Source: a virus
Virus record (IMG/VR): IMGVR_UViG_3300042402_003111
Coordinates: 62,001-126,000 of that record
DNA length: 64,000 nucleotides
Direction: 5' to 3' (one strand)
Within the stretch, counting starts at the first letter, position 1. Each line of letters starts with the position of its first letter. A program made the position numbers and the translations under genes. Below are positions 1-64,000 of the stretch, one piece after another. The notes beneath the pieces are model-generated. The model did not search any database. It saw only the letters and a list, made by a program, of their open reading frames with translations, and was not told where the DNA came from.

Positions 1-258
1 GTCGGTAGTCAAGGCGACATCGGATATACAGGAAGTTTTGGTTATACAGGAAGTCAAGGTTATACTGGTAGTCAAGGAGATATCGGATATACCGGATCAC
101 AAGGTGATACCGGATATACAGGAAGTTTCGGCTACACTGGTAGTCAAGGAGATATCGGATATACCGGATCACAAGGTGATACCGGGTATGGCGGCAGTCG
201 AGGCGATGTTGGTTATACTGGAAGTCAGGGAAATATAGGTTACACTGGTTCAAAAGGA
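1..258 (+). repeat. Collagen-like GYTGSQG-coding repeat
   Basis: The DNA is a chain of degenerate 18-27 base units that encode GYTGSQG, GYTGSFG and GDIGYTG. Neighbouring units are almost identical (for example around 60-130 and 130-190), so unit number may vary by recombination. A second, shorter set lies in the gene at 6068-6832 (about 6175-6290 and 6450-6510), which gives sequence homology between the two fibre genes. Confidence 0.85.
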
Positions 259-897
259 TTGGCAGGAAATTTTGGCGGCGCCACTTTTGGATATAATTTT
301 AATACTACAACAACACTTAATGTTAGTCCAGGATCTGGAAAATTTGCCGTCAACAACTCAAACCTGTCCTTAGCCACTGAGATGGCTATAAGTCAATTTG
401 ATTATTATACAAACAACATTAAACCGTATCTATTAACAGTAGCAGACAGTAATTCAACTGTAAAAGGCTATGTAAAATTTACTAGTCAACCAAATCCTCA
501 GACGTTTACATTTTATTCCATATCAGGGTCTGTAACAGATAGTTCCACATATGTAAATTTAACAATCACTTATGTAGCAGGAAGCACTAGTCCGTTTACA
601 AACAACGAAGATATGTTTCTTACTTTTTCAAGAACTGGAGATATTGGAAATATAGGTTATACTGGTAGTCAAGGTGAAAGCACTTATACATATTCTGATA
701 ATCCTCCTGCAAATCCAGCTATAGGAGATAGATGGTTTGATTCGTCTTTAGGAATAGAATTTATTTGGACAGATGACGGTGACGGACTACAATGGGTAGA
801 ACTTGCTGCTAGTGGATTTATTGGTACAACAGGGTATACCGGATCAGCAGCCACTTCAGGAAAGTCTATAGCAATGGCCATGATATTCGGAGGATAA
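1..897 (+). CDS. Collagen-like tail fibre protein (5' partial)
   Basis: The reading frame is open from base 1, so the start lies upstream; 298 residues are visible. The first 85 or so residues are a run of GYTGSQG(D/N)I-type repeats with Gly every third residue, the collagen-like pattern of many phage fibres, which trimerise into a triple helix. A beta-rich, non-repetitive domain follows, then a short return of GYTGSQG near residue 220, a segment with the phrase ANPAIGDRWFDSSLG that is common in phage fibre proteins, and a last GYTGSA. It heads a row of same-strand fibre genes. Role inferred as a virion fibre or whisker; the receptor is unknown. Confidence 0.85.
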   Translation, partial: VGSQGDIGYTGSFGYTGSQGYTGSQGDIGYTGSQGDTGYTGSFGYTGSQGDIGYTGSQGDTGYGGSRGDVGYTGSQGNIGYTGSKGLAGNFGGATFGYNFNTTTTLNVSPGSGKFAVNNSNLSLATEMAISQFDYYTNNIKPYLLTVADSNSTVKGYVKFTSQPNPQTFTFYSISGSVTDSSTYVNLTITYVAGSTSPFTNNEDMFLTFSRTGDIGNIGYTGSQGESTYTYSDNPPANPAIGDRWFDSSLGIEFIWTDDGDGLQWVELAASGFIGTTGYTGSAATSGKSIAMAMIFGG

Positions 898-906
898 GGA
901 AGAAAA

Positions 907-1272
907 ATGAGTAATCCAAACATAGTAAATGTTATTAATATTGCAGGCAATACTGAAGTACAGTTAGTTACAACTAGCCCTACTGCTATAGTTACTAATA
1001 GTTCCTCAAGCGGAAAGATTTATAAACTTAATGCCGTAATCGTCAGCAACGTAGATTCATCAAATTCAGCTGCGTTGACAGTAGATTTGTATAGAAACAA
1101 CACTGCTTACAGAATTGTAAATGAAGTTAGTATATTAAGTAAATCTAGTTTTACTCCAATAGATAAATCATTATGTTTATACTTACTAGAGGGCGATGCA
1201 TTAAGATTAACTGCAAGTAACAATAACAGATTAGAAGCTATCTGTACTTGGGAGGAAATCAGCGATGTATAA
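907..1272 (+). CDS. Putative virion structural protein, 121 aa
   Basis: Small beta-rich protein with no family I can name. It is Ser/Thr/Asn-rich, has alternating hydrophobic strands (for example AALTVDLYRN and DALRLTAS) and no signal peptide or membrane segment. It lies 9 bases after the collagen-like gene and overlaps the next large adhesin gene by 8 bases, so it is translated as part of the fibre operon. By position it may be a fibre adaptor or a small head/tail decoration protein; this is inference from context only. Confidence 0.7.
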   Translation: MSNPNIVNVINIAGNTEVQLVTTSPTAIVTNSSSSGKIYKLNAVIVSNVDSSNSAALTVDLYRNNTAYRIVNEVSILSKSSFTPIDKSLCLYLLEGDALRLTASNNNRLEAICTWEEISDV

Positions 1273-4200
1273 CAAAGGAAGAATAGGTCGACGAACTAAT
1301 GATTCAGAAGGCTTAACCAAACTTCCTCAACATTTCTATGAGACACAAACACCGTCCCCGACAATTCAAAGCTACGATGTTTGTGAATTAGGAACATATG
1401 TACCATTAGACGATGTTGCGCTTGATCTTGCCGGTAGTCAAACTATAGTAATCCATGGCGCAGGATTTAGTCCAAATGCTACTGTTCAACTAGACGGTAC
1501 TACTATAAACACAGTTACATTCTTAGATCCTACAAGATTAGCTTTTACTAGTATTGCTAAAGCCAGCGGAACATATTCATTATTAGTTAATAATGGCAAC
1601 GGGAGAGCAGCTTTATTAGTTCCAGGTATAGTGTACAGTGGAGTTCCGACGTTTGTAAGTCCAGCAGCTGGCAGTATAGGATCTTTTTATGAAACTAATT
1701 CTATTAACGAAACAATTTCAGCAACAAGCGACAGTGCGGTTACTTATACTATAAGTGCCGGAACTTTACCATCTGGTGTTACGCTATCTAGTTCTGGTGT
1801 GTTAAGTGGAACTAGTCCCGTAGATAGTGGAATAACTACTTACAGTTTTACAGTAAAAGCTACAGATCAAGAAGGACAAGATTCATTTAGAAGTTATAGT
1901 CTTACTATCAACACTGATGTAGTTACATGGAATGCTCCTGCAAATAATTCAAATTATGAGTTGGAGCAAACTATTCCTATTGATCCTATAACTTTATTGG
2001 CTACCAGTGCAGCCGGTAAGTCTATAACCTATTCTGCTGATGTGCTACCGTCCGGAATCAGTCTTAGTGGTGATACTATTTCAGGAACACCAACTGTTTT
2101 AGAATCTATTTCAACTACATTAACTGCTACAGCAAATATCACAAATAGATCAGCGACAAGAAATATTTCTTGGTCTGTAGTTCTACCAGGAGATCCGTTT
2201 TTTACAGTTACTTCGTTGTTATTGAGTGGATATAAATCATCTAGTTTCTGGATACAAGATTCTAGTACAAACAAACTCACGCTCACTTACACTGATGCTA
2301 GACCGTCTTCATTTAGCCCTTACGAAACTCAATATAGTGCGTATCTTGATGGAGTTGATGATTATATTGGGTTTCCTAATGGAACAGCTGTGCAGTTTGG
2401 TACAGGACATTTTACTATTGAATGTTTTGTTTTTAGAGATCCTTCAGGACCTGCTTATCCTGTGATATTTACAAATACTCCTGGAGACGGAGGTAGTAGT
2501 GGAGAATTCACTTGTTATATGGTTCACCCTGCTGGCAATAATATGATGTATGGAGCAGGCGGATTATATAAAAGCGGCGGCACTGCTCCTCCAGCTAACA
2601 AATGGAGTCACTATGCACTATGTAGAGATGGAACGTCCTTAAGAGTGTATGTTGATGGAGTGCGTCAGTGGGAAGAAACTACAGGAAGTTTTTTTACATC
2701 ATCTTATGGTTTAGCATCTGGAACGTTTACTATAGGTGTTAGAACTGGTAATGTGGCACAAACAAGTGCTAAAGGTTACATCAGTAACTTTCGAGTAACA
2801 AAAAACGAGTGTTTATATACAGGAGCATCTTTTGTTGTACCTACAAGTAAGTTAACAGCTGGCGCCAATACGACAGTTCTTGCACTGCAAAGTAATAGAT
2901 TTTTAGATACTGGTGTAAATGCTTTAGCTGTGACTGGGTACAACGGCACACTAATTTCAAATTTTGGTAAATTTGAAGAAACTGATTTAATTACAGGTAG
3001 CGGTTATTTTGACGGATCAGCAGACGTCATAACAGTTCCTGGTAACTCAGCTTTTGATTTTGGATCTGGTAATTTCACGTTAGAATGTTGGATATATCCG
3101 AATACAACAGCAGGTACACAATGTATACTGGATGCTTGGAATAACGCTCCGACTAGATTTTTATTAAGAATTAGCAGTGGACAATTGCAATTTTTTGCTA
3201 ACCCAGGAACATCTATTAATATTAATCATACATTACCTGGAGCTTCGACTTGGTATCATGTAGCATGTGTTAGAAATGGTTCTAATTTTTCTTTGTATGT
3301 GAATGGAGTAAGTGTTGGTACTCCTGTTACTAATTCTGGTACTATTGCCTCAAGTGTTGCTAACTGGACTATAAGTCGAAGTTCTGAAACATACAATGGA
3401 TATATATCTAATGTTAGGATAGTAAAAGGCACTGCTGTTTACACTGCTGCCTTTACTCCACCCACACAGCCACTGACAGCAATAACAAATACTAGTTTAC
3501 TTACACTACAAAATAGAGTAAGTGAAACTAATACTCGTGTGTTAGACAATTCCGGATTAGATCATACTGTAACTAGATTTGGAAATGCAACACAGGGATC
3601 ACGCAGTCCATTTAGTCTAACTGGATGGAGTAATTACTTTGATGGTACTGGAGATTTTTTAAGTCTTAGTAATTCTGCATTAACTATCGGCACATCAGAT
3701 TTTACTTTAGAGTTTTGGATTTATGTAGAACTAGCATCTTTACCTACTAACGCAACTATATATGATCAACGAGCTGGAACAAACGGTGCATCTGTAATAC
3801 AACCGGTGATCGAATTAACTAACGTAAATGGATATGCTTGGTATGTTGCAGCAGGTAACAGAATAACTTCTGGCACTTCTGCTGTGTTACTACGTACTTG
3901 GCAACATGTTGCTGTATCTCGATCGAGCAATGTTACTAAAATGTTCATAAACGGAGTACAGGTTGGATCTAATTACTCAGATACAAATAATTATCCAGCA
4001 GGAGCTTTAAACATAGGTAAATCAAACGATGGAACAACTCAAAGAAATCATACTGGATATATCAGTAATCTAAGGTTAGTAGTAGGCACGAGTCTTTATA
4101 CAACAAACTTTACACCTTCTACAACACCACTTGAGGTTATTACAAATACTAGACTATTAACTTGTCAAAGTACTAGAATAATAGACAGTAGTCCTTATAA

Positions 4201-6058
4201 TATTTCTATTACACGAAATGCTGATGTAAGTGTTCAAAAATTTAATCCATTTGCTCCTGTAAGAATAACACCTAAAAGTTATAGTGCTTATTTTGATGGT
4301 ACGGGAGATTATGTTGACATATCGAACGTAGATACTGCGTTCGGAGCATCTGCAAATTTTACAATTGAATTTTGGATGTATCCAACTATTATCAATTCAG
4401 CAGTCAAGGCAATCATAGATCCGAGAACCTCTGATACTTCTGCACATCCGTTAATATGGATAGACGCTTCCAATCGACTATACTATTTTACAACCAATGT
4501 AACTAGGATAACAGGAACTACAACACTAACTGCGAATCAGTGGTATCATGCCGCCGTCGTCAGAAATAACGGAACAACTAGGTTATATTTAAATGGTGTC
4601 GAGGAAGGAACACCTTGGGCCGATACAGTTGATTATGTTTCCTCAACAACTTTTAGAATAGGTCAACGATACACTAGTACAGCATTTAACTACGGTGGGT
4701 ATCTTTCTGACCTTCGTATTGTTAAAGGCACAGCGGTTTACACAGGAAACTTTACACCAAGTACTACTCCACTAACGGCAATAGCAGGCACAAGTTTATT
4801 AACATGCCAAAGTAGTCGTTTTATAGACAATAGTACAAATAATTTTACTATAACAGCTAATGGTGATGCAGCTCCGAGAACATTTAACCCATTTGGAAAT
4901 AATATTAGTTATAATGGTGAATATAGTGTTTCTACTGTAGGAGGAAGTTTTTCCTTTGATGGTACTGGAGATTATTTAGATCTACCAAGTAATGCAGCAT
5001 TTACACTTAGTACATTAGATTTTACTATAGAAGGTTATCTGTATCTGATTTCAGGAACTACAGGAACACTTTATGATTCAAGAACAGGCACAACTACAAT
5101 ATCTCCAGTTATATATTTAAGTTCTGGAGCATTAACTTATTTTGCTGGAGCGAATAGAATTACTGGACCTACATTAGTTTCTGGACAATGGCATCACATA
5201 GCAGTGGCACGTAGCGGATCGAGTACAAAATTGTTTTTAAATGGAGTACAAGTAGGATCGACTTATACTGATACCAATAATTATGTGATAGGTCCACCAA
5301 AAATTGGTGCTGGATACAATAATACTAATTTATTAAATGGTTATATTTCTAATTTAAGAGTATTAAAAGGCACAGCGTTATATACATCAAATTTTGTGCC
5401 ACCAACGGCGCCATTAACTGCTATTTCTCATACAGTACTATTATTAAATGGTACACACAGTGGAATTGTTGATTATACATCTAATAATAACATTGAAATC
5501 TTAAATAATACACGACTAGTTAGCAACATTACAAAATATAATAATACTTCATTATTGTTTGATGGTACAGATGATGCTGCGTTTATGCCAAGCAACATAG
5601 TTTTAGATTTTGGAACTGGCGATTTCACTATAGAACTTTGGGTATATTTCAATGCATTGACTTCTAACAGGATAATATTAGATCGTTGGATCACAGGCAA
5701 TGCTAATAGTTGGCAATTATATTGGAGATCAACTGGAACATCTTTAACATTTCTAGTAGGAGCATCAACCGTGTTGTTGCAGGATTCTAATGCATCTCGA
5801 ATCACTACTGGACAATGGTACCATGTGGCAGTTACTAGAGCAAGTGCTACAAATAGAATGTTCATAGACGGTGTACAAGTAGCATCTGCAACAAATAGTA
5901 CATCTTTAACTAGTGCCTTACCTTTGTGCGTAGGTATGCAATATAGTACTAGCACTAATGATTTTAGTGGATACATGGACGACATTAGGATTACTAAAGG
6001 ATATGCGCGATATACAACAAACTTTACGCCGCCTATTGCAGCTTTACAGATTAAATAA
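1265..6058 (+). CDS. Giant adhesin with IPT/TIG, Ig-like and six LamG-like domains
   Basis: 1597 residues. Around residues 55-125 is an IPT/TIG-like fold (IHGAGFSPNATVQLDG), then two putative-Ig repeats (TLPSGVTLSSSGVLSGT near 175 and LPSGISLSGDTISGTP near 260). From about residue 355 to the end are six concanavalin A/LamG-like units. Each opens with a version of YFDGTGDYVDIS, has an FTIEFWMYP strand, a W.HxAVxRxGxxxRLYxNG strand and closes with GYISNLRVxKGTAxYTxNFxPP; they start near residues 357, 578, 788, 1005, 1227 and 1428. LamG folds bind glycans, so a receptor-binding or surface-adhesion role is likely. No signal peptide, as expected for a virion protein. Confidence 0.88.
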   Translation: MYNKGRIGRRTNDSEGLTKLPQHFYETQTPSPTIQSYDVCELGTYVPLDDVALDLAGSQTIVIHGAGFSPNATVQLDGTTINTVTFLDPTRLAFTSIAKASGTYSLLVNNGNGRAALLVPGIVYSGVPTFVSPAAGSIGSFYETNSINETISATSDSAVTYTISAGTLPSGVTLSSSGVLSGTSPVDSGITTYSFTVKATDQEGQDSFRSYSLTINTDVVTWNAPANNSNYELEQTIPIDPITLLATSAAGKSITYSADVLPSGISLSGDTISGTPTVLESISTTLTATANITNRSATRNISWSVVLPGDPFFTVTSLLLSGYKSSSFWIQDSSTNKLTLTYTDARPSSFSPYETQYSAYLDGVDDYIGFPNGTAVQFGTGHFTIECFVFRDPSGPAYPVIFTNTPGDGGSSGEFTCYMVHPAGNNMMYGAGGLYKSGGTAPPANKWSHYALCRDGTSLRVYVDGVRQWEETTGSFFTSSYGLASGTFTIGVRTGNVAQTSAKGYISNFRVTKNECLYTGASFVVPTSKLTAGANTTVLALQSNRFLDTGVNALAVTGYNGTLISNFGKFEETDLITGSGYFDGSADVITVPGNSAFDFGSGNFTLECWIYPNTTAGTQCILDAWNNAPTRFLLRISSGQLQFFANPGTSININHTLPGASTWYHVACVRNGSNFSLYVNGVSVGTPVTNSGTIASSVANWTISRSSETYNGYISNVRIVKGTAVYTAAFTPPTQPLTAITNTSLLTLQNRVSETNTRVLDNSGLDHTVTRFGNATQGSRSPFSLTGWSNYFDGTGDFLSLSNSALTIGTSDFTLEFWIYVELASLPTNATIYDQRAGTNGASVIQPVIELTNVNGYAWYVAAGNRITSGTSAVLLRTWQHVAVSRSSNVTKMFINGVQVGSNYSDTNNYPAGALNIGKSNDGTTQRNHTGYISNLRLVVGTSLYTTNFTPSTTPLEVITNTRLLTCQSTRIIDSSPYNISITRNADVSVQKFNPFAPVRITPKSYSAYFDGTGDYVDISNVDTAFGASANFTIEFWMYPTIINSAVKAIIDPRTSDTSAHPLIWIDASNRLYYFTTNVTRITGTTTLTANQWYHAAVVRNNGTTRLYLNGVEEGTPWADTVDYVSSTTFRIGQRYTSTAFNYGGYLSDLRIVKGTAVYTGNFTPSTTPLTAIAGTSLLTCQSSRFIDNSTNNFTITANGDAAPRTFNPFGNNISYNGEYSVSTVGGSFSFDGTGDYLDLPSNAAFTLSTLDFTIEGYLYLISGTTGTLYDSRTGTTTISPVIYLSSGALTYFAGANRITGPTLVSGQWHHIAVARSGSSTKLFLNGVQVGSTYTDTNNYVIGPPKIGAGYNNTNLLNGYISNLRVLKGTALYTSNFVPPTAPLTAISHTVLLLNGTHSGIVDYTSNNNIEILNNTRLVSNITKYNNTSLLFDGTDDAAFMPSNIVLDFGTGDFTIELWVYFNALTSNRIILDRWITGNANSWQLYWRSTGTSLTFLVGASTVLLQDSNASRITTGQWYHVAVTRASATNRMFIDGVQVASATNSTSLTSALPLCVGMQYSTSTNDFSGYMDDIRITKGYARYTTNFTPPIAALQIK

Positions 6059-6067
6059 AATTAGATC

Positions 6068-6832
6068 ATGACTACAGTAAATTTTCCTGCCAATCCTACA
6101 TTAAATCAAGTCTATACTTTTGGAACTAAAAAATGGATTTGGAACGGCCGAGCATGGCAAGCATCCAGTGTGACCACAGGATATACCGGTAGTGTTGGAT
6201 TTACTGGTAGTCAAGGTGCACCCGGTGAAGCAGCAGCTATTGGTTATACTGGTAGTCAAGGATATACTGGCTCCTCTGGTACAAATGGAACTAATGGTAC
6301 TAGTGTAACTATTGTAGGCACAGTCGCATCTAGTGCGAATCTTCCAGATCCATACGTTGGAGATATCGGTGACGGTTATATTACTTCCGATACTGGTAAT
6401 CTTTGGGTATGGGGCGGTAGTAGTTTTACCGATGTAGGAAGAGTCGTAGGATACACAGGTAGCGAAGGACCACCAAATGGATATACAGGAAGTAGAGGAC
6501 TCGATGGATCTACTTATGTAACTATGGCAACAACGGGCACAATTAGTAATGCCTATAGCGGTATTTCTAGATTTTATTCCCCGCAGAATGTAACACTTAG
6601 CACAGTTTATGCTAATGTATCAAGTCCGTCAGCCAGTGGCGCATTTACTTTTATTATAAAGAAAAATGGCACTAGTATTGGCACAACCTTTAGTATCAGT
6701 CAAAATCAGTATGCGATGACACCCGTAAATATAAATGTAAGTTTGCTGACCACTGATTACCTGACTATTGATATTACTAGTAACACTTCTATAATTGATT
6801 TATTTGTAAAAATTAAATATACTCCTACATAA
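6068..6832 (+). CDS. Collagen-like tail fibre protein, 254 aa
   Basis: The N-terminus (NFPANPTLNQVYTFGTKKWIWNG) is the short beta module that often begins phage fibre proteins, with a FPxxPxxGxxxxxxxxxWxWxG pattern. GYTGS repeats follow near residues 37-75 and 126-150, broken by a globular insert that holds the phrase VASSANLPDPYVGDIGDGYI. The last 100 residues are beta-rich and probably form the distal knob. Gly-X-Y repeats indicate a trimeric fibre. It starts 9 bases after the giant adhesin gene, in the same operon. Confidence 0.85.
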   Translation: MTTVNFPANPTLNQVYTFGTKKWIWNGRAWQASSVTTGYTGSVGFTGSQGAPGEAAAIGYTGSQGYTGSSGTNGTNGTSVTIVGTVASSANLPDPYVGDIGDGYITSDTGNLWVWGGSSFTDVGRVVGYTGSEGPPNGYTGSRGLDGSTYVTMATTGTISNAYSGISRFYSPQNVTLSTVYANVSSPSASGAFTFIIKKNGTSIGTTFSISQNQYAMTPVNINVSLLTTDYLTIDITSNTSIIDLFVKIKYTPT

Positions 6833-6852
6833 TAAATCAAAAATATACGTTG

Positions 6853-6859
6853 ATAAATA
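6853..6859 (+). promoter_or_regulatory. Late promoter motif ATAAATA
   Basis: Matches the core of the T4 late promoter TATAAATA, 16 bases before the start at 6876, with an AGAGAG ribosome-binding stretch between. Confidence 0.55.
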
Positions 6860-6875
6860 ACATAAAGAGAGCATT

Positions 6876-7169
6876 ATGAACAGTGAAGATTTAGAAAATT
6901 TATTTGGAAAAGATCCTGCAAAAATATATGTTTTTTCCGGAGAAGTAGATTCAGGTACAGATCCTGTAGAATTCATAACATTGGATTTCGCGCGAGCAGC
7001 TGGTACTAATTTAATAGATGCAGTAGTTTCTAATATCAACGGTACTTGGATTGTGTACACAAGAAATACTACAGTAGAAGATCAAAATTTTACGGCATTT
7101 TTAGAACTTCCATTACCTGAACCCATAATTGAAGAACCTGCTCCAGAACCATCAGAAGGAGGAGAATAA
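6876..7169 (+). CDS. Unknown protein with acidic Pro/Glu tail, 97 aa
   Basis: I do not recognise the family. Residues 1-70 look globular (alternating hydrophobic strands, VEFITLDFARAAGTNLIDAVV); the C-terminus is a flexible acidic tail rich in Pro and Glu (PEPIIEEPAPEPSEGG). It has its own late promoter motif upstream and an AGAGAG ribosome site. By position in the fibre block it may be a small virion or assembly protein. Its last codons carry a strong AGGAGG-type ribosome site used by the following gene. Confidence 0.65.
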   Translation: MNSEDLENLFGKDPAKIYVFSGEVDSGTDPVEFITLDFARAAGTNLIDAVVSNINGTWIVYTRNTTVEDQNFTAFLELPLPEPIIEEPAPEPSEGGE

Positions 7170-7170
7170 C

Positions 7171-7989
7171 GTGTTAGTAAAATATAGAATGTTAAGCACA
7201 ATTAGTAGTGCTAATTTTATTGCAGATATTGTAGGTATATTAGATGGCACTATTACCGGAACTGGTGGATTAAGCGCAGGTGCGAACACAGCTCAAAGTT
7301 CATTTTCAGGAACCTATCCCTCAGTAAAATTACTTAAAGTAAATGGAACTTCATATACCTTTAGTAAAACTCATGGCAGTGTCTCAACCACACACTATTT
7401 TAGACTAACATTTAGTGGTACGACATTGACTACTTTTACTGTAGCACAGGATTATACCTCAGGTACGGATACTTTATTAAACAGTGTAGCACATACTGTA
7501 AATTTACAAGCCAGCCCTTATGTCGGATCTGATCAGTTTCCGTCAGGTATTAATATCATAATGAATAATAACTGTGTGTTCTTTAATAGTCCATTTAGTG
7601 GTATAGGTTTTGGACTATTTGATATGGGACAAAATGGTATTACTGCCACATATACTAGTAATATGAAAATGGCCTTCGTTAAAACCAGTGATTCGACATT
7701 TAACATACCTTATGCCTATTCAATAGCAGGATCAAGTTCTGGTTATGCTAGTTTAAGCGGCAGCTTAACTAATTTAACAGCACCTACATTTAAGAGTAAT
7801 GCCAGTAACCAAGGTGTAGTTATCGAAAACCCAGTATTTTTAAGTCACACTAATCAAGGCTTTAGTGCGTTTGGTATTTACGGATTATTCAAACTTGGTA
7901 ATAACTTAATTGTAAACGATACCGTATACAATATTAATGGTACACCGCGATGTGTATCTAACGATTATGCAGTAGTTGCAGAAGGATAA
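7171..7989 (+). CDS. Putative virion structural protein, GTG start, 272 aa
   Basis: The frame could open at an ATG at 7129, but that would begin inside the upstream gene; GTG at 7171 sits just behind AGAAGGAGGAG and gives a natural start, so I chose it. The protein is beta-rich with many Thr, Ser, Gly and Asn (KLLKVNGTSYTFSKTHGSVSTTHYFRLTFSG) and no membrane segment. No family recognised. Together with the next two genes it makes a block of fibre-like or surface proteins downstream of the collagen-like fibres. Structural role is inferred from composition and context. Confidence 0.7.
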   Translation: MLVKYRMLSTISSANFIADIVGILDGTITGTGGLSAGANTAQSSFSGTYPSVKLLKVNGTSYTFSKTHGSVSTTHYFRLTFSGTTLTTFTVAQDYTSGTDTLLNSVAHTVNLQASPYVGSDQFPSGINIIMNNNCVFFNSPFSGIGFGLFDMGQNGITATYTSNMKMAFVKTSDSTFNIPYAYSIAGSSSGYASLSGSLTNLTAPTFKSNASNQGVVIENPVFLSHTNQGFSAFGIYGLFKLGNNLIVNDTVYNINGTPRCVSNDYAVVAEG

Positions 7990-7997
7990 AAAATAAT

Positions 7998-9269
7998 ATG
8001 TTATGTACAATAGATCCAGCAGTCGGCGGTCACGCTAATAGTCAAACTTCGTATAACTACAATGTTTTAGCCAGTATACACGCCATTGCTACAGCAGCAG
8101 CAGGTTCAACACCAACCTGCGGACCAGTAAACAGTTCTGGCACACGAAACAATAGCTTAAACTGTATTACAGTAATTTCTAATACTGAAGCAGGAGGGTG
8201 GACTGCGGGCACTAGTAATCATTATACCAATGCATCTACGTTCAGTGGGTCCGCTGCTGCTCAGTATTTAGATTTATACAAAGCTTCAGGAAAGTCTACT
8301 TATCCTTATTATAGAATTGTGATAGGACCTCATGACTATCCGTATAACAGTAGTTTTACTAGTTATCCAGGTCTTAGATGGTGGTGCGGATGTACTACTA
8401 GCAACCCTGCTAGCGTAGCGATTACTAGTGCAGAAGCTGCTTATTATAGCCAACCACTTAATGCTCAGTATACATCAGGAGCGACCGCTGTTAGTTGCCC
8501 AGGAAGTAGTACCAGCCCTACTCATAAACTGCGATTTGATGAAGCCAGAACCGTAACTGTAGCCATAACTGCTAATTATTTGATCATTGTGACTCCTGAT
8601 TATCTATGGTATTTTGGTATTAGAACCGTAGGCGGCTGGGAAATTAACAGAACGGATAATCCTCCTTGGGTTCACTTTTCTTATACAAGAAGAGAGAACA
8701 CCAATGGTATTACTACCACTACATCGAGTAATCAATATAATCATACAGAATCAGCGGCAGCTTGGGGAGCCACAATTAATTCTGCTGGCACACAATTTGC
8801 TCCAGGAACTACTACTGGAATTTTTGGTAGCAGAACCGGAACTAGTACCCAGACCTGTGCTATAACTGGTATGGATGGTTGGAATAGGATATCAATGATA
8901 GGATCCACTAGCTATCACTCAAATAGAATATTAAGAATGCCCCTGTTTCATAGTCCCTTAAACAGTAATTGGGGTCAATACAATAGTAATTCTGGTTATT
9001 ATTATTATGCTGACGGTGTTGTCGCAGACACTTCTACAGGATTAAGTGTGCCGCCAGTATATCCTGTAGTATTTTGCCTAAATCAAATGGATAACATGAG
9101 CACTGCCATAGGTACAGCACCAGGTATATACAAAGGAATGAATGGTACCACTGCTATGACCGATTATTTTGTCACAGGCAGTTCCTACACTATCGGTGGA
9201 GAAACTTATATACCTATAAGAACTGGTAACACAACCTATAAAGATCTTTGGTTTTTAAGATCATCATAA
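7998..9269 (+). CDS. Putative virion surface protein, 423 aa
   Basis: Not recognised. Rich in Ser, Thr, Tyr, Asn and Gly, with scattered Cys (about nine) and aromatic clusters (SGYYYYADGV, RWWCGCTTSN) that would suit a carbohydrate-contacting surface. No signal peptide. It follows the previous gene by 8 bases and is followed by the next after 1 base, so the three are co-translated. A distal fibre, tip or decoration function is plausible from the context, but nothing in the sequence proves it. Confidence 0.7.
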   Translation: MLCTIDPAVGGHANSQTSYNYNVLASIHAIATAAAGSTPTCGPVNSSGTRNNSLNCITVISNTEAGGWTAGTSNHYTNASTFSGSAAAQYLDLYKASGKSTYPYYRIVIGPHDYPYNSSFTSYPGLRWWCGCTTSNPASVAITSAEAAYYSQPLNAQYTSGATAVSCPGSSTSPTHKLRFDEARTVTVAITANYLIIVTPDYLWYFGIRTVGGWEINRTDNPPWVHFSYTRRENTNGITTTTSSNQYNHTESAAAWGATINSAGTQFAPGTTTGIFGSRTGTSTQTCAITGMDGWNRISMIGSTSYHSNRILRMPLFHSPLNSNWGQYNSNSGYYYYADGVVADTSTGLSVPPVYPVVFCLNQMDNMSTAIGTAPGIYKGMNGTTAMTDYFVTGSSYTIGGETYIPIRTGNTTYKDLWFLRSS

Positions 9270-9270
9270 T

Positions 9271-9624
9271 ATGGCTATACCAGCACCATTTGGATTAACT
9301 ACTCCTAGTGCATCTTTAGGAGAAAATCCTAGCACCGAATTCACCACGGTCGATGATAATGAAATAATCAGTGTTACACAGCCTACTATCTCCGAGTATC
9401 TGTGGCGTGTACCTACTACTAGCCTTGGTGTAAATTTAACCACAGAATTCTTTACGATAGGCAATGCGGATCTTGTACTATTACCATCAGCTGGTAATGC
9501 CGCACAATCAGGATTCACTGTGCCTTCTATGAATTTACAGTATCAAGCCAGTACCTTCATTTACACTAAAGCCAGTCCGATTGTGATCAACGAAGATCCT
9601 GTTCAGACTTGGTATATGTCATAA
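9271..9624 (+). CDS. Small putative structural protein, 117 aa
   Basis: Contains two similar halves: AIPAPFGLTTPSASLGENPSTEFTTVDDNEI and RVPTTSLGVNLTTEFFTIGNADLV share the pattern (T)PSxSLGxNxxTEFxT, which suggests an internal duplication. No family recognised; no signal or membrane segment. Last gene of the fibre block, one base after its neighbour. Role unknown, probably virion-associated. Confidence 0.65.
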   Translation: MAIPAPFGLTTPSASLGENPSTEFTTVDDNEIISVTQPTISEYLWRVPTTSLGVNLTTEFFTIGNADLVLLPSAGNAAQSGFTVPSMNLQYQASTFIYTKASPIVINEDPVQTWYMS

Positions 9625-9661
9625 TAGCACAAATATAAAATATCTAAGCATATATAATAGC

Positions 9662-12600
9662 ATGAAATTAGCTATTATAGATATAATTGGTATACCTTAC
9701 GACGGCTCAACCGTTTTTAAACAAGGTCTTGGCGGTTCAGAAAGTGCCGTAACATACATCAGTAAAGAACTTGCCAAATTAAATTTTGAAGTTACAGTGT
9801 TCAATAACTGTAATTTGGATCATGCAACACCTGGTCAATACGACGGTGTGAATTACTTGCCATTATCAGCACTATCCAATGATTATGATTTTGATATTGT
9901 GATCAGCAGTAGAACTGTAATTCCATTCTTAACCAATAATCAATTCCAACAGGTAGGTGATAGTAGAGCACTACCATTTGCCAGTAAGAACATCTATGAA
10001 AGAATTCTAAGCAAGGCCAAACAGCGTATCCTATGGATGCACGATACATTTTGTCTTGGCGATAATTTTATTGAAGAACTAACAACTTCAAATAAAATTA
10101 CTACTATCTTTACTCTCAGCGATTGGCACTTGACCTATGTACTAAATTGCCATCACGGACGTAGACGAAACTTTGAAGTTCTTAAAAACAAAACTTTTAT
10201 CACACGCAACGGTGCTCACTTGCACAAACAAGAAGTCGACATAAAAGCCAAAGATCCTAACAGATTCGTTTATAATGCCAGTGTAACCAAAGGTATGATT
10301 CCTTTAGTTAAAGACATATGGCCTAGAGTTAAACAACAATTACCTGAAGCTAAACTTACTGTAATAGGCGGCTATTATAGATTTACAGTAAATGGCCAAC
10401 CAGACCAACAAGAATTAGATTGGCGTCAAATGGCCAATGACCCTGCTAATGCACAACTAGATATAGAATTCACAGGTATCATTCCTCAGAGTGAAATAGC
10501 AGATAGATTAGCTGCTGCTAACTTTATGATATATCCTGCTGCTTTTCCCGAAACATTTGGTATCAGTACACTAGAAAGTATATGTTATAACACACCAGTA
10601 ATAACTTGTAGATTTGGTGCGCTGGAAGAAGTTGCCTTGGAAGGTAGTTGCTATCTTATTGATTATGCCATAGAACCTAATTCTCTTTTCACAGATATAA
10701 ATCGAGAAGCTCAAATTAAAAAATTTGTCGAGCAAACTGTACAGGCGTATCATAACACTTATCTACATCAACAAAAACAATACTATTGTAATGTAGTCAA
10801 GCCTATAGCAGGATGGGACACTGTGGCATTACAATGGAAACAGTTTTTCTATAAAACCTGTGGACTATATCTTAGCCTAGAAGAATATCGTCAAGTTAGT
10901 AAAATAAATCGTAGAGTACATAAAGTTTATAATAGACGTTATCATAATGTTGTAGAGTTAGAAAACTATAAATCTAATACAGAACAGCAGATCAATATAG
11001 TCAGCACTTTCTATAATAATAGAAACTACATTGAACGTTGTATAGAAAGTGTAATCTGTCAAGACTATGACAACTATCATCATTACTTAATAGATGATGC
11101 TAGCACAGATGATACTGTAGATGTAGCCTATAGATTTATTGATAGTTTACCACAACATATACAAAATAAGATAACACTGATTGTTAATGAACAAAATCTA
11201 GGTGCTGTACGTAATCAAGTAGAATTGTTTAGAACATTAGAACAAAACAGCATTATAATGATTCTAGATGGCGACGACAGCCTAATAAATGACAACACTA
11301 TTTTATCATACTACAATACGTTGTACAGTGACAATCTAGAATTTACATATGGCAGTTGTTGGAGTATGGTTGATAACATACCCCTAATCAGCCAACCATA
11401 TCCTGAAGAAGTAAAACAAAGCAAAACATATAGACAGCACCATTTTAATTGGATTTTACCTTACACTCATTTAAGAACATTTAAGAAATATCTCATAGAT
11501 AATTGTGATGATAGTTTATTTCAAAATGAAAACAATGAATGGTACAGGGCAGGAGGAGATGGCGCAGTATTTTATGCACTAATTGAACAAGCTGATCCAA
11601 ATAAAGTTGCATGTTTACAGGATATAGTGTACAATTATAATGATACCAATCCGTTAAATGATTACAAAGTTAATGCAGAAGAACAAAATCGTACAGCAAG
11701 AAACATTATAAGTAAACCTACTATGTTAAAAAAAAAGATACTAATAGCCATACCCACAGCCAGGAATATAGAGCCGGAGACATTCAAGAGCATCTACGAT
11801 CAGATAATACCCGAGGATTACCAAACCACATTTCAGTACTTCTATGGATATAGAGTAGATCAAGTTCGCAATCTTATTGCAGATTGGGCAGTCAAAGGAT
11901 ACGATTATCTTTGGGCAGTAGATGCAGATATGGCATTCGCTCCTGATACATTACAAAAACTATTAAGTCATAACAAAGATGTAGTCACTGGAATTTACAG
12001 ACAACGTAAACCTGAGCAAATACTAGAAGTATATGAAAACAATAATACTGGTGGTGTGAATCATATACCTTACTATAAAATACAAAATCGAGGCGTAGTG
12101 GAAATAGCAGCTTGCGGGTTTGGCTGTGTACTAGTTAAATCGGAAGTGTTTAGATCAATTGGATATCCACAATTTATGTATTATCCTGCACTAGATCATA
12201 GCCATACAATTAGCGAAGATATAGATTTTTGTCGCAAAGCTAAAGATAAAGGATTTACTATTTGGGCAGATACTAGTATTGTATGTAGCCATATAGGTCA
12301 AACACATTTTAACATTACGCCAGAAGTTGCTCCGATTCCCAAAATTACAGATTATACAGATCGATTAAGAGAATTAGGCAGTCAAAGATTAATTCCATAC
12401 CAGCATGTAGAATATTTAAAAACTTTATCTATAGAGCCTAAAGTAGTCTATGATATAGGTGCATGTGTATTACACTGGACCAACGAAGCTCGACGTATTT
12501 GGCCTGACTCGGAATATGTTGTATTTGAAGCTATGCCAGAATGTGAATTTATCTATAAAGAACAAAATTTACAATATCATATTGGAGTTCTTAGTGACAC

Positions 12601-13012
12601 TACTGGTCGACAAGTAGATTTCTATCAAAACACTTATCATCCAGGCGGTAACAGTTATTATAGAGAAAACATAGAAGTCAATGCTGAAGCACATGAATAC
12701 TTTAATGACAGTCATAGACGACAGTATACTACTGTTACCTTAGATGCTGTAGTGAATTTAAAAAAATTACCTAAACCAGATTTAATCAAAATGGATGTGC
12801 AAGGTGCTGAATTAGATGTATTAAAAGGTGCTCAAGAAACTCTATCCAATTGTAATCATGTTATTTTAGAATGTCAAAGTGTAGAATATAATAAAGGGGC
12901 TCCTTTAAAAGATGAAGTAATAACCTATATGGAATCTTTGGGTTTTGAAAATCTTGGACAATTTTGTACTAATGGGCCTGATGGTGATTACTATTTTAGG
13001 AAAAAACAATGA
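9662..13012 (+). CDS. Four-domain glycosyltransferase / FkbM methyltransferase fusion
   Basis: 1116 residues. Residues 1 to about 400 look like a GT-B (family 4-like) glycosyltransferase: a GGSE nucleotide-loop near residue 25 and the C-terminal ETFGISTLESICYNTPVI donor-site motif. Residues about 437-680 are a GT-A family 2 domain (IVSTFYNNRNYIERCIESV, then ILDGDDS). Residues about 688-890 are a second GT-A-like domain with WAVDADM, a DxD-type metal site. From about 925 to the end is an FkbM-type SAM methyltransferase (VVYDIGA, later LIKMDVQGAELDVLKGA). Fused enzymes of this sort build and cap glycans. It overlaps the cupin gene by 4 bases and leads the heptose cluster, so it may attach phage-made sugars to virion or host surface. 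Confidence 0.85.
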   Translation: MKLAIIDIIGIPYDGSTVFKQGLGGSESAVTYISKELAKLNFEVTVFNNCNLDHATPGQYDGVNYLPLSALSNDYDFDIVISSRTVIPFLTNNQFQQVGDSRALPFASKNIYERILSKAKQRILWMHDTFCLGDNFIEELTTSNKITTIFTLSDWHLTYVLNCHHGRRRNFEVLKNKTFITRNGAHLHKQEVDIKAKDPNRFVYNASVTKGMIPLVKDIWPRVKQQLPEAKLTVIGGYYRFTVNGQPDQQELDWRQMANDPANAQLDIEFTGIIPQSEIADRLAAANFMIYPAAFPETFGISTLESICYNTPVITCRFGALEEVALEGSCYLIDYAIEPNSLFTDINREAQIKKFVEQTVQAYHNTYLHQQKQYYCNVVKPIAGWDTVALQWKQFFYKTCGLYLSLEEYRQVSKINRRVHKVYNRRYHNVVELENYKSNTEQQINIVSTFYNNRNYIERCIESVICQDYDNYHHYLIDDASTDDTVDVAYRFIDSLPQHIQNKITLIVNEQNLGAVRNQVELFRTLEQNSIIMILDGDDSLINDNTILSYYNTLYSDNLEFTYGSCWSMVDNIPLISQPYPEEVKQSKTYRQHHFNWILPYTHLRTFKKYLIDNCDDSLFQNENNEWYRAGGDGAVFYALIEQADPNKVACLQDIVYNYNDTNPLNDYKVNAEEQNRTARNIISKPTMLKKKILIAIPTARNIEPETFKSIYDQIIPEDYQTTFQYFYGYRVDQVRNLIADWAVKGYDYLWAVDADMAFAPDTLQKLLSHNKDVVTGIYRQRKPEQILEVYENNNTGGVNHIPYYKIQNRGVVEIAACGFGCVLVKSEVFRSIGYPQFMYYPALDHSHTISEDIDFCRKAKDKGFTIWADTSIVCSHIGQTHFNITPEVAPIPKITDYTDRLRELGSQRLIPYQHVEYLKTLSIEPKVVYDIGACVLHWTNEARRIWPDSEYVVFEAMPECEFIYKEQNLQYHIGVLSDTTGRQVDFYQNTYHPGGNSYYRENIEVNAEAHEYFNDSHRRQYTTVTLDAVVNLKKLPKPDLIKMDVQGAELDVLKGAQETLSNCNHVILECQSVEYNKGAPLKDEVITYMESLGFENLGQFCTNGPDGDYYFRKKQ

Positions 13013-13392
13013 CACAACGATTAGAAGGTATGGTTAAGAAAGGTTGGGGCTATGAAATTATTTGGGCCACTAACGACAAGTATTGTGGAAAACTTATGGT
13101 GTTTGAACGTGCTAGAGCTAAATTCAGTATGCATTTTCATAAGGAAAAAGATGAAACTTGGTTTGTAAATGCAGGACAATTTATGCTTAGATATATAGAT
13201 ACCAAAACAGCCACTATGCATGAAAAATTGCTTAAGGAAGGAGATGTATGGCACAATCCTCCTTTACAGCCGCATCAATTAGAAGCACTGCAACCTAACA
13301 GCATAATTTTCGAAGTTAGCACTGCTGATTCAGTAGAAGACAATTATCGTATCGCTCCAGGAGATAGTCAAAGTGAGCAAAGTAATAGTTAA
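13009..13392 (+). CDS. Cupin-fold protein, sugar-isomerase-like
   Basis: 127 residues with a single cupin domain: motif 1 around HFHKEKDETWFVNAG (two His and a Glu for metal) and motif 2 with GDVWHNPPLQPHQLEA. The start, KKGWGYEIIWATNDKYCGKLMVF, matches the beginning of the cupin domain of type II mannose-6-phosphate isomerases and of small sugar cupins in surface-polysaccharide clusters. It sits between the glycosyltransferase fusion and the HldE halves, overlapping both neighbours, which supports a role in sugar supply. Exact substrate not readable. Confidence 0.75.
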   Translation: MTQRLEGMVKKGWGYEIIWATNDKYCGKLMVFERARAKFSMHFHKEKDETWFVNAGQFMLRYIDTKTATMHEKLLKEGDVWHNPPLQPHQLEALQPNSIIFEVSTADSVEDNYRIAPGDSQSEQSNS

Positions 13393-13771
13393 TGGTACAT
13401 TTGACATATTGCATAGAGGACATTTGGAACTATTGCAATTTGCACGAAGTCAAGGAGATCAATTATTAGTTTGTATCGATACAGATCGTAGAGTTAAAGA
13501 ACTAAAAGGCAATACTCGACCAATTAATAATCAAGATGATAGAAGGTTTATGTTGTATAATTTAAGAACAGTTGACACTGTGATGTTATTTGATTCTAAG
13601 GAAGAATTAATCAACATTATTAAAGAATACAAACCAGACATAATGGTAAAAGGCAGTGATTATCGAGGTCGTAGTATTGTAGGAGAACAACATGTTCCTA
13701 AGGTAATATTTTATGATAGAACAGAACACTCAACTACAAAAACAATACAAGATATTATTAATCGGGGATAA
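13373..13771 (+). CDS. hldC: Heptose-1-phosphate adenylyltransferase (HldE C-terminal half)
   Basis: 132 residues, GTG start. Rossmann cytidylyltransferase-like fold: the NGTFDILHRGHLELL segment carries the HxGH nucleotide motif, RPINNQDDRRFML the middle segment, and DRTEHSTTKTIQDII the ISTT-type third motif. This is the arrangement of the C-terminal half of HldE (RfaE), which transfers AMP to D-glycero-beta-D-manno-heptose 1-phosphate. In this phage it is a separate gene placed before the kinase half, the reverse of the HldE order. It overlaps the kinase gene by 59 bases in another frame. A related nucleotidyltransferase specificity cannot be excluded. Confidence 0.82.
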   Translation: MSKVIVNGTFDILHRGHLELLQFARSQGDQLLVCIDTDRRVKELKGNTRPINNQDDRRFMLYNLRTVDTVMLFDSKEELINIIKEYKPDIMVKGSDYRGRSIVGEQHVPKVIFYDRTEHSTTKTIQDIINRG

Positions 13772-14471
13772 TGGTATTGATCAATATCAATATGGGGACG
13801 TTACAAGAATAAGTCCAGAAGGACCTGTACCTGTTTTTGATTTTAAATATTCAGAAACTAAACCAGGTATGGCAGCTAATGTACAGACAAATTTACAACG
13901 TTTAGGATGTCATGTGGATTTTATACATGGGGCTAAAACTTGTATTAAAACTAGATTAATAGATATTAGAAGTAAACAGCAATTGATTAGAGTAGATCAA
14001 GATCAAACCAGTAGACCGGTAAAAATAGATTGTAAAACTATCAATAACTATGATGCTGTAGTAATTAGTGATTATGCTAAAGGGTCTGTAGATTATACAG
14101 TAGTAAGTAAAATTAAACAAAAATTCAATGGTCCTATTTTTATGGATACTAAAATGACTGATCTTCAACATTTTGAAGGCATCTTTGTTAAAATAAACGA
14201 AAAAGAATATAAAGAAGCAGAGAGCGAATGTACAGATTTAATTATTACTCTGGGTTCTCGAGGTGCAAAATATAAAGATGTTATATACTCTACTCCTGAA
14301 ATAGAAGTAGCAGATGTATGCGGCGCCGGAGATACTTTTCTCGCCGCATTGACTTACGCATATCTAGAACAAGGTAGTATAAAAAAATCTATTCCATTTG
14401 CTGTTCGAGCTAGTAGCATTACTGTGCAGCACATCGGAGTATATGCTCCAACTTTAGAGGAAATACAATGA
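13713..14471 (+). CDS. hldA: PfkB-family heptose-7-phosphate kinase (HldE N-terminal half)
   Basis: 252 residues of ribokinase/PfkB fold. The start region ILLIGDNGIDQYQYGDVTRISPEGPVPVF is the HldE kinase signature (substrate-site Asp and ISPE(A/G)PVP). PGMAANVQTNLQRLG matches the GGAANVAxNLxxLG loop, and VADVCGAGDTFLAAL is PfkB signature 2 with the catalytic Asp of GAGD. It should phosphorylate D-glycero-D-manno-heptose 7-phosphate at C1. Slightly shorter than the kinase half of host HldE. Start kept at 13713 because the first beta strand lies immediately after; the start is inside the upstream gene and has no strong ribosome site. Confidence 0.85.
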   Translation: MIEQNTQLQKQYKILLIGDNGIDQYQYGDVTRISPEGPVPVFDFKYSETKPGMAANVQTNLQRLGCHVDFIHGAKTCIKTRLIDIRSKQQLIRVDQDQTSRPVKIDCKTINNYDAVVISDYAKGSVDYTVVSKIKQKFNGPIFMDTKMTDLQHFEGIFVKINEKEYKEAESECTDLIITLGSRGAKYKDVIYSTPEIEVADVCGAGDTFLAALTYAYLEQGSIKKSIPFAVRASSITVQHIGVYAPTLEEIQ

Positions 14472-15331
14472 AGATAGCACTTACAGGTGCCGGAGGATTT
14501 ATTGGCAGTGTAGTATTAGGATATCTTAACCAACAGGGTATTAGTGATATTATCATATTTGATGACTTGCCTCATCCAGAACAATATAAAAATCTCGTAG
14601 GCAAAGAGTATAAGATGTTGTTAGGATCAGATGACTGGGGTGTAGACGTAGACTGTGTTATACACATTGGTGCCAATTCTAGTACCTTAGACAAAGATTG
14701 GAAAGATTATTACAATAGAAACGTACTAAGCACACGAGAATGGTATAATTGGTGCCAGTATAAGAATATACCTTTTATCTTTACCAGCAGTGCAGGAGTT
14801 TACGGACTAGGAGATAATAGACCTGCTAGTCAATATGCATTTAGCAAATATGTAAGTGAACAAGAATTAGACAACGCTGTAATTCTAAGATTATTTAATG
14901 TGTATGGCCCAAATGAATATCATAAAGGGCGTATGGCTAGTACACTATTTCATTGGTATAATCAGCTACAACAAGATAAACAATTAAAATTATTCCAAGA
15001 AAGTATGTCTTATTATAGAGACTTCATCTATGTAGAAGATGTGGCTCAGGTAATTTGGCATTTTATGAATAATTACAAACCTGGTGTGTATGACGTAGGC
15101 ACAGGATCGGCGCATAATTTTGAAACTGTAGCTGATCAAATGCTGAAAAATTTAAAAGGTAAAAAGAAATATATTGATATGCCTGAGGATTTACAAAAAC
15201 AGTATCAAACTTGGACACAAGCAGACACAAGTGCTCTTACATTTGCCGGAATAGATATTAGCAAGTTTAGAACTTTAAAACAGGGCGTAGAAGAATACTT
15301 AGAATATCTAAAAGCACACAGATATTATTAA
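14468..15331 (+). CDS. hldD: ADP-glycero-manno-heptose 6-epimerase-like (HldD)
   Basis: 287-residue extended short-chain dehydrogenase. GAGGFIG near the N-terminus is the Rossmann NAD(P) loop; SSAGVYG supplies the active-site Ser and YAFSK the catalytic Tyr-xxx-Lys. The stretch RLFNVYGPNEYHKGRMAS and the later YYRDFIYVEDVAQV are close to the matching segments of HldD, not just to generic epimerases, and the C-terminal TQADTSALTFAG also matches. HldD turns ADP-D-glycero- into ADP-L-glycero-manno-heptose. ATGA overlap with the kinase gene completes an ADP-heptose operon; no phosphatase (GmhB) or isomerase (GmhA) is seen, so these would come from the host. Confidence 0.88.
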   Translation: MKIALTGAGGFIGSVVLGYLNQQGISDIIIFDDLPHPEQYKNLVGKEYKMLLGSDDWGVDVDCVIHIGANSSTLDKDWKDYYNRNVLSTREWYNWCQYKNIPFIFTSSAGVYGLGDNRPASQYAFSKYVSEQELDNAVILRLFNVYGPNEYHKGRMASTLFHWYNQLQQDKQLKLFQESMSYYRDFIYVEDVAQVIWHFMNNYKPGVYDVGTGSAHNFETVADQMLKNLKGKKKYIDMPEDLQKQYQTWTQADTSALTFAGIDISKFRTLKQGVEEYLEYLKAHRYY

Positions 15332-15345
15332 AGTTTTTTGCCCTG

Positions 15346-15352
15346 CTAAATA
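15346..15352 (+). promoter_or_regulatory. Late promoter motif CTAAATA
   Basis: T4-type late motif 18 bases before the gene at 15371, followed by GAGGATAT as ribosome site. Confidence 0.5.
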
Positions 15353-15370
15353 TCTAATAGAGGATATATT

Positions 15371-15706
15371 ATGCGAGCACAAGAACTTATACAAGCAGTA
15401 TTACAGATGCTGGATCAGGCAGAAAACCCTGCTCCGGAACCTGTTATAGTTGTGAAACCTGAACCAGAATCCGACAGCAATCCTTATGATGATGAAGTTC
15501 GTAGAATGAAGCAGATTGCAGGCTTGCAAGATCCAGGAGAAATGAGTCCTTTAAGCAACGCTCCTAATCCTCAATACGCTCCTGTAAGTTCTGTAACCAC
15601 AGACGCTGGCGGTGGCCCTAACGAACCAAAGCATCCTGCTGACATTAGAACTGCTCACTCTAGTATGTATCCAGCACATCAACATAATCCTTATAGGGAG
15701 CAATAA
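15371..15706 (+). CDS. Pro-rich protein with MRAQELI start, possible internal head protein
   Basis: 111 residues, mostly disordered: Pro/Glu-rich stretch (PAPEPVIVVKPEPESDS), then DDEVRRMKQIAGLQ, then a Pro/His/Asn-rich tail. The segment DDEVRRMKQIAGL resembles SEIDRIKKLSGLK and SLQDIRRLSGFK at the C-termini of the proteins at 26703 and 24782. Its N-terminus is a short amphipathic helix like the other proteins I group as capsid-targeted. Function not known. Late promoter motif upstream; stop codon overlaps the next start (TAATG). Confidence 0.65.
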   Translation: MRAQELIQAVLQMLDQAENPAPEPVIVVKPEPESDSNPYDDEVRRMKQIAGLQDPGEMSPLSNAPNPQYAPVSSVTTDAGGGPNEPKHPADIRTAHSSMYPAHQHNPYREQ

Positions 15707-16164
15707 TGGCTACACTGTATTATAAAGGACTGACTGGTATAAGAGATGATGTAACTATTGATCTGGTTACAGCAACCTTGGATGATTTGATTACAGCTAT
15801 TGCTGGAGACGAAGGGCTTCCTACAGACTACTATAACATTAGTGTAGAAGGAAATCCTAGTATTAATAGCATAGCTCTAGGAGATAGTTCTACTACCTGT
15901 GCAGCAGCAGGTATAGTCGACGGTGATTTAATTATTTGTACACCGGAGCAAAGTGGTAGCAGAGAGCGTAGACAAATACAAAAACTAGAAATAGCACAGT
16001 TAAAGCGTAGAGGTACTCCGGGCGATGACAGCAGTGTAACAGTAGGTTATTATCGTTTAGGTAACACTTACGATAGAGATAACCTACCAACAAAATATTC
16101 AGGCAACACTGTGGTAGATAATGCTAATGTTGGAGGTCTTAAAAAAGGCCGCCCTTGGAGTTAA
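15706..16164 (+). CDS. Conserved-looking phage protein with beta-grasp-like start, 152 aa
   Basis: Not recognised with certainty. Residues 1-80 have the strand-helix pattern of a small ubiquitin-like domain (ATLYYKGL...TATLDDLITAIAGDEG...YYNISVEGNP...AAGIVDGDLIICTP). A basic helix follows (SRERRQIQKLEIAQLKRRG), and a Gly/Asn/Lys-rich tail ends in KKGRPWS. The tail would suit a protein that threads into a virion interface. It sits between two likely structural genes, with 1-base overlap upstream and 3 bases downstream. Confidence 0.65.
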   Translation: MATLYYKGLTGIRDDVTIDLVTATLDDLITAIAGDEGLPTDYYNISVEGNPSINSIALGDSSTTCAAAGIVDGDLIICTPEQSGSRERRQIQKLEIAQLKRRGTPGDDSSVTVGYYRLGNTYDRDNLPTKYSGNTVVDNANVGGLKKGRPWS

Positions 16165-16167
16165 TCT

Positions 16168-17487
16168 ATGGGTAACATGTATCCTAACAGCACCAACTAC
16201 GTTCATTCATACGAGCCGAACACCAATGACCTAACCATGGCCATGACCTACGATGCTGAAGGTCGGCCAACTGTCAGAACTCTCGACAGCCAGGCAGGTT
16301 ATACCAGCAAGAATAGACTAAAGATATCAAACTATCAAACTGACTTCTTCAACACGTTCCAATACGGCAAAGAAACAGATGTCTGGGATGAAGCAACAGC
16401 TAACGGTGGATTCGCCACTTGGAACACTAATACCAACTGGGTGGATATGGCAGTGACTAACACACTAGGATCCAAAGTCATACGTCAGACTCGCAATGTC
16501 ATGCGATATATTCCAGGACGCAGTAGTTCGTTGACCTATGCTGTGAGATTTCAAACACCAGTAACAGGTATACGCAGACGCATTGGCCTATTTGATGAAG
16601 CCAATGGATTTTATTTTGAAGACGCAGGAGTCATAGGTGCTGATGGACTACCAGAATATAATGTGGTAGTGCGTACCAGTACATCAGGCATATTGGTTGA
16701 AAATCGTGTGCCACGCAGCCAATGGAACGGCGATCGATTAGATGGCCTAGGTAACAGTGGCATAACAGCCGACCCTGACAAAGTTCAAATGGTGAGTTTT
16801 GAATATGAGTGGTATGGTGCTGGACAGATTGCCATAGGCTATGTGATTGATGGATTCACACATATCATACACACATTCAACCACGCTAATATCGCCACTG
16901 TGCCTTGGAGTTCAACGCCATTCCTGCCCATTAGACTAGAGATAGAAAATCTCACAGGTGTAGCAGGCACACACTATCTCTATCAAGGATCCAACAGTCT
17001 TATATCAGAAGGTGAAGCGACCAAACTGGGTATCGCACAGAACGTTACTGGTCCTATTACAGGCCGCACTATGGCCTCAGCCAACACTTTCTATCCCATA
17101 CTCAGCATTAGATTAAAAAGTTCTGCACTGAAAGGAATCGTGTTGCCCACATTCTTCCAAGCGGCTACTATAGACAACACTTCAGTATTTTATAAACTGG
17201 TTCGTAATGCTACTTTAACTGGTGCTAACTTTATAAACATGCCCGATGTCAACGCATTCACACAATACGATGTTAGTGCTACCAGTTATACCAATGGTAT
17301 TGATCTTGACAGTGGTTTTGTGATTGCTGGTGGTGGCGGCACGGGCATCAGACTAGACAGAGATACTGTGTATCAACTTGGCCGTGGCAGTCTAGGCACA
17401 GTCAGCGACACACTGACATTGGCCATAGCCTGTCCTAACACTAACAAAGCGGCCTTGGCCGCAATGACTTGGATTGAACAGAGATGA
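16168..17487 (+). CDS. Putative virion structural protein, 439 aa
   Basis: I do not recognise the family. The protein is globular and beta-rich, with jelly-roll-like strands (YVIDGFTHIIHTFNHANI, PFLPIRLEIENL) and no repeats or signal. Similar length and composition occur in phage neck or fibre proteins. The DNA is visibly richer in G and C, with more C-ending codons (AAC, ACC, GCC), than the flanking genes; this may reflect high expression or recent acquisition. ATGA overlap joins it to the Cys-rich gene downstream. Confidence 0.7.
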   Translation: MGNMYPNSTNYVHSYEPNTNDLTMAMTYDAEGRPTVRTLDSQAGYTSKNRLKISNYQTDFFNTFQYGKETDVWDEATANGGFATWNTNTNWVDMAVTNTLGSKVIRQTRNVMRYIPGRSSSLTYAVRFQTPVTGIRRRIGLFDEANGFYFEDAGVIGADGLPEYNVVVRTSTSGILVENRVPRSQWNGDRLDGLGNSGITADPDKVQMVSFEYEWYGAGQIAIGYVIDGFTHIIHTFNHANIATVPWSSTPFLPIRLEIENLTGVAGTHYLYQGSNSLISEGEATKLGIAQNVTGPITGRTMASANTFYPILSIRLKSSALKGIVLPTFFQAATIDNTSVFYKLVRNATLTGANFINMPDVNAFTQYDVSATSYTNGIDLDSGFVIAGGGGTGIRLDRDTVYQLGRGSLGTVSDTLTLAIACPNTNKAALAAMTWIEQR

Positions 17488-17888
17488 TCTACAGAAAATA
17501 TATTAACATAGTAGAAGCAGCCAACAAAGGCTGTCCCATAGCTACATACGATCTAGAAGTCAATGTCAAGAACAGACAGACTGCTATAGATAAACATCAC
17601 TACGGTCCTGCTAACCCAGACGAGCCAGGCACATACTGGAAAGACAGTGCCAAGCAATGGGGCATTATTGAAAAGACCGCCAAAACTATGAAGTGTGCTA
17701 ACTGTGCTGCCTTTAACATCACGGATGCTATGTATAAGTGTATACACGATGGCATGGGCGCCGAAGCATACCAAGCAGAAAAGACTCGTGAAGCAGCAGA
17801 CTTGGGTTATTGTACTCTACTACATTTTAAATGTGCAGGCGAGCGTAGTTGTGAACTTTGGATCACCGGCGGACCAATTGTCAAATGA
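17484..17888 (+). CDS. Cys-rich HiPIP-like protein, putative Fe-S
   Basis: 134 residues with seven Cys: one near residue 17, then MKCANCAAFN, MYKC, GYCTLLHFKC and RSCELWITGGP. The CxxC followed by a YC...F.C...C...W pattern resembles high-potential iron-sulfur proteins (C-x2-C, then two spaced Cys), and phage proteins of this kind exist. If so it would bind a 4Fe-4S cluster and carry electrons; a purely structural zinc role is the alternative. No signal peptide. Linked by ATGA overlaps to both neighbours. Confidence 0.6.
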   Translation: MIYRKYINIVEAANKGCPIATYDLEVNVKNRQTAIDKHHYGPANPDEPGTYWKDSAKQWGIIEKTAKTMKCANCAAFNITDAMYKCIHDGMGAEAYQAEKTREAADLGYCTLLHFKCAGERSCELWITGGPIVK

Positions 17889-18523
17889 AAGATGTAATTT
17901 TAACCAACAACTCCTGGAACGCAGAAGGTCACTGGACCGTTCCTATAACAGAATACTTCGCTCCTAAGATACATCACTTAGAACTGTTTGATCAAAACGG
18001 CTACGACCTAACTGAATTGGAAAAGATGTATGCCAAGTATAATCTAACTGAAACACAGGCACATCGCAATCACCGCACAGCAATCAAACAACCTTGGTTT
18101 GATCAATCAGACAAACTAGAAGGTGCTATTCTAAATCATAGTTTGCTATTTGAACGTAAGGGATACAAAGATGAAGCACTGAGTCAACTTAAAATGTGGA
18201 CCAAATACTTTCCTCGTATATGGCAACTGATCAGCTTACGTCCTAAATGGGGATTAGATTACAGTATGGATTATGTGGACTGTTACGGCAATTGTTTTGA
18301 ATTGCTACATTGGGAGTATGATGGATTCAATTATGAAGAAATGTTAGATATGAAACAATGTGTGGAACCTATACTGTCTAACATTGATTGGGAAGATGCA
18401 GCCGTAAATGTATTACGACGTAAAGAAGAATGGCATCATTTAGATTTCTTTGCGCAGAGTGAGTGGAAGTGTAACTACTTTGGCATACCCCGAGAACGAT
18501 TTAAGATGGTAGCATGGGAATAA
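17885..18523 (+). CDS. Unknown soluble protein, 212 aa
   Basis: A longer frame opens at 17858, but ATG at 17885 overlaps the upstream stop as ATGA, the junction style used all through this genome, so I take it as the start. Rich in Trp, Tyr, His and charged residues with predicted helices (ILNHSLLFERKGYKDEALSQLKMWTKYF), which may be a TPR-like pair. No motif I can name; no membrane segment. Phage-specific protein of unknown role in a structural neighbourhood. Confidence 0.65.
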   Translation: MKDVILTNNSWNAEGHWTVPITEYFAPKIHHLELFDQNGYDLTELEKMYAKYNLTETQAHRNHRTAIKQPWFDQSDKLEGAILNHSLLFERKGYKDEALSQLKMWTKYFPRIWQLISLRPKWGLDYSMDYVDCYGNCFELLHWEYDGFNYEEMLDMKQCVEPILSNIDWEDAAVNVLRRKEEWHHLDFFAQSEWKCNYFGIPRERFKMVAWE

Positions 18524-18526
18524 AAC

Positions 18527-18724
18527 ATGTGGCTTTTACTTATTATAGTCTTAAGTTCAGAACCCCCTTATAGACATAAAGGAAGTGTTCAAAACTTTTA
18601 CACTTCTGAATCTGAATGCCAAAAAGAGTTAGCTAAAGCTATGCAAGCACTGTACTTAAAAAATACTCAAATAACAGGTAGTTGTAGTTTTAGAGATTAT
18701 ATTACTCCAAATAAAACTTTTTAG
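18527..18724 (+). CDS. Small secreted or membrane-anchored protein, 65 aa
   Basis: Starts with a hydrophobic stretch (MWLLLIIVLSS) that could be a short signal peptide, followed by a polar domain with two Cys (residue about 28 and about 54) that could form a disulfide in the periplasm. Last gene before a terminator and before the switch to minus-strand genes. Family and function unknown. Confidence 0.55.
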   Translation: MWLLLIIVLSSEPPYRHKGSVQNFYTSESECQKELAKAMQALYLKNTQITGSCSFRDYITPNKTF

Positions 18725-18730
18725 TAATAA

Positions 18731-18754
18731 AAAAGGGCTCCTAAGAGCCCTTTA
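18731..18754. terminator. Bidirectional terminator between convergent genes
   Basis: Stem AAAGGGCTC / GAGCCCTTT with loop CTAA, flanked by A-run and T-run on the two sides. It lies between the plus-strand gene ending at 18724 and the minus-strand gene ending at 18784, so it can serve both directions. Confidence 0.85.
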
Positions 18755-18783
18755 TTGCTTTTACAACTTACTGTTATACAGGA

Positions 18784-19053
18784 TTATTTTTTACCTGTGC
18801 CTTGATTTACAAAGCTATACATCTTTTCAGCTGTTTCAAGAACTTTGTCAAGACCTGGAATTTCTGGCATACCAACCGTAGTAACGATCTGACCTGTTTT
18901 TTCGTCACGTTTAGCACTCATTTCCCAACCTTGGAATTTATAAGTGTATTCCTGAGCAACAAGATCCTTGGCCATTGCTAAAATGTCTGTACGGATTTCA
19001 TATCCGTTCTTATTGAATTTAACTTCTGGTAGTTTTGGTGTTTCAAATGACAT
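18784..19053 (-). CDS. Conserved-looking small phage protein, 89 aa, minus strand
   Basis: Soluble, mixed-charge protein; a helix (IRTDILAMAKDLVAQEY) followed by strands with WEMSAKRDEKTGQIVTTVGMP. I recall similar small proteins in T4-like aquatic phages but cannot name a function. It has an AAAGGAG ribosome site, a hairpin in its leader and a TTGTAT-N17-TATAAT promoter further upstream, so it is transcribed on its own against the flow of the neighbouring genes. Confidence 0.7.
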   Translation of the reverse strand: MSFETPKLPEVKFNKNGYEIRTDILAMAKDLVAQEYTYKFQGWEMSAKRDEKTGQIVTTVGMPEIPGLDKVLETAEKMYSFVNQGTGKK

Positions 19054-19104
19054 AAAAATCTCCTTTGTGTGTATGTCTGATATCAGTATTTTTGCTGATA
19101 CAAT

Positions 19105-19133
19105 ATTATATATGCCTAGAACATAAAATACAA
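19105..19133 (-). promoter_or_regulatory. Sigma70-type promoter for the gene at 19053
   Basis: On the minus strand, TTGTAT (19133-19128), 17-base spacer, TATAAT (19110-19105). A stem-loop TATCAG/CTGATA follows in the leader before the AAAGGAG ribosome site. Confidence 0.55.
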
Positions 19134-19134
19134 C

Positions 19135-19713
19135 TTATTTTTTAAGTTTTTTTATTCGTTCTTTAATTATCTTTATTACACGTTCACTGAGAACGACTTC
19201 ATAGTGATTGTAATCTATTTCAATTAATTCTATATTTTCATGATGCTTTTGACTTTTAATGGTAACCACACCATCATTAGGTTCGATAATGAAAGGACTT
19301 TGTCCTTTTGTAGTAACTACATTAGACCATGGATGTTGTATCTTAATTTTGTCTGCTTGTCTCATTACCCAACTACTAGGTCCAATATCTTTCATTAATC
19401 TACTAAAAGGTAAAAAGTATTTGGCATAATCCGCAGCTTCTGCTCCACCATAAGGTGTGCTTAGTGTTACAGCGCCTAACACCTGATCGGGTATTTCATT
19501 AGCTAGAAACAGAGCATAGATGCCACCTAAGCTGTGTCCAATAAAAAAGATGTCTTTAATATTTTCTAGTTGAATTTTCATGTCAGCTAGATTTTTTTCA
19601 AACCCGTTACGACTGTCATAGTTGATTACAATATCTTGTTGACCAATGTGTTCTCTTATGTAGTTAAAACTTTCACTAGTAGCACTGGCTCCATGAATAT
19701 AAACTAATATCAT
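19135..19713 (-). CDS. Alpha/beta hydrolase
   Basis: 192 residues. IHG at residues 6-8 is the oxyanion-hole strand end; GHSLGG with Ser61 is the nucleophile elbow; NDGVV near residue 146 supplies the acid and YNHYEVV near 170 the catalytic His, so a complete Ser-Asp-His triad is visible. Short for the family: the lid region is small (about residues 95-130). Substrate unknown; lipase, esterase or PGAP1-like activities fit. No signal peptide, so cytoplasmic. Translated after two small minus-strand genes with ATGA-type overlap. Confidence 0.85.
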   Translation of the reverse strand: MILVYIHGASATSESFNYIREHIGQQDIVINYDSRNGFEKNLADMKIQLENIKDIFFIGHSLGGIYALFLANEIPDQVLGAVTLSTPYGGAEAADYAKYFLPFSRLMKDIGPSSWVMRQADKIKIQHPWSNVVTTKGQSPFIIEPNDGVVTIKSQKHHENIELIEIDYNHYEVVLSERVIKIIKERIKKLKK

Positions 19714-19829
19714 TTTTCTTTTTGGCTCTTTTCCGCAGTATTTTGACTGGATAAATGTTGAAGATACAAATCTGCCCTACGTTGTTGAAATTCTGCAATA
19801 CAGTTAATAAATCTATAAACCCATTTCAT
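19710..19829 (-). CDS. Small basic-helix protein, 39 aa
   Basis: Starts at the ATG in a TAATG overlap with the 48-residue gene upstream and ends in an overlap with the hydrolase start. The product begins MKWVYRFINCIAEFQQRRAD and continues as a charged helix. No family recognised. The tight double overlap argues that it is a real coupled gene. Confidence 0.6.
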   Translation of the reverse strand: MKWVYRFINCIAEFQQRRADLYLQHLSSQNTAEKSQKEK

Positions 19830-19975
19830 TACCAGCCTCTCATTTGTTTATAGGTATATTCTTGTACTATACGTTCGACATCTGCGGCGTTTTTAGGGTT
19901 GTGTGACTGTATGTATTGATCCAGCTCGCTTTGATGGCTGAAAAATTTGACTATTCGTTCAAAAAATGCTAACAT
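19829..19975 (-). CDS. Small protein ending RGW, 48 aa
   Basis: Product starts MLAFFERIVKFFSHQSELDQY and ends TYKQMRGW. The pattern SELDxYIxSxNPxxAADVE followed by a C-terminal RGW is one I recall from tiny proteins of proteobacteria and their phages, but no function is known to me. AGGAGAC ribosome site and an ATAAATA late motif on the minus strand lie upstream. Confidence 0.7.
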   Translation of the reverse strand: MLAFFERIVKFFSHQSELDQYIQSHNPKNAADVERIVQEYTYKQMRGW

Positions 19976-20004
19976 TTGTGTCTCCTATGTGTAAATGTGT
20001 ACAG

Positions 20005-20011
20005 TATTTAT
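20005..20011 (-). promoter_or_regulatory. Late promoter motif ATAAATA, minus strand
   Basis: Reads ATAAATA on the minus strand, 30 bases before the gene start at 19975. It forms a divergent pair with the plus-strand motif at 20036. Confidence 0.5.
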
Positions 20012-20035
20012 TATGTAACGTAAGTGTAAAAAAGG

Positions 20036-20042
20036 TTAAATA
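20036..20042 (+). promoter_or_regulatory. Late promoter motif TTAAATA
   Basis: Late-type motif 20 bases before the gene at 20063, followed by AAAGGAAC as ribosome site. Confidence 0.5.
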
Positions 20043-20062
20043 TACAAAAGGAACGGATTACG

Positions 20063-20323
20063 ATGAGGAAAAGCACTAGAAGTATCCTACAAGAATTAAG
20101 TGACTTGGGCATAAGTCGAGATAAGGATCAAGTCATCGAAAGCAGAGGCAGCAATCTAATCGAAAGTGCAATCAACTTACTAAGTTTGATCAAAGAACAG
20201 TATGATTTAGAAACCGCAGCTGAATTAGAGCGTCGATTCTTAAATGCTATCCGTACCGGTGAACCAGCTAAATTTAAACGCGGCATTAAAAAAATACAGG
20301 AAAGCAAAAATGATCTTAAATGA
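20063..20323 (+). CDS. Small helical phage protein, 86 aa
   Basis: Helical, charged: MRKSTRSILQELSDLG then ESRGSNLIESAINLLSLIKEQYDLETAAELERRFLNAIR. The ESRGSNLIESAINLL phrase looks like a family I have seen in T4-like aquatic phages, function unknown. First gene of a long plus-strand operon behind a late motif, with an AAAGGAAC ribosome site. Overlaps the nucleotidyltransferase start by 14 bases. Confidence 0.68.
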   Translation: MRKSTRSILQELSDLGISRDKDQVIESRGSNLIESAINLLSLIKEQYDLETAAELERRFLNAIRTGEPAKFKRGIKKIQESKNDLK

Positions 20324-21071
20324 GGGCGGAAATGTTTTTCCCGATGTAGAACCTTTTAGCAAAAAAGAAGCAGAAGCAATTTTTAAATTTGCACAGAATA
20401 TCATGCCCAAAGGAATTGATTTAATTCCTGTAGGATCCGCCGGACATAAAGCCAGTTCAGGCGATATGGACATAATGGTTGATGCAGAACAAATGCTTAA
20501 AGCTACAGCTACTAAAGATGAAAAATCAGCTAGAGCCAGTTTAAAAAATTACTTAATGGATAGAGGTTATGCATCTGCACAAACAGGTATTAATGTGCAT
20601 GTGAAAATACCTAACGGTGATAAGTTTGCTCAAGTAGACATAATGTTGGTAAAAAATGCAGGACAGGTCAGTAAATTTCATCAACATGATTATAGCGTAG
20701 AAAACACTCCATTCAAAGGAGTACATAAACATATTCTCTTATCCAGTATTGCTAAAGAAACTAGAACATCTGAACACCCTTATGGAATGATGTGGAGCGG
20801 ATTTCAAGGATTATTTTCCCGAGGACCTGATGGTAAAAAAGCTGATCTAATCAGTCAAGATGCCGATGAAGTAGCAGTGGTATTATTAGGACCAGGTGCG
20901 TCAGGTCAAGACTTAGGCAGTGTAGAAAGAATACTGGAAAAATTGCCACAAGGCATCAATGACCCTAGAGCCAGAAATGCGGTTTCAGATGAAAACTGGC
21001 CTAAACAGAATGAAAGTGTAAATGTCGGAACTACAGATTGGTTCCGTATGATGATGGATAGGTTACAATGA
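20310..21071 (+). CDS. Nucleotidyltransferase-fold protein (pol beta-like)
   Basis: 253 residues from the ATG at 20310; an in-frame ATG at 20244 exists but would lie deep inside the upstream gene. VGSAGHKASSGDMDIMV (residues about 41-57) is the GS...(D/E)xD motif of polymerase-beta-type nucleotidyltransferases, with Asp52 and Asp54; KFAQVDIMLV near 110 gives the third Asp. Thus a metal-dependent NMP transfer to an unknown protein, RNA or small molecule is expected. The N-terminus MILNEGG is a possible short capsid-targeting peptide (cut after Glu). Late operon with a peptidase and a KxDG protein. Confidence 0.75.
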   Translation: MILNEGGNVFPDVEPFSKKEAEAIFKFAQNIMPKGIDLIPVGSAGHKASSGDMDIMVDAEQMLKATATKDEKSARASLKNYLMDRGYASAQTGINVHVKIPNGDKFAQVDIMLVKNAGQVSKFHQHDYSVENTPFKGVHKHILLSSIAKETRTSEHPYGMMWSGFQGLFSRGPDGKKADLISQDADEVAVVLLGPGASGQDLGSVERILEKLPQGINDPRARNAVSDENWPKQNESVNVGTTDWFRMMMDRLQ

Positions 21072-21475
21072 GATTTCAAGAATTAGATCGTATCGAAGAC
21101 ATTGTTAAACCTAGTAATCGTCGAGAACAAAGAGTTAAACATTTTATTGAATGGTCAAAGAAAAGAATCGGCCTTGCTGACGAGCCATTACAGATAGTGT
21201 TTAGCTACGATAAAGATGACGCACAAGATCAACATAGAACAGGACAGTATGATTTTCAAAATAATCATATGGTCGTTTATGTAGGTAATCGTAATATGGT
21301 AGACATATTAAGAACTGTGTGTCATGAACTAGTGCATGTTAAACAAGGACAAGTAGGTGATATTCAACGTGCCAAGGAACATGGTCCAGGCAGTCCATTA
21401 GAAGTTGAAGCAGATGCAAAAGCTGGCTATCTAATGAAACTATACGGTAAATTACATAGAGATATATTCGAATGA
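21068..21475 (+). CDS. Zinc metallopeptidase-like protein (HELVH)
   Basis: 135 residues. TVCHELVHVKQGQ holds the HExxH zinc site (His86, Glu87, His90) and PLEVEADAKAG, about 24 residues on, supplies the third ligand Glu, as in gluzincin-type SprT/ImmA-like peptidases. The N-terminus MRFQELDRIED resembles the capsid-targeting-like starts of its neighbours. A protease that is packaged and injected, or one that trims head proteins, are both possible; T4-type prohead protease gp21 is a serine enzyme and so is different. ATGA overlaps on both sides. Confidence 0.78.
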   Translation: MRFQELDRIEDIVKPSNRREQRVKHFIEWSKKRIGLADEPLQIVFSYDKDDAQDQHRTGQYDFQNNHMVVYVGNRNMVDILRTVCHELVHVKQGQVGDIQRAKEHGPGSPLEVEADAKAGYLMKLYGKLHRDIFE

Positions 21476-22617
21476 GAGCTAAAGAATTTTTATTTGAAGA
21501 AACAAAGCCTGTGCTTAAAAAATTAGGTAGAGCATTTAACCACTTAGAAGATCTAGTGTTTTTTCACGGTAGCAGAGGCACTATGGAAGCACTAGAACAT
21601 CTTAAAGAATTAATGTCCTCAGAAGGCAGTCAAAGCCTTAGAATGAAATGGGATGGCAATCCCCAAATTTATTGGGGAAGAGAACGTGCAGGCGGCCCAT
21701 TAATTTTATCTGGACATAATGGTTGGACCCGTGGTGCTAAGACTGATAATCCTAACGATCTCGAAGACTTTATTGCCAATAAAAGTGGCAGTCCTAAAAC
21801 CCCAGAAGAATCTCGTGCTAGACAAATGTTTGCTAAACAATTTGCTAATCTATATCCATTATTTGATAGATCAACACCTAAAAACTTTGTTGGGTTTGTG
21901 TATGCTGATGGATTGTTCCTAGCTCCTCCTAAATTAGAAAATGGCGTTTATACATTTTGTCCTAATCCTAAAAGTAAAACTTGCTACCATGTTAGACAGG
22001 ATAGTCCACTAGGACAGAGCATCAGTAATGCTAGGGTCATGGTAGTTGGTCATGCTTACTTTCCTGAGTTTGGCATGGATGACAGTGAACAAAAGCCTTT
22101 AGATGATTTTAGCATGTTTAACAAAAATCCTCAATTGATTGTTCAAGGTCCTGTTTATAATAGCAATCCTGTCAGCTTAGATACATCGGAAATAGAAGCC
22201 GTAGAAAATTATCTTGGGCAGCACAGTAAACAGATTGATAACTTTTTACAAGAAACTCCTGGACTAGGAGATCTAAAAAATATTTTATATACCTATGTTA
22301 ATCAAACAGCCAAAGGCCACCAATTAGATAATTTAGGTGCTAACCACTTTTTCAATTGGTTAAAATCCAGTAAAGTTAGTACACCTAAGCAGACAAAAAT
22401 TGAACAAAAATCTAGAGAAAATTCACAAGCACTGGATGCTATTTTTGGTTTAGTATCTAGAATAATGAATCTCAAAGATCAAGTTATTGACCAGGCAGAA
22501 CAAGGTCGAGGAGAAATTTGGGATACAGAAGGTGAAGGGCGTGTGCGCTATGCAGACCCTAAAAAACAGTTTGGTAATGTAAAACTAGTGCCTAGACGTC
22601 GGTGGACTCCTACCTAA
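21472..22617 (+). CDS. KxDG-motif protein, possible ligase/adenylyltransferase fold
   Basis: 381 residues. SLRMKWDGNPQIYWGRE at about residues 56-72 has the KxDG nucleophile motif of covalent nucleotidyltransferases (DNA/RNA ligases, capping enzymes), and FVGFVYADGLFL about 90 residues later could be a later strand motif. I recall phage proteins of this architecture without known function. The N-terminus MRAKEFLFEE fits the capsid-targeting-like pattern, with a possible cut after Glu. Neighbours are a nucleotidyltransferase and a peptidase with the same kind of N-terminus. Enzyme activity is inferred, not shown. Confidence 0.6.
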   Translation: MRAKEFLFEETKPVLKKLGRAFNHLEDLVFFHGSRGTMEALEHLKELMSSEGSQSLRMKWDGNPQIYWGRERAGGPLILSGHNGWTRGAKTDNPNDLEDFIANKSGSPKTPEESRARQMFAKQFANLYPLFDRSTPKNFVGFVYADGLFLAPPKLENGVYTFCPNPKSKTCYHVRQDSPLGQSISNARVMVVGHAYFPEFGMDDSEQKPLDDFSMFNKNPQLIVQGPVYNSNPVSLDTSEIEAVENYLGQHSKQIDNFLQETPGLGDLKNILYTYVNQTAKGHQLDNLGANHFFNWLKSSKVSTPKQTKIEQKSRENSQALDAIFGLVSRIMNLKDQVIDQAEQGRGEIWDTEGEGRVRYADPKKQFGNVKLVPRRRWTPT

Positions 22618-22661
22618 AGCAACAAAATACAGCATATCAGCAGTATTTTTTCTAGTTTTGG

Positions 22662-22668
22662 TAAATAA
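22662..22668 (+). promoter_or_regulatory. Late promoter motif GTAAATA
   Basis: Late motif in the 120-base gap before the gene at 22738; the leader that follows holds two stem-loops. Confidence 0.5.
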
Positions 22669-22679
22669 TATTACAATGG

Positions 22680-22715
22680 CCTACATGGTGTAGGCTGCTT
22701 GTAGAGAACAAGCAA
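22680..22715 (+). other. Two tandem stem-loops in an mRNA leader
   Basis: Stem 1 is GCCTAC/GTAGGC (22680-22696, loop ATGGT); stem 2 is TGCTTGT/ACAAGCA (22697-22715, loop AGAGA). They abut, and the ribosome site GAGGAG follows. They may stabilise the mRNA or control translation of the gene at 22738. Confidence 0.7.
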
Positions 22716-22737
22716 AAGCCAAACGAGGAGATTTATT

Positions 22738-23160
22738 ATGGCGATTCAAACAAAAGTTAATCCAGAATTAGCAAATACAGGTAGATTTTTCCTAGGTAAA
22801 ACCCTAGACATGTACACGCTTGACTTTGCAGTCAACGCAACAAACTTTGGTTCAACAGAAATGGGCCCAAATGAGTGTGTACAAATTGCACTACGTACTA
22901 TCAGCACAATGTGTACCATTGTTGGTCACAGTGCTTTACGTGCAGACTCAGGCGCTAACGCAGGTCAGTTAATCGACATCTACGTCGAAGGCGATTTTGG
23001 TACTGATACATATGATGGTACAAACAGCGAAAGTTTCGCAGCTCACTTAGAAGACCTTATTCAGGGCCTAGGTGCAACAGTTGGTGCAAACAGCATCGAC
23101 TTAACCTCTGCAACAGTTACTCGTGGCACAGGTTTCCCACTATTAGCTAACCACGTATAA
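22738..23160 (+). CDS. Abundant virion protein candidate, 140 aa
   Basis: Family not recognised. Compact, Ala/Gly/Thr-rich protein without signal peptide (MAIQTKVNPELANTGRFFLGKTLDMYTLDF). It has its own late promoter, a structured leader, a strong GAGGAG ribosome site, codons biased to C-ending and GGT/CGT types, and a dedicated terminator. That monocistronic layout is typical of a highly expressed structural protein such as a decoration, tube or scaffold component. Confidence 0.7.
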   Translation: MAIQTKVNPELANTGRFFLGKTLDMYTLDFAVNATNFGSTEMGPNECVQIALRTISTMCTIVGHSALRADSGANAGQLIDIYVEGDFGTDTYDGTNSESFAAHLEDLIQGLGATVGANSIDLTSATVTRGTGFPLLANHV

Positions 23161-23184
23161 TAGTTTTTCCTAGGGATGGGAAGG

Positions 23185-23210
23185 GGCCTACTTTTTGTAG
23201 GCCTTTTTTT
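23185..23210 (+). terminator. Rho-independent terminator
   Basis: Stem GGCCTAC/GTAGGCC, loop TTTTT, tail of seven T. Ends the monocistronic unit of the gene at 22738. Confidence 0.92.
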
Positions 23211-23229
23211 ATGGCTGTTAAATAAACTA

Positions 23230-23604
23230 ATGCTTTATTATCTTTATACATTAGCGGACATTACAGCCACAGGACAACATAGAAGTGGTAAAAGTCTAGA
23301 GCGTAATCAACAACAAAACTTTGATACTGTAACACAGACCATACAACTCAGCGGCAACATGCATTATGATCAAGCACCTAAACGAATACCCGCTGATATA
23401 TTTGGACGTCCTGACATCGATTGTTGGTACTTTGAATGGCACATGGAATCTGAAGAAGTATTTTCTAAAGATGGCGACAACATAGGAAAATTAAAAGACA
23501 GTTTTGAATTTGTACCATTTATAGCTAATTTAACTGAAGATGTGGAGCTAGACGCTGCATATTTTAAATTAGGGCATAATATCATTTTTGATTTTAAACA
23601 ATAA
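23230..23604 (+). CDS. Conserved-looking phage protein, 124 aa
   Basis: The open frame extends back to 23176, but that part encodes the terminator hairpin; ATG at 23230 gives MLYYLYTLADITATGQHRSGK, which matches the natural start of a family I have seen in T4-like marine phages (YTLADITxTGxxR...QQNFDTVxQTI). Strand-rich, with a conserved-looking VELDAAYFKLGHNIIFDF end. No motif indicates function. A TTAAATA motif lies just upstream at about 23219. Confidence 0.7.
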   Translation: MLYYLYTLADITATGQHRSGKSLERNQQQNFDTVTQTIQLSGNMHYDQAPKRIPADIFGRPDIDCWYFEWHMESEEVFSKDGDNIGKLKDSFEFVPFIANLTEDVELDAAYFKLGHNIIFDFKQ

Positions 23605-23607
23605 ATA
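23601..23607 (+). promoter_or_regulatory. Late promoter motif ATAAATA
   Basis: At the end of the preceding gene, 72 bases before the start at 23679; AAGGAGAT ribosome site follows. Confidence 0.5.
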
Positions 23608-23678
23608 TAATGTACAGGCACAAAATTAGGCATTTTTTTGGCATTTTTTAACAACAAAAATTACAAGGAGATGCCCCA

Positions 23679-24065
23679 ATGGCACGAGCAGCAAAATTAG
23701 AAGCTATTCCTACACAAGAACGTGTTAGTGTGTTGGAAACTAAAGTAGAAGCGATTGACGAAAAGTTAGATGACTTAAAAGTCGATGTTAAAGACATGCA
23801 TGATTGCCTAGATCGTACTAGAGATCAGGTCAATGAGAAGCTGGACACTATGCTAGGTGAGTATAGATCTAATAGAGACAAATTTTTTGCTCATGCAGAC
23901 GAACTGCACAAGATACAGACAGAGCAACATAATGAATTAGCTGATAAAATATCAGATCTAGAAAAATTTAGAGCAAAATGGTCATACTTAATACTAGGTG
24001 GAATAGCAGTATTAGGATGGATAGGTGCTTATTGGGAAACTGTAGTAAAAATATTAGAACAATGA
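23679..24065 (+). CDS. Coiled-coil protein with C-terminal membrane anchor
   Basis: 128 residues. Residues about 15-100 form heptad-type coiled coil (VSVLETKVEAIDEKLDDLKVD and ELADKISDLEKF); residues about 104-122 are one membrane helix (YLILGGIAVLGWIGAYW). This layout resembles XhlA-type hemolysin/holin accessory proteins, so a lysis or membrane-anchoring role is possible. It could also be a structural coiled coil. Strong AAGGAG ribosome site; late motif upstream. Confidence 0.68.
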   Translation: MARAAKLEAIPTQERVSVLETKVEAIDEKLDDLKVDVKDMHDCLDRTRDQVNEKLDTMLGEYRSNRDKFFAHADELHKIQTEQHNELADKISDLEKFRAKWSYLILGGIAVLGWIGAYWETVVKILEQ

Positions 24066-24068
24066 ACA

Positions 24069-24785
24069 ATGTATTTGAGAGAACTTACACAAGAAGCTGT
24101 AGTAGATGATGCTGTTATCTTTCATGATACTTTAAATCCACGTCTTTGGAAAAATAATCAATTAAAACCTATAATTCGATTTAAACTATTACAAATTGCT
24201 AAACATTTTATAGATTTCATTGATATTCCTAAGTTAAATCTCAAAGACATCACTATCAGCGGTAGCAACGCCGCATACACTTATACCAAACATAGCGATT
24301 TAGATTTGCACTTAATTGTCACAGTATCTCAGGAACAATCCATATACCTAAAAAGTTTATTTGATGCTAAAAAGAATCAGTATAATTTTAATCATGATAT
24401 CAAGGTCAAGGGTATAGATGTTGAAGTATATGTGCAGGACAGTGAACAGGTACATCATAGTGCAGGTATTTACAGTGTGTTAGACGATCGTTGGATTAGT
24501 GAACCTAAATCAGAACGTGCTAACATCAATGATGACGACGTACAAGACAAGGTAAATAATTACACTGATAAAATACAGCAGGCATTACAGAGCAAAGATA
24601 TTGATCAAGCTCAAGCAATTAAGGACGAAATAGCACGAATACGCAAAGCAGGGTTAGACCGCGCGGGTGAATTTAGCGTAGAGAATCTAGCTTTTAAAGT
24701 ATTACGTGCTAGAGGATTAATAGATAAGTTAAGGCAACATATCTATAATTTAGAAGATGAAGAATTGAGTCTTAAATCATTATGA
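24069..24785 (+). CDS. Nucleotidyltransferase-fold protein with MYLRELTQEA start
   Basis: 238 residues. ISGSNAAYTYTKHSDLDLHLIV (residues about 63-84) has the GS and DxD motif of pol beta-type nucleotidyltransferases (Asp77, Asp79), and GIDVEVYV gives the third carboxylate. The C-terminal half is helical with Lys/Gln-rich coils. N-terminal MYLRELTQEA matches the T4 head-targeting pattern with a predicted gp21-type cut after Glu. Second nucleotidyltransferase in this operon; target unknown. Overlaps the next gene by 4 bases. Confidence 0.75.
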   Translation: MYLRELTQEAVVDDAVIFHDTLNPRLWKNNQLKPIIRFKLLQIAKHFIDFIDIPKLNLKDITISGSNAAYTYTKHSDLDLHLIVTVSQEQSIYLKSLFDAKKNQYNFNHDIKVKGIDVEVYVQDSEQVHHSAGIYSVLDDRWISEPKSERANINDDDVQDKVNNYTDKIQQALQSKDIDQAQAIKDEIARIRKAGLDRAGEFSVENLAFKVLRARGLIDKLRQHIYNLEDEELSLKSL

Positions 24786-26692
24786 AAATAGAACAACTAT
24801 TAAACGAACATAAAAAAGGTGTCAAGGCAGTTAAATATGCCAAGAAGCCTGTGCCTCTTGTTGGTCCTGAAGCACAGAAAAAGAAAGCCAAGGTTAAAAC
24901 TGCTCCACCTAAAACAGAATTAGAAAAGCATAGTAAACTAAAGACAACTTTAGAATATAAGGAAAAAAATAGTATGAAGATTAGCGATTTAGTAGAAGCC
25001 AATTATTCCTATGCTGCTGATGACGAGGGTATAAGTCCAGAAGAACAGTTAAGAAGAGCTAAATTACTAGGATTTCAAACACCCAGGACCGTTTCCTATA
25101 AAGACACAGATGGTGTCGAAGCTAGTTTTCAACATACAGTTCATGGATCGTTAATAGATCTTAATTGGACCAATAATGGCAAGGACTATGATTCTTGGGT
25201 AGAAAAAGGTATGGTAGCCTTTCGAGATCCTCAGAATCTGAAAAAAAATGTAGCGTTTCATCAAACGCAACTTAATACTCAACTTCAACAAGGCAACGAA
25301 CGTGAGGCCAAGAATCATGCTTATAAGATAGGTTCCATGAGTGCTCATCTTCAAGATGCAGAGCAATATCAACGTGTCAAAGATAAAGTTGCTCAACTTA
25401 GTCAAGGTGCTAGCGGTTCTGCTACCGACAAAACGGCAGCAGTAAACTCAATTCCAGTTGACTCTAATGTACAAAAACTACAACAGGCAATACTAAAACG
25501 TGATCCTAAAGCATTACCAAGATATGGAGCGGACGGTAAATTAGGTAAAGAAACTAGAACTGCAATGGCCAAATATCCTGACATAGCTAAACAATTTCCG
25601 GGCATTAAGGAAGGCAGACCAAAAGGGTATGATAGTGACGGTAATCCGCAAGGTGGCGGCTATGATGAATACGATAATTCTAAAAAATCATGGACCGTGG
25701 TAGTTGACGGCAACTCTTGGAAAACATTTGATGACGAAAGACAGGCTTACAAAGCAGCTGATGCTATTCGACAAAAATATGGTAAGAAAACTAGAGTTAT
25801 CAGTGAAGGTAAAATTAAAATAAAAATTAAACATCCGCCAGAAACTGCTCAAGAAAAGTTATATAAGAAGCATCAAGAATTAAGAAAGAAAAGTGGCTTA
25901 CCTGATCCAGAAGAATATAAAAAGAAAGCAGCCGAGAAACAAAAAGAGATCGACGATATGAAAGAGGCAAAACAACCAGAAGCATCTAAGCCGCGTAACT
26001 TTGTGGCCAAAAATGCTAAGACAGCAGGAGCAGGTGTACACAAAGATGCTAAAAAAGCCAGTAAAGAAGTACGTGGACAAAAGCATAAAAATAAAGAAAT
26101 GGCAGAAACATATGATCAAGCAAGAGCAGCACGTATTCGCTATGCTCTTATGATTAAAGAGGGCGAGTGGGATCAACAAAGTGATGAAATGACTCCACCG
26201 GAATACGACATGAATCCAGAAGAATTAAAAGCCATACGCAACGCTGAATTTACCGATGAAGATAAAATTCAAGCTATGGTTAAACTAGCTGCTGGCGGAA
26301 CTAGTGATGAAGATATTGCTAAAATATATGACATGGATAAAGAAACTGTAGCTGGTATTTTAGACGATTATGTAGAAGAGATAGAAGCAGAAACTGATCA
26401 AGATGCAGACGTTAAAGAAGCTGAAATGGGTAAGATAGTAGATTATAAACCTGGACAGACTGCTACACTAAACACTGGTCCAGGAATGACTACAATTGTT
26501 GATCTTAAGAAAAATCCAACAAGTTTAACTAAAGATCCAGCAACAGGTAAATTAAAATTAATGGGACCACAAGCTACAGGGGCTCAAAGTGCAACTGCTA
26601 CAGCACAGCCAACTATCAAAGCAGGAGATGCTGTTGAAATAGGTAAAGTAGAATCACTCCAAGACATACGCAGATTGTCTGGTTTCAAATAA
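24782..26692 (+). CDS. Large internal head protein candidate with multiple cut-like sites
   Basis: 636 residues, mostly disordered, Lys/Ala/Gln/Glu-rich. It starts MKIEQLLNEHKKG and has a second internal start-like segment MKISDLVEANYS at residue 65 (ATG at 24974), so two targeting-like peptides occur in tandem. A PGB-like motif (QKLQQAILKRDP...GADGKLGKETRTAM) lies near 230-260, a small SWTVVVDGNSWKTF...A.KAADAIRQKY domain near 305-345, and an HTH-like segment near 495. Sites of the form (I/M/V)KE|(A/G) recur (IKEG, MKEA, VKEA). It ends SLQDIRRLSGFK, like the next protein. Probably a processed core or injected protein; inferred. Confidence 0.62.
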   Translation: MKIEQLLNEHKKGVKAVKYAKKPVPLVGPEAQKKKAKVKTAPPKTELEKHSKLKTTLEYKEKNSMKISDLVEANYSYAADDEGISPEEQLRRAKLLGFQTPRTVSYKDTDGVEASFQHTVHGSLIDLNWTNNGKDYDSWVEKGMVAFRDPQNLKKNVAFHQTQLNTQLQQGNEREAKNHAYKIGSMSAHLQDAEQYQRVKDKVAQLSQGASGSATDKTAAVNSIPVDSNVQKLQQAILKRDPKALPRYGADGKLGKETRTAMAKYPDIAKQFPGIKEGRPKGYDSDGNPQGGGYDEYDNSKKSWTVVVDGNSWKTFDDERQAYKAADAIRQKYGKKTRVISEGKIKIKIKHPPETAQEKLYKKHQELRKKSGLPDPEEYKKKAAEKQKEIDDMKEAKQPEASKPRNFVAKNAKTAGAGVHKDAKKASKEVRGQKHKNKEMAETYDQARAARIRYALMIKEGEWDQQSDEMTPPEYDMNPEELKAIRNAEFTDEDKIQAMVKLAAGGTSDEDIAKIYDMDKETVAGILDDYVEEIEAETDQDADVKEAEMGKIVDYKPGQTATLNTGPGMTTIVDLKKNPTSLTKDPATGKLKLMGPQATGAQSATATAQPTIKAGDAVEIGKVESLQDIRRLSGFK

Positions 26693-26702
26693 GGAAAAAA
26701 TT

Positions 26703-27707
26703 ATGAAAATTAATGATATTGTATTGAAAGAAGGACCTATGAATGCTCAACAGTTAAAAGCAGCTCAAGATGCAGCAGCTGGTAGACCACAGGCACCGAC
26801 AGCTGCACCAAGTGCTGCACCAGCAGCTGGAACCGGACTGGCAGGTAATAACAAAAATCCGACATACGATCCTAATAATCCGCAGAAAAAATCACAGACT
26901 AAAAAAGTAAAGACTAACAAAGTACAGCCTAAAAAACCAGTAGATGCAATGGCCGGTGCAGATGCAGGAGATCAGCAAACTAGTAATTATACCGGACAAG
27001 TACAAACTTCTACTCCAGCGCCCACAGGTCAAGCGGCACCTAGTGCTGAATTAGACAGACTAAAACAATTAGCTATAGGCGGTGAACAACCAGCTCCAGC
27101 ACCAGAAGCACCTTACGGTGGAGCAGCAGCCAATGCTATGGCAGCGAAGTCTGCACCTACTCCTCCTCCACAAGCTAATGCATTAGGAATTCAAGCACAA
27201 TCTGGAGCAGCATTTGGACAATCTGCACCACAAGCAGATAACCCTAATCCACCTGCGGCCGCACCAGCTCCTGCACCAGCTCCTGCACCAGAACCTGCTC
27301 AAGCTGCACAACCTGCACCAATACAGACAGCTCAAGATTTCGCAGGTACGCCTGCAACTAATCCAGATACAGGATTAAGTACTGCTCCGAAGCCAGTCAC
27401 AACTGGAACAGGAGCTAAAACTAATATAACTACTGGATCGGATGATGAAATGGCTTGGAGATCAAAACAAACTGGTATAGTTGATGTTACTAAATATCCT
27501 GGCGCAGGTAATTGGGATCCTAAAACTGGAAGAACAAAACAAGATCCTAACAAACCTGGATTCTTTGATAGACTATTCGGAAAGAAGCAGGCACCAGCTG
27601 TTGCATCAGGACCACAAGGTCAAACAGCTCAACCAATGGTACCATCAAATTTTGCTGAATCAAACAGTGAAATAGATCGTATTAAAAAACTATCTGGATT
27701 AAAATGA
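26703..27707 (+). CDS. Pro/Ala-rich protein, probable internal head protein
   Basis: 334 residues of low complexity: Ala/Pro/Gln repeats (AAAPAPAPAPAPEPAQAAQ) with basic patches. The N-terminus MKINDIVLKEGPMN fits a capsid-targeting peptide with a cut after KE. The C-terminus SEIDRIKKLSGLK is repeated in looser form inside (SAELDRLKQLAIGG near residue 115) and resembles the C-terminus of the preceding protein. AAGGAAAA ribosome site; the stop overlaps the next start. No enzymatic motif. Confidence 0.62.
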   Translation: MKINDIVLKEGPMNAQQLKAAQDAAAGRPQAPTAAPSAAPAAGTGLAGNNKNPTYDPNNPQKKSQTKKVKTNKVQPKKPVDAMAGADAGDQQTSNYTGQVQTSTPAPTGQAAPSAELDRLKQLAIGGEQPAPAPEAPYGGAAANAMAAKSAPTPPPQANALGIQAQSGAAFGQSAPQADNPNPPAAAPAPAPAPAPEPAQAAQPAPIQTAQDFAGTPATNPDTGLSTAPKPVTTGTGAKTNITTGSDDEMAWRSKQTGIVDVTKYPGAGNWDPKTGRTKQDPNKPGFFDRLFGKKQAPAVASGPQGQTAQPMVPSNFAESNSEIDRIKKLSGLK

Positions 27708-27904
27708 AATTAAATGAACTAGTTAAAACATTTGAAATTTACACTTCAAATGATGAAAAGGCAATGTTAAAAAAACTGAATTATCCTAGAGCATTAAGCA
27801 GTTTTAGCGAAAGGGAGCAATTCACAATTGAGGGTATGATACGTAAAAGTTTGGTAATTAAGATAGGAGACAAAGATCCTAAAGTAATAGCCAATGAATT
27901 TTAA
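27704..27904 (+). CDS. Small protein with MKLNELV start, 66 aa
   Basis: Helical, basic and acidic mix: MKLNELVKTFEIYTSNDEKAML, then ALSSFSEREQFTIEGMIRKSLVIKIG. The FSEREQFTIEGMIRKSLV part looks like a compact winged or helical fold, but no family is recognised. Coupled to both neighbours by overlaps (4 and 11 bases). Confidence 0.62.
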   Translation: MKLNELVKTFEIYTSNDEKAMLKKLNYPRALSSFSEREQFTIEGMIRKSLVIKIGDKDPKVIANEF

Positions 27905-28328
27905 AAAACAAGCAGAGAAACTGGAAAAAATATTAGAAGAGGAATTTAATAAAAAAGTTCCTCTACTAGTTGTTAATAAAAACTGTTTATTATATAAACA
28001 TTATAAAATTAAAAAGAACGTATTAGAAAACTGGGATTTACAAGATCAGAGCGGTCGTATAATAGAAACTTTTAAATTAAAAGTGAATGCTGCTCTAGCA
28101 GCAAAATTTTATGATAGAAATCAGATAGAAAAGTTTAACGAAGTAAAAAACTTAGATACGAAATATTGGACTAATATAATTGATTCTTTAATTTTTAGAG
28201 AAAAATGCAATAAAACTAAGGACATGATAAAGAAAGATATATATATTTCTAGATGGGATATTACAAAAACTAGAGCAGAACAATATAAACTAGAAATTTC
28301 AAAGCTCTTTAGTTATAATTTCGGATAA
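27894..28328 (+). CDS. Conserved-looking phage protein, 144 aa
   Basis: Basic, Lys/Asn-rich protein with helices at both ends (KKQAEKLEKILEEEFNKKVP; RAEQYKLEISKLFSYNFG) and central strands (LLVVNKNCLLYKHYKIKKN). I have seen similar small proteins in T4-like aquatic phages but know no function. It may be a virion or DNA-associated protein. Overlaps the upstream gene by 11 bases. Confidence 0.62.
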   Translation: MNFKKQAEKLEKILEEEFNKKVPLLVVNKNCLLYKHYKIKKNVLENWDLQDQSGRIIETFKLKVNAALAAKFYDRNQIEKFNEVKNLDTKYWTNIIDSLIFREKCNKTKDMIKKDIYISRWDITKTRAEQYKLEISKLFSYNFG

Positions 28329-28331
28329 ATA
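28325..28331 (+). promoter_or_regulatory. Late promoter motif ATAAATA
   Basis: Overlaps the end of the preceding gene; 28 bases before the start at 28360. Confidence 0.5.
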
Positions 28332-28359
28332 ATTTTAACAAACCTTATAGGACATAGCA

Positions 28360-29265
28360 ATGCAAGTAAAAGACCTTTCACATCCAAAAACCAGTAAGAC
28401 ATTGAATGAAAGCATGGCCAAGAAGTTTGGCTATAAGCTTAATTTGGACAGTTTTACTTACGAACAACTAGCAGTGGTCAGAGACCGTCTAGTTGATAAA
28501 ATTGCTACATTTGAATCTAGTCAAAATTATGACGCTGTTTACGAGAATAACGAATATCGTAAAGATCGTGCATTCTTAGATGTTATTGTTCAAGCATTAA
28601 CAGAGCGTTCATTAAGTCCAGACGAAGAATCTAAGCGTGAGAAATACGTGAAAGGTATGAAGAAAGTTAAAGGCGACTTTTCAAAGAAATATGGCAAACG
28701 AGGCGACGAAGTCATGTATGCTACGGCTACTAAAATGGCTAAAAAAGAAAGCGTAGGCGAAGCAATGGATGTGTTACGTCAGGCTCTAAGTGAAACAGTA
28801 TTAAACGAAGGCGAAGAAGAAAAAGCAGCATTGATTATGAAAGCACGTGACATGGTGGACAAAATCACTGGATGGTTAGAAGACACTGCAAGCCTGAAAT
28901 CAGAATCTATGCTAGAGTTAGTGGACTCTATAAGAGACGAACTAGGATCTGAAATTAGTAATCAATTTGAACAAAAAGTTAAGCCAGCATTAGACGATTT
29001 ATACAGCAATTTAGAAACAAATAGAACTGCTCTAGCACAAGCTGTAGCCGTTATTACAGGTGAAGAAGCACCTGGTATGGCTGCACCCGAAATGCCAGCT
29101 CCTGAAGGAGAAACTGGTTTAGAAGGTGAGTTAGCAGCCACAGGCGATGAATTTGCAGCCAGTGCTCCAGCAGCAGGCGGAGAAGCAGCAGCAGGCCGAG
29201 AGCGTAGAGAAAGTATAGAATACAGCAGAAAATTAGGCCAAATTTTAAATTCAAAAAAAAAGTAA
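28360..29265 (+). CDS. Putative head core/scaffold-like protein, 301 aa
   Basis: Highly charged and helical. Near the start KTLNESMAKK gives a possible processing site; the middle has KREKYVKGMKKVKGDFSKKYGKRGDEVMYATATKMAKKE, a basic block, then acidic helices (LNEGEEEKAALIMKARDMVDKI). The C-terminus is Ala/Glu/Pro-rich (GEEAPGMAAPEMPAPEGE) and ends in a basic patch. Composition resembles prohead core and internal head proteins. Two VGEAM/LNEGE sites fit (x)E|(A/G/S) cutting. The gene's stop overlaps the next start (TAATG). Confidence 0.62.
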   Translation: MQVKDLSHPKTSKTLNESMAKKFGYKLNLDSFTYEQLAVVRDRLVDKIATFESSQNYDAVYENNEYRKDRAFLDVIVQALTERSLSPDEESKREKYVKGMKKVKGDFSKKYGKRGDEVMYATATKMAKKESVGEAMDVLRQALSETVLNEGEEEKAALIMKARDMVDKITGWLEDTASLKSESMLELVDSIRDELGSEISNQFEQKVKPALDDLYSNLETNRTALAQAVAVITGEEAPGMAAPEMPAPEGETGLEGELAATGDEFAASAPAAGGEAAAGRERRESIEYSRKLGQILNSKKK

Positions 29266-29585
29266 TGGAGAGCGCGGACCTAGTTCGCGTTCTTTCTAGT
29301 CTTCAACATAGAGCTAATTCAAAAAAAGCCACATCTAAATTTAGTTGGGATGCTATCAGCAAGATTTATCAAAATGTAACAGGTCAGGATTTAGACTATG
29401 ATACATTTAAAATGATTTTTGATAAAGATCCTAACGTAAAAAATTTAGTTCAAAACTTTAGCAGCTACGGTATTACTATTAAAACTAAAGAAAAAGAACC
29501 ACCTACAGAATTAGGTCAAAAACCTCAAACAAACAATGCAGATGCAGTAAGAGCTGCTAATAATGTTCTCCAACAACCAGGTTGA
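29265..29585 (+). CDS. Small phage protein, 106 aa
   Basis: Helical N-terminal half (VLSSLQHRANSKKATSKFSWDAISKIYQNVTGQDLDYDTFKMIFDKDPNVKNLVQNF) followed by a disordered, Thr/Pro/Gln-rich tail. It resembles small T4-like phage proteins I cannot name. Ends just before a consensus sigma70 promoter, so it closes this late operon. Confidence 0.62.
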   Translation: MESADLVRVLSSLQHRANSKKATSKFSWDAISKIYQNVTGQDLDYDTFKMIFDKDPNVKNLVQNFSSYGITIKTKEKEPPTELGQKPQTNNADAVRAANNVLQQPG

Positions 29586-29610
29586 CAGTATTCATTAGTA
29601 ACTATATAAT
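29582..29610 (+). promoter_or_regulatory. Consensus sigma70 promoter, leaderless exonuclease mRNA
   Basis: TTGACA (29582-29587), 17-base spacer, TATAAT (29605-29610), a full consensus match. The ATG at 29617 lies 7 bases past the -10, where transcription should start, and no ribosome site precedes it. Confidence 0.88.
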
Positions 29611-29616
29611 GTTACT

Positions 29617-30336
29617 ATGACTTTATTACAATCAAAATTTATCTACTCAAAACTACAAAGAGACGAATCGTCAGGGAAAAGACTTTATGCTTGCCCTGAC
29701 GGTTCGAAAGTTCCTAGCGTAACAACAATCCTGGACAAAACCAAGCCTGCAGAAGCACGAGAAGCACTGGCAAATTGGAAAAAGGCAGTAGGTGAAAAAC
29801 GTGCTCAAGAAATTACTACTGAAGCTGCTGGTCGCGGAACACGTATGCACAAGTTCCTCGAAGACTATATTAAAGGAGATACATTAAAAGAATCTGTGTC
29901 TAATCCTTATGCTCAACAAAGTTTGTTAATGGCCAAACACGTGATTAAAGAAGGATTTCCTTTAGTTCATGAAGTTTGGGGCAGCGAGGTTCCGTTATAC
30001 TTTCCAGGATTATATGCAGGTACCACAGATTGCGTAGGACTACATGACGGCGATGAAGCAATACTGGATTTTAAACAAACTAACAAACCTAAAAAATTAG
30101 AATGGATCGATGATTATTTCTTGCAACTTACTGCCTATGCTCTTGCACATAACGAAGTACATGGAACAAACATACGTAAAGGAGTGATCATGATGTGTGT
30201 ACGCCCACCAGAAATAGACCCTGGTGTCTGGGGCGAACCGCAATATCAGCAATTTGTGTTAGAATCTAGAGATTTTGACATGTGGACAGAACGCTGGTGT
30301 GATCGTGTAGAACAATACTACAAACTATACGGATAA
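29617..30336 (+). CDS. PD-(D/E)XK exonuclease (RecB/MGME1-like)
   Basis: 239 residues. GRGTRMHKFLEDY (about 72-84) is the RecB-family GxxxH motif; GTTDCVGLHDGDEAILDFKQT (about 135-155) is motif II/III with Asp and the D-x-K pair; QLTAYALAHNE is motif QxxxY, giving the exonuclease core of Cas4/RecB and mitochondrial MGME1-like enzymes. Likely degrades or trims DNA ends in replication, recombination or host-DNA breakdown. Its consensus promoter and lack of leader suggest early expression. Confidence 0.88.
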   Translation: MTLLQSKFIYSKLQRDESSGKRLYACPDGSKVPSVTTILDKTKPAEAREALANWKKAVGEKRAQEITTEAAGRGTRMHKFLEDYIKGDTLKESVSNPYAQQSLLMAKHVIKEGFPLVHEVWGSEVPLYFPGLYAGTTDCVGLHDGDEAILDFKQTNKPKKLEWIDDYFLQLTAYALAHNEVHGTNIRKGVIMMCVRPPEIDPGVWGEPQYQQFVLESRDFDMWTERWCDRVEQYYKLYG

Positions 30337-30339
30337 ATA
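30333..30339 (+). promoter_or_regulatory. Late promoter motif ATAAATA
   Basis: Overlaps the exonuclease stop; 28 bases before the fibre gene at 30361, with GCGAGGAT as ribosome site. Confidence 0.55.
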
Positions 30340-30360
30340 TCAAATAGCGAGGATATTTAC

Positions 30361-31977
30361 ATGGCCGTAGTTCAAATTAGCCGCATACAACTTAGACGCG
30401 GTAAAGAAAGTGAAACAGGAATTCCACAATTAGCCAGCGGAGAACTTGCATGGGCTATTGACACTCAGAAATTATACATTGGTAATGGTGCAGTTAGTGA
30501 AGGCGCACCTACTGTTGGTAATACACGAATTATTACTGATGCAGACAACTTGTTAGATATAGCCACTAGCTATACATATAAAGTTGATGATCCTAATATT
30601 TTAACATCTGACGATGTAAATTACCCAATCACTCGAACATTACAAGAACGATTAGATGAACGTGTAACTGCTGCTTCCTATGGTATCTATCCTGGATTAG
30701 AAGATCAAACAGTAAACATTCAACGTGCTATTGATAATCTGTATCTTAATAAATCTACAATGTTTAATCCAGAGACCAGAGTAACTTTAGAATTTGCGGC
30801 TGGAACGTACTATATCAGTGATACAATTTTTCTACCTAGCCATGTTAGATTAGTAGGTGCAGGTATAAAGAAAACTATTTTTCAATTCACATCAGTAAGT
30901 AAAACAGTTTTTAGATTTATTGAAGATCAATCTACAACAACTAATAGAAGAGCGATCACATATCCTGTAGGAATTAATCCTGGAACACCTGTATTCAATG
31001 ATCAGCCAAAATTTATTTTACTTAAGGATTTTACTTTAGATGTAGGCGACAATACTAATCAAGCACTACAATTAAATGCAGTTAGAGACAGTGTATTTGA
31101 AGATTTAGAAATAAAAGGAACATTCGATGATAGTACGTTGTCAGGTACTGATAACAGTATCGCTATAGGATTATATGCATTAAGTTCCATAGTAACTTGT
31201 CAAAGAAACGAATTTAATCGTATCGACATTGAAGGATTTAAACGAGCAGTATTCAGTAAAACAGATATTAAAAATAATGTTTTCAATAATTGTAATATTT
31301 CAGAATGCGGTGTAGGGTTTAGTTTTGGAGATAACACTGGAGGCAGTCCTTTAGTAGGCGAACAGTATGGTCCAAGATTTAATCATATTTTAGATTGTGC
31401 GTTCGAAGATATCGACGAACACGGAATTTATATTGAAACTGGATACGGTAATAGATCAAGAGGCAATACTTTTATCAATGTAGGCAATGACAGAGGCGGA
31501 AACAGTAATAATCAAACTAGTAATATAGCATTTATAGCACAAGGCAATTCTAGTCTTCAAGAAAATTTTGATAGACAATACGCATTAACCGGAAATCAAG
31601 TAGATACATACTTGCCTGAGGTTTCTGGAATCGCATTGTACTCAAATAGTCAACCAAGATCAATTATTTTAGAAACTAATTTTACCGAAACTTTTGCCTT
31701 TAGATTACCAATATCTCAAACTATGGGATATGAAATAAATTATGTAACAAAATGCACAAGCCCAGTAGAAACAAGACGAGGTAAAATTACAGTTGCGGTA
31801 AACTACTCAAGTGGCGGTGTACAACTATCGGACGATTTTGATTATACCGGATCTGGAGATTTTTATAACATAAGTTTTAGTGCAACTAAATCCGGTAATG
31901 ATGTTATTATCAAATATGTTAATGTAAATGTCAGTAACCAAACTACATTTATCTACACATATCAAGCACTTAGTTAA
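30361..31977 (+). CDS. Beta-helix tail fibre with phage N-terminal attachment motif
   Basis: 538 residues. VQISRIQLRRGKESETGIPQLASGELAWAIDTQKLYIGNG (1-45) is the short module found at the N-terminus of many phage fibres and tropism proteins. Residues about 100-400 are a right-handed parallel beta-helix of the pectate-lyase type (LEFAAGTYYISDTIFLPSHVRLVGAG, later repeated Asn/Ile/Phe rungs such as NNVFNNCNISECGVGFSFGDN). The C-terminal 100 residues are a beta-sandwich-like tip. Such proteins bind or cleave surface glycans; catalytic residues cannot be assigned. Late promoter upstream. Confidence 0.85.
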   Translation: MAVVQISRIQLRRGKESETGIPQLASGELAWAIDTQKLYIGNGAVSEGAPTVGNTRIITDADNLLDIATSYTYKVDDPNILTSDDVNYPITRTLQERLDERVTAASYGIYPGLEDQTVNIQRAIDNLYLNKSTMFNPETRVTLEFAAGTYYISDTIFLPSHVRLVGAGIKKTIFQFTSVSKTVFRFIEDQSTTTNRRAITYPVGINPGTPVFNDQPKFILLKDFTLDVGDNTNQALQLNAVRDSVFEDLEIKGTFDDSTLSGTDNSIAIGLYALSSIVTCQRNEFNRIDIEGFKRAVFSKTDIKNNVFNNCNISECGVGFSFGDNTGGSPLVGEQYGPRFNHILDCAFEDIDEHGIYIETGYGNRSRGNTFINVGNDRGGNSNNQTSNIAFIAQGNSSLQENFDRQYALTGNQVDTYLPEVSGIALYSNSQPRSIILETNFTETFAFRLPISQTMGYEINYVTKCTSPVETRRGKITVAVNYSSGGVQLSDDFDYTGSGDFYNISFSATKSGNDVIIKYVNVNVSNQTTFIYTYQALS

Positions 31978-31988
31978 GCTCGTATAGC

Positions 31989-32017
31989 TTGACATCCAAA
32001 AAAAAGTAGTATATTAT
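31989..32017 (+). promoter_or_regulatory. Sigma70-type promoter upstream of nrdA
   Basis: TTGACA (31989-31994), 17-base spacer, TATTAT (32012-32017). About 120 bases of leader follow; they hold two weak hairpins and a late motif at 32100. Confidence 0.8.
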
Positions 32018-32099
32018 TAACTATCTGTAAAAGATAAACAATGAGTAGCCTTCAAAACTACTGATATCAAAACAAATACCTTAGTGGTAGCTCTTATCA

Positions 32100-32106
32100 C
32101 TAAATA
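32100..32106 (+). promoter_or_regulatory. Late promoter motif CTAAATA upstream of nrdA
   Basis: 30 bases before the nrdA start, so nrdA may be transcribed both early (sigma70) and late. Confidence 0.45.
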
Positions 32107-32135
32107 GCTTCACAATTATTAAAAAGAATAAATCA

Positions 32136-34472
32136 ATGTCGAACATCACTGTTATAAAAAGAAATGGAAAAAAAGAATCTTTAACAATAGAAAAGTGGCA
32201 GACACAGATCGCCAAAGTATGCAGTGGAATTGCCGATGTTAGTCAAAGTATGATCGAAATTAAAAGTCAACCACATTTCTATGATGGTATTACTACTAAA
32301 GAAATTGACGAAATTACACTAAGAGCCATAGTTGATTTGATTGATATAGAAAGCAATCCAGATTTAGGACATACCAATTATCAATATGTAGCAGGCAAAC
32401 AGAGACTCAGTATGCTACGCAAAGATGTATATGGTGGATACGAGCCTCCTCACCTTTACGAAATCGTAAAGAAAAATGTTGCTACAGGATTGTACACAGA
32501 AGAATTGTTGTCCTGGTATACAGAAGAAGATTGGAACAAAATGAATGATATGATAGATCATTCAAAAGATGAACAATATTCGTATGCTGCTATTGAACAA
32601 CTGATTGAAAAATATCTAGTCAAGAATCGTAGCACCAAGGAAATATATGAAACTCCTCAAGTTAGATATATGGTGGCAGCAGCTACAGTCTTTCATAAAG
32701 AAGAACCCAATCAAGCACGTATGCGATATATTAAAGAATATTATACAGCGGCCAGTGACGGTCTTTTTACTCTCGCTACTCCCGTTCTTGCTGGTCTGGG
32801 AACACCAACCAAGCAATTTAGTAGCTGCGTCCTTATACGCAGCGATGATGACCTTGATAGTATCTTCGCTTCTGGAGAAATGATGGCTAAGTATGCTAGT
32901 AAACGTGCAGGAATTGGATTAGAAATTGGTCGACTACGTCCATTAGGCTCTCCGATTCGCGGTGGCGAAATCATGCACACTGGCATGCTGCCTTTTTTAA
33001 AAAAATGGTTCGCAGATTTAAGGAGTTGCAGTCAAGGTGGAATACGTAATGCTAGTGCTACTGTTTTTTATCCAATTTGGCATCATCAGTTTGATGATCT
33101 TATCGTGCTTAAGAATAATCAAGGCACAGACGAGACCCGAGTCAGACACATGGACTACGGAGTGGTATTGTCTGCTTTCTTCTGGCGCAGATTTAAAAAT
33201 AAAGAATCCATTACTTTCTTTGATCCCAACGAAGTACCAGACCTTTATGAAGCTTTCTACACAAACACGAAACGGTTTGAAGATTTATACATCAAGTACG
33301 AGAAAGTATCTGGTCTGCGCAAGAAAGTTATATCAGCAGAAGAAGTTTTTAAATCTGGAATTTTAAAAGAACGCACAGACACGGGTCGTATCTATCTTGT
33401 GTTTATAGATAATGTGATGAATCAAGGACCATTTGATCCTGAGTATCATACGATATATCAAAGTAACCTATGTTGTGAAATATTGTTGCCCACTAAGGCA
33501 TTTAAAAGATTAGATGACGAAGAAGGACGTATTGCCCTATGCACCCTGGGTTCAATCAACTGGGGTGCCTTTCGTAACCCGGAAGATATGCGACGTGCTT
33601 GTCGCATCTTACAACGTAGTCTATGTAACATACTGGACTATCAAGATTTCTTATCAATTCAGAGTAAACTGAGCAATGACGAAATTCAACCTTTGGGTAT
33701 TGGTGTTACTAATCTTGCTTATTGGCATGCTAAACGAGGTCTTAAATACGGAGAAACCGATGCATTGGGAGAGGTTAAAACCTGGATCGAGCATCAAGCT
33801 TACTACCTAACTGAAGCTACAGTAGAACTAGCCAAAGAAAGAGGCAAGTGTAAAGACAGCGATAAGACTAGATATGGACAAGGTATTTTTCCTTGGGAAC
33901 TACGAGCAGAAGGTGTAAACGAATTAACTAACTTTGCTCCTGAACTTGATTGGGAACCTCTACGTGCTGAAATGAAACAGCATGGTGTTCGTAATGCTAC
34001 ACTAATGGCCATTGCTCCGGTTGAAAGTAGCAGTGTTGTTATAAACAGCACGAACGGTATTGAGATGCCCATGAGCTTAATCAGTGTTAAGGAAAGTAAA
34101 GCAGGTTCGTTTACACAAGTGGTTCCTGAGTATCACAGATTGAAAAACAAATATCAATTAATGTGGGATCAAAGAGATTGTGCAGGATATATTAAAACTG
34201 CCGCAGTGTTAGCCGCCTATGTTGATCAAAGTATTAGTACAAATACTTTTTATAATCCTGCACATTATCAGGATCGCAAAGTGCCTACAACATTAATTGC
34301 AAAAAATTTAATGCAAGCGCATTATTGGGGGATTAAGACCTTCTATTATAGCTTGATTAATAAAACAGGATCTAAGAGTCAAGAAGATCTAGGCGAACCA
34401 AAGATGAACGGGTTCCATGAAATGGATTTAAGCTTGTTAGATGATGCAGACTGTGAGGCTTGTAAGCTGTGA
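32136..34472 (+). CDS. nrdA: Ribonucleoside-diphosphate reductase, class Ia alpha subunit
   Basis: 778 residues, near the usual length. The N-terminus (TVIKRNGKKESLTIEKW) is an ATP-cone-like allosteric domain. FSSCVLIR holds the first redox Cys, NLCCEI the thiyl-radical Cys, and ALCTLGSINWG the second redox Cys; the C-terminal DCEACKL is the Cys pair that passes electrons from glutaredoxin. It reduces ribonucleoside diphosphates with NrdB for phage DNA synthesis. Operon nrdA-sod-nrdB-grx with 4-20 base overlaps. Early-type promoter upstream. Confidence 0.95.
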   Translation: MSNITVIKRNGKKESLTIEKWQTQIAKVCSGIADVSQSMIEIKSQPHFYDGITTKEIDEITLRAIVDLIDIESNPDLGHTNYQYVAGKQRLSMLRKDVYGGYEPPHLYEIVKKNVATGLYTEELLSWYTEEDWNKMNDMIDHSKDEQYSYAAIEQLIEKYLVKNRSTKEIYETPQVRYMVAAATVFHKEEPNQARMRYIKEYYTAASDGLFTLATPVLAGLGTPTKQFSSCVLIRSDDDLDSIFASGEMMAKYASKRAGIGLEIGRLRPLGSPIRGGEIMHTGMLPFLKKWFADLRSCSQGGIRNASATVFYPIWHHQFDDLIVLKNNQGTDETRVRHMDYGVVLSAFFWRRFKNKESITFFDPNEVPDLYEAFYTNTKRFEDLYIKYEKVSGLRKKVISAEEVFKSGILKERTDTGRIYLVFIDNVMNQGPFDPEYHTIYQSNLCCEILLPTKAFKRLDDEEGRIALCTLGSINWGAFRNPEDMRRACRILQRSLCNILDYQDFLSIQSKLSNDEIQPLGIGVTNLAYWHAKRGLKYGETDALGEVKTWIEHQAYYLTEATVELAKERGKCKDSDKTRYGQGIFPWELRAEGVNELTNFAPELDWEPLRAEMKQHGVRNATLMAIAPVESSSVVINSTNGIEMPMSLISVKESKAGSFTQVVPEYHRLKNKYQLMWDQRDCAGYIKTAAVLAAYVDQSISTNTFYNPAHYQDRKVPTTLIAKNLMQAHYWGIKTFYYSLINKTGSKSQEDLGEPKMNGFHEMDLSLLDDADCEACKL

Positions 34473-35023
34473 TGAGTTATGAATTTATAAAAGGATTTAT
34501 TGCAGAAGGCCGTAATGAAAAATTAAGTATTAAACCTTTGCCTTATAAAAAGGACGAACTAAATCCTAGCATAAGTGAAAATACAATTAACTATCATTAC
34601 GAAAAGTTAGCTAAGACCTATGCCGAAAGATATAACAAAGGCGAAGGTGACCCTGTGTTCAATGAAGCAGGAGTATTTTTACACAACATTCTTTTTCAAC
34701 AATATCAAGCACCGAACAACAAAAATAAACCAGAAGGTGCTATAGAAGAATTTATAAACAAACACTATAAATCCTTTGATAAGTTTAAAGAAGAGTTTGA
34801 AAAAACAGCAATGAGTATACAAGGTAGCGGATGGGTATATCTTAGTAAAAGTGGTAAAATAAAAACAATAACAAATCACGAAGTAAAAAAAGACATAGTA
34901 CTATTGATAGACTGGTGGGAGCATTCTTGGGCTCTGGATTACCAAGCTGACAAAAAGAAGTATTTAGAAAACCAATGGAAAATAATTAATTGGAATCATA
35001 TAAATGAGCAAACAACAATATAA
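34472..35023 (+). CDS. sod: Fe/Mn superoxide dismutase with capsid-targeting-like N-terminus
   Basis: 183 residues from the ATG at 34472 (a GTG three bases upstream is also in frame). All four metal ligands are visible: His42 in NYHYEK, His71 in FLHNIL, Asp147 and His151 in IDWWEHSW. Tyr50 (second sphere) is kept, but the usual gateway His four residues after the first ligand is Leu46. It removes superoxide. Before the SOD fold (LPYKKDELNPSI) there is an extra SYEFIKGFIAEGR segment very like the T4 internal-protein signal (QEFIAEA), with a cut site after Glu. It sits between nrdA and nrdB, where it could protect the NrdB radical or be packaged. Confidence 0.88.
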   Translation: MSYEFIKGFIAEGRNEKLSIKPLPYKKDELNPSISENTINYHYEKLAKTYAERYNKGEGDPVFNEAGVFLHNILFQQYQAPNNKNKPEGAIEEFINKHYKSFDKFKEEFEKTAMSIQGSGWVYLSKSGKIKTITNHEVKKDIVLLIDWWEHSWALDYQADKKKYLENQWKIINWNHINEQTTI

Positions 35024-36107
35024 CTTACAAACAAAAACAGACTATTTAAGTCGTAAAATGTTCTTGGATCCAGAAGGTCCAGTTACTATTCAGAGATTTG
35101 AAGAAGTCAAGTATCCTAAGATACAAAAAATAGAACAAACAGCACGTGGTTTCTTTTGGGTGCCAGAAGAAATTAGTCTAACTAAAGATGCCGGAGATTT
35201 TAAAGAAGCCAGCGATGCGGTTAAACATATCTTTACTAGTAATTTATTACGTCAAACTGCCTTAGACAGTTTACAAGGCCGTGGCCCGGCACAAGTGTTT
35301 ACTCCTTGTGTAAGTTTGCCTGAACTAGAAGCACTTATGTACAACTGGAGTTTCTTTGAAACTAATATTCACAGTCGTAGTTACAGTCACATTATCCGCA
35401 ACATCTATAATGTGCCTAAGGAAGTGTTTAACACTATTCATGACACACAAGAAATTATTGACATGGCCAGTAGTGTAGGCAAGTATTATGATTTATTACA
35501 TAGACTAAACTGTCGTAAAGAATTAAACGAAGCTAATGTAACTGACATCGAACATGTCAAAGCAATCTGGTTAGCACTCAATGCCAGTTATGCTTTAGAG
35601 GCATTCCGCTTTATGGTTAGTTTTGCTACAAGTTTAGCCATGGTAGAGAATAAAATCTTTATTGGTAATGGCAACATTATCAGTTTGATTCTACAAGATG
35701 AATTGCTCCATAAAGAATGGACAGCCATGCTAATTAACAACGTGGTCAAAGAAGATGAAAGATTCGCTCGTGCTAAAATCGAATGTGAAATCGAAGTATA
35801 CACTATGTATGAAGATGTTATTCGTGAAGAAAAAGCATGGGCCGACTATCTTTTTAAGAAAGGTCCTGTTATTGGTTTGAATGCTAATATCTTAAAAGAT
35901 TTTGTAGACTACACAGCAGTAGGCGCATTGAAGGAAATCGGAATCAAATATCAACACGCTGCTCCAAAGACTACACCAATTCCTTGGTTTAACAAACACA
36001 GCGATACTAGTAAGAAACAAACTGCCTTACAAGAGAATGAGTCGACTAATTATGTTATAGGCGTAATGAGTGACGCTATTGATTATGAGGAGTTGCCAAC
36101 ATTATGA
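35004..36107 (+). CDS. nrdB: Ribonucleotide reductase, class I beta subunit
   Basis: 367 residues. ALDSLQGRGP carries the first Asp ligand, HSRSYSHIIRNI the His and radical Tyr, LEAFRFMVSF and LILQDELLHKEW the Glu, Glu and His of the second metal. Thus the diiron/tyrosyl-radical site is essentially complete. Odd point: where E. coli and T4 have E-T-I-H, this protein reads E-T-N-I-H, so Glu is four instead of three residues before His. Ferritin-like helical protein, partner of NrdA. Overlaps sod by 20 bases and grx by 4. Confidence 0.93.
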   Translation: MSKQQYNLQTKTDYLSRKMFLDPEGPVTIQRFEEVKYPKIQKIEQTARGFFWVPEEISLTKDAGDFKEASDAVKHIFTSNLLRQTALDSLQGRGPAQVFTPCVSLPELEALMYNWSFFETNIHSRSYSHIIRNIYNVPKEVFNTIHDTQEIIDMASSVGKYYDLLHRLNCRKELNEANVTDIEHVKAIWLALNASYALEAFRFMVSFATSLAMVENKIFIGNGNIISLILQDELLHKEWTAMLINNVVKEDERFARAKIECEIEVYTMYEDVIREEKAWADYLFKKGPVIGLNANILKDFVDYTAVGALKEIGIKYQHAAPKTTPIPWFNKHSDTSKKQTALQENESTNYVIGVMSDAIDYEELPTL

Positions 36108-36328
36108 AAGCAGTAGTATGGAGTAAGTATCATTGTCCATTTTGTGATCAAGCTAAAGCCTTACTAACACACAAAGGAATTGAGTTTGAAGAACGCAAAA
36201 TCGGAGATGGCTATAGCAAAGAAGATTTATTAGAAGCAGTACCAACAGCACGTACAGTTCCACAGATTTTTTTAGATAATAAACTAATTGGTGGATTTAC
36301 AGAACTTAAACAATATTTAAAAGGCTAA
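36104..36328 (+). CDS. grx: Glutaredoxin
   Basis: 74 residues, a minimal thioredoxin fold. CPFC at residues 11-14 is a dithiol active site, TVPQIF gives the cis-Pro loop and GGFTEL the glutathione-binding turn. It reduces the Cys pair of NrdA, as its place at the end of the nrdA-sod-nrdB operon implies. ATGA overlap with nrdB. Confidence 0.92.
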   Translation: MKAVVWSKYHCPFCDQAKALLTHKGIEFEERKIGDGYSKEDLLEAVPTARTVPQIFLDNKLIGGFTELKQYLKG

Positions 36329-36329
36329 T

Positions 36330-36644
36330 ATGTTATTTGAAAAATCAAAATTTAGTGACGGCGACGTAGTAACATTAAAGTTGTCAGCAGGTGAAGAAGT
36401 TATCGGAAAATATATATCGGAAGATTTGAGTACAATAACTTTAGAAAAAGTAGTAATGCTAGCCATGAGCCAAAAAGGCATAGGAATGGCTCCATATGTC
36501 ATGACTGTTAATCCTGACAGTAAATTAAACTTTAATAAAAGTTTAGTTACTGTGATTGCAGAACCTGACAAAGAAATAGCTAATCAATATGTATTCCAAA
36601 CTACAGGTATTCAACCAGTAAGTGCAGGAAGTATCATAACTTAA
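36330..36644 (+). CDS. Small protein with Sm/LSm-like pattern
   Basis: 104 residues. FSDGDVVTLKLSAGEEVIGKYISEDLSTITLEKVV has the strand order and Gly-Glu-x-(V/I)-x-G-x-(Y/V) pattern of LSm/Hfq-like beta-barrels; the segment SKLNFNKSLVTVIAE could be the second Sm motif. I recall such proteins in T4-like aquatic phages. RNA binding is therefore possible but unproven. Starts one base after grx. Confidence 0.6.
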   Translation: MLFEKSKFSDGDVVTLKLSAGEEVIGKYISEDLSTITLEKVVMLAMSQKGIGMAPYVMTVNPDSKLNFNKSLVTVIAEPDKEIANQYVFQTTGIQPVSAGSIIT

Positions 36645-36854
36645 ATGCACAAGTTTGTTTTTTTAATTAATGAAGAATTAAAAACATTTACTACTTGGGA
36701 ATCTATTCCTGATGATTTCGATCACATTATAGAGTTCGTGCCTGAAATACCAGATGGTCCACATACACATGAGCAACATGAAGAAATAGAAAAATGGCAT
36801 AAAAGATTACAAATGTTAATAGACAAGGAAAATAAAAACCATGGCCTCGGCTAG
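36645..36854 (+). CDS. Small His/Glu-rich protein, 69 aa
   Basis: Starts directly after the stop of the Sm-like gene. Short strand region (KFVFLINEELKTFTTWESIP) then an acidic, His-containing helix (PHTHEQHEEIEKWHKRLQMLIDKE). Family unknown. Overlaps the next gene by 14 bases. Confidence 0.58.
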   Translation: MHKFVFLINEELKTFTTWESIPDDFDHIIEFVPEIPDGPHTHEQHEEIEKWHKRLQMLIDKENKNHGLG

Positions 36855-37293
36855 TCCTGCTACATTAACTCCTGTAACAATAGGTGAAACTTTTACAGTA
36901 ACAATAAACATTGTTCCTGATATGCTTGAAACTATTTCTTCTGTTTCTGCTATTCTTTCAGGATCTCCTTCTGAACCTGGAATTAATATAACAGGAGGGG
37001 CTTCGTCTGTAGTTATTAGCGGAAAATATGAATTTACATTTACAGACACTTTTAAATATACAGAGCCAGGAGAAAGTGATTTAACTACTACTCCTATTTC
37101 TGTAGTAAGTCGAGGTAATATGCCTCCTGATAAAAATTTGTTTGAATTAGCTCAAGATCAGCGACAGTCAGAAATAAGAACTTATGTTTTAACTGTCAAT
37201 GGAAATTCAACTCTAACAGTAACACAACAAGTATTAAATCCGTTAGAAGCGATGAGGCAATTTATGGCCAATTATAATTACAAAGGAAGTTAA
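36841..37293 (+). CDS. Beta-rich protein upstream of the PAAR spike, 150 aa
   Basis: Two or three beta segments (GETFTVTINIVPDML; SSVVISGKYEFTFTDTFKYTEPGE; IRTYVLTVNGNSTLTVTQQVLNP) and a helical C-terminus (PLEAMRQFMANYNY). It ends one base before the PAAR gene and is probably a tail or baseplate component made with it. No family recognised. Confidence 0.62.
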   Translation: MASASPATLTPVTIGETFTVTINIVPDMLETISSVSAILSGSPSEPGINITGGASSVVISGKYEFTFTDTFKYTEPGESDLTTTPISVVSRGNMPPDKNLFELAQDQRQSEIRTYVLTVNGNSTLTVTQQVLNPLEAMRQFMANYNYKGS

Positions 37294-37294
37294 T

Positions 37295-37585
37295 ATGCCA
37301 GCAGTTACAAGAATTGGTGATGCAGATGTTGCGCACTGCTCTGGTATGGTCAGGGCAGTAGGATCCGGTAACGTTTTTGTTAACAACAAACCTGTAAGTA
37401 GACAAGGGGATGTGAATACAGTTCATTTATTACCAGGTAGTCCTTGCCCAGCACACTCTGCTCCAATCGCCGCAGGTAGCAGTACAGTCAAAGTGAACAA
37501 TAAAGGATGTGGAAGAATAGGGGATGGTCTTTCTGGTTGCACCGCAGTGGCAGCAGGTTCACCAAACGTATTTGCAGGTGGTTGA
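37295..37585 (+). CDS. PAAR-domain spike tip protein
   Basis: 96 residues. MPAVTRIGDADVAHCSG with repeated GSxNVFVNNKPVSRQGD, then CPAHSAPIAAGSSTVKVNNKGCGRIGD and AAGSPNVFAGG, is the PAAR repeat fold, a small beta cone that caps the central spike of contractile tails, with Cys/His positioned for one metal ion. In T4 the equivalent is gp5.4. It confirms a contractile-tail virus. The nucleotidase promoter begins inside its last codons. Confidence 0.92.
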   Translation: MPAVTRIGDADVAHCSGMVRAVGSGNVFVNNKPVSRQGDVNTVHLLPGSPCPAHSAPIAAGSSTVKVNNKGCGRIGDGLSGCTAVAAGSPNVFAGG

Positions 37586-37610
37586 CATTAATAAAAATCT
37601 AACATATACT
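37582..37610 (+). promoter_or_regulatory. Consensus-like sigma70 promoter, leaderless HAD mRNA
   Basis: TTGACA (37582-37587), 17-base spacer, TATACT (37605-37610); ATG at 37617, exactly at the expected transcription start, without a ribosome site. Confidence 0.85.
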
Positions 37611-37616
37611 TTAAGT

Positions 37617-38213
37617 ATGGAAAAAATCATACTTACAGACGCAGATGGAGTTATCCTCGATTGGGAATGGGCATTTCATGTCTGGATGTCCGAACGTGGT
37701 TACGTTAGCAAACCAAATGGAAAACACAGTTATTACTTACACGACCAGTACGAAGATTTGGATCAATACGAAGCTAAAAAATTGATTAGAATATTCAATG
37801 AAAGTGCAGCAATTGGCTTTCTTCCTAGTCTAAGAGATGCTACATATTATGTAAAACGTTTACATGAAGAACACGGATTTAAGTTTCATTGTATAACTAG
37901 TCTAAGTAATGATACAAATGCTCAAAAGCTTAGAGAAATGAATATTAAAAAAATATTTGGTTCCACAGCATTTGAAAAATTCGTTTTTTTAGATACTGGT
38001 GCAGATAAAGATGATGCACTGTCTGAATACAAGAACAGTGGATTGTATTGGATTGAAGATAAACCTATCAATGCTGATCTTGGACATGCACTAGGACTTA
38101 AAAGTATTTTAGTAGAACATGGACACAATATGAAACACGAATGTCCATACCCTGTAGTCAAAAATTGGAAACAAATTTATAACATAATTACACAAGGAGA
38201 AGATTATGAGTAA
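37617..38213 (+). CDS. HAD-superfamily 5'(3')-nucleotidase-like protein
   Basis: 198 residues from the ATG at 37617; the frame is open to 37524 but the promoter lies in between. TDADGVILDW holds the HAD nucleophile DxD; ITSLSND is motif II (Thr/Ser) and DKDDALSEY plus WIEDKPINAD motif III/IV. This is the layout of phage 5'(3')-deoxyribonucleotidases, which help to balance dNTP pools. Alternatives include other HAD phosphatases. Overlaps the Hc1-like gene by 8 bases. Confidence 0.82.
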   Translation: MEKIILTDADGVILDWEWAFHVWMSERGYVSKPNGKHSYYLHDQYEDLDQYEAKKLIRIFNESAAIGFLPSLRDATYYVKRLHEEHGFKFHCITSLSNDTNAQKLREMNIKKIFGSTAFEKFVFLDTGADKDDALSEYKNSGLYWIEDKPINADLGHALGLKSILVEHGHNMKHECPYPVVKNWKQIYNIITQGEDYE

Positions 38214-38400
38214 GTATCAAGAATTAGTAAAATTAGTAGAATCGATGGAAAGTGATTTTGAAAAATTCTACGACAAGGGCGTAGGCAGTGCTGGAACCCG
38301 TGTGCGTAAAGGACTTCAAGAATTGACTAAATTCTGTAAAGAAGCAAGAAATGATGTTACCGCAGTTAAGAACGAACGTAAAGAGTCCAAAACTAAATAA
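38206..38400 (+). CDS. Histone H1-like (Hc1-type) protein
   Basis: 64 residues: MSKYQELVKLVESMESDFEK, then FYDKGVGSAGTRVRKGLQELTKFCKEAR and a Lys/Glu tail. The phrase EL(V/L)xLVESxxxDFxKFYxKGxxxAGTRxRKxxQEL is the signature of the Hc1 family of bacterial histone H1-like proteins, here without the long Lys/Ala tail. Expected to bind or compact DNA. Two tiny very basic genes follow directly. Confidence 0.85.
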   Translation: MSKYQELVKLVESMESDFEKFYDKGVGSAGTRVRKGLQELTKFCKEARNDVTAVKNERKESKTK

Positions 38401-38417
38401 TTTAAAGAGGAAAAATT

Positions 38418-38489
38418 ATGGGTTACAGAGCAAAGACAAAAACTAAAGCTGCGGTACGTAGAGTGCTACGCCGTAGAGGAAAAATCTAA
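38418..38489 (+). CDS. Tiny Arg/Lys-rich peptide, 23 aa
   Basis: Too short for routine calling, but with a good AAAGAGG ribosome site 8 bases before the ATG. The product is MGYRAKTKTK then AAVRRVLRRRGKI; about half of the residues are Lys or Arg. It lies between the Hc1-like gene and another basic peptide gene, so a protamine-like role in DNA binding or condensation is an attractive guess. It could instead be a ribosome- or RNA-binding peptide. Confidence 0.65.
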   Translation: MGYRAKTKTKAAVRRVLRRRGKI

Positions 38490-38498
38490 GGAGAAGTC

Positions 38499-38561
38499 AT
38501 GGGAAAGCAACTACGCAAAAGAGCAGCAAAAACTAAGGCAGCAAGTAGGAGAAAACGCTAA
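38499..38561 (+). CDS. Tiny Arg/Lys-rich peptide, 20 aa
   Basis: Begins MGKQLRKRAAK and ends in ASRRKR; half the residues are basic. AAGGAG ribosome site just upstream; the stop overlaps the iscU start (TAATG), which supports real translation. Similar in style to the 23-residue peptide before it, with a shared AKTKA core. Confidence 0.65.
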   Translation: MGKQLRKRAAKTKAASRRKR

Positions 38562-38983
38562 TGTCATATTCTGATCAAGTTATAGATCATTATGAGAATC
38601 CTCGTAATGTCGGCAAACTTGATAAGAACGACCCTACTGTAGGAACAGGATTAGTAGGAGCACCGGCTTGCGGAGATGTTCTGCAATTACAAATTAAAGT
38701 AGAAGATAATATCATCACTGATGCCAAATTCAAGACGTATGGCTGCGGCTCAGCGATTGCAAGTTCGTCGCTTGTTACTACATGGCTCAAAGGTAAAAGT
38801 CTTGATGAAGCGAATGCCATCAAGAATTCGGAAATTGCCGAAGAGCTCGCATTACCACCTGTCAAAATACACTGTTCGATTCTTGCAGAAGATGCAATAA
38901 AAGCAGCTTTATCGGATTATAAATCAAAACATGATTCAATTAACAGAAATAGCAGCCAAGAAAGTACAGCAGCAGTTATCTAA
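38561..38983 (+). CDS. iscU: Fe-S cluster scaffold protein IscU
   Basis: 140 residues. The three cluster Cys are present: Cys37 in APACGDV (with Asp39), Cys62 in YGCGSAIA and Cys105 in KIHCSI. LPPVK at 98-102 is the HscA-recognition motif of IscU. It assembles 2Fe-2S clusters for transfer to carriers. The last 50 bases overlap the A-type carrier gene in another frame, and the C-terminal tail is longer than usual. NifU-type N-terminal domain is the alternative name for the same fold. Confidence 0.94.
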   Translation: MSYSDQVIDHYENPRNVGKLDKNDPTVGTGLVGAPACGDVLQLQIKVEDNIITDAKFKTYGCGSAIASSSLVTTWLKGKSLDEANAIKNSEIAEELALPPVKIHCSILAEDAIKAALSDYKSKHDSINRNSSQESTAAVI

Positions 38984-39251
38984 TCGAGGGCACGGTCTTG
39001 GAATAATGGTAGGAGTAAGAACTACCGGATGTTCAGGACTTGCCTATAAATTAGAATATGTAGACACGCCACACACAGATCAAATTACATACGAAAGCAA
39101 CGGTGTTACTATCTTTGTAAATCCAAAAGACTTACCATATATCGATGGTATGACCATGGATTGGCGACGTCAAGGTCTTAACGAAGGATTTGACTTTATC
39201 AATAACAAAGAAAAGGATCGATGCGGTTGCGGTGAATCTTTTAGAGTTTGA
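38931..39251 (+). CDS. A-type Fe-S carrier (IscA/ErpA family)
   Basis: 106 residues with the three Cys of the family: GCSGLAY near residue 34 and CGCGESF near 97-99. It should accept clusters from IscU and pass them to client enzymes. Clients in this window could be the ferredoxin-like proteins and radical SAM enzymes. Starts inside iscU, so translation is coupled. Confidence 0.92.
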   Translation: MIQLTEIAAKKVQQQLSNRGHGLGIMVGVRTTGCSGLAYKLEYVDTPHTDQITYESNGVTIFVNPKDLPYIDGMTMDWRRQGLNEGFDFINNKEKDRCGCGESFRV

Positions 39252-39252
39252 A

Positions 39253-39579
39253 ATGTGGTCTAGAGAAGATACCAAAAATTGGTTATTCCAAATTAGACAC
39301 AGGTTAGAAGATTTTGATTACTATTTAAAACAAACCGAATCATGGTGCGAATATCATGGTATCGTCAATGATGCACAGTTGTTTATGTGCTACACAATGA
39401 CTATAGTTTGGGTCAACTATATGAGAGGCGAAAAGCTTACCAAAAGAGAATTGTTTGAAATTTTAGGGTTCGATCAACCAGACTATTCAGATGATTTGTA
39501 TGAATTGGGTGAAGAATTTCAAAATCTCGATCACGAAAGTTTGCTATATAAAGTCAGTCGTGATTTTATTAGAGACTAG
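39253..39579 (+). CDS. Unknown helical protein, 108 aa
   Basis: ATG at 39253, just after the iscA stop; the frame is open to 39190, but that part overlaps iscA. Aromatic and charged, all helical (WSREDTKNWLFQIRHRLEDFDYYLKQTESWCEYHG; QLFMCYTMTIVWVNYMRG). No family recognised; no signal. Its place in the Fe-S operon might mean a co-chaperone or regulator, but there is no J-domain HPD motif. Confidence 0.62.
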   Translation: MWSREDTKNWLFQIRHRLEDFDYYLKQTESWCEYHGIVNDAQLFMCYTMTIVWVNYMRGEKLTKRELFEILGFDQPDYSDDLYELGEEFQNLDHESLLYKVSRDFIRD

Positions 39580-39605
39580 ACAAAAACCAAAAAGTCTAGT
39601 ATAAT
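39577..39605 (+). promoter_or_regulatory. Sigma70-type promoter
   Basis: TAGACA (39577-39582), 17-base spacer, TATAAT (39600-39605), then a leader with TTGGAGAG as ribosome site for the gene at 39634. Confidence 0.75.
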
Positions 39606-39633
39606 AGCATTTTTAACGATTTGGAGAGTGATT

Positions 39634-40023
39634 TTGACTATGCATCTCGAAGGCCCTTGGCTAACTACTACAGGCAAACGAAAAGGCAAACGTAAATTTC
39701 GAAATTCCGAAGAGGCACGTAAGGCAAGAGAATTGGAAGACGATTGGAAAGAATTACAGAAAAAATGGGGCATTGAAGCTGAAAAAAAACGAGCTAACCG
39801 TGCTATGTCTGCATCAGTATATGTGGCACCAAAAGTTGCTCATCGAGGTTCGGATCAGCCCAAAATACCTAGTTTGCCTTTTACTGGAGGCCCTTGTACT
39901 AAACCTGAACAAAAGGTTTACACAGGTACTAAAGTTAAAGGAATTGGCACTATGCATAAAAGTAATGCTGTGCCTATCTTCAGTGATGAAGAAGCAGTAG
40001 ACATTAGCAAAATGCGTAGATAA
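39634..40023 (+). CDS. Basic conserved-looking phage protein (MHLEGPWL type)
   Basis: 129 residues if the TTG at 39634 is used (8 bases after GGAG); a GTG at 39628 and an ATG at 39640 are alternatives. The start MHLEGPWLTTTGKRKGKRKFRNSEEARKA is one I recall from T4-like phages: very basic N-terminus, helical middle, Pro/Gly-rich C-terminus (SLPFTGGPCTKP). Function unknown; nucleic acid binding is likely from the charge. Own sigma70 promoter suggests early or middle expression. Confidence 0.7.
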   Translation: MTMHLEGPWLTTTGKRKGKRKFRNSEEARKARELEDDWKELQKKWGIEAEKKRANRAMSASVYVAPKVAHRGSDQPKIPSLPFTGGPCTKPEQKVYTGTKVKGIGTMHKSNAVPIFSDEEAVDISKMRR

Positions 40024-40124
40024 TGATTCTATGTACTTTGATAACTACTTAACGTTTTGATTTTTTCAAACTACAGCAATTTTTAATATTTTTTGGATTG
40101 CTGGTGTGTAGCGATACACATTAA

Positions 40125-40130
40125 TATAAT
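40125..40130 (+). promoter_or_regulatory. Possible -10 element TATAAT
   Basis: TATAAT 15 bases before the cell-wall hydrolase gene, embedded in an AT-rich stretch; a convincing -35 at 17 bases is missing. AGGAGGAT ribosome site follows. The 120-base gap before it holds nothing else I can assign. Confidence 0.4.
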
Positions 40131-40144
40131 AGGAGGATGTAACT

Positions 40145-40720
40145 ATGGAAAAATATCTAAGAATCGGTATGCTCGTGCTGGGTGTATTCTTAGTAGGATC
40201 AGCAATACAGGCTATTACTAAAAATCGTATAGCCCATTATCAAAGAGTTGAATTAGCTACTCAAGCAAAAATCGAATCTAAAAATCGAGAACTTGTAGCT
40301 CTCAAAGATAGAGAGCGTCAACTAGAATGTCTAGCTCGAAACATTTATTTTGAATCAGGCAGTGAGTCGTTTGAAGGAAAAGTGGCAGTGGCCCAGGTAA
40401 CTTTGAATAGATCAAAGCATCCAAATTTTCCTAACGATATTTGCCAAGTAGTTTACCAAAAAACTATTTTTATGGAAAAAGTAGTTTGTCAATTTAGTTG
40501 GTACTGTGAAAACGGTGGCCGACCAAGGATTAAGCACCCTGAACTTTATAAAGAAAGTTATGAAGTTGCTAAAAAAGTTCTTTTAGAAAACTTTAGATTA
40601 AGTTCTATGAAAGATGCCATGTACTTTCATGCTGTATATGTCAATCCAAATTGGGGCAAAGAAAGAATTGGCGTAATTGGTAATCACATTTTTTATAGGG
40701 ATCGAAATGTCAAGATTTAA
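40145..40720 (+). CDS. Cell-wall hydrolase, SleB type, membrane-anchored
   Basis: 191 residues. Residues about 7-25 are a hydrophobic helix (signal anchor); a short coiled coil follows. From residue 62, CLARNIYFESGSESFEGKVAVAQVTLNRSKHPNFPNDICQVVYQK, then CQFSWYCENG and YFHAVYVNPNWG...IGNHIFYR are the SleB/hydrolase_2 motifs, with the catalytic Glu in YFES. It should cut peptidoglycan (glycan strand), so it is the best lysin candidate in this window. The next gene is a small membrane protein that overlaps it, a typical lysis pairing. Confidence 0.87.
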   Translation: MEKYLRIGMLVLGVFLVGSAIQAITKNRIAHYQRVELATQAKIESKNRELVALKDRERQLECLARNIYFESGSESFEGKVAVAQVTLNRSKHPNFPNDICQVVYQKTIFMEKVVCQFSWYCENGGRPRIKHPELYKESYEVAKKVLLENFRLSSMKDAMYFHAVYVNPNWGKERIGVIGNHIFYRDRNVKI

Positions 40721-41018
40721 TCGTTTATATGAACATGCTAAATTTGTTATAACCAAAAAAATTGGCATTATTAGTTCTGAAACAATGGCTTGGTTAGCCA
40801 ATATTATGTTACATGCTGCTACTATCCCTAGTTTGATAGCAGTTAGTATGAGTTTAACAGATAGACTGCCCAGTGTAGATTTAGTTCTGCTAACTTGGGG
40901 CGCATTGACGCTGCTATTTTTAAAAGCAGTCATTGTAAAAGACATGTTAAATGTAGCAACTATTGGTTTCGGATTTATCGTTCAAAGTGTCTTAATGATG
41001 CTGATATTTTTTAAATAA
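40707..41018 (+). CDS. Small membrane protein, holin candidate
   Basis: 103 residues from the ATG at 40707 (the frame is open to 40677 inside the hydrolase gene). Three hydrophobic helices: about 35-55 (MAWLANIMLHAATIPSLIAVSM), 63-82 (VDLVLLTWGALTLLFLKAVIV) and 86-102 (MLNVATIGFGFIVQSVLMMLIFF), with a basic N-terminus. Size, topology and overlap with the hydrolase gene fit a holin, but no holin family match is certain. Confidence 0.65.
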   Translation: MSRFNRLYEHAKFVITKKIGIISSETMAWLANIMLHAATIPSLIAVSMSLTDRLPSVDLVLLTWGALTLLFLKAVIVKDMLNVATIGFGFIVQSVLMMLIFFK

Positions 41019-41028
41019 CCAAAATACA

Positions 41029-41057
41029 TTGACATTTACCAACCTCTGCAGTATACT
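41029..41057 (+). promoter_or_regulatory. Sigma70-type promoter inside a terminator hairpin
   Basis: TTGACA (41029-41034), 17-base spacer, TATACT (41052-41057). The -10 and half of the spacer lie within the terminator stem at 41041-41073. Drives the lipoprotein operon at 41105. Confidence 0.85.
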
Positions 41058-41080
41058 TGGTACTGTAGAGGTTTTCTTTT
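41041..41080 (+). terminator. Strong rho-independent terminator overlapping a promoter
   Basis: A 13-base-pair stem (41041-41053 with 41061-41073, one G-U pair), loop TACTTGG, then TTTTCTTTT. It ends transcripts from the lysis genes. Confidence 0.85.
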
Positions 41081-41104
41081 ATACACACACTTTGAAAGGC
41101 AAAT

Positions 41105-41716
41105 ATGAAAAAGGCTCTTGTAGTAGTTTCGTTAACATCAATCCTTGCTGCTTGCGGCACTACCAGTATGGAACCATTACGTACCGAAAATGTAACTAAA
41201 CGTGAAGTTCCTAATTGGTATTTAGAACATTCTGATGTAGGTAAAGAATCTAAAGATGGTTGGAAGTTTTGGGACAAAGAAGGATATCTCTATGCAGTAG
41301 CAGAAGATGTCAGTCCTAGTATGGAAATGGCTCTAAAGAAAGCTACGCTTAAAGCCAAGGCCAAAGTTCTTGATCGCATTACAGGAGAAATGAACAATCG
41401 AACTACTATCATCTATGATGAAGAAGGTGGGCCAGAAAAACTAGAAGCATTTCAACAAGGTCAAGACGTAATTGTTAATCTTATCGCAGAAAGTGTACTT
41501 CGAACTTATGCTGTAGATAAGAAAATGATTGTGTATAATCCAGACACTGCTCACTACCGTGCTTTCGTGTTAATGAAAATTACCAAGAAAGATGTAGAAG
41601 CTATGGCTAAGGAATACGATGCCAGAGTTGAACGTAGTGAACGTAAGCATGCCGGCAAAAATGTTAACGAAGTCGCTGGTGAACTTTTAAACCAAACTAA
41701 GAATCGTAACAAATAA
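41105..41716 (+). CDS. LPP20-like lipoprotein
   Basis: 203 residues. Signal peptide ends in a lipobox LAAC near residue 17-20, so the protein is lipidated and held in a membrane. The body has PNWYLEHSD, then GYLYAVAEDVSPSMEMALKKATLKAKAKVLDRI, the pattern of LPP20-type lipoproteins. The tail is basic and Lys/Asn-rich. Its role in infection is unknown; superinfection exclusion or envelope modification are possible. First gene of a three-gene exported set behind a sigma70 promoter. Confidence 0.8.
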   Translation: MKKALVVVSLTSILAACGTTSMEPLRTENVTKREVPNWYLEHSDVGKESKDGWKFWDKEGYLYAVAEDVSPSMEMALKKATLKAKAKVLDRITGEMNNRTTIIYDEEGGPEKLEAFQQGQDVIVNLIAESVLRTYAVDKKMIVYNPDTAHYRAFVLMKITKKDVEAMAKEYDARVERSERKHAGKNVNEVAGELLNQTKNRNK

Positions 41717-42057
41717 TGATACGCTATTTGTTAATAGGTAGTATAGCTCTATCAGGCTGTACTACCTATACTCCTCGAGCTAACATACCTGATCAGTACT
41801 GTGACATAAAAACTGAAACACGTATTGTTAAAGATAAATCCGGTAAAACTGTTGATGGCCAAACAGTAGAAGTAATGAAGTGCAACGACAATAAAGTTGA
41901 TAGATTATTTCATGCTCAAAGTGGTATGGCACAAGACTGTGGAGAATACAAATACTTTATTACATTAAACAATCGACCAGTAGAAAGGCGTGGTTATGCA
42001 TGTAAGAAATATGATGGTACTTGGGAAGTTGTGCCTCATCCTAGTATGTACCAATAG
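41716..42057 (+). CDS. Small lipoprotein, 113 aa
   Basis: Signal peptide MIRYLLIGSIALSGC with a lipobox at LSGC (Cys15). Mature part holds four more Cys, spaced CDIK...VMKC...QDCGEYK...YACKK, suggesting two disulfides in the periplasm. No family recognised. Overlaps both neighbours (1 base and 62 bases). Confidence 0.75.
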   Translation: MIRYLLIGSIALSGCTTYTPRANIPDQYCDIKTETRIVKDKSGKTVDGQTVEVMKCNDNKVDRLFHAQSGMAQDCGEYKYFITLNNRPVERRGYACKKYDGTWEVVPHPSMYQ

Positions 42058-42421
42058 CTATGCTCAAAGCTGGCAAGGACCTGTAAATAATCATTGGATG
42101 AGTAATGATTCTTTACTGGGTATGGCATATAACCTTTCTAAATTTTTTGGTACAAAATTAAAACCACAAGATCAAAATCTACACTCACATGCAGTTTATC
42201 ATGCATTGAATAATCTTGAAAATGGAGAGTCAGTAGAATGGTTTAATGATCGAACTGATGCTCAAGGCAAAGCTAGAGTAGTTTATACCTATCCTGGTAA
42301 TGGTAATATTTGTCGACGTGTACACAGTTGGGTTCGTCTAGGTGCTGACGAAAAAAGTTTTGAAGATACTGCATGTTATTATAACAGCACTAAAACATGG
42401 AAATTCATCGATAAATATTGA
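41996..42421 (+). CDS. Exported surface-antigen-like protein
   Basis: 141 residues from the ATG at 41996, 7 bases after AAAGG; GTG at 41990 and ATGs at 42011 and 42014 are alternatives. Signal peptide ends SYA-QSW. The mature part (ENGESVEWFNDRTDAQGKARVVYTYPGNGNICRRVHSW...DTACYYNSTKTWKF) resembles the 17-kDa/RT0821 surface-antigen family with its W.N..TG..G and CR.F and AC....W pattern. The first 62 bases overlap the lipoprotein gene in another frame. Confidence 0.7.
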   Translation: MHVRNMMVLGKLCLILVCTNSYAQSWQGPVNNHWMSNDSLLGMAYNLSKFFGTKLKPQDQNLHSHAVYHALNNLENGESVEWFNDRTDAQGKARVVYTYPGNGNICRRVHSWVRLGADEKSFEDTACYYNSTKTWKFIDKY

Positions 42422-42423
42422 CT

Positions 42424-44022
42424 ATGAAAATTACATTTGCTGATAAAAGTATTGCATGGTTTGCTCTATTCAGCGGACTTGCCATTTCTGCTGTGGCTGT
42501 TTGGTATTCTGTCGCAGGCCTAATAAGTATTTTTGCCGCCGCGGCTGTACCTATTGCCATTATGGGAATAGTATTAGAAGTTAGTAAATTAGTTGCCACT
42601 GTTTGGTTGAAACAGAATTGGTTTATTGCTCCTAGACTAATTAAAACTTACCTGCTTATAGCAGTATCCATTTTGATGTTAATTACATCGATGGGAATTT
42701 TTGGTTATTTGTCGAAAGCACATTTAGATCAGGCCGTACCTACCGGTGATGTTGCTGCTAAAGTCGCTCTTATAGACGAGAAAATTAAAACAGAACGTGA
42801 CAATATTGATGCGGCTAGACGAGCATTGACTCAAATGGATGCACAAGTTGATCAAATGTTAGGTCGTAGCGATACAGAACGTGGTGCTGAACGTGCTGTA
42901 CAAATTCGTCGCAATCAAGCCAAAGAACGCACTGCTCTGCAATCAGATATTGCACGTTCTCAAAAAACAATCGCTGCTCTTAATCAAGAACGGGCACCAA
43001 TAGCTAGCGAGTTACGCAAGGTAGAGGCTGAAGTAGGGCCGATTAAATACATTGCGGCTTTACTGTATGGCGATAATCCGGATCAAAATGTTTTAGAACG
43101 TGCAGTTCGTTGGGTCATAATTTTGATTGTTGTTATTTTTGATCCGTTAGCAGTTGTTCTATTATTGTCTAGTCAATACAGTTTTCAATACTTCAGACGA
43201 GTCAAGGAGGAACAAGATGCTAATACTGATGCCGAACTTAATAGTGTACATGTGGTGGGAGATAGTGGTGGAACCAATCCTGTGGTGGCTACCGGAGATC
43301 CCCAAGAAGTAATAACGCATTGTCCTAAGTGCAGGACAGAAGTTATGGATGCCCCAGGAATTGGTCCTTTTTGTCCTAATAAAGAGTGTGATGTAGTCGA
43401 TGGATTGTATGGCACAATCGATCCTGAAACAGAGCAATTTTTTAAACGTCTAAGAGTAATTGCTAAATTGCAAGATATCGAAGACGATCAAGCAGACATC
43501 GAAGAAGCTAATCGTCTGATATCAGAGATTCCAAAAGAAGATGGATATAACTACGAACCAGACGACGGTCCTTTAACAGAAGAACAAATCAAACAAATTA
43601 AAGACTCTGTTGATGAGCATTCAGAAATGCCAAGTGATATCGCAGATCTAAATGAATATGAAAAGCCATATCCGTTTCCAATGGTACGTCCATTAGAAGG
43701 ACAAGCCAAGTTAGATCAGGATCTAATTAACAGTGTTCCTGTTCTAGAAAATGAAGAAACATGGGCACAACGAGTAATAGACGAGGAAGACGAGGAAGCA
43801 GATACAGATGCTCGTAGAGCATGGAAGGCATCTAATCCGCACGATACGTTGAAGCGTCAGCGTTCTTTATACGAACGAGGCCTTATAGATAAACTACCTT
43901 GGGAAACTGTAGCACATTTTGATGCGGAAACTGAAGAATCTAATGATCTAAATTACAAGCAAAATTCAGAACAAAGCCCTGATTCATTGTGGCAAAAGAT
44001 TCAGGAAAAAAAGAATAAGTAG
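42424..44022 (+). CDS. Multi-pass membrane protein with coiled coil and zinc-finger-like motif
   Basis: 532 residues from the ATG at 42424. Hydrophobic helices near residues 10-32, 34-58, 72-95 and 230-252; between the third and fourth lies a long coiled coil (ALIDEKIKTERDNIDAARRALTQM...). After the last helix is a soluble acidic tail with CPKC...CPNKEC, a four-Cys zinc-ribbon-like site near residues 293-315. I recall similar membrane proteins in T4-like aquatic phages, function unknown. It may act at the host inner membrane (exclusion or lysis timing). Confidence 0.72.
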   Translation: MKITFADKSIAWFALFSGLAISAVAVWYSVAGLISIFAAAAVPIAIMGIVLEVSKLVATVWLKQNWFIAPRLIKTYLLIAVSILMLITSMGIFGYLSKAHLDQAVPTGDVAAKVALIDEKIKTERDNIDAARRALTQMDAQVDQMLGRSDTERGAERAVQIRRNQAKERTALQSDIARSQKTIAALNQERAPIASELRKVEAEVGPIKYIAALLYGDNPDQNVLERAVRWVIILIVVIFDPLAVVLLLSSQYSFQYFRRVKEEQDANTDAELNSVHVVGDSGGTNPVVATGDPQEVITHCPKCRTEVMDAPGIGPFCPNKECDVVDGLYGTIDPETEQFFKRLRVIAKLQDIEDDQADIEEANRLISEIPKEDGYNYEPDDGPLTEEQIKQIKDSVDEHSEMPSDIADLNEYEKPYPFPMVRPLEGQAKLDQDLINSVPVLENEETWAQRVIDEEDEEADTDARRAWKASNPHDTLKRQRSLYERGLIDKLPWETVAHFDAETEESNDLNYKQNSEQSPDSLWQKIQEKKNK

Positions 44023-44026
44023 TTAT

Positions 44027-44428
44027 ATGAGTGGAACAAATATTAACTTAATTACACCTCCTGACAGACTGTACAATTCGAACTTATCATTCTTATTAGT
44101 CAAACCGTCTACTAAAATCAAACTGCAATTTCAAGCTACTCTAAGTAAGATTGGAGAAGATGTAAATGTATATGTGTTTGATGATGCTGAATCGGATATC
44201 AACTGGTTATTGTCAGTGAGCCAAAGTGTCGATAGGATTGTTGTAGACATTGATAATTGTGACGATCTTACTAAACTATTTGTTTCCTTAATTCTAACAC
44301 AATCTAATGCTTACTATTATACCACAGATGAAATCACACCGTGGAGTTTAATAAGCAGAAATAGAATGTATAATTTAGATTGGGTTTTAGAAGTTCTAGA
44401 TAAAGACGACGAGGATGAGGATGCCTAG
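44027..44428 (+). CDS. Unknown phage protein with acidic C-terminus, 133 aa
   Basis: Mixed alpha/beta: KIKLQFQATLSKIGEDVNVYVFDDAESDINWLLSVSQSVDRIVVDIDNCDD has strand-helix alternation that could be a small Rossmann-like or flavodoxin-like domain. Ends in an acidic DKDDEDEDA tail. No motif. Overlaps the bS21 gene by 8 bases. Confidence 0.62.
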   Translation: MSGTNINLITPPDRLYNSNLSFLLVKPSTKIKLQFQATLSKIGEDVNVYVFDDAESDINWLLSVSQSVDRIVVDIDNCDDLTKLFVSLILTQSNAYYYTTDEITPWSLISRNRMYNLDWVLEVLDKDDEDEDA

Positions 44429-44645
44429 AAAAGGAACTACAGTAGTGCTAAGAGATGGAGACGATGTAAACAGAGCTTTACGCAAATTAAAAAACAAAGT
44501 AGAGGAAGCTGGTACATTAAAGACTCTACAAAAAAAAGAATTTTATGAAAAACCAACAACAGCTCGTAAACGTAAAAAAGCAGCAGGTCGAGCTCGTTTC
44601 TTAAACAAATTAAAAAAAGAACAATTGCCAAAAAAGTTGTTTTAA
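44421..44645 (+). CDS. rpsU: Ribosomal protein bS21
   Basis: 74 residues. DDVNRALRKLKNKVEEAGTLKTLQKKEFYEKPTTARKRKKAAGRAR is plainly bS21: the (V/A)xRALRxxKRxxExAGxLxxxRxREFYEKPTxxRKRKxxxA signature is intact. I start at ATG 44421 (GAGG six bases upstream), not 44415. Phage bS21 genes are known from aquatic phages; the protein can enter host ribosomes and may favour certain mRNAs, such as leaderless ones or those with weak ribosome sites. Confidence 0.92.
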   Translation: MPRKGTTVVLRDGDDVNRALRKLKNKVEEAGTLKTLQKKEFYEKPTTARKRKKAAGRARFLNKLKKEQLPKKLF

Positions 44646-44665
44646 TTTAATTTTTTTTGTATAAT
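44637..44665 (+). promoter_or_regulatory. Sigma70-type promoter, weak -35
   Basis: TTGTTT (44637-44642), 17-base spacer, TATAAT (44660-44665), then AGAAAG as ribosome site for the gene at 44685. Confidence 0.6.
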
Positions 44666-44684
44666 ATAATTTTAGAAAGATTTT

Positions 44685-45266
44685 ATGCTATCTGATATAA
44701 TGATAGATTTAGAGACTCTTGCCACCTCACCTAATGCAGCAGTATTGACAATTGGAGCTGTTAAATTTGATCCGTTTAGTAATGAACTCGATAGTCCTAG
44801 TTGTGAAAAATTTTATGTCAAAGTAGACATAGACAGTTGCGACGAATTAGAATTAGATGTTTCAAATGATACTCTAGAATGGTGGAGTAAGCAGAGTAAA
44901 GAAGCACAAGAAGAAGCATTTAGTACAGAAGACAGGATTCATGTAAGAGAAGCCTTTAATCAATTGTATAAATTTTGTTGGGGAGCTAAACGTGTTTGGA
45001 GTCATGGTGCCGCTTTTGACACTGTTATTTGTGAAAATATTTTTAGAAAACTTAATAAGGCAATCCCTTGGAGTTTTTGGGAAGTTAGGGATACTAGAAC
45101 GTTGTTTGATTTGGGCATTGACCCAAAAAGACCGCCGGTACTTAAACATCATGCTTTAGAAGATGCGTGGAACCAAGCAGTGGGAGTACAGAACGTTTTT
45201 CAAAGATTAAGGAGCAGTACACAATTTAATGGAAATTTAATACAACCTCTGGCAAATCAGAGATAA
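44685..45266 (+). CDS. DEDD-family 3'-5' exonuclease
   Basis: 193 residues. MIDLETLATSPNAAVLTIGAV gives Exo I (Asp8, Glu10 by DxE), WSHGAAFDTVICENIF Exo II, and HHALEDAWNQAVGV Exo III with the H-x4-D of the DEDDh type. It resembles the RNase-T/Rv2179c and ExoVIII-like exonucleases seen in many phages. It would trim 3' ends of RNA or DNA. Own promoter between it and bS21. Confidence 0.87.
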   Translation: MLSDIMIDLETLATSPNAAVLTIGAVKFDPFSNELDSPSCEKFYVKVDIDSCDELELDVSNDTLEWWSKQSKEAQEEAFSTEDRIHVREAFNQLYKFCWGAKRVWSHGAAFDTVICENIFRKLNKAIPWSFWEVRDTRTLFDLGIDPKRPPVLKHHALEDAWNQAVGVQNVFQRLRSSTQFNGNLIQPLANQR

Positions 45267-45269
45267 ATA
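45263..45269 (+). promoter_or_regulatory. Late promoter motif ATAAATA upstream of dnaK
   Basis: Overlaps the exonuclease stop; a 75-base leader with TTTAAGGAG ribosome site leads to dnaK. Confidence 0.5.
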
Positions 45270-45342
45270 AGATTGTGCAGCGCCTTAAGGGTTGTACAAA
45301 GGACACGAGTCCAAAAATCTTGCTTAATTTAAGGAGAAAAAC

Positions 45343-47220
45343 ATGAGCAAAATCATCGGTATCGATTTGGGTACTACTAATAGTTGTGTAGCAATAATTG
45401 AAAACGGTATAAGCAAAGTAATTGAAAATTCAGAAGGTGCTAGAACTACACCTAGTATTGTTGCTTATACTAATGAAGAAATCCTAGTCGGCGCACCAGC
45501 CAAACGTCAAGCAGTAACTAATCCAAAAAATACAATTCATGCATCAAAGCGTCTTATCGGACGTAAATTTAAAGAAGACGCTGTACAAAAAGATATCAAC
45601 TTAATGCCTTACGAGATCATGGAGGCTACTAACGGAGATGCTTGGATACGAGCTAATGGCAAAGAATTGGCTCCTCCACAAGTTTCAGCGGAAGTACTAC
45701 GTAAGATGAAGAAAACCGCAGAAGACTATCTTGGGCAAGAAGTAACACAGGCTGTTATCACTGTACCTGCTTACTTCAACGATAGTCAGCGTCAAGCTAC
45801 TAAAGATGCAGGAAAAATTGCAGGGCTAGAAGTTCTGCGTATTATTAACGAACCAACCGCAGCAGCTCTAGCCTATGGCGTCGATAAAACAGATAAACGT
45901 GATCGAAAAGTTGCTGTATATGATCTAGGTGGCGGTACTTTCGATATCAGCATTATAGAAATCGCTAACGTCGACGGAGATAAACAAATCGAAGTTCTTT
46001 CTACCAACGGCGATACATTCCTTGGCGGCGAAGACTTTGATAATAGAATTATGGATTATCTTGTATCTGAATTTAAGAAAGAGCAAGGTATTGACCTTAG
46101 TAAAGACGTCATGGCACTGCAACGTCTTAAAGAAGCAGCTGAACGTACAAAAATTGAATTGTCCAACAGTTCACAAACTGATGTGAATCTTCCATATATC
46201 ACTGCTGATGCTTCAGGTCCTAAGCATCTAAATCTTAAATTAACTAGAGCAAAATTAGAAAGTTTAGTAGAAGACTTAATTCAAAGAAGTTTAGCACCTT
46301 GTCGTCAAGCAATGCAAGATGCAAAAGTTAGTGCTGCCGATATTGATGAAATTATTCTAGTCGGTGGGCAAACACGTATGCCTAAAGTGCAAGAAGAAGT
46401 TGAAAAACTATTTGGTAAAGCACCACGTAAAGATGTTAATCCAGATGAAGCAGTTGCAGCTGGAGCAGCAGTACAAGGCGCAGTTCTAGGTGGAGATAGA
46501 AAAGACGTTCTGTTATTAGATGTGACTCCACTAAGTCTAGGCATTGAAACAATGGGAGGCATTTTTACTAAACTAATCAGTAAGAATACTACTATACCTA
46601 CAAAACATAGTCAGGTATTTTCTACAGCCGAAGATAATCAGCCTGCGGTAACTATTAAAGTTGCACAAGGTGAACGCGAAATGTTTTCTTACAATAAGTT
46701 GTTAGGAGAATTTAATTTAGAAGGAATCGCTCCTGCACGTAGAGGCATGCCGCAGATTGAAGTGACATTGGATATAGATGCTAATGGTATTATGCACGTG
46801 AGTGCCAAAGATAAGAACACAGGTAAAGAAAATAAAATTACCATTAAAAGCGATAGCGGATTAACTCCAGAAGAAATTGAACGTATGGTAAAGGACGCCG
46901 AAGCCAATGCAGACGAAGATCGTAAACAACGAGAGTTGATAGAAACACGAAATAATGCAGAAGGTATTATACATAACATTCGTAGTGATATGAAAGAAGT
47001 TGAAACTCTTCTTACTGAAGAAGAAAAAACCAAAGTGAATGATGCTTGCAAAGTAGCTGAAGAAGCTTGTGCAGAATCAGACAAGGAAAAAATTAACGAA
47101 TCTATCACTACACTTTTTGAAGTACAACAAATAGTTGCAACTGCAAAAAGTAAAAAGGAATCTTCAAGCGGAACTTCCGAAGATGTTGCAGTAGATGCAG
47201 AATTTAAGGAAACTGCTTAA
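45343..47220 (+). CDS. dnaK: Hsp70 chaperone DnaK, full length
   Basis: 625 residues against 638 in E. coli. DLGTTNSC (8-15) is the phosphate-1 loop, [24 protein letters not shown] and [12 protein letters not shown] flank the ATPase core, [11 protein letters not shown] is phosphate 2 and [10 protein letters not shown] the adenosine loop. The substrate-binding beta domain ([17 protein letters not shown]) and helical lid are both present, and the tail VDAEFKETA matches the usual VDAEF ending. An ATP-driven folding chaperone. No DnaJ or GrpE in the window, so host cofactors are needed. Complete hsp70 genes are rare in phages. Confidence 0.96.
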
Positions 47221-47225
47221 GAACT

Positions 47226-47255
47226 ATATTTGACGCCATTGGGTCAAATATTTTT
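47226..47255 (+). terminator. Terminator after dnaK
   Basis: Stem ATATTTGAC/GTCAAATAT with loop GCCATTGG and a T-run. A weaker TTGACG element lies inside, but its spacing to a -10 is poor. Confidence 0.78.
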
Positions 47256-47285
47256 ATTATCTTGCTTAAATAAAGGAGAAAAGAA

Positions 47286-47735
47286 ATGACAATGAATGGA
47301 ACTTTAACACGTTTTGATACAACGGCCTTGAATAAGGCATTGGTAGGATTTGATAGATTATTTGATACTTTTGAAACAAGGTTTGCAAATCAACTATCAA
47401 CAAATTATCCTCCACATAATATTATAAAAACAGATGATACTCATTATCAAATTGAAATAGCAATTGCAGGTTTCAAGAAAAATGAAATTAGTATCGAAGT
47501 TGAACAAGAGATTCTAACTGTAAAGGGAGAATCAGAAACACCTAATGAAAATACTGTTAAACAGTACTTACATCGTGGACTAAGCAGTAGAAGCTTTGTA
47601 AGAAGTTGGCAACTTGCAGAACACATGGTTGTTAACGGTGCTGAAATCAAAGATGGTATCTTGACTATTAATCTAGAATACATTATTCCAGAAGAAAAGA
47701 AAGCCAGGGTAATTGACATTGTAGAAGTTAAGTAA
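47286..47735 (+). CDS. hsp20: Small heat-shock protein, Hsp20/IbpA type
   Basis: 149 residues. PPHNIIKTDDTHYQIEIAIAGFKKNEISIEVEQEILTVKGE is the start of the alpha-crystallin domain in IbpA-like form, and HRGLSSRSFVRSWQLAEHMVVNGAEIKDGILTINLEY completes it, including the GxLxI-type strand. It keeps unfolded proteins soluble for DnaK. AAGGAG ribosome site. Known from cyanophages too. Confidence 0.93.
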   Translation: MTMNGTLTRFDTTALNKALVGFDRLFDTFETRFANQLSTNYPPHNIIKTDDTHYQIEIAIAGFKKNEISIEVEQEILTVKGESETPNENTVKQYLHRGLSSRSFVRSWQLAEHMVVNGAEIKDGILTINLEYIIPEEKKARVIDIVEVK

Positions 47736-47741
47736 TATAAT
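47713..47741 (+). promoter_or_regulatory. Full-consensus sigma70 promoter of the clpS-bilin operon
   Basis: TTGACA (47713-47718), 17-base spacer, TATAAT (47736-47741). It overlaps the end of hsp20. The transcript would begin near a hairpin at 47744-47764. Confidence 0.9.
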
Positions 47742-47743
47742 AC

Positions 47744-47764
47744 AAGGGGACTTTATGTCCCCTT
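47744..47764 (+). terminator. Hairpin at the 5' end of the clpS mRNA
   Basis: Stem AAGGGGAC/GTCCCCTT, loop TTTAT. It may stop hsp20 read-through or protect the 5' end of the new mRNA; the T-run after it is short. Confidence 0.6.
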
Positions 47765-47786
47765 ATAAACATCACAGGAGTTAAAC

Positions 47787-48092
47787 ATGTCTGTAGAACA
47801 CGACGTAAAAATTGACGAAAAAATCAAACAAAATATACAAGAACCAAAACGTTGGAAAGTGATTTTGTTAAATGACGATTATACTCCAATGGATTTTGTA
47901 ATTTCCGTATTAACTACAATATTTAAACACAGCCAAGATACTGCTAAAGATATTACAATGCAGATACATAATGAAGGAAGTGGAATTGCTGGAGTTTACA
48001 CTTTTGAAATTGCAGAAGTAAAAGCAGTCGAAGCAACTTCAATTTCTAGATCTCAAGGGTTTCCTTTACAAATTAAATTAGAAGAAGAATGA
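47787..48092 (+). CDS. clpS: ClpS, N-end-rule adaptor
   Basis: 101 residues. RWKVILLNDDYTPMDFVISVLTTIFKHSQDTAKDITMQIHNEGSGIAGVYTFEIAEVKA matches ClpS: NDDYTPM forms the pocket for the N-terminal residue and the His of QIHNEG helps to read it. The flexible N-terminal arm is present. ClpS hands proteins with destabilising N-termini to host ClpAP, or diverts ClpA. A phage copy could redirect host proteolysis. First gene of an operon that runs through to the bilin reductase. Confidence 0.93.
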   Translation: MSVEHDVKIDEKIKQNIQEPKRWKVILLNDDYTPMDFVISVLTTIFKHSQDTAKDITMQIHNEGSGIAGVYTFEIAEVKAVEATSISRSQGFPLQIKLEEE

Positions 48093-48631
48093 GTCTACGA
48101 GAAATAACTAAAGATTTGCACTCAGATGCAGAAAGAACAGTATTTGCCAAAAAGCTAGTTACAGGTTCTTTCACTAAAGAAGAATACGCTAACTATCTTT
48201 GGCAAATGGTACTGGTGTATAATGGTATCGAAACTGCGGCTAACAGTCAAGGAATGTTGAAAAATCTTCCTGACATTGAACGAGCACATAAGATTTATCA
48301 AGACTGTATTGAATTAGTAGGGCCTTATCATAATTTAACTTGGTTGCCTGAAACCATTAGCTATTGCAAGTATTTGTTAGATTTAAATTACGATCAAGAA
48401 CGTAGACATTTAATCAAAGCTCATTTATATTGTCGCCATATGGGAGATTTATTTGGTGGGCAAATCATTGCAAAGAAATGTCCAGGTCAAGGTCGATTTT
48501 ATCAATTCAAAGATGCGGAAAATTTAAAAACTGCTATACGTGCTGAATTAACAGACGACCTTGGTGACGAAGCAAAGGTCGCTTTTCAATGGGCTATTAA
48601 GATAATGAAAGCATTGGTTAGAGAAGAATGA
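48089..48631 (+). CDS. ho1: Heme oxygenase (biliverdin-forming)
   Basis: 180 residues. His11 in TKDLHSDAE is the proximal heme ligand; HLYCRHMGDLFGGQIIAKKCPGQGRFYQF carries the distal-helix signature (GDLxGGQ) that opens heme to biliverdin IX-alpha, CO and iron. Slightly shorter than cyanobacterial Ho1. ATGA overlap with clpS. With the bilin reductase downstream it makes a complete heme-to-bilin route, as found in some marine viruses. Confidence 0.93.
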   Translation: MSLREITKDLHSDAERTVFAKKLVTGSFTKEEYANYLWQMVLVYNGIETAANSQGMLKNLPDIERAHKIYQDCIELVGPYHNLTWLPETISYCKYLLDLNYDQERRHLIKAHLYCRHMGDLFGGQIIAKKCPGQGRFYQFKDAENLKTAIRAELTDDLGDEAKVAFQWAIKIMKALVREE

Positions 48632-49380
48632 CCGGATTGGATTTAAATAAAGAATTTCGAGATTATTATTTAAAATTTAATCTTCCTTTACAAATTGTCG
48701 CAATTACAGCGACAATTTTTTTATCTTTTAATATAGTCAAAGTTCTTTTATTTACGATATTTTTTCATATTTTAATTTATTGGGCAGGTATCCAATGTGG
48801 TTCTCATAAATTATTTTCTCATAAAAGTTGGATACCAAAATATAAATGGATCACTTATTCCATTGGCATTATTTCTTGTTTTGGAATCATGGGGGGTCCT
48901 ATACTATGGAGTTTAATGCACAGGTGGCATCATGCACATAGTGATACTGATTTAGATCCACACAGTCCTAAACATGGATACTTACATAGTTATTTTACAT
49001 GGTTTTTAAACATTCCACATGTACCTCTAAGAATAATAAAAGACCATATTTTAGATTACAATTTGATACGTATTGATAGAAATTGTAAAAAAATTGTTTA
49101 CATTACTTTACTTTTTTTAACAGTGCTAGATTACGAAATTGCATTAAGTCTATTACTCGCTATGGTAATCACTTTTCATATAGAAATGAGTGTTAATTGT
49201 TTCGCTCATAAACAATTAGATGGGGAATGGAAAAGTGTTAACTATATAAGTTTAGCATTTATAACAGGAGGCAGCACTCTACATGCAAACCATCATGCAG
49301 ATTCTTCAAATTGGAATTTTAGTAAAAAATGGTTTGAGCTTGATCCCAGTGCATGGATTATAAAATGTTTGAAAAAATAA
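48628..49380 (+). CDS. Membrane fatty-acid desaturase 1
   Basis: 250 residues. Three His boxes of delta-9 acyl desaturases: HKLFSH (residues 60-65), HRWHHAHSDTDLDPHSP, and HANHHADSSNW near the C-terminus, with four hydrophobic helices between them. Diiron enzyme in the inner membrane that puts a double bond in acyl chains. ATGA overlap with ho1. Acyl-CoA/ACP or lipid as substrate cannot be told. Its first His box has Lys where most have Arg. Confidence 0.9.
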   Translation: MTGLDLNKEFRDYYLKFNLPLQIVAITATIFLSFNIVKVLLFTIFFHILIYWAGIQCGSHKLFSHKSWIPKYKWITYSIGIISCFGIMGGPILWSLMHRWHHAHSDTDLDPHSPKHGYLHSYFTWFLNIPHVPLRIIKDHILDYNLIRIDRNCKKIVYITLLFLTVLDYEIALSLLLAMVITFHIEMSVNCFAHKQLDGEWKSVNYISLAFITGGSTLHANHHADSSNWNFSKKWFELDPSAWIIKCLKK

Positions 49381-50150
49381 ATTACTTAGATAAATTTAGA
49401 TTATTTTATTGTTTTAATATTTTAAGTATTCCAGTAGGAATCGTTGTTGCTTTCTATACATCGCTATGGTGGCTTGTACTAGGCATTGTATGGTATCGCA
49501 TAGTAGGCATATTATTTGTATCAATAGGATTACATAGATATTTTACTCATAGAAGTTTTAAAACTGGATATAAAAGACACTTGTTGTTTGCTATAGGATC
49601 CATTATTAGCGGTAACGGTAGTCCAATTGCATTTGCTGCTCAACATACACATCATCATAGACACAGTGATAAAGAGTTAGATTTACATAGCCCTAAAGAT
49701 GGAATATTACATTCATGTTTTTCTTGGTTACTAAATTCTAAAAAATGGTTTTTAGAAGAAAAAGAAATGAAAATTCCCATGTTTATCTTAAAAGATAGGG
49801 TTGTAAATTTTATTCATAAGTATTATTTCGCCTGCTGGTTTTTAATATCAGCAATACTATTTTTAATAGATTGGAAATTGTTCTTGTTTCTTATGCCTTT
49901 CGCAGGAGGACTTAGCATTTTAACCAGCAATATAGTAGTAGGGTACCTAGTGCATATTAAGTTGCCAGGATCATATAAAAGTTTTGATACCAAGGACAAT
50001 AGTTATAATAATAAATGGATTCAGATAATCGAAACAGCAGAAGGGTATCATAATAATCATCATGCAGATCCTTCTAACTATAATTTTGCAAAGAACAAAG
50101 GTGAGTTTGATTTGTGTGCAAAGATAATTGAAAAGTTTTTTAAGGTATAA
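49353..50150 (+). CDS. Membrane fatty-acid desaturase 2
   Basis: 265 residues (ATG at 49365 is an alternative start). His boxes HRYFTHR, HTHHHRHSDKELDLHSP and HNNHHADPSNYNF with four membrane helices. Related to desaturase 1 but clearly distinct, so the pair looks like divergence or separate gains, not a fresh duplication. Overlaps desaturase 1 by 28 bases. Together they may keep the host membrane fluid during infection or in the cold. Confidence 0.9.
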   Translation: MDYKMFEKINYLDKFRLFYCFNILSIPVGIVVAFYTSLWWLVLGIVWYRIVGILFVSIGLHRYFTHRSFKTGYKRHLLFAIGSIISGNGSPIAFAAQHTHHHRHSDKELDLHSPKDGILHSCFSWLLNSKKWFLEEKEMKIPMFILKDRVVNFIHKYYFACWFLISAILFLIDWKLFLFLMPFAGGLSILTSNIVVGYLVHIKLPGSYKSFDTKDNSYNNKWIQIIETAEGYHNNHHADPSNYNFAKNKGEFDLCAKIIEKFFKV

Positions 50151-50151
50151 A

Positions 50152-50832
50152 ATGAAAACTGTTTGGGATACACTTATTGATATACAAAAATTATTAGAGG
50201 ACCAGTTTAATGAAACCGGAAGAGAAGTATTCGAGCCTGGCATGGATCGTTTTAACCAGCCTGGCTGGATTAATCGCGTATGGAGTAGCGATCGTTATCG
50301 CAGAGCACACATAGATGTTGTAGATGCCAGAGAAACCAAAGGGCTATGGATGATGCATTGTTGCGTGTTTCCGCATGTACACAATCCGGCACCAATATAT
50401 GGATTTGATGTTATAGCAGGAAAAAGTAAAATCACTGGGTGTTTTCATGATTTCAGTCCAGCAGGAGATCACGAGCATCCGTTAATAGACTGGTTTGCCG
50501 GAGAAGCAGTAAAACTTCAATGGAATAAGACACGTAAACTTCCTGAATGGGCAGATCGTATTTTTACTGGTAGTATGATTGCCGCAGGTAATGTGCAAGA
50601 AGACTACGAATTAGATCAAATTTTTAACATAGCAAATACAAGCATAAAATACTATCTAAGTAATGTAGCTAAATCTAATTTTACACACAAAAATACCACA
50701 GATAATCAGAATTATTATTGCGAAAATCAAAAACAGAACCCACATACTCCTAAAGTAATGGCTAGTTTAGGGTTAAATGAAGAGGATGTTAAGATCTTTA
50801 TAGAACAATGTTTGTTCCCAGAGATACGCTAA
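50152..50832 (+). CDS. pcyX: Ferredoxin-dependent bilin reductase (PcyX/PcyA family)
   Basis: 226 residues from ATG 50152. VFPHVHNPAPIYGFDVIAGKSKITGCFHDFSP is the core of the family (FP...PI(F/Y)GxDxV...DxSP); Asp86 lines up with the catalytic Asp of PcyA (Asp105) and PebS. Length matches the virus-encoded PcyX and PebS forms and not the longer plant or cyanobacterial ones. It reduces biliverdin with ferredoxin electrons to phycoerythrobilin or phycocyanobilin. Follows ho1 in the same operon, two desaturases lying between. PebS is the main alternative name. Confidence 0.87.
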   Translation: MKTVWDTLIDIQKLLEDQFNETGREVFEPGMDRFNQPGWINRVWSSDRYRRAHIDVVDARETKGLWMMHCCVFPHVHNPAPIYGFDVIAGKSKITGCFHDFSPAGDHEHPLIDWFAGEAVKLQWNKTRKLPEWADRIFTGSMIAAGNVQEDYELDQIFNIANTSIKYYLSNVAKSNFTHKNTTDNQNYYCENQKQNPHTPKVMASLGLNEEDVKIFIEQCLFPEIR

Positions 50833-50835
50833 ATA
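50829..50835 (+). promoter_or_regulatory. Late promoter motif CTAAATA, leaderless gene
   Basis: Ends 6 bases before the ATG at 50842, so transcription should start at or next to the start codon. Confidence 0.6.
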
Positions 50836-50841
50836 TGTATT

Positions 50842-52317
50842 ATGAGATTTACAGAACTTAAAGAAGCTAGTATTTTTACTAGAGGTACCTACACTTTCGG
50901 GCACGAAGTTAAAGTCGCTAGCTCGGAGAATGGAAAGAAACTCCTGGCTGCTATCCAACAAGTAGTACCAGATTTTGCACCCGAAGAAACTCTAATTTGG
51001 GTTGAAAAACTGCCGAAAAAATCACCGGTTATTAATTTAGGCAAAGCTTTAGGAAATGAAAAATATTTTCTAAGAAGTAATAATCAGGGGTTGATAATCA
51101 GAGGGTCAGATTCAGTTATTCAAAGTGGACTAAATCATGCAGGTAAGGCAAAGAAATTCAATAGAGGTGATATAGCAGAAGGTGTGTTAGGAGCTGCAAT
51201 TACTGCAAAGTTAATTAAAAGAGGCAAAGACAGGATAGGTGATATTACTCCAGAAGATGTAAAACAAGTATTGGCCAAGGCAACACAAAAAATAGGATCG
51301 TCTTTAACATATACAGTAAATGACAGAAACAGTAACATAGCAGACAAGATTGTATTCAGTGTTAAATTAACTGGACCTAGCTTAGACATTATTTCAGATA
51401 TGAAAGAATGGAGCAAATTTGAATTTCTATTTTCATCAACTGCTCATTATGCAAATAGTTTAGATGCAGAAAGGTACAGTGAATATTTTTATAAAAATGG
51501 TAAGGTTGATGAAATTTATATTAGTAGTGATGGCTTGAGCGGACAAAAAAGCAGAAAGACTGATGTTAGTGTAGTTGTAAGAGATCCTGAATCAGGCAAA
51601 GTCAGAAATTTAAAAAATGTAGACATAAGTCTTAAAGCAGATAGCAAACAGTTTGGTCAAATAGGTACCGGCGGTGTATCAGGAGGCTATGACAAATGGA
51701 TGGAATCCGCACGAAAATTATTTGAGCCTTTTGGTATAACAATGTCTGATGTATTAGCTAAAGGTGCCAAAAAAGACATTGTGATCTTTTTTAAAGCAGC
51801 ATATATACAAGCTGGCGAAAAATTAAATCAAGAATTAGCAGGATCGAATATAAGAAATGAAACTACATTTGTAGAAAAAGTTGCTGATGTAATTTTTCAT
51901 CAAGCTACGTTAAAAGTTCCTAATGTTCGAATTGTAAATCTAGAAAAAGATCAATCCACAATTCACAGTTTTGCTTCTCTTAAACAAAGAATGATCAGTG
52001 CTAAAGTAGATCTTACAGCTAGTACAAGTATTGGTAGATCAGGATATCCTACTATTACAATTGCTGATAAAACTTCAGGAAAAGTCCTAGTTAAAATAAG
52101 ATATTTCTCTACTCAACAAAGAGATAAAAGTGCCCATGTTTTCGAAAAAGGACCACTATTACACAGCTTAACAATGATTCAAAAAGATAAGACTAAAATT
52201 CAACCTATAAGTAAACCAGTAAATGCAACTCAAGCAATTCCTGTAGCTAAAAAACCGTCTATTCCAACAGAACCTAATTTAACTACAGATGATAATTTTG
52301 ATATAACCAATAAATAA
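50842..52317 (+). CDS. Putative internal protein, restriction-endonuclease-like fold possible
   Basis: 491 residues. N-terminus MRFTELKEASIFTRG fits the capsid-targeting pattern with a cut after KE. FNRGDIAEGVLGAAITAKLIKRG (about 105-128) resembles a helix at the start of nuclease folds, and KSRKTDVSVVVRD...NVDISLKAD (about 240-272) has the Asp...(D/S)-x-K arrangement of PD-(D/E)XK enzymes. The C-terminal part has Lys-rich, Thr/Pro tails. A packaged nuclease that acts on entry is an interesting possibility, unproven. Late motif immediately upstream. Confidence 0.6.
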   Translation: MRFTELKEASIFTRGTYTFGHEVKVASSENGKKLLAAIQQVVPDFAPEETLIWVEKLPKKSPVINLGKALGNEKYFLRSNNQGLIIRGSDSVIQSGLNHAGKAKKFNRGDIAEGVLGAAITAKLIKRGKDRIGDITPEDVKQVLAKATQKIGSSLTYTVNDRNSNIADKIVFSVKLTGPSLDIISDMKEWSKFEFLFSSTAHYANSLDAERYSEYFYKNGKVDEIYISSDGLSGQKSRKTDVSVVVRDPESGKVRNLKNVDISLKADSKQFGQIGTGGVSGGYDKWMESARKLFEPFGITMSDVLAKGAKKDIVIFFKAAYIQAGEKLNQELAGSNIRNETTFVEKVADVIFHQATLKVPNVRIVNLEKDQSTIHSFASLKQRMISAKVDLTASTSIGRSGYPTITIADKTSGKVLVKIRYFSTQQRDKSAHVFEKGPLLHSLTMIQKDKTKIQPISKPVNATQAIPVAKKPSIPTEPNLTTDDNFDITNK

Positions 52318-52321
52318 TTAT

Positions 52322-52660
52322 ATGAAAAACTTATTAGCTGCCATCTTACTGGCTACTACAGCCTTGGCAGCTAATGCTGAACCAAGAAGCAGACAAATTA
52401 AATTTATGTGTGGCAGTTTCGAAGATGTAGAAGCAACTATGGAAAAATACGGAGAAAAGTTAGTTATAGCTACTCAAGCTCCTAATGAACAAACAGTAAA
52501 TTTATTATATGTAAATTTTGAAACACACACAAGTAGTTGGTTCATACACGATTTACAAACAGACGACTATTGTATGATAGGTGTAGGAAAAGAAATTTAT
52601 ACACCTAAAGAAAGTCCACTTAATAATTTAAGTATAGGAACTAAAGTAATTTATCAATAA
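52322..52660 (+). CDS. Exported small protein, 112 aa
   Basis: Signal peptide MKNLLAAILLATTALAANA cut before EPRS. The mature 93 residues have two Cys (FMCGSF, DYCMIG), likely a periplasmic disulfide, and strand-rich sequence. No family recognised. Follows the internal-protein gene by 4 bases and is closed by a terminator. Confidence 0.75.
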   Translation: MKNLLAAILLATTALAANAEPRSRQIKFMCGSFEDVEATMEKYGEKLVIATQAPNEQTVNLLYVNFETHTSSWFIHDLQTDDYCMIGVGKEIYTPKESPLNNLSIGTKVIYQ

Positions 52661-52685
52661 GCCTGGATTTTCCAGGCTTTTTTTT
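52659..52685 (+). terminator. Rho-independent terminator
   Basis: Stem AAGCCTGGA/TCCAGGCTT, loop TTT, followed by a T-run. Confidence 0.92.
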
Positions 52686-52695
52686 GGAGTCAAAA

Positions 52696-52776
52696 ATGTC
52701 ATGGTTCTCACATAAATCTAAACGTTACCCAGCACCACCCTCTCCACCGGAGCCCCATCGCACACCACAAAGGTAA
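52696..52776 (+). CDS. Tiny Pro-rich basic peptide, 26 aa
   Basis: MSWFSHKSKR followed by a run of Pro residues and ending PHRTPQR. TTGGAG ribosome site 8 bases upstream. I recall peptides of the form MSWF(K/S)KK...PP...PHR in T4-like aquatic phages, which supports a real gene. Function unknown. Confidence 0.6.
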   Translation: MSWFSHKSKRYPAPPSPPEPHRTPQR

Positions 52777-52777
52777 A

Positions 52778-52784
52778 CTAAATA
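52778..52784 (+). promoter_or_regulatory. Late promoter motif CTAAATA, leaderless gene
   Basis: Ends 4 bases before the ATG at 52789, with no ribosome site between. Confidence 0.6.
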
Positions 52785-52788
52785 CTGG

Positions 52789-53397
52789 ATGCGAATTTTT
52801 GAAATAACGGAAACAGTTAAGGATAGTAATCTAATAAACAAGATAGCCAATAATGTGGCTAAATGGATGTATCAAAATGAACCAGCAGAACATCCTGTTC
52901 AAAGTATTGGCAAAATAACTGGTATTAAAGATTCTCCTTTAAGTAAACTAGGTGTGACTTTTGATTATCTTGACAAAGACACTGTAGCTGAATATCATAG
53001 AGAACAAGGTGGAAAACCTTTGATTGTGATAAATTTAGATGAATGGCAAGAAGGAGATTACGCCAGTATAGCAGAATATGTAGCGCATGAACTAAGACAT
53101 GCCTTGGACGATATCAAATTTAAAGGAAAACATCACGTAAGTTATTGGGCTGCACAGGATAGGTATCAGCAACCTAAAAAGAAAGACGAACCTTATTGGA
53201 GTAAGCCTAGCGAAATTAATGCTCGTGTTCAACAAGCATTGCATAATGTAGATTACATTAAAAGAGATAACCCAGGTGCAGATATCAAAGACATCTGGCC
53301 TGAAATTAAAAACATGTTAGAAGAGTTAAAACTTACAGAATACCCAGGTTATCAAAGAATCGTCAACCGTGTATTAGCCTACGCTAAACAAGATTAA
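52789..53397 (+). CDS. Zinc metallopeptidase-like protein (HELRH)
   Basis: 202 residues. YVAHELRHALDD holds HExxH (His100, Glu101, His104) and KPSEINARVQQAL a likely third ligand Glu. Different from the HELVH peptidase at 21068, although both may belong to small gluzincins. N-terminus MRIFEITETVKD matches the capsid-targeting-like group, with a cut after TE. Transcription from the late motif would start at the ATG. The stop overlaps a minus-strand gene. Confidence 0.77.
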   Translation: MRIFEITETVKDSNLINKIANNVAKWMYQNEPAEHPVQSIGKITGIKDSPLSKLGVTFDYLDKDTVAEYHREQGGKPLIVINLDEWQEGDYASIAEYVAHELRHALDDIKFKGKHHVSYWAAQDRYQQPKKKDEPYWSKPSEINARVQQALHNVDYIKRDNPGADIKDIWPEIKNMLEELKLTEYPGYQRIVNRVLAYAKQD

Positions 53398-53534
53398 CGT
53401 CCTTGTCCACGATAGGATTTATGTCCTATTTTTTCGCTTTTATTCATCGAGCTAGTTTTTACTTTACCACCCTGTTTAGTTTTTTTAACTACTGATGTAT
53501 GTGCTGCTGTTGTAGTACCTTTAGCTTTAGCCAT
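53394..53534 (-). CDS. Small basic protein ending YRGQGR, 46 aa
   Basis: Starts MAKAKGTTTA and ends KTSSMNKSEKIGHKSYRGQGR in two stretches; I recall the ending KTSxMNKxxKxxxKxYRGQGR from several T4-like aquatic phages. AAAGGA ribosome site. Second gene of a two-gene minus-strand unit; overlaps the stop of the peptidase on the other strand. Function unknown; nucleic acid binding is plausible. Confidence 0.7.
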   Translation of the reverse strand: MAKAKGTTTAAHTSVVKKTKQGGKVKTSSMNKSEKIGHKSYRGQGR

Positions 53535-53688
53535 TTAGATTCCTTTCAATATCTTTACAATTTGGACATTGACATTCATTACAGTCGCAGTCATCTGTTA
53601 AACAACTATGCCCACAGTGCCGATAGCAACCACACGAACATTTATTTGGTTTTATATAAGATGTATTATCTTCAAAAATAGGCTGCAT
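53527..53688 (-). CDS. Cys-rich metallothionein-like protein, 53 aa
   Basis: Ten Cys and two His in about 30 residues: KCSCGCYRHCGHSC, then DDCDCNECQCPNCK. Such CxC/CxxC density fits metal-thiolate clusters (Zn, Cu or Cd), so it looks like a small metallothionein. Ribosome site CAGGAG 8 bases before the ATG. It lies upstream of the YRGQGR gene and overlaps it by 8 bases. No standard family is certain. The plus strand has an overlapping open frame that I treat as a shadow. Confidence 0.72.
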   Translation of the reverse strand: MQPIFEDNTSYIKPNKCSCGCYRHCGHSCLTDDCDCNECQCPNCKDIERNLNG

Positions 53689-53712
53689 TTATTTGCTCCT
53701 GGACAGCGTATT

Positions 53713-53720
53713 TATAAATA
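53713..53720 (+). promoter_or_regulatory. Perfect late promoter TATAAATA, leaderless gene
   Basis: Full T4 late consensus, 4 bases before the ATG at 53725. Confidence 0.75.
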
Positions 53721-53724
53721 TTGG

Positions 53725-54282
53725 ATGAAAGACTATTTTGTAAAATTAGATTTACATTTAGAAAACGTCGATCTTGATCGTATTAAAGGAAAATATTTCG
53801 AAGGATACGGTACAACTTTTAAAAATTATCTGATAAAAGATAAGGACTATTTCGACAGTTTAATAAAAGAAAAAATTAAATTTAACATTGATCCATCTTT
53901 AGTATTAATTACAGAAATCACAGGCGATGGTATCGATCCTCATGTTGACCAACATACTGTAGCTCTTAATTATTATCTCGAAGCCGATAAGTCAATAACA
54001 AGTTTTTGGGATCAAAAAATAGATACAGAAGGAGACACTATTCCTCAACACTACGGCGATGGCAAATTGTATAAAAATAATGCTAAAGTTTATGAGATTA
54101 AAGATTTGAAAATGGCTTGTTCTTTTTCCGCTAAAAAAGGAGAATGTTTTTTATTAAATGTTAGAAAAATTCATAATGTTTTTAAACTTGAACAAGATGT
54201 CAATCGGTATGCAATTCGTTGGGGCTGGCAAGATTACGATTATCATACAATTTTAAATAGTATAGAACTTATCAATAAATAA
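53725..54282 (+). CDS. 2-oxoglutarate/Fe(II) oxygenase-like protein
   Basis: 185 residues from the ATG at 53725; an open frame reaches 53608 but the late promoter and an opposite-strand gene occupy it. GIDPHVDQHTVALNYYLEADKS supplies His-x-Asp, KIHNVFKLE the distal His and RYAIRWGW the 2OG-binding Arg, the double-stranded beta-helix signature. Phage enzymes of this class are common, with unknown substrate (protein or base hydroxylation). No ribosome site. Confidence 0.8.
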   Translation: MKDYFVKLDLHLENVDLDRIKGKYFEGYGTTFKNYLIKDKDYFDSLIKEKIKFNIDPSLVLITEITGDGIDPHVDQHTVALNYYLEADKSITSFWDQKIDTEGDTIPQHYGDGKLYKNNAKVYEIKDLKMACSFSAKKGECFLLNVRKIHNVFKLEQDVNRYAIRWGWQDYDYHTILNSIELINK

Positions 54283-54287
54283 AAATT

Positions 54288-54410
54288 ATGGGAACCGAGC
54301 AACTGTATTTTATAATTGGATTTTTACTCGGATTATTAATAACATTGTGTTTAACAATAGCAGGTGCTATAATATATTACGAGTCTATAGAAAAAAAGGA
54401 AGAAGATTAA
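54288..54410 (+). CDS. Small single-pass membrane protein, 40 aa
   Basis: One membrane helix (LYFIIGFLLGLLITLCLTIAG) followed by a short acidic and basic tail (ESIEKKEED). Five bases after the oxygenase gene. Ends one base before the Bfd-like gene. Function unknown. Confidence 0.62.
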   Translation: MGTEQLYFIIGFLLGLLITLCLTIAGAIIYYESIEKKEED

Positions 54411-54411
54411 A

Positions 54412-54564
54412 ATGGTTGTTTGTGTGTGTCGAAATATAAAAGAATCCGATTACACTAGACAAGAGGATCTTATAGAGCGTATAATGCAAGCAGATCACAA
54501 CTGTGGACAATGTCAAGAATATTGTTCAAAGTTAAAAGAATTGTTGTATGAAGGGTTATACTAA
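54412..54564 (+). CDS. Bfd-like [2Fe-2S] ferredoxin, 50 aa
   Basis: MVVCVCRNIKESD at the start and HNCGQCQEYC further on give C-x-C ... C-x2-C, the cluster motif of bacterioferritin-associated ferredoxin (Bfd) and related Fer2_BFD domains. Expected to hold one 2Fe-2S cluster and pass electrons, perhaps to the bilin reductase or to release iron. AAGGAAG ribosome site. The cluster would be supplied by the phage IscU/IscA. Confidence 0.75.
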   Translation: MVVCVCRNIKESDYTRQEDLIERIMQADHNCGQCQEYCSKLKELLYEGLY

Positions 54565-54589
54565 AGGTAGGAAGATATTGTAGTACAAT

Positions 54590-54643
54590 GCCTAAGAAGA
54601 AAGATCGGACAAGACCCGGGGGCGGTACCCGGCCGGTCCACCA
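54590..54643 (+). ncRNA. ssrA: tmRNA acceptor piece (permuted ssrA)
   Basis: The 3' piece of a two-piece tmRNA, placed first. T-arm: stem CCGGG/CCCGG (54616-54620 with 54628-54632), seven-base loop GGCGGTA. Then acceptor strand CCGGTCC (54633-54639) and ACCA (54640-54643). It pairs fully with GGGCCGG at 54852-54858, including G3-U70, the alanine identity pair. The exact 5' end is not readable. Confidence 0.87.
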
Positions 54644-54655
54644 TAAGGAAGTTTG

Positions 54656-54850
54656 ATGAAGATTTGTGTTAAAACCCGTGACGGAGACATATTGCCTGTA
54701 ATTTATGGCACCAGGTTTACCGAAAAGGATATTTTAGTTCGCACTGAACGAGAAGCAAACCAAGGTAGTTGGATGTTTAAGTTCGTTGGCGGACCAAATG
54801 ATTTTTACACAATGCTTTGTGATGAGCAAGGCGAAGAAGTTTTCTTATGA
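54656..54850 (+). CDS. Protein gene inside the tmRNA intervening segment, 64 aa
   Basis: ATG at 54656 with AAGGAAG eight bases upstream, ending just before the tmRNA coding piece at 54852. Product: MKICVKTRDGDILPVIYGT, then FTEKDILVRTEREANQGSWMFKFVGGPNDFY and LCDEQGEEVFL. Reads like a folded small protein. It fills almost all of the 208-base intervening sequence between the two tmRNA pieces, which RNA processing should remove. No family recognised. A TTG start at 54653 is an alternative. Confidence 0.62.
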   Translation: MKICVKTRDGDILPVIYGTRFTEKDILVRTEREANQGSWMFKFVGGPNDFYTMLCDEQGEEVFL

Positions 54851-54851
54851 T

Positions 54852-55063
54852 GGGCCGGAAATAGTATCGATTGACGAGCAAGTATTCAAAGGATCTACAC
54901 AGTAGGCGATGACTGTCAATCAAGCAAAACTATAGATGCAAACGTATCTACATTCAAGTTCTGGCAGAGCCCAGTTAGCGTAGCCGCTAACGATGAAGCT
55001 TTTGCTTTAGCTGCCTAAAAAACAGCAGAACTTCGGGGTTGACCACCTTGTTACCCAATAGTC
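54852..55063 (+). ncRNA. ssrA: tmRNA coding piece with tag ANDEAFALAA
   Basis: Starts with GGGCCGG, the 5' half of the acceptor stem. The tag frame is GCT AAC GAT GAA GCT TTT GCT TTA GCT GCC TAA (54986-55018), preceded by TAGCC, like the TAGTC before the E. coli resume codon. It rescues stalled ribosomes and marks the unfinished protein for ClpXP-type proteases. A G/C hairpin region follows the tag; the mature 3' end is uncertain. Confidence 0.92.
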
Positions 55064-55064
55064 T

Positions 55065-55090
55065 AAAAGGCACTTCGGTGCCTTTTATTT
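55065..55090 (+). terminator. Terminator after tmRNA
   Basis: Stem AAAAGGCAC/GTGCCTTTT with a stable TTCG tetraloop, T-rich tail. Confidence 0.92.
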
Positions 55091-55106
55091 TCAATAAGTA
55101 CTACTC

Positions 55107-56540
55107 ATGGCAAATGTAATTTTATACAACCAATTAGGATATAGACCACTGATTTGGAGAACTATATCTTGTTATCTATTAGCTCGATGGATCGAAGAAC
55201 ATGGTTACACTTGCCAAGTAATAGAATTTACACATTTATTTGATCCAGAAGAATTGTTAGAATATACCAAAATGTTCATCGACGACGATACTATTTTGAT
55301 CGGTGCTAGTTCTAGTATGTGGTCAACATGGAGTTCAGAATTAATGATGAACATACATGCTAAAAAGGTTCCCGAGAGTATATACTTTTCTTTATCTGAA
55401 ATAAAAAAAGAATTTCCAAAAATTAAAACAGTTGTAGGAGGTCATAGATTTTATAATCAATTAGAAGATTTAGATGTGTTTGATTACAAATGCATAATCG
55501 ACTACGGAGAAGACTGGTTACTTAAATTGTTAGACGAATTAACTGATAAACCATTAGCACAAAAATTAAAAAGAAAATCTTTCGACATTAATACACATAG
55601 ATTTGTTTTTAGAGAGCACGATTGTATTTTACCTGGAGAAAGCTTACCTATGGAATGGGGCCGTGGATGTATATTCAAATGTCCTTTCTGCCGTAGTCCA
55701 AACTTAGGTAAAAAAAGCGGGTCCGATGAAAAAAGTGTAGAATTGATGGTAGATGTGTTTACAGAGATGTACGAACGATTTGGAACTACTAGTTATTATT
55801 TCGTCGATGAAACATTTAATGCTGATGTAAAAAGAATAGAAACTCTACACGAAGTAAGTCAACAATTGCCGTTTCAATTAGAATACATAATTTATGGAAG
55901 AGCTGATTTAATCGATAAGCATCCTCATACTATCGATATGCTTCAAGATTCTGGATTAAGAGCAGTGCTGTTTGGAATAGAAACTTTTCATCCTGAAGGT
56001 GCTAAATTAGTTCTTAAACCGTGGAGTGCAAAAAGAGGAAAAGATTTTTTATTAGAATTAAGAAATCGTTGGAACAAAGTTCATATTGATTGTAGTCTTA
56101 TAGCAGGGTTACCCGGAGTGTCTAACGAATATCATTATGAATTAGCTGATTGGTTTTTAAATTCGAAACTTGGATTTTTTAATTTTAAACCTTTACTTAT
56201 GGTAAAAGGTGCAGAAAGCACTATGAGTACTTGGGAAATAGATTCTTCGAAATTAAAAATTGAATGGCCGGACGAAAAAGAACCTGCCTACTGGGTCTGG
56301 GGAGACACAAACTATGTTAATTCGTATAAGTTAGCTTGCGAATTGAACAGACATATAAGAGTTCAAGATAAGGCGTTTGCATGGAGTTTAGGTGCATTTA
56401 CTGCGTTGGGATTTAAGATGGAACAATTAACCAATTTAGGTACTAAAGAAATATTAAATTTGTGTGGAGATATCTACGATCACGAAGCACGATTATTCAA
56501 CAAATATAAAAGTATGTTAAAATCTATTGCAGGACGTTAA
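55107..56540 (+). CDS. Radical SAM enzyme 1 (B12-domain-like)
   Basis: 477 residues. The N-terminal third (LARWIEEHGYTCQVIEF...ILIGASSSMW...KTVVGGHRF) has the alternating strands of a cobalamin-binding-like Rossmann domain. EWGRGCIFKCPFCRSP at about 193-208 is the CxxxCxxC motif for the 4Fe-4S cluster and SAM; YFVDETF, YGRADLI and GIETFHPEG are later barrel strands. Class B or related radical SAM chemistry is likely, substrate unknown. 17 bases after the tmRNA terminator; adjacent to a second, related enzyme. Confidence 0.86.
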   Translation: MANVILYNQLGYRPLIWRTISCYLLARWIEEHGYTCQVIEFTHLFDPEELLEYTKMFIDDDTILIGASSSMWSTWSSELMMNIHAKKVPESIYFSLSEIKKEFPKIKTVVGGHRFYNQLEDLDVFDYKCIIDYGEDWLLKLLDELTDKPLAQKLKRKSFDINTHRFVFREHDCILPGESLPMEWGRGCIFKCPFCRSPNLGKKSGSDEKSVELMVDVFTEMYERFGTTSYYFVDETFNADVKRIETLHEVSQQLPFQLEYIIYGRADLIDKHPHTIDMLQDSGLRAVLFGIETFHPEGAKLVLKPWSAKRGKDFLLELRNRWNKVHIDCSLIAGLPGVSNEYHYELADWFLNSKLGFFNFKPLLMVKGAESTMSTWEIDSSKLKIEWPDEKEPAYWVWGDTNYVNSYKLACELNRHIRVQDKAFAWSLGAFTALGFKMEQLTNLGTKEILNLCGDIYDHEARLFNKYKSMLKSIAGR

Positions 56541-56542
56541 CC

Positions 56543-58027
56543 ATGAATCATGCTATTATTATCAGTATTCAAAATGTGTTTATTACGAGAAATCTCGGAG
56601 CACATAAAATTGCTAGTTTTTTAAGAAGTCATGACTGGGACGTAGAAGTAATAGACTATGCTGGATTAATTGGTGTGGAATACATAACAAAGATTGTTAA
56701 AACCAGAGTATCTGATAAAACTATCTTTATAGGTTTCAGTGACACCTGGGGAACTGTGCATCAGCTGGACTTTTCCGAACTTACTAATTGGTTAAGAAAT
56801 AAATTTCCAAGAGTTAAAATAATTGTTGGTGGACAAAAAATTATCAGAAGTCCTATACCAGCAGATTATTATATAGAAGGATATGGCGAAAATGCTATGA
56901 TAGAAGTTATTAAAAACATCTTAGGAACTAATACCGAAAAACTAAAATATACGTTGTACGGAAAAGGTAAGTTAATTAAAGCTACGTTAGATTATCCTTC
57001 TATTTTTATGAAAGATCTTACTTTAAAATATGAAGCAAGAGATTTTATTCAATCTAATGAACAATTAGGTATAGAATGGAGCAGAGGATGTAAATTTAGT
57101 TGCGACTTTTGTACATATCAACCTTTAGGAGTTAAAGGTGACAATTTTAGAGAAGTACAAAATTATGTAGATAATATGAACTATCTTTATGAAAATTTTG
57201 GAGTTACAACCTTTTTCAGTGCCGATAGTACAGCCAATGTTAATCCAGAAAAATTAAAATTACTAGCAGAAGCTACACAATCAAAAATAAATTTCGATCC
57301 TTGGATTATGGCATTTACCAGGATAGACTTAATGATAGCACACCCTGAAACGTGGGATGACATGATTGCTATGGGATATACTGGACATACATACGGAATA
57401 GAAAGTTTTAATCATCCAACAGGTAAATCGATTAAAAAAGGCATGCATCCAGATAAAGTTAAACAGGGTTTGTTAGATATTGAAAAATATTTTTCGCAAA
57501 GAAGTTTCTATCGTAGTAGAACTACTTTTATCTGTGGGCTTCCGCATGAAACTTACGATAGTTTCCTCAACGGTATAAAATGGATTAGAGATAATTTGGA
57601 ATGTTGTGCTCCTACTTTTTATCCTCTGAATATTTACAATCGAAATAAAAGAATAGGAAAAGAATCTAACTCAATATCCGAAAACTATGAAAAATACGGA
57701 TATACTAATTTAAAAGAAGATAATGATACTGATGATGTAATTAACTGGATTAATTATGAAACAGGAACATCATACGAAGGAGCATACGATACGGTCATTA
57801 ATCATCCTTTATGTCATAAAGGAGAGTCACTAGTCAGTGCGTGGTTAATTGGAGAACAAAGATTAATTTTTGATTTAGATTTTCAGGAAGCAGCGAACAA
57901 GCGATGGATTGATTCTAGAGAAGCAACGATAGGCTATGCTAACGTCGATTCAGATTTTTGGAAAAATCCAGGAGTTTATGAGTATTTGAAAAAATACGTA
58001 GTTAATAAATTGAACTACAATAAATGA
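56543..58027 (+). CDS. Radical SAM enzyme 2 (B12-domain-like)
   Basis: 494 residues, same layout as enzyme 1 but divergent: Rossmann-like N-terminal domain (ASFLRSHDWDVEVIDYAG...IFIGFSDTWGT...KIIVGGQK), then EWSRGCKFSCDFCTYQP with CxxxCxxC, FFSADSTANV, AFTRIDLM and GIESFNHPTG. Possibly acts with enzyme 1 on the same substrate, as pairs often do. Two bases separate the genes. The C-terminal 150 residues are not assigned. Confidence 0.86.
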   Translation: MNHAIIISIQNVFITRNLGAHKIASFLRSHDWDVEVIDYAGLIGVEYITKIVKTRVSDKTIFIGFSDTWGTVHQLDFSELTNWLRNKFPRVKIIVGGQKIIRSPIPADYYIEGYGENAMIEVIKNILGTNTEKLKYTLYGKGKLIKATLDYPSIFMKDLTLKYEARDFIQSNEQLGIEWSRGCKFSCDFCTYQPLGVKGDNFREVQNYVDNMNYLYENFGVTTFFSADSTANVNPEKLKLLAEATQSKINFDPWIMAFTRIDLMIAHPETWDDMIAMGYTGHTYGIESFNHPTGKSIKKGMHPDKVKQGLLDIEKYFSQRSFYRSRTTFICGLPHETYDSFLNGIKWIRDNLECCAPTFYPLNIYNRNKRIGKESNSISENYEKYGYTNLKEDNDTDDVINWINYETGTSYEGAYDTVINHPLCHKGESLVSAWLIGEQRLIFDLDFQEAANKRWIDSREATIGYANVDSDFWKNPGVYEYLKKYVVNKLNYNK

Positions 58028-58033
58028 TAAATA
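58027..58033 (+). promoter_or_regulatory. Late promoter motif ATAAATA
   Basis: Overlaps the stop of radical SAM enzyme 2; an extended -10-like TGCTAATAT (58042-58050) follows 6 bases before the ATG at 58057, with no ribosome site. Confidence 0.45.
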
Positions 58034-58056
58034 TAGTTATATGCTAATATAACTAA

Positions 58057-58704
58057 ATGAAACCAAAAATAGCATTATTTCTACATCAACCTAAAGCCAG
58101 CATCCAAAGCGGTAACGGTATAATAACCGCTTTAAGTTCACACTACGATTTTAAAATATTCACAAAACATGAAATAGAACGAGGGTTTTTTAAAGACGTA
58201 GACATTGTGGCTTTTCCTGGAGGATTCGGAGACAGCGATAGCTATGATTACTTACTACAACATCATGTAAAACAAATCAGAAGATTCGTACAACGTGGAG
58301 GAAAATATCTTGGTATCTGTATGGGAGCGTATTGGGCTGATCAAGATTACTTCAATTTATTAGAAGGTGCTCGCGCTGTACAATATATCAAACGTCCTAG
58401 TACAGATACAAAACGTCCACACGCTAAAGCTATCGATGTTAAATGGCAACGCAAACCTCATAAAATGTTTTTCTACGATGGTTGTGCTATTGTAGGAGAT
58501 CGCTCAAAATTTAAAACTATTGCCACTTACGCTAATGGCGATCCTATGGCCATAATTCAAAACAACATAGGTCTAATAGGGTGTCATCCAGAAAGTGAAC
58601 GACATTGGTATGATGACTATTCTTGGATGCCTCGTCATTGGCATAGAGGTGCTCATCATAAACTACTATTAGACTTTGTTAACCAATTGATGGAAAATAA
58701 TTAA
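58057..58704 (+). CDS. Glutamine-amidotransferase-like protein (BPL_N type)
   Basis: 215 residues of class I amidotransferase fold. FPGGFGDSDSYD is the oxyanion region, GGKYLGICMGAYW the nucleophile elbow with Cys, and GCHPESERHW brings His and Glu, so the triad is whole. The sequence is closer to the N-terminal domain family of biotin protein ligase (BPL_N) than to synthetase-linked amidotransferases. It may hydrolyse a small amide or modify a product of the two radical SAM enzymes. Substrate unknown. Confidence 0.8.
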   Translation: MKPKIALFLHQPKASIQSGNGIITALSSHYDFKIFTKHEIERGFFKDVDIVAFPGGFGDSDSYDYLLQHHVKQIRRFVQRGGKYLGICMGAYWADQDYFNLLEGARAVQYIKRPSTDTKRPHAKAIDVKWQRKPHKMFFYDGCAIVGDRSKFKTIATYANGDPMAIIQNNIGLIGCHPESERHWYDDYSWMPRHWHRGAHHKLLLDFVNQLMENN

Positions 58705-58706
58705 GT

Positions 58707-58724
58707 TTGTAATACGCTTGTAAT
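58707..58724 (+). promoter_or_regulatory. Pho-box-like direct repeat before pstS
   Basis: TTGTAAT, 4 bases, TTGTAAT, an 11-base periodic repeat with the geometry of a PhoB site (CTGTCAT-N4-CTGTCAT). It lies 63 bases before pstS. Confidence 0.6.
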
Positions 58725-58734
58725 CTTTGTGTGT

Positions 58735-58741
58735 TTAAATA
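58735..58741 (+). promoter_or_regulatory. Late promoter motif TTAAATA before pstS
   Basis: Follows the Pho-box-like repeat; a stem-loop TGTAGAAA/TTTCTACA (58747-58766) lies in the leader before the AGGAG ribosome site. Confidence 0.45.
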
Positions 58742-58786
58742 GATGTGTAGAAAAAGATTTCTACATAATCAAATAGGAGACACACA

Positions 58787-59812
58787 ATGCGAAATCTTAT
58801 CGCAACAGTTTTATTAGCAGTATCCTCTCTAGCATCCGCAGCAGATTTAACCGGAGCAGGTGCTACATTTCCATATCCAATCTACAGTAAATGGGCCGAA
58901 GCATACAAAGCCGCGACTGGTATTGGTTTAAATTATCAATCAATTGGCTCTGGCGGTGGTATCCGTCAAATCAAAGCTAAGATTGTAGACTTTGGTGCTA
59001 GTGACATGCCACTAAAACAAGATGAATTAGACAAAGAAGGTCTAATGCAATTTCCTGCTATTATAGGCGGTGTTGTGCCAATCGTTAACATCGATGGTGT
59101 TGCTGCTGGACAACTTAGACTTACTTCGGACGTTATTGCTGATATCTATATGGGCAAGATTACCAAGTGGGATCATCCTAGTATCACAGCAATTAATCCA
59201 GGACTTAAATTACCTAACGCAAATATCTCTGTGGTTCACCGCAGTGATGGTTCAGGCACAACCTTTATATGGACTAACTGGTTAAGCAAAACTAATCCAG
59301 AATGGGCAGATAAAGTTAAGGATGGTACAGCAGTTAAATGGCCGGTAGGTGTAGGCGGTAAAGGCAATGAAGGTGTAAGTGCTGTAGTTCAACAGTTAAA
59401 AAATAGTATCGGTTATGTAGAATATGCCTATGCTAAACGCAACAAGATTCCACACGCACAAGTCAAAAATCGTGATGGTAACTTTGTACAGCCTAGCGAT
59501 GACACATTCAAGGCCGCAGCAGCCAACGCAGACTGGAACAGTGCTCCAGGCATGTATTTGTTGCTTACAGATCAAAAAGGTAAGGATGCTTGGCCTATCA
59601 CTGGTGCTAGTTTTATCCTTATGCACAAGCAACAAGCTGACGCATTAACGGGTCGTGCAGTTCTTAAATTCTTTGATTGGAGTTACAAGAACGGTGCCAA
59701 GATGAGTGAAGATTTAGAATATGTTCACTTGCCGCAGTCAGTTATCAAATTAGTACAGGATAACTGGAAACGGGATCTTAAAGGTCCGGACAACAATCCA
59801 ATTTGGAAATAA
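58787..59812 (+). CDS. pstS: Phosphate-binding periplasmic protein PstS
   Basis: 341 residues. Signal peptide ends SLASA-ADLTG. GAGATFPYPIYSKW, SIGSGGGIRQIKA, VDFGASDMPL and HRSDGSGTTFIWTNWL are the PstS phosphate-site motifs. It should deliver phosphate to the host PstCAB transporter. Pho-box-like repeat and late motif upstream; porin gene 9 bases downstream. pstS is a known auxiliary gene in marine phages under phosphate stress. Confidence 0.96.
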   Translation: MRNLIATVLLAVSSLASAADLTGAGATFPYPIYSKWAEAYKAATGIGLNYQSIGSGGGIRQIKAKIVDFGASDMPLKQDELDKEGLMQFPAIIGGVVPIVNIDGVAAGQLRLTSDVIADIYMGKITKWDHPSITAINPGLKLPNANISVVHRSDGSGTTFIWTNWLSKTNPEWADKVKDGTAVKWPVGVGGKGNEGVSAVVQQLKNSIGYVEYAYAKRNKIPHAQVKNRDGNFVQPSDDTFKAAAANADWNSAPGMYLLLTDQKGKDAWPITGASFILMHKQQADALTGRAVLKFFDWSYKNGAKMSEDLEYVHLPQSVIKLVQDNWKRDLKGPDNNPIWK

Positions 59813-59821
59813 GGGATAGAC

Positions 59822-61225
59822 ATGAAAAAAATTACGATCATAGCTGCTATGGCCTTGTGCTTTGCAGCACCGGCTGTTGCAGATGAATATAAAGACACAC
59901 TTGATATTCTACTACAAAAAGGTATTATTACTCAACAAGAGTACAACACAAAAATTGAAGCACACGCAGAGCGTTTAGAGAACAAACAGTTTAATGCTGC
60001 TCGTATTGATAAAGATTTGCGTGATAACAACAATTCAAGATTTACAAAGGCTAATGATGGGTCAGTCACTGAAAACGGAATCGGACTTAAAAGTAAAGAT
60101 GGCAACAATACCGTCCAACTTACAGGTAGACTACATATGGACTATCGTCAGTACTCCCCGGATTACGGTACAGGTCAAACCACGGATTCGTATCAAAACA
60201 CCGCTGAAGCACGACGAGCCAGATTTGGAATAAGAGGACAGTTTGCCAAAGATTTCAAATATCAATTGTTAGCAAACTTTGGTGCAAGCGATGGTTTTAG
60301 TTCCACATCAAGTACAGCAGATGAAATGTGGGTTAACTGGGCTGCTAATCCTGAAATGCAATTTCAATTTGGTTTGTTTAAAATGCCTTTCAGTTTAGAA
60401 CAAATGACTAGTTCAAACAATCTAGATTTTATGGAGCGTAGTTTGATTGGTCAAAACGATAGCGAATTAATTCCTGCTAAAGAAACCGGATTCATGCTAC
60501 ACGGTATTCCTAAACCTGGATTAACATACGCTCTAGCATTAAGCAGAGGCAAGAGTAATAAGAGTGCCGAGTTTGATGGCTTTGATTACATTGGTCGTAT
60601 AACCACAAACATTGCTGAACTAACCGGAAGCAAAGCATATACAGCACACTTAGGTGCTGCTTACAGTACAGGCGAAATTAAAAGTGGTGTTATTCCAGTA
60701 AGTGGCAGAACAGAGTCACGTATGCAGTCAGCATGGTTCACCGGGTCCGCCCTTAGCGATGCGACTACAAGAACACGACAGGGACTCGAAGCTGCATTTG
60801 CTTATAATGCTTTTAAGGTACAGGGCGAACAGTTCCAATTCAATTATGATCCAGCAACAGGCAACGATCAGAAAATAAATGGATACTATGTTCAAGCTGT
60901 GTACAACCTAACAGGAGAATCACACGCTTATAAAGATGGCGCATTTGGTTGGATCAAACCAAACAATCCCGTTGACAAAGGTGGTCGTGGTGCTTGGCAA
61001 GTGGGTGTGCGTATGAGTGAGTTTGATGCCAGCGACATATCAGTAGCAACAGGCAAATCTAATCGTGCTACTGCAATGACTTACGGTATCACTTGGTTCT
61101 GTACAGATAATCTACGTTTTATGTTAAATTATGTAGACACAAAGTTTGACAGTCTGGTAGGCAGTTCAGGTAGTCGTGTAAACGGTGACCGTGCTGTAAT
61201 GTTTAGAAGCCAACTTAGTTTTTAA
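59822..61225 (+). CDS. Phosphate-selective porin O/P-like outer-membrane protein
   Basis: 467 residues. Signal peptide ends PAVA-DEYKD. A short coiled coil (DTLDILLQKGIITQQEYNTKIEAHAERLE) comes first, as in OprO/OprP trimer porins; then 16-strand beta-barrel sequence with alternating aromatic strands and a final FRSQLSF ending in Phe, the outer-membrane insertion signal. It should pass phosphate or other anions. With PstS it makes an uptake pair. A porin in a phage is unusual. Confidence 0.9.
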   Translation: MKKITIIAAMALCFAAPAVADEYKDTLDILLQKGIITQQEYNTKIEAHAERLENKQFNAARIDKDLRDNNNSRFTKANDGSVTENGIGLKSKDGNNTVQLTGRLHMDYRQYSPDYGTGQTTDSYQNTAEARRARFGIRGQFAKDFKYQLLANFGASDGFSSTSSTADEMWVNWAANPEMQFQFGLFKMPFSLEQMTSSNNLDFMERSLIGQNDSELIPAKETGFMLHGIPKPGLTYALALSRGKSNKSAEFDGFDYIGRITTNIAELTGSKAYTAHLGAAYSTGEIKSGVIPVSGRTESRMQSAWFTGSALSDATTRTRQGLEAAFAYNAFKVQGEQFQFNYDPATGNDQKINGYYVQAVYNLTGESHAYKDGAFGWIKPNNPVDKGGRGAWQVGVRMSEFDASDISVATGKSNRATAMTYGITWFCTDNLRFMLNYVDTKFDSLVGSSGSRVNGDRAVMFRSQLSF

Positions 61226-61270
61226 ATCGAGCACACTTATAGAGTGCTGCGGGAACTCGTAACCCGTAAT

Positions 61271-61296
61271 AAAAAGGACCTATAGGTCCTTTTTTA
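61271..61296 (+). terminator. Terminator after the porin gene
   Basis: Stem AAAAAGGACC/GGTCCTTTTT with loop TATA and a T-run. Two further small hairpins (61230-61266) precede it; the rest of the 139-base gap has only the late motif below. Confidence 0.9.
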
Positions 61297-61333
61297 TTGA
61301 TTAAACACTCACACTATTCTTGTTCATAACTCC

Positions 61334-61340
61334 TTAAATA
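61334..61340 (+). promoter_or_regulatory. Late promoter motif TTAAATA
   Basis: 25 bases before the gene at 61365, with TTGGGAG as ribosome site. Confidence 0.5.
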
Positions 61341-61364
61341 AAATAAGTTGGGAGCGAATCAACT

Positions 61365-62252
61365 ATGAAGAAGTATATAACAATAATAATGTGGGCGTTA
61401 ATTTCAAATGTCTATGCCCAAACATATGATAGTAGCACATTAGTAGATACAAATAGCACTAGTACAAGCACCAGCACGGTTAACAGTAACAGCACAAGCA
61501 CCAGTACCAGTACGAATGTAAACACCACAGATGTGAACAGCACTAGCACAAACACGAATAACAATAATAATACCAGTACAAGCACTAATACAAATTATAA
61601 TATAAACAGTGGTACACAGACTTTTAATAATAACAACGTAAACACATCTACTAGTACTAGTACCAATACAAATAATAACGTGAACACCGGTGATATGACT
61701 AACAGAAATATCAATACCGGTGATATGACTAATCGTAATATACAAAGTGGCGGGTTGAATAATACAAATACAAATAATAATATTAATACTGGTGATATGA
61801 CCAATAGAAATATTAATGACAGTAATATAACACAGAAAGTTATACAACCTCCGCCGACTGCTATTGCTCCGGCAATGATGAGTGGCGGTAATAATGACTT
61901 ATGTACTACAGGAACTAGTGGTGCTGTACAAACACAGATACTAGGTATCAGTAGTGGAGGTACAATACGTGATATGAATTGCGAAAGATTAAAGAATGCC
62001 AAGACACTTTATGATATGGGAATGAAAGTTGCTGCGGTGTCTATTATGTGTCAAGATCGTAGAGTTTTTGATGCTATGTGGAATGCTGGTACACCTTGTC
62101 CTTACGAGGGTGTAATTGGCGAGCAGGCTCGCGTGGCATGGAACGAAAATACCAACAAGTGGCCAAAATACGAGGAACCAAAGAGTGATGATTTCTATAA
62201 GAAAACTGGTTGGGGTGCTTTACTTGGCATCCTTCTTTTCAGTTTGTTCTAA
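61365..62252 (+). CDS. Exported Asn/Ser/Thr-repeat protein, 295 aa
   Basis: Signal peptide ends NVYA-QTYD. Residues 25-165 are low complexity (STSTSTVNSNSTSTSTST, NTNNNNNTSTSTNTN), with three near-identical units NTGDMTNRNI near 107-150. A folded domain follows (about 180-270) with Cys at CTTG, CERLKNAKTLYDMGMKVAAVSIMCQD and TPCPYEG. The C-terminus is a hydrophobic stretch (GALLGILLFSLF) that may anchor it. Extracellular or periplasmic, function unknown. Its last 65 bases also encode the signal peptide of the next gene. Confidence 0.75.
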   Translation: MKKYITIIMWALISNVYAQTYDSSTLVDTNSTSTSTSTVNSNSTSTSTSTNVNTTDVNSTSTNTNNNNNTSTSTNTNYNINSGTQTFNNNNVNTSTSTSTNTNNNVNTGDMTNRNINTGDMTNRNIQSGGLNNTNTNNNINTGDMTNRNINDSNITQKVIQPPPTAIAPAMMSGGNNDLCTTGTSGAVQTQILGISSGGTIRDMNCERLKNAKTLYDMGMKVAAVSIMCQDRRVFDAMWNAGTPCPYEGVIGEQARVAWNENTNKWPKYEEPKSDDFYKKTGWGALLGILLFSLF

Positions 62253-63738
62253 CGCTCAGGAATTAGATCCTTCACAGGTCTATACTACTAATAATTTAGT
62301 AGGTAATACTGGAAATGCTTGGTCCGGCTGTTATACCAACCAGAGTGGATCTTTCTGGGGAGGAACATCAGGTGGTCCTTGTCCAGGCTACGATTCCAGT
62401 ACTGGACAAATTATTTTTAGTTATGGCCAATATACTCTAAGTCAGACTATAGCCATTAATCAAGCATTGGCCAATGCTGGCACAGGTTTACAAATTAATG
62501 GCTATAATTATTCTTGGAGTGTAAAAAATTCTAACATTAACGGACAGCAACCAGGCGGGTTTGATCCTATCACCTACGTTGATGTTAATCTTTATAGTAA
62601 TACAGGTTCATTATTAGTTAATGACAGATACAATTATGGCTATCATATTCCAAGTTGGACCACATTCTCTGGTACAAGAAACTACGATACACCATATTCT
62701 CTAGCAGCATTAGGTAATATTCAACTGGCAGTAACCGCCAAAGACTCAGGGTTCTGGGCAGGATATTATGGTCCAGAATTTATGAATTTTAATCTTAGTT
62801 TAAATTATAAACTAGATCCTTGTGTAGGAAATCCTCTCTACAGTCCTGCCTGCCCAGGATACGGTGCTGCTTTTGTAGCATCATTAAGTCCTAGTACTTC
62901 AACAAGCACACCTACAGTAAACTATAACTCCTCTTCTGGATATACTAGTGTAACATTAACACCTGATAGCACACGTACTGACCCTACAGTACAAAATGCT
63001 GGCGGTGTTGAAATGACTACTACAGGCTCTATTAGTGCTCCTGACGGTGTGCCTACTGTGAGTAAAGAAGCAGTAGTGGCAGCTAATAATCAAAGTCAAA
63101 CGCAGGAACGTGAAAAACGTGAAGTTAACCCAATGGCTTTAAGCATAGCATTAAACACCATAAGACGAAACGCAGAAAGAGAACAGAACATAGTTAGGGA
63201 TGTACTACAACGTAATGAAACTACTGCCCTACAAAATCGTGTCGGTCAGGATGCTTTAGTAGGAGATTTAGTTAGTCGTACACAAGAACAAAGTCAAAAC
63301 ATAGCTTTAAGTATAACAGTTAACAGTGCATTATCTATAACTACTAACACTAGTAGACCTAATCAAGAAACAGCACAGACACGTAATGAAGATTCTACTG
63401 GGCAAGGATTATCTACATTTGGACCAATGAGTAATTTACAAAATATCATGCAACCCAGACTACCTGAAACTGCTACTAAAGAAAATGCTACTAGTTCAGT
63501 AAATAAAAATGTACAACCAAACACAGCAGCTGGCAACGTAGATATAGCATCAATAGCACAGACACCAGCAGGGTTTGAAACATATATGAATAGTATGAGA
63601 GATGGACAGTTTTACGCACCTAAAGAAATATATAAAGGTCAGCGTACAGTAGATAACGCAAGAGCCGAGCGTTTTTTAAACGGCAAAAGCGATGTTCTAC
63701 ATCAAATGATGATAGAGCAACAATATAACTTAAGATAA
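62188..63738 (+). CDS. Exported protein of unknown function, 516 aa
   Basis: The frame opens at 62116, but ATG at 62188 gives a clean signal peptide (ISIRKLVGVLYLASFFSVCSNA-QELD). Mature N-terminal half (about 25-215) is beta-rich and aromatic: SGCYTNQSGSFWGG, GQYTLSQTIAINQALANAG, SLSLNYKLDPC. The second half is helical, basic and Gln/Asn-rich (NTIRRNAEREQNIVRDVLQRNE). It is probably a periplasmic or surface protein. No family recognised. Overlaps the preceding gene by 65 bases in another frame. Confidence 0.75.
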   Translation: MISIRKLVGVLYLASFFSVCSNAQELDPSQVYTTNNLVGNTGNAWSGCYTNQSGSFWGGTSGGPCPGYDSSTGQIIFSYGQYTLSQTIAINQALANAGTGLQINGYNYSWSVKNSNINGQQPGGFDPITYVDVNLYSNTGSLLVNDRYNYGYHIPSWTTFSGTRNYDTPYSLAALGNIQLAVTAKDSGFWAGYYGPEFMNFNLSLNYKLDPCVGNPLYSPACPGYGAAFVASLSPSTSTSTPTVNYNSSSGYTSVTLTPDSTRTDPTVQNAGGVEMTTTGSISAPDGVPTVSKEAVVAANNQSQTQEREKREVNPMALSIALNTIRRNAEREQNIVRDVLQRNETTALQNRVGQDALVGDLVSRTQEQSQNIALSITVNSALSITTNTSRPNQETAQTRNEDSTGQGLSTFGPMSNLQNIMQPRLPETATKENATSSVNKNVQPNTAAGNVDIASIAQTPAGFETYMNSMRDGQFYAPKEIYKGQRTVDNARAERFLNGKSDVLHQMMIEQQYNLR

Positions 63739-63748
63739 GGGGACCACT

Positions 63749-63886
63749 ATGTTAGAAACATTATTTTGGATCGTAGTCGGAGCATTTGTAGGTTGGAACT
63801 TACCGCAACCAAGTTGGGCAAAAAGTTTTCAAGAAAAAAACTTACAAAAATACATCAATATGATTCCATTCATTACTAAAAAATAA
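63749..63886 (+). CDS. Small membrane protein, 45 aa
   Basis: One hydrophobic helix (LFWIVVGAFVGWNLP) and a basic tail (KSFQEKNLQKYINMIPFITKK). AAGGGGA ribosome site, 10 bases after the exported protein gene. Function unknown. Confidence 0.65.
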   Translation: MLETLFWIVVGAFVGWNLPQPSWAKSFQEKNLQKYINMIPFITKK

Positions 63887-63895
63887 GGAGGCGTT

Positions 63896-63925
63896 ATGAA
63901 TTTTTCTCTAGAGAAAAATTCGTAA
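63896..63925 (+). other. Nine-codon minigene on a 24-base perfect palindrome
   Basis: A strong AGGAGG site, ATG, then MNFSLEKNS and stop. Bases 63898-63921 form a perfect palindrome (half-site GAATTTTTCTCT), so the mRNA folds into a hairpin here. It lies 9 bases before the next start and may act as a translational switch. Confidence 0.55.
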
Positions 63926-63934
63926 AGAAACAAA

Positions 63935-64000
63935 ATGTCAAATAAAAATATAGACGAACAAGTAGACAAATTAGAAGAAGCAGCAGAAAAGTATGCCAGT
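63935..64000 (+). CDS. 3'-partial gene, acidic helix at N-terminus
   Basis: Visible start MSNKNIDEQVDKLEEAAEKYAS, a charged coiled-coil-like helix; the gene runs off the window. Preceded by the minigene hairpin. No identity can be given. Confidence 0.55.
   Translation, partial: MSNKNIDEQVDKLEEAAEKYAS

Follow-up and report, generated by a model that had tools for sequence, protein, structure and literature searches.

Many aquatic phages, judging from their sequences, carry a small protein gene in the spacer that separates the acceptor piece from the coding piece of a two-piece (permuted) tmRNA. Here, we have analysed a stretch of 64,000 nucleotides from an IMG/VR virus record (the window), whose phage is one of them, together with the permuted tmRNAs of other phages. 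The comparison indicates that a protein gene inside this spacer, or intervening segment (IVS), is a recurrent phage architecture occupied by many unrelated cargo genes, and not a one-off.

That the window holds a phage permuted tmRNA, as an earlier note had proposed from the letters alone, is confirmed by cmscan and by reading of the sequence, which place it on the plus strand at 54579-55063 (Table 1). The covariance-model search suggested in that note gave matches above gathering: RF04321 (tmRNA_permuted) scores 103.1 bits against a cut-off of 47 (E 5.4e-19) over 54579-55018 (+), and RF01849 (alpha_tmRNA, the alphaproteobacterial type) scores 62.7 bits against 50, its match reaching to 55067. 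These two tmRNA families are the only ones that reach gathering in the window, and the beta model RF01850 scores for some other cargo-bearing tmRNAs, e.g. those of loci L053 and L036. CCGGTCC pairs with GGGCCGG (54852-54858) at all seven acceptor positions, G3-U70 included, just as had been claimed. The CCA end is encoded, the acceptor piece lies 5' of the coding piece, and no T-loop group I intron is present in this tmRNA, the T-arm of the acceptor piece being uninterrupted. ARAGORN reported 0 genes in the window, and one tmRNA, in L012, among 14 loci with relatives of the 64-residue protein described below. A search for SmpB (PF01668) gave no match in the 165.8-kb phage record, which is possibly a fragment.

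The tag had been read as ANDEAFALAA followed by TAA. Its reading frame holds, but the start at 54986 is probably too late: alignment to the covariance model puts the resume codon GCA at 54938, in the consensus resume context AUAGAUGCAAACG, and the frame from there ends in Ala-Ala and a stop, in frame with ANDEAFALAA. The tag is probably 26 residues rather than 10, its length depending on use of the consensus resume codon.

Table 1. Features of the permuted tmRNA and its cargo gene in the window.
Feature	Position	Strand	Basis
Acceptor piece: T-arm, 3' acceptor strand CCGGTCC (54633-54639), ACCA (54640-54643)	54579..54643	+	RF04321 model positions from 1 on; 7/7 acceptor pairs
Intervening segment (IVS), 208 nt, TAA at start and TTATGAT at end as in the phage family	54644..54851	+	
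Shine-Dalgarno (SD) motif AAGGA, within the clamp helix	54645..54649	+	
Cargo gene, 64 codons, ATG (54656) to TGA (54848-54850)	54656..54850	+	Homologues inside IVSs (L002, L003, L004, L028) and in loci without tmRNA over cut-off (L005-L009, L020-L024)
IVS clamp helix, 5' strand, extending the acceptor stem	54640..54656	+	Minimum-energy fold; covariation in 221 distinct end pairs
IVS clamp helix, 3' strand (last codons, stop codon, U-1)	54835..54851	+	Minimum-energy fold; covariation
tmRNA coding piece, 3' end assumed just before the terminator	54852..55063	+	RF04321 to 55018, RF01849 to 55067
Tag reading frame, probably ANVSTFKFWQSPVSVAANDEAFALAA and stop	54938..55018	+	Resume context aligned by covariance model
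Intrinsic-terminator-like hairpin, then TTTTC	55064..55087	+	2 terminator-like sites in a 1-kb stretch against 0.6 expected from shuffles

The 208-base spacer of this tmRNA does hold, as had been noticed, a 64-codon frame that has a ribosome site and stops one base before the coding piece. An IMG/VR protein search with its 64-residue product returned nine loci (L001-L009), of which L001, identical to the window throughout the stretches compared, is not counted as independent. The amino-acid identity to the window frame is 97% in L002, 89% in L003 and 73% in L004, and 49 of the 64 residues are identical in a further locus, L028. The earlier note had made its reading depend on conservation of the frame between related permuted tmRNA loci, and all four of these loci have it in the IVS of a permuted tmRNA that passes RF04321. 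Relatives in L005-L009, and in L020-L024, which were found by alignment-based search, have no tmRNA over cut-off nearby. Nucleotide differences from the window at codon positions 1/2/3 number 1/1/10 in L002, 3/5/13 in L003 and 9/10/23 in L004, and the IVSs of these three loci are 94%, 90% and 80% similar to that of the window, while both tmRNA pieces are less so (66-77%). Since the frame is conserved in L002-L004 and L028, each time inside a permuted-tmRNA spacer, it is not a product of chance, and comparison at the sequence level confirms it as a real gene under protein selection. Pfam and PHROGs gave no convincing match for the protein (best E 0.11 and 0.13 among 8 relatives), tblastn found no relative of it in the phage collection, and the AlphaFold2 model has a mean pLDDT of 62.

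Just before the tmRNA in the window, at 54412-54564, lies a 50-residue frame, MVVCVCRNIKESD...CGQCQEYC, which from its motif we take to be like a bacterioferritin-associated [2Fe-2S] ferredoxin. On reading of the translations, host-like genes are dense at 34469-35023, 38561-39251, 45343-50150 and 58787-61225, and include those for superoxide dismutase, IscU- and IscA-like Fe-S scaffold proteins, DnaK, Hsp20, ClpS, heme oxygenase, two fatty-acid desaturases, PstS and a phosphate-porin-like protein.

To collect phage permuted tmRNAs, IMG/VR was scanned with four patterns, two requiring TAAGGA, one TTATGAT and one TAA only, and was also searched with the protein. A finder then looked for a T-arm, TCCNCCA, a fully complementary acceptor strand starting with GG within 1200 nt, and TCGA soon after. 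It gave 316 hits, 275 of them distinct, and on 3.02 Mb of loci it made 315 hits, against 1 when those loci had been shuffled in 2-base blocks. Three rows were removed, namely L245 with 259 nt (an upstream tRNA gene taken for the acceptor piece), L257 with 969 nt (judged spurious) and L345 with 385 nt (a nested second acceptor piece), leaving at least 272, in which one gene is still counted twice (L037, 65 and 68 nt). The clamp statistics, the family count and the figures on exchange, stop position, SD openness and relatives outside IVSs were computed before the three rows were dropped. In the left-border scan with TAAGGA, which returned 32 loci, a coding piece could be fitted in 27, and none fitted in L032, L037, L042, L043 and L047; several protein families without relation to one another are encoded in the IVSs of the 27. 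In most of the other phage permuted tmRNAs collected, the spacer has a different frame from that of the window, or none. Of 14 cargo loci, 13 reached the RF04321 cut-off, as did 6 of another 7; the two misses, L164 and L097 respectively, both have HNH genes in IVSs longer than 500 nt; L076, whose tmRNA is nearly the same as that of L164 with an IVS of 40 nt, passes with 109 bits.

Since the search patterns differ in bias, statements on frequency are taken from one subset, U, made up of the distinguishable loci of the TAA-only scan (new ids L175-L267 plus 15 listed overlaps; any beyond the 80 rows of the listing are absent). Its loci were selected for the T-loop pattern and TAA after CCA, and not for an SD or a frame. 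The subset comprises 97 tmRNAs with a median IVS of 79 nt, 32 of them with IVSs of at least 100 nt. An ATG frame covers at least 60% of the IVS in 22 of 29 distinct representative IVSs of that length, compared with 4/29 on the antisense strand and a mean of 2.69 (maximum 7/29) in dinucleotide shuffles, and an SD lies upstream of the frame in 17 of the 22. An SD-like motif in the first 20 nt is seen in 0/37 IVSs shorter than 60 nt, in 3/28 of 60-99 nt and in 26/32 of at least 100 nt.

The 139 spacer frames fall into 68 families, 55 of which have an SD in at least one member. In the other 13 no member has one, and some of these short frames are likely due to chance. The cargo includes a thioredoxin (Pfam 4.1e-21), a DUF2061 protein (Pfam 2.2e-20) and a GNAT acetyltransferase (Pfam 2.1e-6), and a number of families resemble, by eye, single-pass membrane peptides; in one Pfam batch, 9 of 10 cargo proteins had no match over the cut-off. 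In families with at least two members, the differences at codon positions 1/2/3 add up to 1626/1210/3036 with the clamp strand left out, a sum over overlapping sequence pairs and not a count of independent events. Single short frames can arise by chance, and some of the 68 families are indeed single, short and without an SD. That the window frame is itself a chance open stretch in a long spacer is nevertheless extremely improbable given the codon-position bias, the homologues in other contexts, the Pfam domains and the shuffle and antisense controls. We have rejected the chance reading on the codon-position bias and the two controls.

We would like to point out that many otherwise unlike proteins of the window phage share a similar N-terminus, approximately M(R/K)xxE(L/I), a pattern chosen by eye and then scanned (window 15371, 21068, 21472, 24069, 26703, 27704, 50842 and 52789). 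The same kind of N-terminus is found in the long IVS cargo of L034, L066, L277, L322 and L346. It is perhaps a packaging or maturation signal.

The ends of the phage spacers are conserved. TAA starts 271 of 275 IVSs and TGAT ends 234 of 275, counts biased by the searches, three of which demanded TAA and one the TGAT end. Between these borders, IVS positions +4 to +11 pair with -8 to -15 in 1637 of 1768 cells (93%) over 221 distinct end pairs, whereas shifting the register by 1 to 3 leaves 36-59% paired. All eight positions show several pair types and lie above every shuffle that deals partners among sequences; in the smallest subset (U, IVS of at least 100 nt, 33 end pairs), +6 and +11 are not above all shuffled-partner controls. 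The resulting helix, which we call the clamp, extends the acceptor stem. In the minimum-energy fold of the window, CAUAAGGAAGUUU pairs with AAGUUUUCUUAUG, so that the SD and the stop codon are both within the helix, and the two clamp strands with the acceptor co-fold at -25.8 kcal/mol.

How far the clamp covers the ribosome site was estimated by computing the openness of the SD, in folding figures that take no account of ribosomes, proteins or transcription speed. For the 42 families with the SD inside the helix, mean openness is 0.04 in the complete precursor, 0.53 without the last 16 bases and 0.11 in the excised IVS; the same three figures are 0.31, 0.45 and 0.31 for the 12 families whose SD lies after the helix, and 0.01, 0.66 and 0.55 for the window. 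The predicted stem across a completed spacer would thus often hide the ribosome site of the cargo. Of the 31 frames of subset U, 11 have an SD within the helix, 13 have one after it and 7 have none. Most frames have it in or just after the helix, and sequestration within the helix is common, not universal or obligatory. As the SD in the excised IVS of the window has an openness of 0.55, the shut-off need not outlast processing.

We argue, with some confidence, that the two-piece tmRNA with its discarded spacer serves these phages as a slot for a small protein gene, through translation on the nascent RNA, closure of the clamp and then processing. One transcript would hold the acceptor piece, the cargo gene and the coding piece. 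The ribosome site leaves the polymerase first and would be open while the spacer is being made, so that the cargo could be translated on the nascent RNA. Once the 3' strand, with the last codons and the stop, has been made, the clamp would close by means of the gene's own end and initiation would stop. The extended acceptor stem would then allow the tmRNA pieces to be released by tRNA-processing enzymes, presumably RNase P and 3' nucleases; in the window, we expect an RNase P cut at 54851/54852 and trimming to CCA by the 3' nucleases. The cargo need not act in trans-translation; what the slot would offer to a compact phage gene is a transcript with shut-off built in. The maturation gene of MS2 is translated in a kinetic window, and T4 endonuclease genes have a hidden ribosome site. 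What these cases share with the proposed mechanism is a ribosome site open only before its partner strand exists. In the phage tmRNA, closure would come from the end of the gene itself, and tmRNA processing would have the closed form as its substrate.

The earlier note had located the switch elsewhere, suggesting that processing would destroy the mRNA. This does not apply to the window, where both expected cuts, after the CCA (54643) and before G 54852, fall outside the frame, so that the released RNA would keep the ribosome site, the frame and the stop intact. Over 65 families, the frame stops at position -1 in 27 (the window included), inside the IVS in 25 and inside the coding piece in 13, and it is only in these 13, with the stop beyond the start of the coding piece, that processing could cut the message. 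The covarying helix, which pairs the ribosome site with the last codons, is a better candidate for a switch than destruction of the message by processing. A feedback switch could work in those families whose stop lies in the coding piece, since cleavage would then make a nonstop mRNA that is a substrate of the same tmRNA, and cargo would accumulate only when tmRNA maturation or trans-translation is limiting. The comparison case is arfA of E. coli. The 13 families, and the cultured phage Melnitz, whose frame stops 42 bases into the coding piece, would fit such a circuit. Against it, the cut spares the frame in the 27 families that stop at -1 and the 25 that stop inside the IVS, and the mix of end points resembles that of three reading frames running over a fixed border; the feedback switch seems to us unlikely.

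The cargo is evidently exchanged between different tmRNAs and replaced by unrelated genes. In L038 and L039, the IVSs are 99% alike while the acceptor sides are 50% and the coding pieces 56% alike; in L030 and L040, the IVS and the acceptor side are identical and the coding pieces 56% alike. HNH homing endonuclease frames occur in three tmRNAs (L097, L164 and L187), that of L187 matching a PHROG at 6.8e-14 with the Pfam HNH match just under its cut-off. The tmRNA pieces of L076 and L164 are almost the same and their IVSs measure 40 and 517 nt; the shorter one, that of L076, retains the clamp and the last codons of the HNH gene, suggesting that cargo was lost (or gained) while the tmRNA stayed. 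It is conceivable, from these same three observations, that the IVS is a safe harbour for selfish mobile genes, HNH genes included, which enter, recombine between the conserved borders and get lost, the clamp serving tmRNA processing with no role in cargo expression. On the other side, no likeness to endonucleases is seen in most of the 68 families, a part of which was searched in Pfam or PHROGs. Moreover, an SD motif opens the IVS almost only when the IVS is long, and many frames end at or near its border, which makes the cargo look fitted to expression from the tmRNA transcript. We regard the mobile-cassette explanation as possible but doubtful.

Our comparison also bears on how genes may enter the slot proposed above. 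When 47 family representatives were searched against all loci, 24 had relatives outside any IVS, one of them void through the dropped L245 row. Six families have such a relative on the same strand immediately 5' of the acceptor piece, at 59-118 nt before an IVS; this is seen in 13 loci, including that of Melnitz (L406), of which L126, L320 and L348 look like copies of one case. At L345:9752-10260, a 41-codon frame lies between two acceptor pieces with 2 mismatches in 66 bases, and a cargo frame and a single coding piece come next; the arrangement may be an intermediate on the way from upstream gene to IVS cargo. The motif TATAAATA, which we take to be the T4-type late promoter motif, lies within 120 nt before the CCA end in 111 of 272 tmRNAs, in 108 of these at about 70-80 nt, compared with 1 in shuffled copies; none is found in window 54401-54650. 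It occurs inside the IVS in three rows, one being the dropped nested row of L345. In the other two, L097 and L187, it sits 5' of the HNH frame, in the loop of a hairpin, drawn by eye, with the ribosome site of the HNH gene. As a separate observation, the minus strand of L166 has two permuted-tmRNA-like genes 3 kb apart, with CCA ends at 5365 and 8547 on that strand; by eye, the second is without a tag region and runs into a protein gene.

A spacer frame is also found in a cultured phage. The tmRNA of Methylophilales phage Melnitz (MZ577097.1) scores 113 bits and has a 142-nt IVS with a GGAG site and the frame MFKWLSKTRLVVITRDYFRERNRKADAKIPKYLSGTRSVYDGGELGSTGRNRKV, ended by the stop in the coding piece. 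A relative of this frame lies in the IVS of L228, whose tmRNA passes RF04321, and the largest IVS family (14 members) has a relative in gene 85 of Melnitz, which immediately precedes ssrA. The Melnitz record annotates SsrA and lists no CDS inside ssrA. The passages of PMC9004378 that concern it describe this tmRNA, which is like that of the window a phage two-piece tmRNA; the word "intervening" has 0 occurrences in the main text of that paper, and the spacer frame comes from the present analysis. Among isolate phages, blastn with the Melnitz tmRNA piece matched four Melnitz records only, and with the L012 and window pieces gave short, weak matches only. Both phages with a Melnitz-type IVS frame have a glutamine riboswitch (RF01739) after the tmRNA, at L228:778-828 and L406:2107-2155.

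Bacterial permuted tmRNAs (RF04321, RF01849-RF01851) have in common with those of phages the order acceptor piece, spacer, coding piece, the G3-U70 pair, the T-arm and the tag frame. In contrast to the bacterial ones, phage spacers share the TAA...TGAT borders and the covarying clamp, and often hold a gene. The SD-type border (a pattern including TAAGGA) was found in 3 stretches of the genome collection, compared with at least 120 in viral contigs, and the finder recognises two of the 3 as tmRNAs, whose IVSs measure 40 and 48 nt. We examined 40 bacterial tmRNAs, which are not a random sample: 28 came from the best-scoring matches listed (L372 gave none), 10 from among the longest listed, and L365 and L366 through the border pattern. 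Their IVSs measure 10-165 nt; 4 start with TAA and 1 ends with TTATGAT, of which 2 of the TAA starts and the TTATGAT end belong to loci that came in through the phage-like border pattern. The first 20 nt contain no SD-like motif in any of the 5 bacterial IVSs of at least 60 nt. A frame with an ATG, GTG or TTG start covers more than 60% of the IVS in 2 of these 5 (66 of 89 nt in L398 and 56 of 61 nt in L405), neither with an SD-like motif, and these two frames count against the contrast between phages and bacteria. In the class of L362, a Sneathiella MAG, RF04321 is over cut-off in 263 of 289 genomes, and no match spans more than 351 bases among the matches listed. The bacterial permuted tmRNA of L362 itself has a phage-like 40-nt IVS (TAAGGACAG...TTATGAT), which has no cargo.

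The larger architecture of a gene in the spacer appears to be new, as we found it nowhere described. In a full-text literature search, none of the matches listed says, in its title or at the start of its abstract, that a permuted tmRNA IVS holds a protein gene; older publications on these tmRNAs may do so. Extra elements in such an IVS are known from passages of PMC11915505, which report a tRNA-Ala gene ("a unique feature") as well as, within a long IVS, a repeat; the likeness to the present case lies in the added element, which there is a tRNA gene or a repetitive element, and the relevant passages mention no IVS protein gene. The same passages describe the cleavage of permuted tmRNA transcripts by tRNA-processing enzymes. 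They also report group I intron tmRNA genes that carry homing endonuclease genes (36 of 883), where, as in the phages, a protein gene occupies a segment removed from the tmRNA precursor, and for which the HNH cargo is a parallel. There, however, the segment is a self-splicing intron in the T-loop, whereas the phage cargo, mostly unlike endonucleases, uses the natural spacer and no intron. We propose to group such spacers as the phage cargo-slot IVS family, defined by TAA...TGAT borders, the clamp helix, and an SD and frame over most of the IVS, all of which are present in the window.

Taken further, the mechanism could make these transcripts dual-output RNAs, mRNA for an exchangeable cargo at first and tmRNA precursor once the end of the gene pairs with the ribosome site. 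Where the stop lies beyond the cut, the resulting nonstop mRNA would be rescued by the same tmRNA in a self-limiting circuit, and the permuted form may be kept or spread in phages because its spacer can host genes. We put this broader proposal forward tentatively. The permuted tmRNA spacer, treated so far as waste, is here a recurrent site for phage genes, with selection acting both on an RNA helix and on the proteins encoded inside it. Small phage proteins in such spacers can escape annotation, as in cultured Melnitz, and a duplicated acceptor piece, as in L345, is a possible route for genes to enter. The spacer genes may thereby offer a directly testable case of one RNA that serves as mRNA and then as ribosome-rescue RNA.
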